NCBI GenBank assembly: GCA_021848025.1
Contig: JAJZND010000024.1
Location: 1 to 37,942 of the forward strand
Direction of reading: 5' to 3'
DNA: 37,942 nucleotides
Source: Microcaldota archaeon
GTDB lineage: Archaea; Micrarchaeota; Micrarchaeia; Micrarchaeales; CABMGC01
Part shown: positions 1 through 37,942 of the stretch, piece after piece
Position numbering within the stretch: the stretch's first letter is position 1
Layout: each line of letters begins with the position of its first letter
Translations under genes and position numbers: made by a program
Notes under the pieces: model-generated
The model's input: the letters and a program-made list of their open reading frames with translations, nothing else
Databases searched by the model: none
Told to the model about the DNA's origin: nothing

Positions 1-63
1 TATTTGAACCCGCGGCCATCAGCTTAGAAGGCTGCCGCTCTATCCAAGCTGAGCTACGGGCCC
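1..63 (-). tRNA. tRNA-Arg (anticodon UCU), 3' end cut off by window
   Basis: Read on the minus strand, the sequence starts with a GGGCCCG acceptor arm at 63-57. A D arm with GCTC/GAGC follows, then the anticodon loop CTTCTAA, which gives anticodon TCT (Arg, AGA codons). The T arm begins with GCGGG and TTCAAAT. The 3' acceptor strand lies beyond position 1. Two positions do not pair as expected: G27 opposite A43, and G53 opposite A61 at the last visible base. The second could mark the start of an archaeal intron or a true mismatch. The gene lies 10 bases downstream of the TatD-family gene on the same strand. Confidence 0.85.
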
Positions 64-73
64 AACTTTACGA

Positions 74-829
74 TTATATATAAAAATAATTTTTTATATT
101 CTCCGTAAGCTTCTCACAGACCTCCTCGATGCCAATCCCTTTAACCTCCGATATCTTCTCAGCAACCTTCAAAACATCGAATGGGGTCCTGCCTACTACT
201 GGCGAGTCGGTTTCTGCTACTATACTACTTAAGTCAATGTAATTTATAATCCTTTTCATACGCCCGTATTCTAGCGGCGGTATTGAGATGAGATAGCCAC
301 GGGCAGCAAGCTCCTTAGCGAGCATCTCGCTACCCTCAAAGAAATGAAAGACCGCGCGTTCAACCTTATTCTTCACCACAATCTCCTTTACCTCGTCTAT
401 CTTTCCCCTGGAATGGACAACTATGGGGATGGAAAGCCTGTTTGCAACCTCAATCTGCTCCATGAAAACCTTTTTCTGAAGCGCCATACTCGCTTTTTTG
501 ACCATCGTGCCGTCCAATCCGATCTCTCCAATGCCGACGATGCCCCTATTCTTCCTTATCATGTCTTCCAGCTGATCTACAAACCCGCCATCCTCAGAAG
601 AAAAGTCAGGGCTTATGCCTGCAACCCCGAAGACAAGGGAGGCATCAACTATCCCGTCAACCATCCGTATATTGCTCTCCTTATTTGTCCCTGCAGTTAT
701 TATAAGCTCAACGCCATTGTCTTTTGCAGTCATGGCTGCCTCTTTCGGATCACTGAAAAGCTCCATATGGCAGTGCGCATCGGCAAGGCGCAGCCCATAA
801 TACCTGCTGCCTTCGGTCCTCTTTGACAT
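74..829 (-). CDS. TatD-family metal-dependent hydrolase
   Basis: This 251-residue protein has the TatD/amidohydrolase TIM-barrel signature. Counting from the ATG at 829, the metal ligands are H19 and H21 (DAHCHME), E102 (GIGEIGLD), H139 (PIVVHSR), H162 (VFHFFEG) and D208 (AETDSP). Family members are metal-dependent nucleases or related hydrolases of the cytoplasm; the substrate here is not known. The usual GIHP loop reads GISP, so that non-catalytic histidine is replaced. The ATG at 829 is preferred over an in-frame TTG at 835 because a GGAGAGG ribosome-binding site (839-845) lies nine bases upstream. The gene is divergent from the DUF929 gene, shares its AT-rich promoter region, and is followed closely by tRNA-Arg on the same strand. 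Confidence 0.85.
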   Translation of the reverse strand: MSKRTEGSRYYGLRLADAHCHMELFSDPKEAAMTAKDNGVELIITAGTNKESNIRMVDGIVDASLVFGVAGISPDFSSEDGGFVDQLEDMIRKNRGIVGIGEIGLDGTMVKKASMALQKKVFMEQIEVANRLSIPIVVHSRGKIDEVKEIVVKNKVERAVFHFFEGSEMLAKELAARGYLISIPPLEYGRMKRIINYIDLSSIVAETDSPVVGRTPFDVLKVAEKISEVKGIGIEEVCEKLTENIKNYFYI

Positions 830-882
830 CTGCAATTGCCTCTCCAGATAATCACGCGCCTAGAACTACTATTCAGACAAAA

Positions 883-914
883 GTATATAAACGAAATCGC
901 GTATATGTATATAG
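883..914. promoter_or_regulatory. Divergent promoter region with two TATA-like boxes
   Basis: GTATATAAAC at 883-892 and GTATATGTATATAG at 901-914 are the only strong TATA-like elements between the two divergent genes. Placing transcription starts about 26 bases away gives leaders of roughly 30 bases for both the TatD-family gene (minus) and the DUF929 gene (plus). The assignment of each box to one direction is inferred from spacing. Confidence 0.5.
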
Positions 915-962
915 AAAAAGGAGCATACCAAACGCAGGTTTAAACGGCAGGGTAATATTCAA

Positions 963-2063
963 ATGAGCACCAGGCAATCTTCAATGAAATATGAAAAGGC
1001 AATAAGGAATGCAAAAATGGTTAGCTATGGCTCTGCAGCAATAGCGGTGGCCGCATTGGCAGTCTCTGTTTTCATTCTGATGCACGGGGGAGGCAAAGAG
1101 ATAATTTATACCAGCAGGACGGTTTACCTTAACGGAACATCTCCTGCAAACCTGAGCATTGCCTATAACATAACAAGCCCGCTGATAACACCGCCAATGT
1201 CCCTTGCTGCTGATCCTCCAATAACTGCAAACAATACATTCGGAAGCAGGCTTACCGGCATAAATACGCCGCTTAACTCCACAGATCTTGCAGTAATAAA
1301 TAACGCTTCAGACTCAAATTTCGAGACAGCAGGAGAGATGCTGATAAACGGGAAGATAAACAACAGCGTAGGCATCTCTCTGAAGAAGGTTCCCATGTTC
1401 ATGCTGAATGGCAAGCCTACGGTAATATATCTTGGCTCAATAACGTGTGTCTTCTGCGGTGAGAACAGGTGGGCTATGGCTCTGGCACTTTCAAGATTCG
1501 GTAACTTTTCAGATCTTTTCACAGGGTACAGCTCTCTTGGCGACAGCGATGTGCCTACTATATACTGGGCGCCTGCTCATTACAATCAATCTACCATGGA
1601 TTTCGGTTCATTCTACAACAGCAAGTACATAAACTTCCTGGCGTTCGAAGACACTGATCCGATAACGGCAGGATTTAATCTTCAGCCTATAAATGTAATG
1701 CAGCAGGAGGTAAACAGTACCGGCAATCTTGCATATAAGGACGCGTTCCAGCTTATAATAAAGCTTAATAATTTCCAGGGCACTCCCTACACAATCTGGG
1801 GCAATTACAACGCTGCGGGCGCAGACGCAGAAGACTTTGGGAACTCGTCGCCAACCGCCTCTTCAGGCATACCGCTGGAATACATGACCCATCGCCAGGT
1901 CTTCCAGCAGATATCGAACAATACAGACCAGTTCGGGTGGACAGAATACGCAGCTGCAGACCTTTATATTGCGATGATCTGCAGCTCCAGCAGCTCTATA
2001 AACAGCACTGCGCCAGTCTGCTCCCTGCCAGCTATAGTTTCTATAGAGAAAGATGGTTACTGA
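963..2063 (+). CDS. DUF929 family, membrane-anchored thioredoxin-like protein
   Basis: This 366-residue protein has one N-terminal membrane segment (about residues 18-40) followed by an extracytoplasmic domain. The core contains ITCVFCGENRW, a C162-x-x-C165 pair directly after a predicted beta-strand (VIYLGS), as in thioredoxin folds. DUF929 proteins are known mainly from thermoacidophilic archaea and their function is unproven. A second cysteine pair (C340, C353) lies near the C-terminus. The stop codon overlaps the start of the next gene (TGATG), so the two are probably translationally coupled. An extracytoplasmic thiol-disulfide role is inferred from the CxxC site and topology; no electron-transfer partner is proven. 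Confidence 0.75.
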   Translation: MSTRQSSMKYEKAIRNAKMVSYGSAAIAVAALAVSVFILMHGGGKEIIYTSRTVYLNGTSPANLSIAYNITSPLITPPMSLAADPPITANNTFGSRLTGINTPLNSTDLAVINNASDSNFETAGEMLINGKINNSVGISLKKVPMFMLNGKPTVIYLGSITCVFCGENRWAMALALSRFGNFSDLFTGYSSLGDSDVPTIYWAPAHYNQSTMDFGSFYNSKYINFLAFEDTDPITAGFNLQPINVMQQEVNSTGNLAYKDAFQLIIKLNNFQGTPYTIWGNYNAAGADAEDFGNSSPTASSGIPLEYMTHRQVFQQISNNTDQFGWTEYAAADLYIAMICSSSSSINSTAPVCSLPAIVSIEKDGY

Positions 2064-2605
2064 TGGCGCTCAGAAAGAGCAGAGGGATAAGCAGGTTTAC
2101 GGTGCTTAAATACGCTCTTTCATCATGGTTTTCTCTTTCCGTGCTCATAATAAGCACAGCCATCTACTTTGGCATATATTATTACATGATCCTTGCAAGC
2201 TCCGAAGGCGCCTATATCGTAACAGCCCCTGTTTACCTCACCTACGCGATAATCTTTACCTCAGCCCTTCTTCTTACAATAGGGATATACTCTACAAAAA
2301 ACGCGTTATTAAGGCTACGGAGCAGCACCTCAGAAAATACGGCCAGCATAATAACGCTCATCGCAGGAGGGCTCTTCACAAGCTGCGGCTGCAGCACTCC
2401 GATTTTAGGCACGATACTGTACACCCTGGGCGTCGGAATAATAGGCAGGACCAATGCAATAATATTCGTAAGCAGCAATCAGGTGTATCTTCTGCTTGCG
2501 ATACTGCTTATAAACCTGCTTATGATTTACTACTACCTCGGCAAAGCCTCATCAGCATGCATAATAAAAAATAACAAAATCGTCAGGATAAAAAGGAAGC
2601 AATAA
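2063..2605 (+). CDS. Four-helix membrane protein with CGC motif, coupled to the DUF929 gene
   Basis: This 180-residue protein has about four hydrophobic segments (near residues 15-40, 52-75, 92-122 and 130-155). I do not recognise its family. The third segment carries FTSCGCSTPIL, placing C108 and C110 with a following proline inside or at the edge of the membrane, which suggests a redox or metal site. I place the start at the ATG overlapping the DUF929 stop (TGATG). A longer reading from 1937 would overlap the DUF929 gene by more than 120 bases and adds a polar stretch with no sign of function. It resembles small membrane disulfide carriers (DsbB, VKOR, CcdA) in size and in having paired cysteines, but no signature of those families is visible. 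Confidence 0.7.
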   Translation: MALRKSRGISRFTVLKYALSSWFSLSVLIISTAIYFGIYYYMILASSEGAYIVTAPVYLTYAIIFTSALLLTIGIYSTKNALLRLRSSTSENTASIITLIAGGLFTSCGCSTPILGTILYTLGVGIIGRTNAIIFVSSNQVYLLLAILLINLLMIYYYLGKASSACIIKNNKIVRIKRKQ

Positions 2606-2636
2606 AGAAGTTATTGGCAATTAATTACTTGGGTAC

Positions 2637-3581
2637 ATGGTAAAACTAAGCGGCAAGAAGGTAATAGTTACAGGTGGAGCAGGCTTCATAGGCAGCAACC
2701 TTGTAGAATCAATTTCAAGAGAGAATGAAGTAGTGGTAATAGACAATATGCTGATCGGCAAGGAAAGGAACATAGAGCGTTCAATGCAGACGGGAAATGT
2801 AAAGCTCTTCAAAGTAGATACCAGAGATATTAAAGTCGTAGACTTTAAGCCTGACATAATCTTCCATCTTGGCATGCCCTCCTCAACCTTCATGTTCAGG
2901 GAAGATAATTACAGGATAGCTGAAGTGATAGAAGGGGCCATAAGCGTCCTTAGGTTTGCATATAGGCAGGGGGCCAAGGTAATATTCACATCAACATCCT
3001 CAGTTTACAACGGCAATCCAATACCGCACAAGGAGAGCCAGGCTCCCAGGGTAACTGACTTCTACACGGAGTCAAAGGTTTTCGTCGAGCGCCTTGCTGA
3101 GCTTTACAACAAGGTATATGGCATTGACTCTTCAGTCCTCAGGCTCTTCTCAGTCTACGGTCCGCATGAAGAAGGCAAGGGAAGCTATGCAAATATCATA
3201 AGTCAATTCATGTGGTCCATGAAAAAAAATGAACAGCCACTAATATACGGCGACGGAAAGCAGACGAGGGATTTCATCTATATAGATGATGTGGTAGATG
3301 CGCTTATAGCGGCAACGAAGATTAAAGGCTTCGGCCTCTTTAACGTGGGTACAGGCAAGAACTATTCGCTGAATGAAATTGCAGGAATACTGGAAGAAAA
3401 AATGAAGACAGGGATCAAGCCCCGCTATCTGCGCAACGAAATCCCGAACTACGTAAACGACACAAAAGCCGATACGTCGAAGTCAAGGTTAAAGCTCGGC
3501 TTCAAGGCAAAGATAGGGATAGAGGAAGGAATAGAACGGCTGCTTAAATACTATAAAGCAAACCTCTGGGACGGTGTTTGA
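2637..3581 (+). CDS. NAD-dependent epimerase/dehydratase (GalE-like extended SDR)
   Basis: This 314-residue protein is an extended short-chain dehydrogenase/reductase. Its N-terminal Rossmann motif is TGGAGFIGSN (residues 12-21) and its catalytic pair is Y143 and K147 in YTESK, with the preceding serines in TSTSSVYNG. The motif RDFIYIDDVVDA and the NVGTGKNYSLNE region are typical of UDP-glucose/UDP-galactose 4-epimerases and dTDP-glucose dehydratases. It probably makes a nucleotide sugar for glycosylation; the exact substrate cannot be read from sequence. The stop TGA (3579-3581) is in frame with, and directly adjacent to, the next gene, which has no ATG, GTG or TTG before its first essential motif. 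Confidence 0.88.
   Translation: MVKLSGKKVIVTGGAGFIGSNLVESISRENEVVVIDNMLIGKERNIERSMQTGNVKLFKVDTRDIKVVDFKPDIIFHLGMPSSTFMFREDNYRIAEVIEGAISVLRFAYRQGAKVIFTSTSSVYNGNPIPHKESQAPRVTDFYTESKVFVERLAELYNKVYGIDSSVLRLFSVYGPHEEGKGSYANIISQFMWSMKKNEQPLIYGDGKQTRDFIYIDDVVDALIAATKIKGFGLFNVGTGKNYSLNEIAGILEEKMKTGIKPRYLRNEIPNYVNDTKADTSKSRLKLGFKAKIGIEEGIERLLKYYKANLWDGV
3573..3576 (+). promoter_or_regulatory. GGTG ribosome-binding site that supports an ACG start
   Basis: GGTG lies five bases before ACG at 3582. The same GGTG-N5-start spacing is seen before glyA (GTG), rpoB1 (ATG) and rpoH (TTG) in this window. It matches the GGUG of the archaeal AGGAGGUGAUCC Shine-Dalgarno sequence and sits inside the 3' end of the epimerase gene. 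Confidence 0.6.
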
Positions 3582-4013
3582 ACGGAGAGGACTGTTCTGG
3601 CCTTCGGCTCATTCGACGTGCTGCATCCTGGCCATCTCTTATACCTTAAAAGGGCAAAAGCCCAGGGCGATCTCATTATAGTCGTCATTGCAAGGGATAG
3701 TACAATAAGCATGATAAAGAGAAGAGAGCCTGTTTTTAATGAGAAAGAAAGGCTTGAGATGGTAAAAGCACTTAAAATGGTGGATAAAGCTGTCCTTGGG
3801 GGCGAGGTAAAGGATCCTGGAGGAATGTACAATATACTTAAAAAGTATAAGCCAGACACTGTAGTGCTTGGCTATGACCAGAATGCGGCAGGATTAAAGG
3901 AATGGATTGAAAGGAATGGGCTCAACATAAAAATAGTGAGGCTCAGGAAAGGCTTCAAGACAGGCAGGTTCAAGAGCTCAAAGGTAAAGGAGGCACTGGA
4001 AAGAGAGCTATGA
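3582..4013 (+). CDS. ribL: RibL-like FAD synthase / cytidylyltransferase-family protein, apparent ACG start
   Basis: The protein has the nucleotidyltransferase signature FGSFDVLHPGH at its N-terminus, then VVIARDSTI, DKAVLGG and VVLGYDQ, the order seen in archaeal FAD synthase RibL. That enzyme transfers AMP to FMN using CTP/ATP-type chemistry. The only standard start (GTG at 3618) falls after FGSFD and would remove the first strand of the nucleotide-binding fold. Translation from ACG at 3582 gives a 143-residue protein of normal family length beginning [M]ERTVLAFGSFD, and ACG differs from ATG by one base. Alternatives are a CTG start at 3597, read-through of the epimerase TGA to make a fusion, or a sequence error. 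TagD or RfaE-type relatives with other substrates are possible. Confidence 0.75.
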   Translation, partial: TERTVLAFGSFDVLHPGHLLYLKRAKAQGDLIIVVIARDSTISMIKRREPVFNEKERLEMVKALKMVDKAVLGGEVKDPGGMYNILKKYKPDTVVLGYDQNAAGLKEWIERNGLNIKIVRLRKGFKTGRFKSSKVKEALEREL

Positions 4014-4083
4014 ATAGGTTCCTTCACTTATGCCAATGAAGCCCTATGTTCCTTCTGGCCTTCAATAAACCCTTACAACATTA

Positions 4084-4089
4084 TTTTTT
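4084..4089 (+). terminator. T-rich terminator after the epimerase/ribL-like unit
   Basis: A run of six T residues in an AT-rich patch lies about 70 bases after the ribL-like stop codon. Archaeal termination commonly uses such T tracts without a hairpin, and I see no strong stem before it. The rest of the 4014-4163 gap shows no gene or clear structure. Confidence 0.4.
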
Positions 4090-4163
4090 GTCAAGAGCAA
4101 GCTCATTGCCCTAAACCGTACCAGGCATAGCAATTAAGATACGCGGCTCGAATAAGTTGTATC

Positions 4164-4772
4164 ATGAAAGATTATTACCTGAATGGCGAAGAACGCTTCG
4201 GCAGATTCTCTTCAAAGGCTTACTCGCTATTCTCAAAGTGCAGCACAGCCAATGATGTATACAATTTTATCATAAGGGAGATAAGCGCAAGGAATCCGGG
4301 AAAGGTGCTTGACGTAGGCACTGGTCCTGCGGCAGCAGCGATAGGCATCGCCCTCCGGCTCAGGAAGTCAAAAGTATGTGCTGTTGATCCTTCCCCTTAC
4401 ATGGTAAAAATAGCAAAAAAGGATGCTGCCGGGATAATGAACATCGAGATAAAGGAAGGGTCGAGCAGGCACATTCCATTCACTGATAAATTCGATATAA
4501 TATACTCTTCCATAAGCTTCCATCACTGGAAAGAGAAGGAGCAATCGCTTAGGTACCTTGCGGGCAGGCTCAGGAAAAGCGGCAGAATACTCATTTATGA
4601 GCTTGACAGGGATAAACTAAACTTTATCGAAAAGCTGCTTTTAGGCCCGCATTCCATAACGGTGGGCGAGGTAACTGAAGCATGCAAAGGAAACTTATAT
4701 GTGGATGGATACAAAGAATACAAAAAATACGTGGAGATAAGTATAAGCCTCAGGCATAGGCATAGAAAGTGA
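4164..4772 (+). CDS. Class I SAM-dependent methyltransferase
   Basis: This 202-residue protein carries motif I VLDVGTGPAAAAIGIALR (about residues 49-66), the acidic ribose-binding strand end VDPSPYMV and a motif IV-like DIIYSSISFHHW. This is the UbiE/Methyltransf_11-type small-molecule methyltransferase pattern. The length suits a single Rossmann-like domain. The substrate is unknown. The start is the ATG at 4164 with little room for a leader, and a weak AT-rich element (CAATTAAGAT, 4131-4140) lies about 26 bases upstream. Its stop overlaps the GTG start of the pentapeptide-repeat gene by four bases, so the two are probably co-translated. Confidence 0.85.
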   Translation: MKDYYLNGEERFGRFSSKAYSLFSKCSTANDVYNFIIREISARNPGKVLDVGTGPAAAAIGIALRLRKSKVCAVDPSPYMVKIAKKDAAGIMNIEIKEGSSRHIPFTDKFDIIYSSISFHHWKEKEQSLRYLAGRLRKSGRILIYELDRDKLNFIEKLLLGPHSITVGEVTEACKGNLYVDGYKEYKKYVEISISLRHRHRK

Positions 4773-5416
4773 ATAAAATGCAGGCAATCCGCTACCTAAG
4801 AAAAGAGTTCATAAGTAAGATGGCTTCTGGAACTTACCTTACAAAAGATGGCACAACCAATAACACACGCCTTCGGAGCGACCTGAAAATAATGGGGTAT
4901 AACTTAAAAGGCATAAACCTCGGCGGCGCAAACCTGCAGGAGGCTGACCTTTCCAGGGTTAACTTGAGAGGAGCCAACCTCGGCGGCGCAAACCTGGCGT
5001 ATGCGGATCTGTCAGGTGCAGATCTCGAGTGCGCAAACCTCGGCGGCGCAAACCTCGGATACGCAAAATTAATATCTGCGGATTTGAAAGGAGCCAACAT
5101 GAGCGGCACATATCTGGGATATTCGGACATGAGCGCCGCAATTCTTGTAGATGCTTACCTTTGGGGCGCTTACTTGAAGGGTAGTAAACTCTCAAGTGCG
5201 GACATAAGGCGCGCTTACCTTCGCGGAGCAGACCTTAAAGGTGCCATACTAAACCATTCCAACCTCAAAGGCGCAGATTTAAGCGGAGCAAACATCTTCG
5301 GAATCGAAGCAGACAGGGATACGGCGAGGCAAGCAATACTCTCTGCCATAACAAATGCCAAGTCGGACAAGGAGGTAAAGAAGCTGATTGATGACCTCTG
5401 CATATCGGCCAAATAG
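4769..5416 (+). CDS. Pentapeptide-repeat protein
   Basis: This 215-residue protein consists from about residue 47 to 178 of A(D/N)LxG-type pentapeptide repeats (for example GANLGGANLAYADLSGADLE), which fold as a right-handed quadrilateral beta-helix. The N-terminal 45 residues and a C-terminal helical tail of about 35 residues flank it. Functions in this superfamily range from DNA mimicry to scaffolding, and nothing here selects one. It has no signal peptide, so it is probably cytoplasmic. The GTG at 4769 overlaps the methyltransferase stop; an ATG at 4778 is an alternative start. Three 20-base repeats at exact 60-base spacing show recent internal duplication. Confidence 0.9.
   Translation: MNKMQAIRYLRKEFISKMASGTYLTKDGTTNNTRLRSDLKIMGYNLKGINLGGANLQEADLSRVNLRGANLGGANLAYADLSGADLECANLGGANLGYAKLISADLKGANMSGTYLGYSDMSAAILVDAYLWGAYLKGSKLSSADIRRAYLRGADLKGAILNHSNLKGADLSGANIFGIEADRDTARQAILSAITNAKSDKEVKKLIDDLCISAK
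4916..5095 (+). repeat. Three 60-bp tandem repeat units inside the pentapeptide gene
   Basis: The 20-mer AACCTCGGCGGCGCAAACCT occurs at 4916, 4976 and 5036, spaced exactly 60 bases. Each unit encodes four pentapeptides (one full turn of the predicted beta-helix). Later units are clearly related but degenerate. Confidence 0.9.
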
Positions 5417-5451
5417 ATATCAATATTAAATATATGTAAAAATTTTTATAA

Positions 5452-5493
5452 ATTTCAACTTTTTATTGAAATAAAGCAAATATTTATATATTT
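5452..5493 (+). promoter_or_regulatory. Heat-shock operon promoter with possible operator
   Basis: A TATA-like box (ATATTTATATATTT, 5480-5493) is centred about 27 bases before the ATG at 5513, predicting a leaderless or nearly leaderless message. Just upstream is a 7-bp inverted repeat ATTTCAA/TTGAAAT (5452-5458 and 5466-5472), a candidate site for the winged-helix regulator encoded first in the operon. In so AT-rich a region the repeat could be chance. Confidence 0.5.
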
Positions 5494-5512
5494 AATAGGC
5501 CATAAAGATATC

Positions 5513-5947
5513 ATGCCAAGGATGGAAAAGATAGTGATTAAATCCGCAAGCAAACCAAGCAAGGAGAGCATAGACAACCTTTCAGAATGGTTCTGCGAGG
5601 TATTTGACCTCTCCAACAAGGAAAGTGGAATTGAGCCCGTGATACTCAGAAAACTGCTGGAGAGTACCATAAACGGGGAGGGGGTAACAAGCAAGGAGCT
5701 GAATAAGAATCTGGATGTGCCCCGCAGCACAATAATATACCATCTTAACAGGTTCATATACTCTGGTCTGGCAGTCAGGCAGGGTCGGGAATATTACCTG
5801 AGGTCGCAGGATTTCGCAAGCACGCTTGAAGACCTTGAAGCAGACATGCTCCGTGAATTCAAGAGGATGGAGAGTCTTGCAGAAAAATTGGACCAGATAA
5901 TGCAGAGTGATTTGAATGTCAGAAGAAAAGAAAGAAAACAACGATAA
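5513..5947 (+). CDS. Winged-helix transcriptional regulator heading the GrpE-DnaK-DnaJ operon
   Basis: This 144-residue protein has a winged-helix DNA-binding domain at about residues 44-103: LRKLLESTINGEGVTSKELN, then a recognition-helix region DVPRSTIIYHLNRF, then a wing around GREYYLR. An acidic helical C-terminal segment (about 108-135), probably a coiled coil for dimerisation, follows, then a basic tail. It lies behind a leaderless-type promoter. Its last 32 bases overlap the start of grpE, so it is co-transcribed with the chaperone genes. A role as a heat-shock regulator, possibly autoregulatory, is inferred from this position; I cannot tell repressor from activator. Confidence 0.8.
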   Translation: MPRMEKIVIKSASKPSKESIDNLSEWFCEVFDLSNKESGIEPVILRKLLESTINGEGVTSKELNKNLDVPRSTIIYHLNRFIYSGLAVRQGREYYLRSQDFASTLEDLEADMLREFKRMESLAEKLDQIMQSDLNVRRKERKQR

Positions 5948-6449
5948 TGCAGAGAGCAACGCTGCAAAGCAGCCAAATGCTGGCGTAGAAAAAGAGGCAA
6001 AGGAAGAGAAGAAGGATGAATCAAACGAGCTTAAAGAAAGGATAGCCAGGTTCGCGGCAGAGTTCGACAATTACAAAAAAAGAACCGCAAAAGAAATAGA
6101 GAATGCAAAAAACATGGGGAAGGCAGAGTTTGCATCCAGGATGATCCCCATACTTGATGAAATAGAGCTTGCGATTGAGTCGCTAGAGATGAAGAGCGAG
6201 AAGGAAAAGGGAATAGCGCTCGTCTTCTCCAATATGCTGGATGTTATGAAAAAGGAAGGACTGAAAGAGATAGAGTCAAGCGGCAGATCCGATCCTTACA
6301 GGCATGAAGTGATACTTGCCAGGGAGAGCGAAAAGGAGCCAGGCACAATACTGGAAGTTGTGAGGAAGGGATATACGTTTAACGGAATCATGCTAAGGCC
6401 CGCGTCTGTTATAGTTTCGACAAAGGCAAAAGAGGAAATAAAAAAGTGA
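5916..6449 (+). CDS. grpE: GrpE nucleotide exchange factor
   Basis: GrpE releases ADP from DnaK. This 177-residue protein has the usual layout: a charged, disordered N-terminus (residues 1-35), a long coiled-coil helix containing [16 protein letters not shown] (about 46-61), and a C-terminal beta head with [12 protein letters not shown] and [17 protein letters not shown], the family signature. The ATG at 5916 lies within the end of the upstream regulator gene in another frame. The dnaK gene starts four bases after its stop. The length is normal for archaeal and bacterial GrpE. DnaK-system genes in archaea are generally regarded as acquired from bacteria. Confidence 0.95.
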
Positions 6450-6453
6450 TAAT

Positions 6454-8283
6454 ATGGCAAAAATAATAGGAATAGATTTAGGAACCAGCAACTCAGCGGC
6501 AGCTGTACTGGAAGGAGGCAGGCCGGTGCTGATACCCAGCGCGGAAGGAACTTCGCTTTACGGCAAGTCATTCCCAAGCTACATAGCATTCACAAAGGAC
6601 GGACAGCGCCTGATAGGAGAACCTGCAAAGAGGCAGGCAGTTGCAAATCCGGAAGGCACGGTGAACGCTTTCAAGAGGAAGATGGGTACAACATACAAGT
6701 ACTCAATATTCGGAAAGGAATACACGCCACAAGAACTCTCGGCCATGATACTGCAGAAGATAAAGAAGGATGCAGAGGCATTCCTGGGAGAGGAGGTGAA
6801 GCAGGCAGTGATAACCGTGCCTGCCTATTTCAATGACAACCAGAGGCAGGCAACAAAAGATGCCGGAGAGATAGCGGGGCTTGAAGTGGTAAGGCTTGTG
6901 AACGAGCCCACTGCCGCATCGCTAGCATACGGCGTGGATAAAAACAACAAGGAAATGAAGATACTTGTGTATGACTTCGGAGGCGGAACCCTAGATGTTA
7001 CTATCATGGAGTTCGGCAACGGCGTATTCGAAGTAAAATCAACAAGCGGAGACACCCAGCTAGGAGGCACAGACATGGATATCGCGGTCACAGACTTCCT
7101 AATCAAAGAGGTAAACAAGCTGGGCGTTGACGTGACAAAGGACAACCAGGCGATGCAAAGGATAAGGGAAGCAGCAGAGAAGGCAAAGATAGAGCTTTCC
7201 ACCACCTTGTCAAGCGAGATAAATCTGCCATTCATAGCGATGGGGCAGGGCAACAAGCCGGTTAACTTCACATATTCGCTGACCAGAGCGAAGCTTGAGG
7301 ACATAGTGCTTCCAATAGTCGAAAGGACGACAAAGCCGGTCATGCAGGCGCTCAAGGATGCAAAACTCGAGCCTAGCGCGATAGACAAGGTAATACTGGT
7401 AGGAGGACCTACGCGCATGCCCATAGTGCAGAGGTATGTGGAGCAGCTTCTCGGCAAGAAGATAGAAAGGGGCGTAGATCCTATGGAAGCAGTAGCGTTC
7501 GGCGCTGCCATACAGGCAGGAGTGCTTACCGGAGAGGTAAAGGACATAGTGCTGCTTGATGTAACTCCATTGTCGCTTGGCATAGAAACCCTCGGCGGCG
7601 TAACCACTGTACTTATAGAGAGAAATACTACAATACCAACAAAGAAATCACAAATCTTCAGCACAGCTGAGAACAATCAGACCACAGTCGACATAAATAT
7701 ACTGCAGGGAGAGAGAAAGATGGCCAGGGACAACATCGCACTGGGAAGGTTCCAGCTTACAGGCATAGCGCCTGCACCAAGAGGCCTTCCGCAGATAGAA
7801 GTGACTTTCGATATAGATGCAAACGGCATACTGCATGTTACTGCGAAGGACAAAGCTACGGGCAAGGAGCAGAGCATGCAGGTGGTTGCGCCTAATAAAA
7901 TGAGCAGGGACGATATAGATAAAAAGGTAAAGGAGGCGGAACAGCATGCAGAAGAAGACAAGGTCGAATTCGAAAAGGTGCAGATAAAGAACGATGCGGA
8001 GTCTTTGGCCTACACTACCGAGCGCACCCTGAAGGAGTTTAAGGACAAGATACCGAAAGAGGTGTATGAAAAGGTAGAAGAGGCAAGGAAGGAACTCGAA
8101 GACGCAATAAAGAAAGGAGACGCTGCGGATATAAAGGCCAAATCTGACGATCTGCAGGAAAAGCTAAAGGATATAGGCTCAAGCATATACGGAAGCCAGC
8201 AGCCAGGAGGTACTGAGGGAGGCACGCCTCCTCCGGGCCCGGATGATGGCACAGTCAATGCGGATTATAAGGTACAAAAATGA
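6454..8283 (+). CDS. dnaK: DnaK (Hsp70) chaperone
   Basis: This 609-residue Hsp70 starts with the phosphate-1 motif [13 protein letters not shown] and continues with [20 protein letters not shown], the phosphate-2 motif [13 protein letters not shown] and the adenosine motif [13 protein letters not shown]. The interdomain linker [13 protein letters not shown] (near residue 367) precedes the substrate-binding domain and helical lid. The C-terminus is short and proline/glycine-rich, lacking a eukaryotic EEVD ending. The protein binds exposed hydrophobic peptides in an ATP cycle controlled by DnaJ and GrpE, whose genes flank it. The start is ATG at 6454, with AGTG five bases upstream as a weak ribosome-binding site. 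Its stop overlaps dnaJ (ATGA). Confidence 0.97.
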
Positions 8284-9401
8284 CCGATGACTATTACGGC
8301 GTGCTCGGAGTGCCAAAGGATGCCACGCAGGATCAGATAAAGAAAGCGTACAGGGAGCTGGCCCTCAAGCTCCATCCGGACAGGAACAAGAGCAAGGATG
8401 CAGAAGAGCAGTTCAAAAAGGTGAATGAGGCATATGCTGTGCTTGGCGACCCGGAAAAGAGGAAGCAGTATGACACGTATGGCCCTGCGGGCTTCGGCCA
8501 GAGATACAGCGAAGAAGATATCTTCCGCGGCTACAACTTCGAGGACATATTCAGGGACCTGGGCCTTAACATAAACTTCGGATCGGATTTCTCCAGCTCA
8601 GGGGACATATTCAGCAGCATGTTCGGCGGAGCCCGTGCGCAGAATAGGGGAAGAGACATACTCCACAACCTTACCATTACTCTGGAAGAGGTAGCCGAAG
8701 GCACTAAGAAGGAGATGTACATAAAGCACATCAAGCGCTGCCCGAAATGCAACGGAGCAGGCAACGAGCCCGGTTCAAGGATAATAAAGTGCCCAAAATG
8801 CAACGGCTCCGGAAGAATAAACAAAGTGGCGAATACCTTCTTCGGAAGAATGCAGGTAGTAACTACCTGCGACATGTGCGCAGGTTCAGGAAAGACATAC
8901 GAGAGGAAGTGCTCTGCATGTGGCGGCAGAGGCGGCGTGGTAGACACTGAGAAAGTCGAGGTGCAGATACCTCCGGGCGTAAGCGACGGGATGAGGCTAA
9001 GGCTTGAAGGCATGGGCGACTTTTCCCAATACGGCAGCGGCGACCTTTACATAGAAATAAGCACCAAAGAGCACAGGATATTCAGGAGGGACGGGGATGA
9101 CATCTACACAAATGTGCGCGTTCCTTTCCATACTGCCATACTTGGCGGGAACATAATAATACCTACACTGAAAGGCACGAAGGAGATCACCATAGATGAA
9201 GGGACTCAGCAGGGCAAGAAGATAGTGCTTAAGGGTGAGGGCATAAAGCGGTTCAGGTCAAATTCCAGGGGCGATGAGATAGTTAGCATAGAAATAGATA
9301 TACCTACACATCTTTCCAAGGAGGAAAAGGACATTATAAGCAGATTCAGGGAGCTTGACGAAAACACAAAAGGCGGAGGGAAAAAGTTCAGATTCTTCTA
9401 A
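8280..9401 (+). CDS. dnaJ: DnaJ (Hsp40) co-chaperone, type I
   Basis: This 373-residue protein has all type I DnaJ parts: a J domain with HPD (residues 1-70, [12 protein letters not shown]), a G/F-rich linker, a zinc domain with four CxxCxGxG repeats ([32 protein letters not shown]) and the C-terminal beta domains. It stimulates DnaK ATPase and delivers substrates. The ATG overlaps the dnaK stop by four bases, the tightest coupling in the operon. No cysteine of the zinc sites is missing. The gene ends 39 bases before the next gene, which has its own TATA box, so this is the likely end of the operon. Confidence 0.97.
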
Positions 9402-9409
9402 TCATAAAT

Positions 9410-9423
9410 CTTAATATACTTTT
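9410..9423 (+). promoter_or_regulatory. TATA box for the tandem ThyX-like gene
   Basis: CTTAATATACTTTT is centred about 26 bases before the ATG at 9441, consistent with a leaderless transcript. No ribosome-binding site is visible in between. Confidence 0.5.
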
Positions 9424-9440
9424 ACAGGCTAAGTCAACTT

Positions 9441-11165
9441 ATGCCTTCTTCTGTACTGCAGTTTTCTGAAAATGCGGAGCCGCTCTATATAGAGAACTTT
9501 ACCGATGAGGAAAGCGCAGAGCTGGAAAAGGTAATGACTAACCCTGAAAGCAATATCTTCGCATGGAAGATAGGGGACAACCTGAATCCGGAGCAGGCAG
9601 GCGCCCTGCTTTCAAGGTACAGCAGGACAGCGCTTACCGGCAAAAGGCTCTTCTTAAAGGAGTTCCTGCCAAACAAAGACCGCGGCAGGGAATTTTTTGA
9701 GTCGTGGCTTGTAGATTACGGCGATGATTCAATACAGGAAATGGCCGGCGGAATACCGCTCTCATGCGAATTCGTCTCGAATCTTGCTGTAAAGGAGATA
9801 GAAGACAACAGGATAGGCTCATACATAGAGAAGTCCTCAAGATATGTCTTCTTCGACAAAAAGCTGCCGGACGACGAGTATATGTTTTACAAGGATCCAG
9901 ACATAATGGCTTCAAGGTATGCAGATGAATATGTCTCTCTCCTCCACAGCCTCTTCGAATCATACGTAAGGAATACGCCGTTGATGATTAAGTATATAAA
10001 AGAGAAGAATCCGTTCGAGATCCAGAGCTTCAGGATAGGCGATTCCACGCTAAAGGTCTCTGAATTAGACAAAGAGGCCGAAGAGAGATATGGAATATCT
10101 GCAGCAGACCTGGAAAGATCGTATGAGAACGCAGTAAAGGCCAATGCGCTTGATTTTGTAAGGGACTATCTGCCTATGGCCACGCTTACGCATGTGGGCA
10201 TAAGCATGAATGCCAGATCCTATGACGGAATGCTGAACAAGATGATGGCATCGCCGCTGGCCGAGGCAAGATGGATTGCAGGTTCAATCCATAAAGAACT
10301 TGAAAAGTTAGTTCCTTCCCTGGTCAAGAGGATTGGGGAGAAGCACGGCATAGAATACAGGAAATTCCTTTCAGAAAAGAACGCAGAAATAAGAGAGTAT
10401 ATAAGAAGCATAAGCAAAAACATCGACGCGAAGAAGGCAGCTCCGAACGGGGTAGCGCTTGTTGACTTCACAGGGAAGGGGGATAAAGACCCTAATGGCA
10501 GAGCGCAGGTAATACTTGCAGGCATGATAATTTACAGGTTCAGCGATGGCACTTCGGTCGATCAGTCAATAGAAGCGGCGCGCTCGATGAGTAGTGAGGA
10601 GAGGGAAGCCATAATAGCCAAGTACATAGGAAGGCGCGAGAACAGGAGACATAAACCAGGAAGGGCGTTCGAAAACATAGAATATCTCTTTGACCTTTCC
10701 GGAAGGGTTGGCATATACCGCGACATACAGCGGCACAGGATAGGTACGCAGGAGAGGCAGAACTTTACCGTAAAGCTGGGCTACGACACAAGGAAAGAGT
10801 ACAGAGAGATAGGCATAGAAGATGACTACGAGAGCAAGATGAAGGAGGTAATCTCGCTTTTCAATAAGCTTAGCGAGAAGCTCCCCTACCAGGCACAGTA
10901 CGTAGTGACATACGGCTTCTATATAAACTGGTACTATCGCATGAATGCGCGCGAGCTCTTCCATCTCTGCGAGCTGCGTTCAGGGTTCGGAGGCCATCCC
11001 GATTACAGGAAGATGGTGCAGGAGATGTACTTCAGGGTGAAGGATGTGCATCCTACTGTGGCAAACCACATGCGCTTCATGAACCTGCAGGATAAGCAGC
11101 TGGGAAGGCTTGAATCTGAAATAAGGATAGTCCAGAAGAAGAGAGCGCTCTCATCCGGCACCTAA
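9441..11165 (+). CDS. Tandem ThyX-like protein (two FAD-dependent thymidylate synthase folds)
   Basis: This 574-residue protein is about twice the length of ThyX and reads as two ThyX-like halves. The canonical motif is RHRxxSxNExSxRY. In the first half it appears as DNRIGSYIEKSSRY (residues 122-135), keeping the serine/RY end but not RH. In the second half it is RHRIGTQERQNF (431-442), keeping RHR but losing the rest. YRMNARELFHLCELR in the second half matches the ThyX helix that binds dUMP/FAD. ThyX makes dTMP from dUMP with methylene-folate and FAD. Whether this double form is catalytic is unknown. It overlaps the convergent glyA gene, which would supply methylene-folate, by four bases at the 3' ends. 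Confidence 0.8.
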   Translation: MPSSVLQFSENAEPLYIENFTDEESAELEKVMTNPESNIFAWKIGDNLNPEQAGALLSRYSRTALTGKRLFLKEFLPNKDRGREFFESWLVDYGDDSIQEMAGGIPLSCEFVSNLAVKEIEDNRIGSYIEKSSRYVFFDKKLPDDEYMFYKDPDIMASRYADEYVSLLHSLFESYVRNTPLMIKYIKEKNPFEIQSFRIGDSTLKVSELDKEAEERYGISAADLERSYENAVKANALDFVRDYLPMATLTHVGISMNARSYDGMLNKMMASPLAEARWIAGSIHKELEKLVPSLVKRIGEKHGIEYRKFLSEKNAEIREYIRSISKNIDAKKAAPNGVALVDFTGKGDKDPNGRAQVILAGMIIYRFSDGTSVDQSIEAARSMSSEEREAIIAKYIGRRENRRHKPGRAFENIEYLFDLSGRVGIYRDIQRHRIGTQERQNFTVKLGYDTRKEYREIGIEDDYESKMKEVISLFNKLSEKLPYQAQYVVTYGFYINWYYRMNARELFHLCELRSGFGGHPDYRKMVQEMYFRVKDVHPTVANHMRFMNLQDKQLGRLESEIRIVQKKRALSSGT

Positions 11166-12508
11166 AACTCAAAGCCGCTGTAAAGCGGAAACTTTCCGCA
11201 CAGCTCCAAGACCTTTTTCCTTATCTCCTGCAGATTTCTGTTTGCCTTTATTTCACTCCTGGAATCAGCAAGGTACTTCTGCCGTTCTTCTTTATTCTCA
11301 GGCATCTTATACCTTTTTATCTCATCAATTACCTCTGCGATCAGCTTCCCTATCTCCTCCATCTCATGCTCCTTCATGCCTCTGGTAGTCAGCGCCGGCG
11401 TGCCGATGCGCACCCCGCTTGGGTAGAAAGGATTTGAGGGATCATTAGGCACGGTATTCTTGTTTGCCGTTATCCCTGCAGCATCGAGCGCCTCCTGCGC
11501 GAAGATTCCCATGCCCTTGCCGATAGGGGAGAGGTCAATAAGTATCAGGTGGGTGTCGGTGCCTCCGGTAACAAGTGTTATCCCATTCTTAACAAGCGAC
11601 CTCGCCAGGGCATCGGCATTGCTTACAATCTGCTTCGCATATGCGGCAAACTCAGGTTTCGCAGCTTCCGCAAGCGCAACCGCTATGCCTGCAGTCACAT
11701 GATTATGCGGGCCGCCCTGCATTCCCGGTATTATAATCTTATCCATCTTGTCAGCAAGTTCCGGATCTTTCCCAAGCCCCTTCTCAGTAACCATTATCAT
11801 AGCACCTCTTGGCCCGCGCAGGGTCTTGTGCGTTGTAGTTGTGATTATATGCGCGTAAGGAACCGGGCTTTCATGGGCACCGCCTACCACCAGTCCGGAT
11901 ATGTGGGAGATATCTGCTGCCAAGTACGCCCCTGCACTGTCTGCTATTTCTCCAAACTCCCTGAAAGGAAATCTGCGCGGATACGCAGTATAACCTACCC
12001 AGATAAGCTTTGGCTTATTCTCAGCAACAAGCTTTTTTACCTCGTCAAAATCTATGTATCCATCCTTATTGACATGGTAAGGCACGCTCCTGAATACCTG
12101 GCCGGTTATGCTTGCCTTGAATCCGTGCGTAAGGTGGCCGCCGTCGCTGAGGTTGAGGCCCATTATCGTTTCGCCTGGCTTGCATACTGCAAAATAAACC
12201 GCGAGGTTTGCAGGAGAGCCGGAATACGGCTGTACGTTTGCGTACGGTACATTGAAGAGCTTTTTAGCCCGCTCAACCGCCAGTTTCTCTATCTCATCTA
12301 TGTACTCATTGCCCCCATAAAACCTATGCCCAGGGTAGCCTTCCGAGTACTTGTTGGTAAGGACAGAGCCCATCGCCTGCATAACCGCAAGGCTTGTAAA
12401 ATTTTCAGAAGGTATCATCTCAAGCCCGTTCCTCTGCCTTCCAAGCTCCTTCTTCATGAATTCATAAGTATCAGGATCAGCTGCCTTAAGCTGCTCGAAC
12501 CATTCCAC
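11162..12508 (-). CDS. glyA: Serine hydroxymethyltransferase
   Basis: This 448-residue PLP enzyme interconverts serine and glycine while loading one carbon on a tetrahydropterin. The family signature TTTTHKTLRGPRGA contains the Schiff-base lysine K228, and EMIPSENFTS and GYPGHRFYGG near the N-terminus are typical. The start is GTG at 12508; GGTG lies five bases before it, and the nearby ATG codons are out of frame. A shared TATA region (12539-12552) drives this gene and the divergent RimK-type gene. It is the natural source of methylene-folate for the neighbouring ThyX-like protein. In many archaea the carrier is a methanopterin rather than folate. Confidence 0.97.
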   Translation of the reverse strand: MEWFEQLKAADPDTYEFMKKELGRQRNGLEMIPSENFTSLAVMQAMGSVLTNKYSEGYPGHRFYGGNEYIDEIEKLAVERAKKLFNVPYANVQPYSGSPANLAVYFAVCKPGETIMGLNLSDGGHLTHGFKASITGQVFRSVPYHVNKDGYIDFDEVKKLVAENKPKLIWVGYTAYPRRFPFREFGEIADSAGAYLAADISHISGLVVGGAHESPVPYAHIITTTTHKTLRGPRGAMIMVTEKGLGKDPELADKMDKIIIPGMQGGPHNHVTAGIAVALAEAAKPEFAAYAKQIVSNADALARSLVKNGITLVTGGTDTHLILIDLSPIGKGMGIFAQEALDAAGITANKNTVPNDPSNPFYPSGVRIGTPALTTRGMKEHEMEEIGKLIAEVIDEIKRYKMPENKEERQKYLADSRSEIKANRNLQEIRKKVLELCGKFPLYSGFEF

Positions 12509-12538
12509 ATAAGCACCAAATCTATACTATCTCATACC

Positions 12539-12552
12539 TATATATAAATAGT
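12539..12552. promoter_or_regulatory. Bidirectional TATA element between glyA and the RimK-type gene
   Basis: CTATATATAAATAG reads as a TATA box in both directions and is the only one in the 72-base gap. Spacing predicts leaders of about 11 bases for glyA (minus) and about 10 for the RimK-type gene (plus). Confidence 0.6.
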
Positions 12553-12580
12553 TTTAATCCGCTGATGAAGTACGGATTAC

Positions 12581-13495
12581 ATGCAAATAGGGATTACCGG
12601 GGTGGAGATAGATTCACTCAACAAGGAAGTGGCTGACCTTACCAAATGCATAAAGGCGGAGGGGCACGAAGTCAAAATAATGTATTCAGACGCGCTAGGC
12701 ATGGAGATCGGCAAGCAAGGCGTGAAGATGTACCACGCACGTTCAAGACCGTCCGGGTCGGGATCAGACAAGGAGCTTCTGGATCCTGATGCTGTGCTGC
12801 TAAGGCACCTCGGAATAATCCGGGATTACGAGCAGTTCACATACAGGCTCTGGTGCATAAGGGCGCTTGAGCTTTCAGGCATAACTGTAATGAATCCGCT
12901 GATGAACTGGCTTATGGCCAGCGACAAGCTTGCCACATCAATAGTGCTTTCAAAGAACAAACTGCCGATACCAGATACTGCATCTACAGAGCAAATGTTC
13001 ATGGCGTATGAGTCAGCAAAGAAATTCAAGGTATCCGTGGTAAAACCGCTAAGAAGCGCGATGGGGTTTGGTGTTTTCAGAATCGACAACGCTGACATAG
13101 GCATGCATATCTTCAGCTACTTTACGAATCTCAGTAAGCCCATATACGTGCAGAAGTACCTGGCAAAAGAGGGTGGTGGCGATTACCGCGTTGTCGTAGT
13201 AGACGGAGAAGCAATAGGCGCTGAGTTCAGGAAAGGCATAAACTGGAAGAGCAACGTTTCGCAGGGCGCCAGACCGGTAAAAGCAAGGATGGACAAGGAA
13301 CTCAGCGAACTGGCTGTCAAAGCGGCAGAGGCGCTCGGCCTGGATTATGCAGGAATAGACATAGCGAAGACCAAAGAAGGCTACTGCATCCTTGAGACTA
13401 ACCCCACACTTTCATGGCAGGGCTTCAAGAGCGTTACAGGAATAAACCCTGCAGAGCATATAGTCAGGCATCTGATAAAGAAATCACGCTCCTGA
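12581..13495 (+). CDS. RimK-family ATP-grasp ligase
   Basis: This 304-residue protein has the RimK/LysX ATP-grasp pattern: an N-terminal pre-ATP-grasp domain, then VVKPLRSAMGFGVF (nucleotide-binding loop), YRVVVVDGEAIGAEFRKG, NWKSNVSQGARP, and the magnesium-binding end DYAGIDIAKTKEGYCILETN. The enzymes join an amino acid, usually glutamate, to a carboxyl group of a protein or cofactor. Possible roles include ribosomal protein S6 modification, amino-group-carrier lysine synthesis, or adding glutamate to F420 (CofF) or tetrahydromethanopterin (MptN). Its position next to glyA and a ThyX-like gene leans toward the pterin role, but sequence alone does not decide. The start ATG follows the shared promoter by about 30 bases. 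Confidence 0.85.
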   Translation: MQIGITGVEIDSLNKEVADLTKCIKAEGHEVKIMYSDALGMEIGKQGVKMYHARSRPSGSGSDKELLDPDAVLLRHLGIIRDYEQFTYRLWCIRALELSGITVMNPLMNWLMASDKLATSIVLSKNKLPIPDTASTEQMFMAYESAKKFKVSVVKPLRSAMGFGVFRIDNADIGMHIFSYFTNLSKPIYVQKYLAKEGGGDYRVVVVDGEAIGAEFRKGINWKSNVSQGARPVKARMDKELSELAVKAAEALGLDYAGIDIAKTKEGYCILETNPTLSWQGFKSVTGINPAEHIVRHLIKKSRS

Positions 13496-13543
13496 ATTTA
13501 CTACATTGAAACAACAATTCAACTGCAATATCAGCAGAGCATC

Positions 13544-14635
13544 TCACAGAGAAGGCGAGATGGTAACTGTTTCGCGAGAAACCTGCGAGAGCTTGGCAAG
13601 TATTGCAGCAAGCGAGAGCACGCCTAGCAATGCAGGCATCGCAATCATCCAGATGCTGAAAGGCTGGTAGAAGAGAAAAGCGATTGCTACTGAGAAGCTT
13701 ATAAACGCGAAGAGCGGCGGTATGGCTGGCAGGCCTACTTTATATCTTTTAAGCAGGAGCATGGTGGCAAGCAAGCCAACTGCAGATCCGAATATGATCA
13801 TCAGGCTGAGGAAGGCGTTCGCATAGACAAAATAGGCACCTGCGGCAACGGTAAGCGGCAGCATAATGTCACCATTGCCCAACATCACGCTTGAGACTGC
13901 CGGCATGTTGCCTTCGTCCACATATCTCTTCAGCACAGGATCCTCTATCTGCTTCCTGTTAAAATTCCTGAGCTCCTTCATGTCCTCCCTGCTCAGGCTT
14001 TCTTTAGGTATTATCTCCACATTTGATGAGCCTATCATAAAGGCCAGGTTCCTGCTTGACATCTGCTTCGCAAAAGGTATCATGAACTTAAACACGAAGA
14101 CTGCAAGATAATCATACACTGCGAAAAAGCCCAGTATTATATATAAGGTCCAGAATCCGAAGCTGACCCCTATATTCGCGCCCAGAAAGAGCCCAAGACC
14201 AACGCTGCTTATTATAGTCATTACATTCTTATTCATCTTACCTTTTTTCCAGAGGTAAAATAAAAGGACAGCAAGAAGCGCAGGCAGCGCCAGTTCGGCT
14301 ATCCCATCAAGGTAATTGTTAATATACGGCAGGAGCGAGACTATCACACTGAAGAAAAAGAAACCCCCAAGGAGGAGCATATATGCTTCAAGGGCAACGA
14401 AAAACAGCCCGCCGCGATAAGATCTGACAATCCACATTATAAAGACTATGACTACTGCAAATTCGAGCGCAAGAAAGAGTATGTAAGTGACAACCGAGCC
14501 GCCGCTTGGCTGCGCAGACTGGATCGCAGCCTGGGGCACATACGAAAAAATGGCAAAGGCAAGGCCGATAAACTGGGCGATCAGGAAAAGAACCCATACG
14601 CCTAGCATCTGCCTAGCCTCTATTCTCCTTTCCAA
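13544..14635 (-). CDS. Archaeal presenilin/signal-peptide-peptidase-like aspartyl protease
   Basis: This 363-residue multi-pass membrane protein has about nine hydrophobic segments and the two intramembrane aspartates of family A22: D175 in AVYDYLAVF and D256 in LGNGDIMLP (GxGD). The third motif, usually PAL, reads PAIP near residue 304. Members cleave within membrane-spanning helices, often remnant signal peptides, which would suit a cell exporting the many proteins encoded at 18.4-30.5 kb. The soluble loop of about 55 residues lies between the two aspartates, as in archaeal homologues. The start is TTG at 14635 with GGTG seven bases upstream; an ATG at 14608 behind GAGG is the alternative. 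Confidence 0.88.
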   Translation of the reverse strand: MERRIEARQMLGVWVLFLIAQFIGLAFAIFSYVPQAAIQSAQPSGGSVVTYILFLALEFAVVIVFIMWIVRSYRGGLFFVALEAYMLLLGGFFFFSVIVSLLPYINNYLDGIAELALPALLAVLLFYLWKKGKMNKNVMTIISSVGLGLFLGANIGVSFGFWTLYIILGFFAVYDYLAVFVFKFMIPFAKQMSSRNLAFMIGSSNVEIIPKESLSREDMKELRNFNRKQIEDPVLKRYVDEGNMPAVSSVMLGNGDIMLPLTVAAGAYFVYANAFLSLMIIFGSAVGLLATMLLLKRYKVGLPAIPPLFAFISFSVAIAFLFYQPFSIWMIAMPALLGVLSLAAILAKLSQVSRETVTISPSL

Positions 14636-14637
14636 TA

Positions 14638-14678
14638 ATAAGCACCAAATGTAATACCACGCTGTAGAATAAAAAGGT
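14638..14678 (-). promoter_or_regulatory. Promoter and short leader of the presenilin-like gene
   Basis: On the minus strand, ACCTTTTTATTC (14678-14667) is a TATA-like element. A start site about 26 bases on gives a leader of about 12 bases that contains GGTG. The 13-mer ATTTGGTGCTTAT (14650-14638) is identical to the glyA leader at 12521-12509. Confidence 0.5.
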
Positions 14679-14685
14679 ATTCTGC

Positions 14686-16755
14686 CTACTCCTCCTCTCT
14701 TCTTACAATCTTAACGTATCCCTGCTTGGGCTTGAAGAGATCTCCGCTTCTCACCAGCTCTTCAATATACTTGCTTGTGGTGTTTCTGTCTATTCCCTGC
14801 TTCTCCGCCTCTTCGAGCACATGAATAACGCTTGCATCATTCTCTTCCTGCTCAAGCTTCTTTACAATCTCCATGATTGCGTTTATTTTGGACACCTTCT
14901 CCCTGGGCATGCCTGTGAAGAGTGCATCAATATCGCGCCTTCCTTCCCTGTCAATGGCCAGTGTATTCAGCATGTATTCGAATAAGGAGATGGCAAGGTC
15001 AGAGTCCCTCTCTTCTATTGTCTCTGAGAGCCGCGACTTAGCGCTTCCCTCCGCCAATCTTACCAATCCCTCTATCTGCCTCGGCGTTATTGGCGTCGCG
15101 CCTTTTTTAATCCCTGTCCTCCTCAGGTCGACATAGTAATCAGAGATCTTCTTGCTCGCCTCCTGTGTAAGGCGCGGCCTGACATTCTTCCTTGCAAATG
15201 CCACATACTTTCTTAATATATCTACGGGAACTGGCGGATTCTCTACCTGCTCGTACTCCTTCACCTCTGCCAGCTTTGCGCCTGCAGCCTCATGCTGAAT
15301 AAGTATGTGCCTGGCAATCATCCTGTCCCTCTCCTCATCCATGGTATCAGTGATTGGAAATATAAGGTCGAATCTGGAAAGCAGAGCCGGAGGTATATCA
15401 AACTGCTCTGCAAGATACATATTTGTGTCAAATCTGCCGAATTTCGGATTCGCTGCAGCAAGAACAGAGGCTTTTGCTGTAAACCTTGCCACGATGCCCG
15501 CTTTCGCAACGCTTATTGATTGCGATTCCAGTGCTTCGAGCAGTGCAGATTTATCATCATTGCTTATCTTGTCAAATTCATCAATCTCTACAGACCCTCC
15601 TGAACCGAGAACCAAGGCTCCTGCCTTCAGCGTCCAACCGCCTTCAGCAAATTCATCCCTCTCCGCTGCTGCTGTAAGCCCGGCGCCGCTCGTGGATTTG
15701 CCGCTGACATAGATGCCCTTCGGCACTATCTCGGTCACTGCCTGGAGCAGCCTTGTCTTAGCGCTTCCAGGGTCTCCGATAAGCAGTATATGTATGTCGC
15801 TCCTTATGGCGCCACCATCCACCAGCTTCTTGTCAGGCGTGCCTCCGAAGAGCTGCAGCGCAAGCGCCTGCTTTATCTCATTATGCCCGTAAATTGACGG
15901 GGCTATGGATTTGGAAACCTTCTCAAAGATGTAAGGGTCCTTTGCAAACTCCTTTATCATCCTCTCGTCATCAGGGCTTATGTCTATCTCAGCGAATTCC
16001 TTCTGCTTGGCCTTTATCGAAACTGCATCGAAAAACATCGTGAAAAGCAGCTTATCCTCCTTGCCCTTCGCTGTTTTTCTTGGCTTTATTCTAAGTATGC
16101 CGGTAATATCAATCCGGTCGCCAGGTATTACGCTGTTTACCATGTCGTCCTCGAGCCAGACCTCAAGCTGCCATGTAGGCGTACTGCCCCTAAGCTTCTC
16201 GAGCGGGTCCTGCACGGCAATCCTCTGGAGGTTGGTAAAGCGCGATTCTGTGCTGTCCTGCTTCAGCGACCTTCTCTTGCACTGCGGGCAGAGCTCCACA
16301 TTTGTTTCGCGGTCAACCTTGAGCTTCAGCACAGTGCCGCAGAAATCGCATTTGTACACGCCTATGCTTACCCTCGGTGTTATCTCAGACCTCTTCACGA
16401 CAAGCGAGTCAAGCGTAAGCAGCTTGCCAATGTATTCTGAGCCCACATCCTGTATCATCGGCATGCTTATGTCGAGGCCATAGAACCTGGCATAGATCGG
16501 CTTCTTTGCATCCGGATTCGGATTGAGCTTTTCAAGAGCCGCATTGGCGCATTGCAGCATTGCGTCAGGATTCGATATCAGCTCGTCAGCCAGCTCATTG
16601 TCAAAGCGCTCAAGATTCTTTATGTCGACAAGTATGCTCCTTATCTTCGGATAGGCAAGGAACATCTCGTTTATCTGGTTTATGTAATAGGCGTCGAAGA
16701 ACTCTATGAACTTCTCAGTCACTCCTTCGCGCTGCTCGCTTGACAATTCCTCCAC
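14686..16755 (-). CDS. mcm: MCM replicative DNA helicase
   Basis: This 689-residue protein is an archaeal minichromosome maintenance helicase. The N-terminal domain has a four-cysteine zinc site (CDFCG ... CPQC). The AAA+ core has Walker A GDPGSAKT (about residue 327), Walker B VEIDEFDK (about 388) and an arginine finger in LLSRFDLIF (about 457). A C-terminal winged helix follows (TSKYIEELVRSGDLF). It forms the hexamer that unwinds DNA at forks. The start is GTG at 16755, with GAGG nine bases upstream; a nearby ATG at 16763 is out of frame. It is divergent from metG. No GINS or primase gene is next to it. Confidence 0.97.
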   Translation of the reverse strand: MEELSSEQREGVTEKFIEFFDAYYINQINEMFLAYPKIRSILVDIKNLERFDNELADELISNPDAMLQCANAALEKLNPNPDAKKPIYARFYGLDISMPMIQDVGSEYIGKLLTLDSLVVKRSEITPRVSIGVYKCDFCGTVLKLKVDRETNVELCPQCKRRSLKQDSTESRFTNLQRIAVQDPLEKLRGSTPTWQLEVWLEDDMVNSVIPGDRIDITGILRIKPRKTAKGKEDKLLFTMFFDAVSIKAKQKEFAEIDISPDDERMIKEFAKDPYIFEKVSKSIAPSIYGHNEIKQALALQLFGGTPDKKLVDGGAIRSDIHILLIGDPGSAKTRLLQAVTEIVPKGIYVSGKSTSGAGLTAAAERDEFAEGGWTLKAGALVLGSGGSVEIDEFDKISNDDKSALLEALESQSISVAKAGIVARFTAKASVLAAANPKFGRFDTNMYLAEQFDIPPALLSRFDLIFPITDTMDEERDRMIARHILIQHEAAGAKLAEVKEYEQVENPPVPVDILRKYVAFARKNVRPRLTQEASKKISDYYVDLRRTGIKKGATPITPRQIEGLVRLAEGSAKSRLSETIEERDSDLAISLFEYMLNTLAIDREGRRDIDALFTGMPREKVSKINAIMEIVKKLEQEENDASVIHVLEEAEKQGIDRNTTSKYIEELVRSGDLFKPKQGYVKIVRREEE

Positions 16756-16845
16756 GGATACATCCCTCTTGAACGAAAATGATTTAGCTCTAAAGGCATA
16801 AAAAGAGCTTATACAAAAGGTTTTAGTGGCAGTTCAGGTAAACTG

Positions 16846-16864
16846 CCTGCCTTCAAAAGGCGGG
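16846..16864 (+). promoter_or_regulatory. Hairpin directly before the MetRS start
   Basis: CCTGCCTT and AAGGCGGG form an 8-bp stem with one G-U pair and a CAA loop. The 3' arm ends five bases before the TTG start and covers the only purine-rich ribosome-binding candidate, so pairing could limit initiation. A regulatory role is inference. Confidence 0.35.
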
Positions 16865-16869
16865 CTTCC

Positions 16870-18369
16870 TTGCCGAAATCAGGTGACGCTCTGGAAAAAT
16901 TCTATATAGCTACTGCAATTCCATATGTCAATGCTCCTCCGCACATAGGCCATGCACTTGAGTTCGTGCAGGCTGATGTCATAGCCAGATACAGGAGGCT
17001 TCTTGGCGAAGAGGTCTACCTCGCTACAGGCGCAGATGAGAATAGCCTGAAGAATGCGCTTGCAGCTGAGAAGCTTGGCATAAGCACAGAAGAGCTCTGC
17101 CTGAGGAACTCCGAAGCGTTCAAAGTCCTTGTAGACTCAATGGGCATTTCTTACAGCGCATTCATAAGGACGTCTATCAAAGGCGACCACTGGAAGACCG
17201 CGCAGGATCTCTGGAGCCTTTGCAACAAAAACGGAGACATATACAAGAAAAAGTATAAGGGCCTATATTGCGTGGGCTGCGAGCTCTTCTATACCGAGAA
17301 TGAGCTGGTGGACGGGCTCTGCCCGGAGCACAAGACAAAGCCTGAGCTTGTTGAAGAGGAGAACTACTTCTTCAGGCTCTCAAAATACCAGAATATGCTG
17401 GAGCAGCTCCTTACCTCTTTCAAGATCAAAGTTACGCCGCACTTCCGCGGCAATGAAGCACTGGGATTCATAAAAGCCGGCCTGGAAGACTTCAGCGTCT
17501 CGCGCTCAGTGAAGAGGGCGCATGGATGGGGCATACCAGTGCCTGGCGACGAATCGCAGATCATGTATGTCTGGTTCGATGCGCTTGCATACTACCTAAC
17601 CGCAGCCTTTTTCTCCGTAGATGAAAAGAGGTTCAGGTCGCTCTGGCCGGTAGACCTGCATGTCATAGGGAAGGGCATAACGCGCTTCCACGCCCTCTAC
17701 TGGCCTGCAATGCTTCTTTCGGCAGGGCTGGAAACCCCAAAAGAGATACTAGTGCATGGGTACATAACAGTGGAGGGGCAGAAGATCTCAAAGTCGCTTG
17801 GCAATGTGATAGACCCTGCAGCGCTTCTGAAAAAATACACCAGCGATGAGATAAGGTATTATCTGATAAGGGACATACCCTCATTTGACGATGGCGATTT
17901 TTCAGAGAAGAGCCTGATAGACAGGGTAAATAAAGAACTGCTGGGGGATCTTGGCAATCTTGTGAACAGAGTGCTTACGCTTGCAGAGAAGTCAGGCTTG
18001 AAGGAGTTCAGAGGAAATAGTGAGCTCGAATCAGGCATTGACATCGGCTCGGTGCAGGAACGTTTCTCAAACCTGGAGCTCCACGAGGCGCTCGAGCGTA
18101 TAATGGAATTTGTCAGGAAGTGCAATGCCTATGTCAACAGCAAGGAGCCATGGAAGCTTCAGGGTCAGGAGCTAGAATCTGTGCTTTACAACCTCCTCGA
18201 GTCGATAAGGATAGCTGCCATTCTCCTCTTTCCATTCATTCCAACAACATCATTGAAGATCTCCAAAATGCTGGACTTCGAGATTAAGGGCATAAGTGAC
18301 TGCAGATTCAGAGACTCTTTCACCGGCAAGATAACCAGGCAAGGCTACCTCTTCAGGAAGATAGAGTAA
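16870..18369 (+). CDS. metG: Methionyl-tRNA synthetase, short form
   Basis: This 499-residue class I synthetase has the HIGH motif in APPHIGHALE (H25-H28) and KISKS at residues 305-309 (usual KMSKS). Its single zinc knuckle is CVGC with CPEH. The catalytic core is followed by the helical anticodon-binding domain, and the protein ends there, without the C-terminal EMAP/Trbp111-like dimerisation domain found in many MetRS. It charges initiator and elongator tRNA-Met. The start TTG is the only standard start codon between the upstream gene and the HIGH region; no ATG lies before the first beta-strand. A hairpin immediately precedes it. The promoter is probably in the AT-rich patch at 16796-16817 shared with mcm. 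Confidence 0.95.
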   Translation: MPKSGDALEKFYIATAIPYVNAPPHIGHALEFVQADVIARYRRLLGEEVYLATGADENSLKNALAAEKLGISTEELCLRNSEAFKVLVDSMGISYSAFIRTSIKGDHWKTAQDLWSLCNKNGDIYKKKYKGLYCVGCELFYTENELVDGLCPEHKTKPELVEEENYFFRLSKYQNMLEQLLTSFKIKVTPHFRGNEALGFIKAGLEDFSVSRSVKRAHGWGIPVPGDESQIMYVWFDALAYYLTAAFFSVDEKRFRSLWPVDLHVIGKGITRFHALYWPAMLLSAGLETPKEILVHGYITVEGQKISKSLGNVIDPAALLKKYTSDEIRYYLIRDIPSFDDGDFSEKSLIDRVNKELLGDLGNLVNRVLTLAEKSGLKEFRGNSELESGIDIGSVQERFSNLELHEALERIMEFVRKCNAYVNSKEPWKLQGQELESVLYNLLESIRIAAILLFPFIPTTSLKISKMLDFEIKGISDCRFRDSFTGKITRQGYLFRKIE

Positions 18370-18445
18370 TAAATGCAGCACGCAGACCGGATAACACTGG
18401 CTGGCTACCAGAATGCTTTACTACAAATGCCTTGCTATAATAAGG

Positions 18446-18460
18446 TTTTTAAATATAAAT
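18446..18460 (+). promoter_or_regulatory. TATA box at the head of the surface-protein block
   Basis: TTTTTAAATATAAAT, centred near 18455, predicts transcription from about 18481, just before the ATG at 18485. This argues against the two earlier in-frame ATGs (18461 and 18473). Confidence 0.5.
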
Positions 18461-18484
18461 ATGCCTTCATCTATGGCGGTATTT

Positions 18485-18985
18485 ATGGGAAAAATCCAGT
18501 ATATCCTTGGAACAATACTAACTTCGCTCACTATGCTTGCGCTTGGAATGTTTGCAATTCCTGGAATAACCTTCGGGGGCACCTCAAGCAATACGGTTGT
18601 GGCAAGCGTAAATGTACCATTGTATTGCGGCATAAGCCTGAGCACCAATACAATATCCTTTGGTTCGGTCTCACCAGGTTCGAGCGTGCCTACTGACGTG
18701 CCTGTCACAGATACCAATGCTGCAGGGAATACGCAGGCAAATGTCCTTATAGACGGAGGAAACTGGATCTCAGGAAGCAACAATTTCGGAGTCGGCAATA
18801 CATTATGGGATTCTACCACCCAGACAACATATGTTGGAAATGTGCTGACTTTAACCCCGATAAATACTGAGGAGACATTGGCGGCCAGCGCAGGCTCGAA
18901 CACACTCTATTTTGGCCTAGCAGTACCGGCTTCGCAGGCAGCAGGCGCATATACCCAAAATATAGTAATAGAGAACAGCTGCTGA
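18485..18985 (+). CDS. Secreted protein: signal segment plus Cys-to-C-terminal-Cys module
   Basis: This 166-residue protein has a hydrophobic export segment (about residues 5-31). A single Ser/Thr/Gly-rich beta-type domain follows, running from C48 to the very last residue, C166. I do not recognise a named family. The same module, about 117 residues from cysteine to terminal cysteine, ends the 1323-residue protein encoded at 22517-26488. Shared blocks are GGNWISGS, FGV-NTLW, YFG-AVPASQ and YTQNI-IENSC. The two cysteines would close the domain with a disulfide. The protein may be a minimal surface subunit; a pilin role is possible but no pilin signal peptide is visible. It starts a run of seven same-strand genes and is five bases from the next. 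Confidence 0.7.
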   Translation: MGKIQYILGTILTSLTMLALGMFAIPGITFGGTSSNTVVASVNVPLYCGISLSTNTISFGSVSPGSSVPTDVPVTDTNAAGNTQANVLIDGGNWISGSNNFGVGNTLWDSTTQTTYVGNVLTLTPINTEETLAASAGSNTLYFGLAVPASQAAGAYTQNIVIENSC

Positions 18986-18990
18986 GCCGC

Positions 18991-19566
18991 ATGGAAGTGC
19001 CAAGAAATAATGCAACTGCTTTTTTGCTGGGTTTTGCATTATTCTTCCTAATGCTTCAAAGTGTCTACGGCCAGTTCGGCGAAGTGGCAGGCCAGCCTAC
19101 AATAAATGTACCTATTGGCAGCTCAAATGCCACTAATGTGACTCTCGCAAATTCCGGCCCAACCCCAATCCCATTTACCAGCGTTTTGCCTTCCTTTACA
19201 AACTACGGAAAGACAACGCCACCTGTAATTACGCTGATTCCTGAAAACGGCACTATACCTCCATACAGCGATTTAAATATAGAGATAAAGGCATACCTGC
19301 CTGCGCACAACAATAGCGTAGGAGACAGCTGGAACGGCATAGTGCAGTTCATTGAGATCTCCAATACTACAAATGCGGGAGGCGCGGTAATAAGCGCAGG
19401 TCTTGCAAAGATACTTACAGTCAATGCAGTGTCTCCTAAGCCAGATCTCTGGCCTTATGTGCTAGCAGTGATAATAGTTGCGGCAATAGCAGCAATTTCA
19501 TATGTGGTGCTTAAAAGGAGAGGCACAAAGAGAAGTAATACGAGATTCAAAAGAAGGAAGCGCTAG
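18991..19566 (+). CDS. Surface protein with C-terminal membrane anchor (family not recognised)
   Basis: This 191-residue protein has an N-terminal signal segment (about residues 10-28), an extracellular beta-rich domain of about 110 residues with several N-glycosylation sequons (NAT, NVT, NGT, NTT), and one C-terminal membrane helix (about 151-170). A very basic tail (KRRGTKRSNTRFKRRKR) predicts an outside domain with a short cytoplasmic end. The ectodomain has the look of a transthyretin/NEW-type beta sandwich (TLANSGPTPIPF, PPYSDLNIEIKAYLP) common in archaeal envelopes, but I cannot assign it. Its start is five bases after the previous stop, so it is probably in the same transcript. Confidence 0.7.
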   Translation: MEVPRNNATAFLLGFALFFLMLQSVYGQFGEVAGQPTINVPIGSSNATNVTLANSGPTPIPFTSVLPSFTNYGKTTPPVITLIPENGTIPPYSDLNIEIKAYLPAHNNSVGDSWNGIVQFIEISNTTNAGGAVISAGLAKILTVNAVSPKPDLWPYVLAVIIVAAIAAISYVVLKRRGTKRSNTRFKRRKR

Positions 19567-19652
19567 AGAGCTACTTCATTCAAATAAAATCAAATAGGAA
19601 AGTTCTTATTTATTTTATTACCCTGTTATTCTGGGCAATATCGGTATTATAC

Positions 19653-21689
19653 ATGAAATTTTCAATTCTACTAAATAATTTGAAATGGGAAGCATTAAGC
19701 CTTATTTCCTTTATGTTCATCTTCATGACAGCGACATATGCCAATGGAACTGAGATCCTTACAGCCAATGTCCTGGTTCCATGCCCATTCTCAGTAAGCA
19801 TTGCCACTTCAAATAACTTATATATACTGCCGCTTACCACAAATATAACCTTCCAATATACGTTGTCCAATTCAATATGCTCCAGTTACATCGACAGCGG
19901 CTTCTTAAATGTTACCAATTCCCGCAGCGTGCCCATCTACAGCATACCTGTGAAATATCAGATTATGAATGGTGTAATCCCTATCCCCTATAAGCCATTT
20001 CCGAACACCACTTCAAGCTATTCCGCAACAATCGCATTCTCATCAAATTACTTCGCTAACCAGAGCTCAGCAGCATTCGAGGTGGTAGAGCCTGCTATTC
20101 TCAGAATATATAACCTCAGCGCAAGCCCAACTATCTCTCCAGGATCCATACTCACAATCTCGCAGAATATAACCAACAGTGGTTTCCTTTCCCCTAACAA
20201 CATGGTGCTGCACACAGAGATAACAGGACCTAAAGTTCTCAAAGATGTTGTCAACACAAGCGTATCCTCTCCAGGCTTCATCAGCTTTACAGTAAACGGG
20301 GTCACAAGCAACCTCGGAGCATACCATATATCTGAGAATGTAAGCTATTACAACGGCGCATCGAATGCAATATCTCCAAATGTAAGTTCTGCATATACTG
20401 TGGCAAGTGCTGCAAGTTCAACTTCCACGCCTTCAGGCCCTCCAGCACCATCTCCCTCGAAAGTGCAAGAACCTATAACCATAATAAGCACAGCCCTTCT
20501 ATCAAGCATACCCCTACTTACCGGTGCCTATGCGGGTTTCGCCGCAGTCTCTGAAATAGAGCTTACTAATATGGGCAGCTTGCCTGTCTGGGTTAACATG
20601 AGCGTTCCGGAAATTACGGAATTCGGTTCAGTCTCAATCTCTCAAAACTCAATCTATCTGCTACCGTCATCAAATCTCTCCGTACAGCTATTCTACAAGA
20701 CAAATAGCAACGTAACTCCTGGCGAGTACGTGGTTCCGATTAACTTCTCTGTTTCGCAGATCGGGCACAGAAGTTCCAGTGAAACTCTGTTTCCGGTGCT
20801 ATCGATAACAAACATGAATGACAAGCCAAGCGCAACCGCTTCAAGCCTCACATTCCAAAGCGCCTCCCATATTGCTTCCGGATCTATAGAAGTCTCGAAC
20901 CCTTATAACCGCACCGTATACAATGCAACTGTCTCGGTTAGCATACCAACTGTTGCGTTATCTAATACCTCCTCATTCATTCTCTCTGGGGCAGTAAGCA
21001 ACATAACAAAGACAGAACTTGCATACGTGCTAAACTGGTTTATACCTGAAATGCCAGGACATGCAAGTACATACGTCTATTATTATGCAAGCAATGTGAT
21101 AGAACCAGAGCTTCTCTCCTCTCCGGAAACCCAAGTGAGCATACCTTCCTCTGCGCAGTCATCGCTAACCATATTCCAGATCAACATACCTACATTTTAC
21201 ACTGGCACTGAAAGCAGCATAAACGTCAGTTCCTTCTATACTGGTCAGAGACCTGAAAATGTAACATATAATCTAGTTTCGCAGCCATCAATGATTGTGC
21301 AGAATCCTTTTCAGGTTTTCAGGGCCATGCCGAACCAGGAAATAAACACGGAATTCTATGTAAACGGCGCAAAGAATCCAGGCACATATCTCCTCACTCT
21401 TTATATTCAGGGCACTGGAATAAATAAGACCTATTCGCTTCCTGTTCTGGTATTGCAGAAACCCGCTCCGCCACCTCCCACAACAAATTCCACTCCAGTA
21501 AGTCCAGTCCCATTAAGTGCATTAGTTCTAAAGCCAGATATTATTTACCCAATAAGCGCTGCAGTGGCTGCAGTAGTAGTTCTTACGGCGATACTCTTCA
21601 GGTACAGAAGGCCAGCAGGCTACGATGCGCAAAGGGTTAAAAGGCTTCAAGAGCTAAAAGAGCACATAGGTAGGAGTGAACGAGATTGA
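19653..21689 (+). CDS. Large single-pass surface protein with Ig/NEW-like domains
   Basis: This 678-residue protein has a signal peptide (about residues 10-31), a long extracellular region rich in Asn-x-Ser/Thr sequons, a proline-rich hinge (KPAPPPPTTNSTP), a membrane helix (about 630-650) and a basic cytoplasmic tail of about 28 residues. Two regions look like COG1470/NEW-type beta-sandwich domains found in archaeal surface proteins (IELTNMGSLPVWVNMSVPE and GTYLLTLYIQGTG are typical strands). A Pro/Ser-rich linker near residue 255-270 separates them. A possible TATA box (TTATTTATTTTA, 19606-19617) gives it its own promoter as well. The gene for the MinD-like ATPase begins 15 bases after its stop. 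The exact role is unknown. Confidence 0.75.
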   Translation: MKFSILLNNLKWEALSLISFMFIFMTATYANGTEILTANVLVPCPFSVSIATSNNLYILPLTTNITFQYTLSNSICSSYIDSGFLNVTNSRSVPIYSIPVKYQIMNGVIPIPYKPFPNTTSSYSATIAFSSNYFANQSSAAFEVVEPAILRIYNLSASPTISPGSILTISQNITNSGFLSPNNMVLHTEITGPKVLKDVVNTSVSSPGFISFTVNGVTSNLGAYHISENVSYYNGASNAISPNVSSAYTVASAASSTSTPSGPPAPSPSKVQEPITIISTALLSSIPLLTGAYAGFAAVSEIELTNMGSLPVWVNMSVPEITEFGSVSISQNSIYLLPSSNLSVQLFYKTNSNVTPGEYVVPINFSVSQIGHRSSSETLFPVLSITNMNDKPSATASSLTFQSASHIASGSIEVSNPYNRTVYNATVSVSIPTVALSNTSSFILSGAVSNITKTELAYVLNWFIPEMPGHASTYVYYYASNVIEPELLSSPETQVSIPSSAQSSLTIFQINIPTFYTGTESSINVSSFYTGQRPENVTYNLVSQPSMIVQNPFQVFRAMPNQEINTEFYVNGAKNPGTYLLTLYIQGTGINKTYSLPVLVLQKPAPPPPTTNSTPVSPVPLSALVLKPDIIYPISAAVAAVVVLTAILFRYRRPAGYDAQRVKRLQELKEHIGRSERD

Positions 21690-21704
21690 ATATGGATTGA
21701 TGAA

Positions 21705-22496
21705 ATGCCGCCCCATATAATAAGGATATCATCCCAAAAAGGAGGCGTTGGCAAGACTACCATAGCCGTAAATCTTTCTGTTTTGCTGCAGAAATTCGGA
21801 TATGAAACACTGCTGATAGACAGCGATACGGGAAATCCTTCTGTAGGATTCCATATTGGTCTGGAAAAGGCAAATATCGGGTACAAGGATTTTGTCACAG
21901 GCAAGATGGAATTGAATGAGGTAGCCGTTCCGCATGCGCCTTCAGGCATGCATGTTGTCCCAGGACTGGTAAATGTGAGGCCTTTCGAGCTTAATGAGCG
22001 CGATGAGAAGAACGCAATACTCAAATTGAAGAAATCGCGCTACCAATTCATAGTAATAGACACGGAGATAGGATGCAATGGAATAACTGGGGGAATTGAC
22101 GAGGCGCTTATACTTACTACTCCGAGCATGCCCAGCTGCAGCAGCGTGATCAGGATGGCAAAGGAATTTGATCAGATGCAGTTGAGCCATAATCTTGCAA
22201 TAAACCGCGTGAAGAACAGGAGTTACGAGATAAGTGAGGCAGAGATCGCGGAGATGTACGAGAGAAAGACCATCGCTTCTATTCCGGAAGACGATATAGT
22301 TCCGGAGAGCATAGAGGAAAAGATTCCAGCGGTATTGCTGAAACCTAAAAATAGGTTTAGCATGGACATATCTGTGCTTGCAAGGCACTACGCAATGGCT
22401 ATAGGCGCCGAGCCAGAAAGCTCAGGAAAAGCAGGCAAGTTATCATTTCTGGAGAAGATAAGCAGGATAATACATATGCTGAGATCCAAGTCTTAG
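21705..22496 (+). CDS. MinD/ParA-like P-loop ATPase
   Basis: This 263-residue protein has the deviant Walker A motif KGGVGKTT (residues 12-19, signature lysine K12 and P-loop K17), the switch aspartates in LLIDSDTGNP, and a Walker B strand FIVIDTEIG, where the usual DTPPG of MinD is altered to DTEIG. It ends with SFLEKISRIIHMLRSKS, an amphipathic basic helix placed like the membrane-targeting sequence of MinD. MinD-type ATPases cycle between cytoplasmic and membrane-bound dimers to position division or surface machines. All neighbouring genes encode surface proteins, so a role in placing or organising a surface structure is inferred. It is the only soluble cytoplasmic product of the block. 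Confidence 0.88.
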   Translation: MPPHIIRISSQKGGVGKTTIAVNLSVLLQKFGYETLLIDSDTGNPSVGFHIGLEKANIGYKDFVTGKMELNEVAVPHAPSGMHVVPGLVNVRPFELNERDEKNAILKLKKSRYQFIVIDTEIGCNGITGGIDEALILTTPSMPSCSSVIRMAKEFDQMQLSHNLAINRVKNRSYEISEAEIAEMYERKTIASIPEDDIVPESIEEKIPAVLLKPKNRFSMDISVLARHYAMAIGAEPESSGKAGKLSFLEKISRIIHMLRSKS

Positions 22497-22516
22497 CCTT
22501 TAAGGTTTCGGGTTAG

Positions 22517-25500
22517 ATGGAGATGCAGAAGAGATACTATATAATCGCATATGCGGCACTCTTCCTCGCCTTTCTAAGCCTGCACTACGGCCTTACCAGC
22601 ATGCAGCCAGTACATGCTGCTGCTATGCAACAACTTTCTTTTAGCAGTTCATTTAACTCGTCTGCATTATCAACATCCTCTTCAACAACGCTGCCTGCTA
22701 CTTACAATACGCCACAATCGGAAAACCAGTCCACTACTACCTCAACCTCCTCCTCTTCCACCTCTTCATTGCCTACTACCGTTCAGTATGGTGTTAGCAA
22801 TGCCTACGTAATAAACCTTAATTCAACAGTTCCCACTTCAGGAATAATTTTCAATGGAATTTATTACCAAAAAGGCAGCGTAGTCAATGTAACTGGAGGA
22901 AACTACTCCATAAGCGCGCCAGCCTCCAAAGGCTGGGCCTTCTCTTACTGGGAATCAGAAAATGCCAATGTAGCAATAGCCAGTCCATATTCCTTAAACA
23001 CCACTGCATATATATCAGGCAGCGGCTCCATAACAGCAAATTACAATTCTATTATAAAATTCGTGGAAACTGGCTTGCCTGCAAATACAAGCTGGAGCAT
23101 TTCATCTGGAAATTACGTGACTCGCGGAACCTCAAACATACTCTATCTGGAAGGCCCGCCTGGCAACTATCCGTTCATTGCATATAACGTATCAATGAAT
23201 AATTCTATATACGACCCATCGCCTTCAGAAGGGATAGCATCAGAGGGAAACCTGGTAGCTATCAACTATACCTTAGCCCAAAGCAACACGCTTGGAAATG
23301 CATTGCCCAAGGTAGAGCCTGCTGCCACTTCTACTTATAATATACGTGGCAACAATGTTACTGCTTTTGTTAATGCAAAAGAGTTCCAAATGCCTCTTCC
23401 TGGCAATATACTCGACTCAGTTGCGGTAAACCTGACTACAACAGGTATAGGGATAAACCTAAGCATTTCAACTTCGTCTGCCATTCCATCCAGATATCCG
23501 AAAATGCAGAATCCAATATACAACTTTATTCAAATAAACGGAACTGCGAAAAAAGGCGGAGTAAGCAGCGGTATCGACAAATATGTCAGCAGAGCAATAT
23601 ACAATTTCTCAGTGCCTATCGCCTGGGTTGCGCAGAACAACGTACGCTACACAGACATAAAGTTGTTCAAGTACGTATCGGGCAATTGGGTTATGCTTCC
23701 TACCATATACCTTGGATCAAATGCCACTTCATACCTTTATTCGGCCACTTCCAACTCATTTTCTGCCTATGTGGTAGGAGTTGCTACAAATACAAATACT
23801 GCATCATCAACAACAAGCATAAGCGTGACAGTAACAGGCAGCTATCCTACTTATATATACGCTGACGGTGCACTATCAACCACAGCCAGCAACTATGCTG
23901 TAACAACAAGCTATACTCTGGATTCTTTCGGCTCATACAACTACAGCAACGGAGCAAGTGGTCGCAAACTTGTTGCAAATGAAAATGTATCTTCGGTAGG
24001 CCATAGCACCAGCAGCACAGGCACTTTTAGCACGCCAAGCAAATTGCCTGTGGATACTGCAATTGCAGGAATAGGGGCAAATGTAATATTCTCACACGCG
24101 TCCATACAGGTTGTGAACTCAAGTTCCTCAGTAACCAAGAGTAAAACCCTTTCTTATACGGTGCCAGCTACGAACAGTTTCGTCATATTTGGAATTGCTT
24201 CAGGAGGAAGCAGTTTCTCTGCTCCTCTGCCTTCTGGGTGTACGCCAATCACAGCTACAGACAGCGCTTCAGATGCAGAAGCAGAAGTTGCGTACTGCAC
24301 ACTGAGCTCCAGCGGCTCAGTTACCATAACAGCATCTTCTCCCTCCTCGATCTCTGCTGCTGCATACGAATGGTCTCCGGCAACAGTAACATTGGATGAC
24401 AACCCATCAACAGGCATAATCCTAACTAACAGCGTGGATGAGGCAAGTGGGAATACCGTACAGGTGCTTGGGACTAGCACTATGAACGCAATAGCGCCCT
24501 ATGGGTATACGTTCGGCAGCTGGTCAGTAGATTCTGCCGACTCTTCGAATGTTGTGATAAGCGATCCTTCATCGCCTAATACGCTTGTCACAATCGAAGG
24601 CAATGCGATAATAACTGCCAATTTCAAACCTCCGAGCGTATCTCTCTCATACTCAAATGGAATTGTCGATGCAGGCCAGTCCGAGGTGCTTACTGCAACA
24701 GTATCTGGTACTTTATCAGGCCCATTCACCTACAACTATATAATAACAAATACAATCAGCGGCGCTCAGGTTGCAAATATGCTTTTCACAGGGGTAGCAA
24801 CCTCTTCTAATACATTTATCTGGAATACTGCGGGCTTCGCAGGCGATACTGTCCAGGCAAATGTCATAGTAACCAGCGCCTCTACTGTAATAAGTTCAGG
24901 AAACGTTCCTACTGTGGAAATAACAAATACCATCTCTCACCTGCCATACCCATACGGCGTCGCCTTCAACCCAAACGGCGCAACTTCATATGTCGTCGAG
25001 ACTAGTGGGAGCTATGTTAGTGCGTTCGACGTTTCCACAAATACAGTTATTACTAATATTTTTACAGGTTCAAATCCGTATAAAGTCGCCTTCAACCCCC
25101 AGGGAACCATCGCCTATGTTCCTAATCAAAATAGCAATGTAACAAGTGTCATAAATGCCTTAACAAACACTGAAGTCAATACCATAGCTACTGGCAGTTC
25201 ATACGGTGTCGCCTTCAACCCCAAGGGCACCATCGCATACGTTACCTTAGATAATGATCCTGGCACGGTAGATGCAATCAACACATCCACAAATACAATA
25301 GTAAATACTATCTCTGTAGGGATAGATCCGCAGTCAGTCGCCTTCAACCCACAGGGCACCCTCGCATATGTCCTGAACTGGGGTACCAATACAATCAGTG
25401 TAATCAATGCCTCAACTGAAACGGTAGTAAATACGATCTACCTGTTAACAAATCCGCAGGCAGTCGTCTTCAACCCACAGGGCACCCTCGCCTACGTTAA

Positions 25501-26488
25501 CGAATGCTCGAATAGATTCAATGGCTGTCCGCTTTACACATATGTCGTTGTTATCAATGTCTCCACAAGCAAGATTGTCAATACAATTGCAATAGGCCCT
25601 AATCCGTTTGGGATAGCAATAAATCCGCAGGGAACTTTGCTCTACATAACTACTGAGTACAATATTAGCGTGATGAGTACTGCGACTGATACCATGGTAG
25701 ATACAGTCCCAGCACTATTCCCAGAACAGATTGCAGTCAATCCTTCTGGAACCTTAGCATACGCTACAGATACAAATTACAATAACTTAAGCATTCTCTC
25801 AACGTATCCATACTTCACAATAAATCCTTCACTTGTATTTACCTCATTTACTGACAGCAGCAGTCAGGTAAGCGCAGGCCAGCAGCAAACCGTGACTGCT
25901 ACCGTGAGCGGAGGCACAAGCCCATACACTTACAATTTCCTCGTATACAATAGCGTAGGCCTGGTCGCTAACGTGCTATATTCTGGTGTCTTTCAAACAT
26001 CCAACTCGTTTGCCTTTACCCAGCAAGCATTATGGGGGAGCGGACCTATTACTGTTAATGTAATAGTTACTGACAGCGCCTCAACTCCAGAATCAGTAAA
26101 AAGTACGTTGGTATATAACACTGGCACCGTGTTATGCGATATTTCTCTCTCCCCTACTGCGCTTGCATTCGGCTCAACAAATCCGGGATCTTACTTGCCC
26201 ACTAATGCAGGAGTGGTAGATACGAATAGCGGAGGTTCCAATGCCTATATGTATGTATACGGGGGCAACTGGATTTCAGGAAGCCACAGCTTCGGAGTTT
26301 CTAACACACTATGGAGCGCAATTACGCAGGCATCATATACCGGAACACAACTTTCCGCAACATCATCCAATACTGCAATGCTTGTCCCATCTTCTGGCTC
26401 AAACACAATCTATTTCGGAGTGGCTGTTCCGGCATCGCAGCCGAGCGGATCATACACTCAGAATATAATAATAGAGAACAGCTGCTGA
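22517..26488 (+). CDS. Giant surface protein with PGF-pre-PGF-like domain, YVTN beta-propeller and terminal Cys module
   Basis: This 1323-residue secreted protein has a signal peptide (about residues 8-34) and a Ser/Thr-rich linker (45-80). Next come an InlB-like repeat (near 120-165), a GLPANTSWSI-type domain, a region resembling the PGF-pre-PGF domain (about 272-421), and a second InlB-like repeat (about 638-703). An Ig-like domain, a YVTN-type propeller (about 804-1098) and another Ig-like domain (1104-1205) follow. It ends in the Cys module C1207-C1323 shared with the protein at 18485. Six cysteines form three close or module-bounding pairs. It has no C-terminal membrane helix. It could be an S-layer or adhesion component; the ligand is unknown. 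Initiation is at ATG 22517 or 22523. Confidence 0.8.
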   Translation: MEMQKRYYIIAYAALFLAFLSLHYGLTSMQPVHAAAMQQLSFSSSFNSSALSTSSSTTLPATYNTPQSENQSTTTSTSSSSTSSLPTTVQYGVSNAYVINLNSTVPTSGIIFNGIYYQKGSVVNVTGGNYSISAPASKGWAFSYWESENANVAIASPYSLNTTAYISGSGSITANYNSIIKFVETGLPANTSWSISSGNYVTRGTSNILYLEGPPGNYPFIAYNVSMNNSIYDPSPSEGIASEGNLVAINYTLAQSNTLGNALPKVEPAATSTYNIRGNNVTAFVNAKEFQMPLPGNILDSVAVNLTTTGIGINLSISTSSAIPSRYPKMQNPIYNFIQINGTAKKGGVSSGIDKYVSRAIYNFSVPIAWVAQNNVRYTDIKLFKYVSGNWVMLPTIYLGSNATSYLYSATSNSFSAYVVGVATNTNTASSTTSISVTVTGSYPTYIYADGALSTTASNYAVTTSYTLDSFGSYNYSNGASGRKLVANENVSSVGHSTSSTGTFSTPSKLPVDTAIAGIGANVIFSHASIQVVNSSSSVTKSKTLSYTVPATNSFVIFGIASGGSSFSAPLPSGCTPITATDSASDAEAEVAYCTLSSSGSVTITASSPSSISAAAYEWSPATVTLDDNPSTGIILTNSVDEASGNTVQVLGTSTMNAIAPYGYTFGSWSVDSADSSNVVISDPSSPNTLVTIEGNAIITANFKPPSVSLSYSNGIVDAGQSEVLTATVSGTLSGPFTYNYIITNTISGAQVANMLFTGVATSSNTFIWNTAGFAGDTVQANVIVTSASTVISSGNVPTVEITNTISHLPYPYGVAFNPNGATSYVVETSGSYVSAFDVSTNTVITNIFTGSNPYKVAFNPQGTIAYVPNQNSNVTSVINALTNTEVNTIATGSSYGVAFNPKGTIAYVTLDNDPGTVDAINTSTNTIVNTISVGIDPQSVAFNPQGTLAYVLNWGTNTISVINASTETVVNTIYLLTNPQAVVFNPQGTLAYVNECSNRFNGCPLYTYVVVINVSTSKIVNTIAIGPNPFGIAINPQGTLLYITTEYNISVMSTATDTMVDTVPALFPEQIAVNPSGTLAYATDTNYNNLSILSTYPYFTINPSLVFTSFTDSSSQVSAGQQQTVTATVSGGTSPYTYNFLVYNSVGLVANVLYSGVFQTSNSFAFTQQALWGSGPITVNVIVTDSASTPESVKSTLVYNTGTVLCDISLSPTALAFGSTNPGSYLPTNAGVVDTNSGGSNAYMYVYGGNWISGSHSFGVSNTLWSAITQASYTGTQLSATSSNTAMLVPSSGSNTIYFGVAVPASQPSGSYTQNIIIENSC
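24959..25490 (+). repeat. YVTN propeller repeats, about 126 bp each
   Basis: Near-identical segments built on GTCGCCTTCAACCC start at 24959, 25085, 25208, 25337 and 25464 (the last with one change), spaced 123-129 bases. They encode VAFNPQGT-AYV and related blades of about 42 residues. Further blades at each end are more diverged. Confidence 0.85.
26135..26488 (+). repeat. C-terminal Cys module, second copy of the domain at 18626-18985
   Basis: The 117-residue stretch from C1207 to the terminal C1323 aligns along its length with residues 48-166 of the small secreted protein. Shared sequence includes GGNWISGS, the FGV-NTLW block, VPASQ and the ending IENSC. The DNA has diverged, so the duplication is not recent. 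Confidence 0.85.
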
Positions 26489-26583
26489 TTCTTCTTAAAT
26501 TGTTGTAGTCACACCGCGCATTAAACCGCATTAATACGAGATCCGAAAGAAAACGAGGCCACATTAAACGCTTCTAATCGAAA

Positions 26584-26594
26584 CTTATATAAAG
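26584..26594 (+). promoter_or_regulatory. TATA box before the 229-residue secreted protein gene
   Basis: CTTATATAAAG is centred about 46 bases before ATG 26635 and predicts a leader of about 20 bases. It suggests that the last two genes of the block form their own transcript. The rest of the 26489-26634 gap shows no gene. Confidence 0.5.
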
Positions 26595-26634
26595 GCAGGC
26601 ATCAAGTAAATCAATAACTTTTATAGCTGGTCAA

Positions 26635-27324
26635 ATGCGTAATCTATTAGCTTCACTTTTTCTAGTTCTTGCAATCTCTGTGTTTGTGGCATATCACTTT
26701 ATTACTACAGCAGCGCAAGCGCAGCCGAGCAGCAATACCGATGTTTCGTATCAAGTTAGTCCAGGCCCACAACCATACTACTCGTGCCCTTTGCTGACAG
26801 CCTCTCCGGCAAATATAATAGTATCAAATATTTCTGTAATATCTGCTTACAATCTTAACGGAATTACTGATTATGTCCTGCCTCCTGGCCACTCTGGCAG
26901 CATCACTTATAAAGTAAACTCAAATAAATCGGATAACATTGCAGTAGATGCGAGCCTCTCGTTTTCCCATGAAGTGCAGCGCATGAGGAATTACAGCATA
27001 GAGAAGGAGAGCTCATCGCGATACAAGATATGCTTCAGTGCAGGGTACGGCACAGTCTGCAGGTACAGTCATATGCCGCCTGCCGCAAGCTACGCAATTG
27101 TAAATACAAGCTCTGCAAGCCATGATGGCATATACTCATACATCAATACAAGTACCTCGAAGAATGGATATGTAAAGCTATCAATAAACACTTCACCTAG
27201 CGTACAGAAAGGTACATATTGGATAAATATAGCAGGAGGTCCATGCGATGGCGGGCAAACAGCCTTGCTAACAATAGGCAATTCAGCATACAACGGCAGC
27301 GTAAGCACTGGAATTTATTCGTGA
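26635..27324 (+). CDS. Secreted cysteine-containing protein, partner of the G1 peptidase gene
   Basis: This 229-residue protein has an N-terminal hydrophobic export segment (about residues 4-29, ending AAQAQ). An exported domain follows with four cysteines (YYSC, KICF, GTVCRY, GGPCDGG) and several glycosylation sequons. GSITYKVNSN and VQKGTYWINI look like strands of an archaeal envelope beta sandwich. I do not recognise the family. It has no C-terminal membrane helix, so it is either released or held by an uncleaved N-terminal segment. Five bases separate its stop from the ATG of the G1 peptidase fusion, so the two are co-expressed; it could be a chaperone, inhibitor or anchor for that enzyme, but that is only inferred from position. 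Confidence 0.65.
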   Translation: MRNLLASLFLVLAISVFVAYHFITTAAQAQPSSNTDVSYQVSPGPQPYYSCPLLTASPANIIVSNISVISAYNLNGITDYVLPPGHSGSITYKVNSNKSDNIAVDASLSFSHEVQRMRNYSIEKESSSRYKICFSAGYGTVCRYSHMPPAASYAIVNTSSASHDGIYSYINTSTSKNGYVKLSINTSPSVQKGTYWINIAGGPCDGGQTALLTIGNSAYNGSVSTGIYS

Positions 27325-27329
27325 TCTTC

Positions 27330-30300
27330 ATGCGCCAACTAAATATAATAGCAGTTTTTATCATGGCCCTCACATTTCAGATACTAATGGGCATGGCTCA
27401 CGCATCAACACCTGCATCATCCATCAACTGGTCAGGATATGTTGCAGTAGAAAATGTATCTAGCCCACAAAATTTCAGTGTAACTGCAGTTAATGGAAGC
27501 TGGGTCGTGCAGAGTGTTACGCAGACACCAAATGCTACAAATCAGTCGTTCTCCTCACAGTGGATAGGCATTGACGGCTATTCCAATACCTATCTTATTC
27601 AAACTGGCACCGAATCGGATTCTGCAAATGTGTTCGGTTCACCTACATGGGCTTGGTATGAACTGCTTCCGAACTATGCAATCCAGATACCTGGTTTTAC
27701 TGTGAATTCCGGTGACGTGATGTATGCCAGCATAACCCTTATAAATTCAACTTCTCATAAATGGGACATATATCTTGCAGATATAACCCAAAATGAAACT
27801 TTCAATATAACTGTCAACTATACCACTCCGGAGTCAAGCGCAGAATGGATAGACGAAAGGCCGTATGTTGGCTACTGGCCTCCCCTTGCTGATTTCCATC
27901 AATCATTTTATGGCCCAGCCTATACAAATGGAATCCGCAGCAATTATGCTACTATAAACGGTGTGACTTCCCAGATAAACTCATTTCCCAATATAAATAT
28001 CTCCATGACCAATCCGTATCTTGGCGGGTGGGTGCATCCGGTACAGGCATATCCTACCAGTCTGTCACAGAATTCAAGTTTTACTGTGATTGTAAAGATG
28101 CAAGCACAAATAGACGTTTCAAAGACAGAGCTTGATCTTGGCAATTCATCCATACTTTCAGCCTCGATATACGGCGGCTCATTGCCTTATACATACCAAT
28201 GGTACGAACAAGCGCCAGGATCAGGAGGCTATACTGCTATAAAAGGCGCAAACACCTCAGACTATCTCTTTTCTACAAACCAGAGTACACAGATCGGCAC
28301 ATGGCTCTTTGAGCTCAATGTAACTGACAGCTCCGGAGTAAGCAATATGACCTTGCCAGTCAGCGTATCAGTAAACACGCTTCCAGTATTTGACGCGCAG
28401 GCGCAGTCATCTTCCAATTCAATATTTGCTGGGCAGAGTGTTTCACTAACAGTTCCATCCCTTCCAGTCAACGGGTCTGCCCCATTTACCTATAATTGGG
28501 CAGTGAAAACTCCAAATTCGAACAGTTTTGTACCAATATCAGGTTCAGGTATGCTACGATTTGTAAATGCAACTCCATACCCGTTCAATACCTCTGGCAC
28601 ATCTTGCGTATCAAGTAGCAATCATATATACTGCTCAGGTGGACTTGGGGATTCAAAGACAGGCTACACCCTTTTCGGGTTTGTTCCAAATTCTGTCTAC
28701 GGAGAAGTATCTGGCAACAGCATAACATGGAATACATCAACGCAGTATCCTGCTAATATAGCCAATCAGGACTGTGTAGCGAACGGCAGTTACATGTATT
28801 GCATTGGAGGATTGCAGGATGTTGCAGGCCAGACAAATTCTACACAGTCTATCGCACAGCTCGTGAGGCTGGATGCTTATGCGTATATCTCTGGAAATGG
28901 GATTGGAAACGGTAGCCTTACAACGCAATATCCCTATCCCTCCCTGTCAACAGGCCTTAACTCTTCCGGATTTTCATGCGCAACATACAATGACTATATT
29001 TATTGCGTCGGAGGTACCCCCTGGCAAAGCGCATATTATTCCTCGGCATACTACGCTCATCTGTCAAGCAGCGGGATCGGCCAATGGTTTTCCACCACAT
29101 TGTATCCTACGGCTATAGCTGGCCAAAGCTGCACCACATACAATGGATACATATACTGCGTCGGAGGCGAAAATTATACTGGCAGTTTCTTGAATAAGGT
29201 ATATTATGCCCCTGTGACTGCAAACGGGATAGGGACATGGAAGACAACCACGTCATATCCACTGCATGCAAATTACCTACAATGCAGCACATATAGCGAC
29301 TACATATACTGCGCTGAAGGGCAGATTGTATACGGCTCTTCAGAGTTGTATGCAAACCAATCCTTCTTTGCTCATATATCTTCAAATGGCAGTATAAGCC
29401 AATGGGTTGCCGAAGGCTCATTCTGGGATAAACCTGCAAATCAACAGGATAATTGCGCGGTCTCTAATGGCTACATGTATTGTGTGAGCAATATCGGCGC
29501 GCATGTATTTGCAGACAAGCTATATCCTTCATCCTATGTATTTAATTCGAATTCCTATACGCCTTTAGGTACATACGAGTTTGAACTTATTGCTACCGAC
29601 GCTGACGGTGTGACTGCGAATTCTCTTCCTGCCTCAGTAACGATAAATTCGCATGGAAATTTGACAGCTTATATGAACATGCCTGCTAATCATCTCGCCG
29701 TAGGACAAAATGAGATTCTCACTACAAATGTGACTGGCGGAATCCCGCCTTATTCATACGAATGGTTGCTTAATGGCAATAGGCTAAATCAAACAGGTCA
29801 AACAATAACCATTATGGCAAATTCGACCGATATTGGCTCCAACAACGTAACAGTAATAGTTACTGATAGCGCATTCCATGAAGCCATAGCATCAAGCATC
29901 TTTACCGTGATTAGCGTGAATACGCTGGTCACTGTGCCTCTGCCTGTGATTGATGTGGGTACAAATGAGTCACTTAATGCATATATTTCCGGAGTTGCAC
30001 CTCCATACACATATGCCTGGAGCATTAACGGTAATCCTGTAGGAGGCAATTCCAGTACGCTTGTGTTCATAGGGAATTCAACTACACAGTCAGATTCGCC
30101 AGATGTTGTGGGTGTCAAAATCCTTTCAGGCAGCGTTTACTTTACTGCAACAAACACATTAACTGTAAATCCCAAACTTAACATTCCGACTCCCACGGCA
30201 CAGTCATCATCTATCTCGCCTAAGCAATCAGACTTGCTCACGGAACCTACGCCAAGTGGCGGTACTGCGCCCTATTCCTATCAATGGCTTGAGGAAGCGC

Positions 30301-30494
30301 CAGGTTCTTCTTCATTCAGCGTAATTCCAGGCGCAATCTCCCTCACGTACGACTTCACAACAAAAAAGACTACCCCCACAGGCACGTGGCTCTTTGAGAT
30401 AGAGGTCACAGACAGTGCTTCCGCCCCTGTTTCCCTGATATCAAATTCGGTGCCTATTACAATAAAATCAGGCGGCGGCCCTTCGAAACATTGA
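27330..30494 (+). CDS. Secreted peptidase G1 (eqolisin-type glutamic peptidase) fused to Ig-like domains and a Cys-stapled propeller
   Basis: This 1054-residue protein has a signal peptide (about residues 1-23), then a peptidase G1 domain (about 30-250). That domain has WSGYVAVE (W34), QWIGIDGY, YLIQTGT with Q91, AWYELLPNYAIQI, and SAEWIDERP with E172. Q91 and E172 match the catalytic Gln/Glu pair of scytalidoglutamic peptidase. G1 peptidases are acid proteases. Ig-like domains follow (about 258-350, 351-771 with an insert, 772-860, 862-945, 946-1045). A kelch-like propeller of six blades is inserted in the second, each blade with C-x8-C. I choose the ATG at 27330 because it begins the signal peptide and follows GTGATC; a longer reading from 27219 would overlap the previous gene. 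Confidence 0.85.
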   Translation: MRQLNIIAVFIMALTFQILMGMAHASTPASSINWSGYVAVENVSSPQNFSVTAVNGSWVVQSVTQTPNATNQSFSSQWIGIDGYSNTYLIQTGTESDSANVFGSPTWAWYELLPNYAIQIPGFTVNSGDVMYASITLINSTSHKWDIYLADITQNETFNITVNYTTPESSAEWIDERPYVGYWPPLADFHQSFYGPAYTNGIRSNYATINGVTSQINSFPNINISMTNPYLGGWVHPVQAYPTSLSQNSSFTVIVKMQAQIDVSKTELDLGNSSILSASIYGGSLPYTYQWYEQAPGSGGYTAIKGANTSDYLFSTNQSTQIGTWLFELNVTDSSGVSNMTLPVSVSVNTLPVFDAQAQSSSNSIFAGQSVSLTVPSLPVNGSAPFTYNWAVKTPNSNSFVPISGSGMLRFVNATPYPFNTSGTSCVSSSNHIYCSGGLGDSKTGYTLFGFVPNSVYGEVSGNSITWNTSTQYPANIANQDCVANGSYMYCIGGLQDVAGQTNSTQSIAQLVRLDAYAYISGNGIGNGSLTTQYPYPSLSTGLNSSGFSCATYNDYIYCVGGTPWQSAYYSSAYYAHLSSSGIGQWFSTTLYPTAIAGQSCTTYNGYIYCVGGENYTGSFLNKVYYAPVTANGIGTWKTTTSYPLHANYLQCSTYSDYIYCAEGQIVYGSSELYANQSFFAHISSNGSISQWVAEGSFWDKPANQQDNCAVSNGYMYCVSNIGAHVFADKLYPSSYVFNSNSYTPLGTYEFELIATDADGVTANSLPASVTINSHGNLTAYMNMPANHLAVGQNEILTTNVTGGIPPYSYEWLLNGNRLNQTGQTITIMANSTDIGSNNVTVIVTDSAFHEAIASSIFTVISVNTLVTVPLPVIDVGTNESLNAYISGVAPPYTYAWSINGNPVGGNSSTLVFIGNSTTQSDSPDVVGVKILSGSVYFTATNTLTVNPKLNIPTPTAQSSSISPKQSDLLTEPTPSGGTAPYSYQWLEEAPGSSSFSVIPGAISLTYDFTTKKTTPTGTWLFEIEVTDSASAPVSLISNSVPITIKSGGGPSKH

Positions 30495-30576
30495 GTAAGC
30501 ATCAGATATCACTACCTCAACCTAATAAGGAAAAAGTATTTATTGCTGGCCAATATCAAGTAAGCGGAAAATATGC

Positions 30577-31635
30577 TTATTCTTCTTTTTCCGTCCTTAT
30601 CTTCTTCATTTCGCTCTTCCTTATCGCGAGGCGCACCGAGCCGGTGCCGAGCGGAATCTGCTTGCCTACAAGTATGTTCTCTGTCACTCCGCGCATTGGG
30701 TCTACTTCGCCGAAAGTTGCAGCATTGACCAGGTGCTTTGCAGTTTCCTCGTATGCTGCGCGCGCAAAGACCGAGTTCTTCATGCCACTGAGGCCATGCC
30801 TTCCAACTCCCTTTATGTCTCCACTGTATGTCATCGCGTCAGCAACAAGCAGCAGGTGCCTCCTGTCAACGTCTATCTTCTGCTCGTCGAGTGTCTTCAT
30901 CAGCTCATTGGCAAGCGTATTCCTTGCAGCTTCTACCCCAAAGAGCCTGTACATCGCAAAGACGTCATTCGTATAAAGCTTTGACTTGTCAACGCCCTCC
31001 ACATTTATTATATCCTCTATCCTATTCCCTGCAGCTATTATATAGAAGTCACCGTTCTTGTCCTGCTGTATAAGCGCCTTGCCAGCGCCCTCTATCCCCT
31101 GTATCACTTTCTTCATTACCTTTACAGTAGTGTTCCTCACTTCCTTCAGGTTCTTGGTCTTAAGCTTTATAAGAACCTCATAATCCTGCGATTTTACCTC
31201 AAGATCCATCGCCTTCGCAAGCTTAGAGGCAACCTGCGCAGGAGTCATCTCGGCAGCTTCCACTGCCTGCTTGCTAAGTATCAGCTTTATCGTGCCTTTT
31301 GAGAAGTTTTCAATAGCCCTGCGCACTATGCTTGACATCTTAACTTCATTTATCTTCCTTGCCACTGCCTCTACCTTCTCAAAGTTTCTCTTTATTCCAG
31401 GCTCAAGGTAGATCTGTGTTATCGGAGTTGCAGGCTTCTTTTTTGCATCGACAAGTTCAACTATCCTGGGCAGGCCTGAAGTTGCTATTGTTGCCTCTAT
31501 TCCAGCATAGTGGAATGTCCTTAAGATCATCTGCGTTCCCGGTTCTCCGATAGACTGCGCAGCAAGCATGCCTATCGGCTCGCCATAATGCACCCTGTAC
31601 TTCTTGTCAAATCCATTGTTCTTGCTCTCAGCCAT
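30577..31635 (-). CDS. rpoA2: DNA-directed RNA polymerase subunit A''
   Basis: This 352-residue protein is the C-terminal part of the largest subunit, split from A' as in nearly all archaea. EPIGMLAAQSIGEPGTQM and LRTFHYAG form the trigger-loop and bridge-helix side of the active site. DKSKLYTNDVFAMYRLFGVEAAR and RHLLLVADAMTYSG are strongly conserved C-terminal blocks. The start is ATG at 31635, with GGAG seven bases upstream; a reading from 31665 would overlap the end of A'. The gene is four bases from rpoA1. It ends the operon here: no rpl30e, nusA or rps12 follows, although those often do in archaea. Confidence 0.97.
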   Translation of the reverse strand: MAESKNNGFDKKYRVHYGEPIGMLAAQSIGEPGTQMILRTFHYAGIEATIATSGLPRIVELVDAKKKPATPITQIYLEPGIKRNFEKVEAVARKINEVKMSSIVRRAIENFSKGTIKLILSKQAVEAAEMTPAQVASKLAKAMDLEVKSQDYEVLIKLKTKNLKEVRNTTVKVMKKVIQGIEGAGKALIQQDKNGDFYIIAAGNRIEDIINVEGVDKSKLYTNDVFAMYRLFGVEAARNTLANELMKTLDEQKIDVDRRHLLLVADAMTYSGDIKGVGRHGLSGMKNSVFARAAYEETAKHLVNAATFGEVDPMRGVTENILVGKQIPLGTGSVRLAIRKSEMKKIRTEKEE

Positions 31636-31639
31636 AACC

Positions 31640-34257
<2,618 letters not shown>

Positions 34258-34261
<4 letters not shown>

Positions 34262-36081
34262 TCGCTAAGCCTTATTCTGGGCATTATGTGCATCGACTTT
34301 ATCTCGTCAAGCAAGACCTTGAAGGCGTAGCTTATCTCAACTTCCTCAAGGTTGGTCGTGCCGTCTAGCAGGCAGACCGGCGTGCGCTTTATGTAGTCGT
34401 AATAGCCCATGTTCCCGCACTCCTTGCAGATAAGCACTGTCGTCTTGTCGCTCTGGTCCAGCATCCTTTCCTTGAGCAGCAGGCTCGCGCCGTGCCCTAT
34501 CAGCGCATCGCGTTCCATCTCTCCAAATCTCAGCGCCCCCTGCCTTGCCTTTCCTTCAGTAGGCTGGTGCGTGAGTATCTGGACCTTGCCCCTGCTCCTT
34601 ACCTGTATTTTGTTGCTAACCATATGGTAAAGCCTGTTGTAGTATACAACCCCCGTAAAGATCTTCGCCTTGAATGGCCTTCCGGTTATTCCGTCATAAA
34701 GTGTATCATCGCCGTGCCTGTCAAATCCATGCGCCTCTATCTCCTTCTCGTAAACTTCAAGCCTGTTCTTTCCGCTCTCTCCGAAGGAGGTGCCATCCAC
34801 CTGCTTTCCGGAAAGCGCACCGGCCTTGCCTGCTATCATCTCCAGCAGATGTCCGAACGTAAGCCTTGTGGGTATGGAATGGGGATTAAGCAAAAGATCC
34901 GGTATTATGCCATCTGAAGTGAAAGGCATATCCTCCTGATTTACTATGAGCGCAAGCACTCCTTTCTGGCCGTGCCTGCTTGCGAACTTGTCTCCTTTTT
35001 CAGGTATGCGCAGGCTTCTGACGCGCACCTTTACTATCCTCGTAGCTCCGGTGGTCTCTGTAAAGACAACGCTGTCTATCACTCCATTCTCGCCTGCTTT
35101 CAGCATTACCGAGTCATCACGCGTCTTCTCCTCAAGCCCTCCTGCCCCTATATTCTCTTCCAGGAAACGCGGCGGCGCAACCTTGCCTATTATTGCATCG
35201 CCTTCCTCTACTGCCATTTCAGGCTCAACTATCCCGTCTTCGCTAAGCTTCGCGTAAGTGTGCTCGCCCATGTATCCTTCTGCTACGGGAGAAGGCATTC
35301 TGAAGCGGTCGCGCTGGCCTCCCGGATATCTTCTCTCTTCGTCTACATAAGACTTGTAGAAGACACTCCTGCCCACTCCCCTGTCAATAGCTGCCTTGTT
35401 TACCACCAGTGCATCTGCCATGTTGTATCCGTAATAGGTAGACACCGCCACAACAAAGTTCTGCCCGCTGGCATGGCTCTTCAGGTTGACTGCCTCATAT
35501 GCTGCTGTTGTAACCATCGGCATCTGCGGATAGAAAAGCAGGTATGCGCGTGAGTCGAACCTAGTATTGAAATTAGTGGCGTATAATCCTTCTGCCTGCT
35601 TTATGAAGTTGGCGCTCATCGCATGCCTCGCAAGTGCGTTGTGTTCAGGGAACGGGAGCGTATTAAGCGTAAGGCCGAAAAGAGCGGAGAGGTCGAATTC
35701 TATGTGTGTTGTCCTCTCATTTATCTGGTCCTCGCTGAATGCTACGAACGCGTTCTCCTCCTCCTCTGCGTCAAGGTATTCAAGTACGCCGCTCCTGAGA
35801 AGATAGCCAAAGTTTATCTCCTTTTTCTTAAGCTTCTCAAGCATCTCATGGGTCAGCTTGGACTTGCCATTTTCAACTATTATGTAAGGCTTCCTGAGCC
35901 TTCCCCTGTCAGTATTTATCCTTATCTCCTTTATCCTCTCTACATAAGCTATGTTCACTTCGCCGGAAATCTGGCCTTTCCTTCTTGCTGCCCTGACTTC
36001 ATTCACGAATTTGACCGGATCCTCAACGTATCCTATCGCTTTTCCATTCAGATAAAGATAACAATTGCTCTTAGATTCCAT
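34258..36081 (-). CDS. rpoB1: DNA-directed RNA polymerase subunit B' (C-terminal half of B)
   Basis: This 607-residue protein holds the catalytic half of subunit B: MADALVVNKAAIDRG, GDKFASRHGQKG, VRSRGKVQILTHQPTEGKAR and GALRFGEMERDALIGHGAS. The C-terminal zinc site normally has four cysteines. Here C552, C555 (CKEC) and C570 are present, but the fourth position reads D573 in VCLLDG. The start is ATG at 36081, five bases after GGTG that overlaps the rpoB2 stop; a GTG two codons earlier (36087) is less likely. A split B gene is common in euryarchaeal lineages. Confidence 0.97.
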
Positions 36082-36089
36082 ATTCACAC

Positions 36090-37583
36090 CTAAAGCTTCT
36101 TTATTTCCGCGATCTTCTTCAGCTCCTGCTCGGTCATGGCCTCATCTGCGCCTACGGTAACCTTGGACATAAGCGCAAGGTACTTCGTAAGCCCTACTTC
36201 CTGGCCCTCCGGGCTCTCTGAAGGACAGATCTTCCCCCACTGCGTGCCATGCACGTCCCTTGCCTTGAAGTGAGGGTGCTTCTTTGCCAGCGGAGATTTC
36301 ACGCGCCGCAGGTGCGCGTACGTGCTTATCATGTTTGTCCTGTCAAGCACCTGCGAAACTCCTGTCTGGCCTGCCACCCATGTGCCGGTGCCCATCGCAT
36401 AGGCGATCTTCTCTGTAAGCGTATCCGGGCTTATTATCGACTGCATTCCAAGCCTCCTCCCTCTCGCACTCATTCTCTCTATCTGGTATTTCACTTCCTT
36501 AAGGAAGAAACGGAAAGCGTACGCGAAGAGCTCCTCCATTAGCTCGCCTGCAAATCTGGTCCGCTTGTTGGCGTAATGGTCTTTGTCGTCCTGCTTGGCC
36601 AGGTTGTTGGCCACCATTGTTGTCTTCCTCGCCATCTCGAGAAGGTACTTGGCCTTCTCTTTCCTCGCATTTGCATCGTTTCCGATGTGCGGAAGCAGGT
36701 AGCTGTCAAGCTGCATCTCAGCCCTCTTTATCTGGTATTCTTTAGCCTGCCCCGGCGCAGCCATCTTCCCTATCTCGAGCAGTGCCTCGCTCGGCTGCAG
36801 CACAGCGCCTGCTTCCTTGTTCACAGGGCTTACTTCTATATTAAGCATAATGTCATTCCTGAAGGAGAGCAGCCTGCTCGCATATTCCTTGACGTCTTCA
36901 ATCTGCATGCCAAGGGCGCGCAGCGCCATCACAAGGTCTATGCTCTTGCCGACTGTGGGAAAGTCAACCGAGTATAAGCCATTCTGCGTCCTGGTAACCA
37001 CGCATCTGGCCCTGAAGCCAGGCGTTGAGGAGAAGACGCGGCTCTTTACCTCGGCACCTTTCTTCTCCTTGGTAGTTATTATCCTGTTAGATGCAACGTC
37101 TTCAAGGCCGATGAGCACGCGCTCAACGCCTTTTATTATAAAATAGCCCCCTTTGTCATCAGGATCCTCGCCATTCTCTATAAGCTGCTGCCTGCTCATG
37201 TTCCTTGTATGGCAGAGCGTGCTTCCTACCATTACCGGCAGCTCGCCTACGAAGACCTCCCCATAAGACGCAACCTTCTCTATGCCGCGTATGACAGGCA
37301 CTACTTCCATGAAGATTGGCGCCGAGTAAGTTATGTTCCTGAGCCTTGCTTCATTCGGCAGTATATTCCTCCTTGAACTGTCTGCTTCCACAATCGACGG
37401 ACTGCCTATCCTTACTGCGCCGAGCTTAAGTGCGAAGCCCTCAACGCTGGGCTCTATAAGATTCTGCTTTCCTATTACCCTGCCGATTCCCGTGTCTGCA
37501 AACCTGTTGAAGCTGTCTATCTGATGCTGCACGAGCGTTGCCGGACTTATATACGAACTTAAGAGAACTCCTCCTTCAGCCAT
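36090..37583 (-). CDS. rpoB2: DNA-directed RNA polymerase subunit B'' (N-terminal half of B)
   Basis: This 497-residue protein is the protrusion, lobe and fork part of subunit B. It has LVQHQIDSFNRF near the N-terminus, ELPVMVGSTLCHTRN, GGYFIIKGVERVLIGLED, and at the end MISTYAHLRRV and WGKICPSESPEGQEVGLTKYLALM, the block at which archaeal B genes are split. The start ATG at 37583 follows GGTT at five bases. The gene lies 29 bases after rpoH and six bases before rpoB1 on the same strand, so it is in one transcript with them. Confidence 0.97.
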   Translation of the reverse strand: MAEGGVLLSSYISPATLVQHQIDSFNRFADTGIGRVIGKQNLIEPSVEGFALKLGAVRIGSPSIVEADSSRRNILPNEARLRNITYSAPIFMEVVPVIRGIEKVASYGEVFVGELPVMVGSTLCHTRNMSRQQLIENGEDPDDKGGYFIIKGVERVLIGLEDVASNRIITTKEKKGAEVKSRVFSSTPGFRARCVVTRTQNGLYSVDFPTVGKSIDLVMALRALGMQIEDVKEYASRLLSFRNDIMLNIEVSPVNKEAGAVLQPSEALLEIGKMAAPGQAKEYQIKRAEMQLDSYLLPHIGNDANARKEKAKYLLEMARKTTMVANNLAKQDDKDHYANKRTRFAGELMEELFAYAFRFFLKEVKYQIERMSARGRRLGMQSIISPDTLTEKIAYAMGTGTWVAGQTGVSQVLDRTNMISTYAHLRRVKSPLAKKHPHFKARDVHGTQWGKICPSESPEGQEVGLTKYLALMSKVTVGADEAMTEQELKKIAEIKKL

Positions 37584-37612
37584 GATAAAACCACAATTAT
37601 GCCAAGCCGCGC

Positions 37613-37843
37613 TTAGGCATCGACTACCAGACGGTAGTAAAAGTATTTGTTGCCGTTGTCATTCCTGTGTATCCTTACAACCTGCCCGCTCCTGGCTCCG
37701 AGTTTCACCACCTGCGGGTCGGTAACCAGGATCCTTGGCAAATTCTGCTTCTCAAGACCGAATTTCTTCAGCGCCTCAACTGCCTCCTTCTCCCCAAGTA
37801 CCTCGTGTAATGGGACATAGTCGTGGTTGCTTTTATCGGCCAA
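37613..37843 (-). CDS. rpoH: DNA-directed RNA polymerase subunit H
   Basis: RpoH (eukaryotic RPB5 C-terminal domain) is a small subunit near incoming DNA. From TTG at 37843 the protein has 76 residues, the usual length, and the family blocks HDYVPLHEVL, LPRILVTDPQVVKLGA, GQVVRIHRN and FYYRLVV. A longer reading from ATG 37906 would add 21 mostly hydrophobic residues (CRHTALVLVLILCLPLG), unsuited to a cytosolic polymerase subunit. GGTG lies five bases before the TTG, and the TATA box places the transcript start at about 37902, inside that ATG codon. The short form is therefore preferred. It heads the rpoH-B2-B1-A1-A2 operon. Confidence 0.9.
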   Translation of the reverse strand: MADKSNHDYVPLHEVLGEKEAVEALKKFGLEKQNLPRILVTDPQVVKLGARSGQVVRIHRNDNGNKYFYYRLVVDA

Positions 37844-37924
37844 ATATACACCTAACGGCAAACACAAAATAAGTACTAACACTAGCGCGGTATGTCTGCA
37901 CAGCATATACTTGATTGAAAATGC

Positions 37925-37931
37925 TTATATA
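37925..37931 (-). promoter_or_regulatory. TATA box of the RNA polymerase operon
   Basis: On the minus strand TATATAA is preceded by purine-rich GGAAAGG, a plausible BRE. A start site about 26 bases from its centre falls near 37902, giving a leader of about 60 bases to the rpoH TTG. Confidence 0.6.
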
Positions 37932-37942
37932 CCTTTCCGTTT

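Follow-up and report, generated by a model that had tools for sequence, protein, structure and literature searches.

A putative glutamic peptidase joined to Ig-like domains and a kelch propeller in a predicted secreted protein of a Micrarchaeota genus

A gene encoding a 1054-aa protein with an N-terminal glutamic peptidase (G1) domain, five Ig-like domains and a six-bladed kelch propeller is located on a contig of 37,942 nucleotides from a Micrarchaeota archaeon (JAJZND010000024.1, analysed over its full length and called the window in the following). The protein is best explained as a putative secreted G1 acid endopeptidase that is borne by a binding scaffold and serves protein scavenging, a reading deduced from sequence to which we give a probability of roughly 0.55. 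The catalytic pair is assigned by alignment to Q91 and E176. The combination of a G1 domain with a propeller was found in the genus of the window only, among all Micrarchaeota sampled.

Gene structure and predicted export

The open reading frame of the protease gene is intact; it starts with ATG, contains no internal stop and lies opposite a stop-rich strand. Its ortholog in another species of the genus (L048) also encodes 1054 aa, is 91% identical and is under purifying selection, and this relative of equal length bears out the protein delimited in the original prediction. Export of the protein is predicted from an N-terminal hydrophobic segment, 36 N-glycosylation sequons and a very low content of basic residues. 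The secreted multi-domain build, which had been proposed with several Ig-like domains and a propeller, was recovered in the form of a predicted signal peptide, five Ig-like domains and a six-bladed kelch propeller (Table 1). No transmembrane or hydrophobic segment was found at the C-terminus, where the chain ends with GGGPSKH, and the Pfam and NCBIfam results for the protein included no sorting-signal family. Since a C-terminal anchor was not found, the protein may be released rather than displayed on the surface. Short tails rich in Gly, Ser, Lys and His (GGGPSKH, SGKTGKH, GGPSNGH) end several secreted micrarchaeal G1 proteins, namely the window protein and those at L005, L003 and L008.

Table 1. 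Features of the protease gene and of its upstream neighbours (positions in the window; residues of the 1054-aa protein)
Feature	Position	Strand	Residues	Basis or remark
Secreted protein of 1323 aa, YVTN propeller and PGF-pre-PGF domain	22517–26488	+		Family matches
Secreted or membrane-anchored protein of 229 aa	26635–27324	+		Ends 5 bp before protease gene
Whole gene, predicted secreted G1 peptidase bearing Ig-like domains and a kelch propeller	27330–30494	+		ORF, Pfam, same-genus ortholog
Signal peptide (predicted)	27330–27407	+	1–26	Hydrophobic segment; cleavage site not from dedicated predictor
G1 (Peptidase_A4) catalytic domain	27408–28115	+	~27–262	Pfam, profile to AGP/SGP, dN/dS
Codon of catalytic Q91 (by alignment)	27600–27602	+	91	Aligned with AGP Q24; kept in 30/30
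Codon of catalytic E176, not E172 (by alignment)	27855–27857	+	176	Aligned with AGP E110; invariant in 20-row alignment
Ig-like/PKD domain 1	28116–28385	+	263–352	K319L-like PKD below cut-off; homologous to Ig-like domains 2 and 5
Ig-like domain 2, split by propeller	28386–29654	+	353–407 and 736–775	Halves each align to Ig-like domains 1 and 5
Six-bladed kelch propeller, CX8C per blade	28551–29534	+	~408–735	Pfam and PDB kelch matches, cysteines, Foldseek
Ig-like domains 3, 4 and 5	29658–30479	+	777–1050	Internal alignment

The G1 catalytic domain

The N-terminal domain is, as judged from profile comparisons, a true member of MEROPS family G1 (Pfam Peptidase_A4). The Pfam match covers residues 33–191 and is significant (E = 2e-21; score 76.8 bits, cut-off 22.3). 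With the single sequence as phmmer query against solved structures, aspergilloglutamic peptidase (AGP, 1y43) was retrieved at 5.6e-6 and scytalidoglutamic peptidase (SGP, 1s2b) at 1e-4, while a profile built from 20 micrarchaeal G1 domains retrieved them at 1.2e-22 and 7.3e-16, respectively; the same profile matched the AGP light chain weakly (N-terminal part; E = 0.53). The NCBIfam search of the protein gave no match to a G1 model. The G1 domain originally placed at the N-terminus is upheld by the Pfam match and the profile match to AGP. An AlphaFold model of the domain, computed from two sequences only, reached a pLDDT of 31 and supports no claim; the fold (a beta-sandwich of two seven-stranded sheets) and the geometry of the dyad are predicted by homology.

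In the alignment with AGP, W78 falls on W10, Q91 on Q24, E172 on E106 and E176 on E110. The dyad of AGP consists of Q24 and E110, the latter bonded by W10 (PMC8147669), and that of SGP of Q53 and E136 (PMC6154417); counted along the printed alignment, E136 corresponds to the second Glu of SAEWIDERP. Since E176 aligns with both AGP E110 and SGP E136, and E172 with AGP E106, the catalytic Glu is by homology E176 and not E172. Within 30 micrarchaeal G1 domains, the Gln at the position of Q91 was found in all 30 and the Glu at position 172 in 27, the remaining three having Asp. The Glu at the position of E176 is invariant in the 20-row micrarchaeal alignment and, by eye, also in 30 of 30 rows. The original prediction was thus right in naming Q91 and wrong in pairing it with E172, and the E172 mutant proposed along with it would probe the wrong residue.

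Between the window gene and its ortholog at L048, dN/dS is 0.154 overall. By segment, it amounts to 0.066 for the G1 domain, 0.115 for the propeller, 0.37 for Ig-like domain 1, 0.23 for the C-terminal Ig-like units and 0.41 for the signal peptide, all from one species pair and imprecise for the short segments. Of these segments, the G1 domain is under the tightest purifying selection. This constraint, together with the retention of the catalytic Gln, the Glu and the Glu-bonding Trp, makes it very improbable that the domain does not cut and is a binding or structural module of an adhesin, even though adhesive-type domains form most of the chain and the family includes non-peptidase homologs (PMC3009609).

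AGP (G01.002) and SGP (G01.001) share with the window protein a homologous catalytic domain with aligned active-site Gln, Glu and Trp. Both fungal enzymes consist of a single domain and are synthesised with a propeptide, and AGP is cut into two chains. In contrast, the window protein is one chain that has about 790 additional residues and a cysteine-free catalytic domain; a propeptide is absent ahead of this domain, which begins at about residue 32. Maturation of AGP involves a cut between its two chains (PMC8147669), and many G1 proteins of the phylum stand alone, so that self-cleavage might be considered, in which low pH would free the G1 domain as a protease and leave the remainder as a separate surface protein. 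This is rather improbable given the missing propeptide, the full-length architecture of equal length in two species, and the lack of any recognised cleavage motif.

The bacterial and archaeal G1 proteins (Alicyclobacillus pepG1 and those of Acidilobus, Caldivirga and Picrophilus), like the window protein, keep the dyad and are devoid of the conserved fungal cysteines; a Gln near residue 90 is common to the window protein and those of Acidilobus and Caldivirga (PMC3009609). Ig-like or propeller parts, as present in the window protein, are not described for them in the available part of that article.

Ig-like domains and kelch propeller

Five Ig-like units were resolved by internal alignment, of which units 1, 2 and 5 are clearly alike. 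Unit 2 is complete only with the propeller spliced out, and each of its halves aligns separately above 300 shuffles. In Pfam, the Ig-like region was matched by the SprB repeat (44.7, cut-off 28), with K319L-like PKD and PKD_4 both below their cut-offs.

The propeller was recognised by Kelch_1 (25.6 bits, cut-off 20.1) and by kelch entries of the PDB. All 12 cysteines of the protein are located in it (426/435, 482/491, 550/559, 601/610, 652/661 and 709/718), always spaced as CX8C, and its six repeats were counted by their positions. A Foldseek search with the AlphaFold model of the propeller, which is of low confidence (mean pLDDT 45, blades 3–5 at about 60–80), led to kelch domains at E of about 1e-9. 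According to the strand limits of this low-confidence model, the two cysteines of each pair face one another across a hairpin of two strands; from the cysteine spacing and the model, we infer one disulfide per blade.

Relatives of the propeller were found in 88 of 295 Micrarchaeota genomes and in 39 of 125 genera, many of them with an N-terminal membrane segment. Among 78 kelch hairpins from 19 loci, both cysteines are present in 68, with exactly eight residues between them in 64. The proteins of this CX8C-hairpin family (28551–29534 in the window and loci L052–L069) are mostly exported or membrane-anchored. A literature search on disulfide-containing kelch propellers in archaea returned nothing relevant.

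Distribution in Micrarchaeota

G1 domains were detected in 39 of the 295 sampled Micrarchaeota genomes, mostly in ORFs of about 300–400 aa and in some of more than 900 aa. In the G1 tree, the window domain groups with several larger proteins and some short ones at modest support. Proteins in which the G1 domain precedes homologs of the window protein's Ig-like units occur in four further genomes (G076, G135, G050 and G230) from two families of the order, and a G1-Ig fusion unique to the window genus was therefore rejected. These proteins differ from the window protein in that the CX8C kelch propeller is absent in those examined, and several carry long N-terminal extensions. What is found only in the window genus is the propeller inserted within Ig-like domain 2, with a CX8C pair per blade. 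Because both modules are widespread, and propeller and G1 domain occur in one protein in this genus only among the sampled Micrarchaeota, the protein is regarded as two common modules joined in one lineage. Searches of viral contigs and phages for G1 relatives gave none. In G076, tandem G1 genes are present (L042:2837–4308 and L036:6084–6641), of which the short ones (163 and 185 aa) look truncated, either ahead of the catalytic Glu region or shortly behind it.

The surprise initially attached to a multi-domain G1 protein in an archaeon is weakened by this recurrence and by archaeal members reported in 2010 (PMC3009609). Also already known, since 2017, are micrarchaeal surface proteins with PKD and kelch domains (PMC5498576). 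The surface-layer proteins of Mia14 (Candidatus Mancarchaeum acidiphilum) described there contain PKD, kelch and YVTN propeller domains, and thus have the phylum, PKD-type domains and kelch in common with the window protein; unlike the latter with its G1 domain, they are not reported to contain a protease domain in the available part of that article. No publication on glutamic peptidases of Micrarchaeota turned up in a full-text literature search.

Gene neighbourhood

The protease gene closes a block of co-directional genes for secreted proteins (18413–30494), which includes one ParA-like gene and is conserved within the genus. The surface-protein block of the original prediction is confirmed by these co-directional genes around the protease gene. 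An ORF directly after the latter (30491–30976) was rejected as a gene, as it overlaps an RNA polymerase gene on the opposite strand and has no family match. A promoter scan with a bacterial-type model, not applicable to archaea, gave nothing above shuffled sequences.

Genes for archaeal MCM and a split RNA polymerase are also present in the window. The products of 18413–18985 and 22517–26488 have a common C-terminal domain (a weak DUF4402 match in the first) and both end exactly with IENSC, possibly a signal for attachment. Elsewhere in the window, a single ORF (9441–11165) encodes a 574-aa protein with two Thy1 (ThyX) stretches, longer than an ordinary ThyX.

In G076, a genome of a different family, homologs of the 229-aa protein encoded immediately ahead of the protease gene are located directly upstream of G1 at each of the three G1 loci, and in G203 a relative is found one gene away from G1. 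At the loci examined outside the two lineages with direct adjacency, no member of this rare family (43 of 295 genomes) lies directly beside a G1 gene. Direct adjacency occurs in three genomes of two lineages, compared to about 0.04 expected from random gene order, a rough hand estimate that clustering of surface genes would raise; the link between both genes is for this reason suggestive only. The 229-aa protein as a dedicated partner of G1 was retained in part only, since most relatives are encoded elsewhere, some with an N-terminal HTH. The ectodomain of the family (CP...GTY...C...LLTIG...PY) was also seen behind an N-terminal HTH-like and membrane segment at L077, L078, L082 and L038:4027–4947; these relatives look like one-piece membrane transcription regulators.

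The conserved block would also suit an enzyme that matures or remodels the coat of the cell itself, trimming or turning over the adjacent large secreted proteins while its Ig-like and kelch parts dock in the coat. The small secreted protein encoded 5 bp ahead of the protease gene points in the same direction, with members of its family also encoded before G1 genes in another micrarchaeal family. On the other hand, this family was not found directly beside G1 outside the two lineages (loci examined), cleavage sites in the neighbouring proteins were not identified, and many micrarchaeal G1 proteins are short (about 300–400 aa), which suits general proteolysis. We consider a role in the own coat possible, but clearly less probable than scavenging.

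Proposed function

As a scavenging endopeptidase, the enzyme would work in acidic surroundings, with E176 activating the water molecule and Q91 stabilising the transition state, following the mechanism proposed for SGP. Its substrate may be free protein, the cell's own coat or a partner cell. The Ig-like arm would hold the catalytic domain away from the attachment point, and the propeller, with one disulfide per blade, may recognise a protein or glycan, either of the cell's own envelope or of a partner cell. Proteolysis focused on a surface protein could then supply peptides to a cell that has amino acid permeases and probably makes few amino acids itself. Scavenging of protein under acidic conditions fits the genome of the window, which has three matches to thermopsin (A5) and also encodes three amino acid permeases; a search of the same genome for subtilisin gave no match. 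Micrarchaeota are reported to be devoid of most amino acid synthesis and to encode extracellular peptidases with which they could scavenge (PMC5864196).

Feeding on, or modification of, the surfaces of neighbouring cells, as suggested in the original prediction, is plausible by analogy, because the PKD and kelch surface proteins of Mia14 have been proposed to function in contact with hosts or other cells (PMC5498576). An extended form of this idea, a contact feeding device in which the stapled propeller binds a surface protein of the host archaeon that the micrarchaeon relies on, the G1 domain digests host surface protein where the two cells touch and the 229-aa partner holds or restrains the enzyme, is speculative and appears unlikely as a whole.

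Cultivated Micrarchaeota depend on other archaea. A G1 protease joined to binding domains would be a concrete and expressible candidate for amino acid uptake across cell contact, and the paired-cysteine kelch family, which extends across much of one micrarchaeal order, may represent a general cell-contact module.
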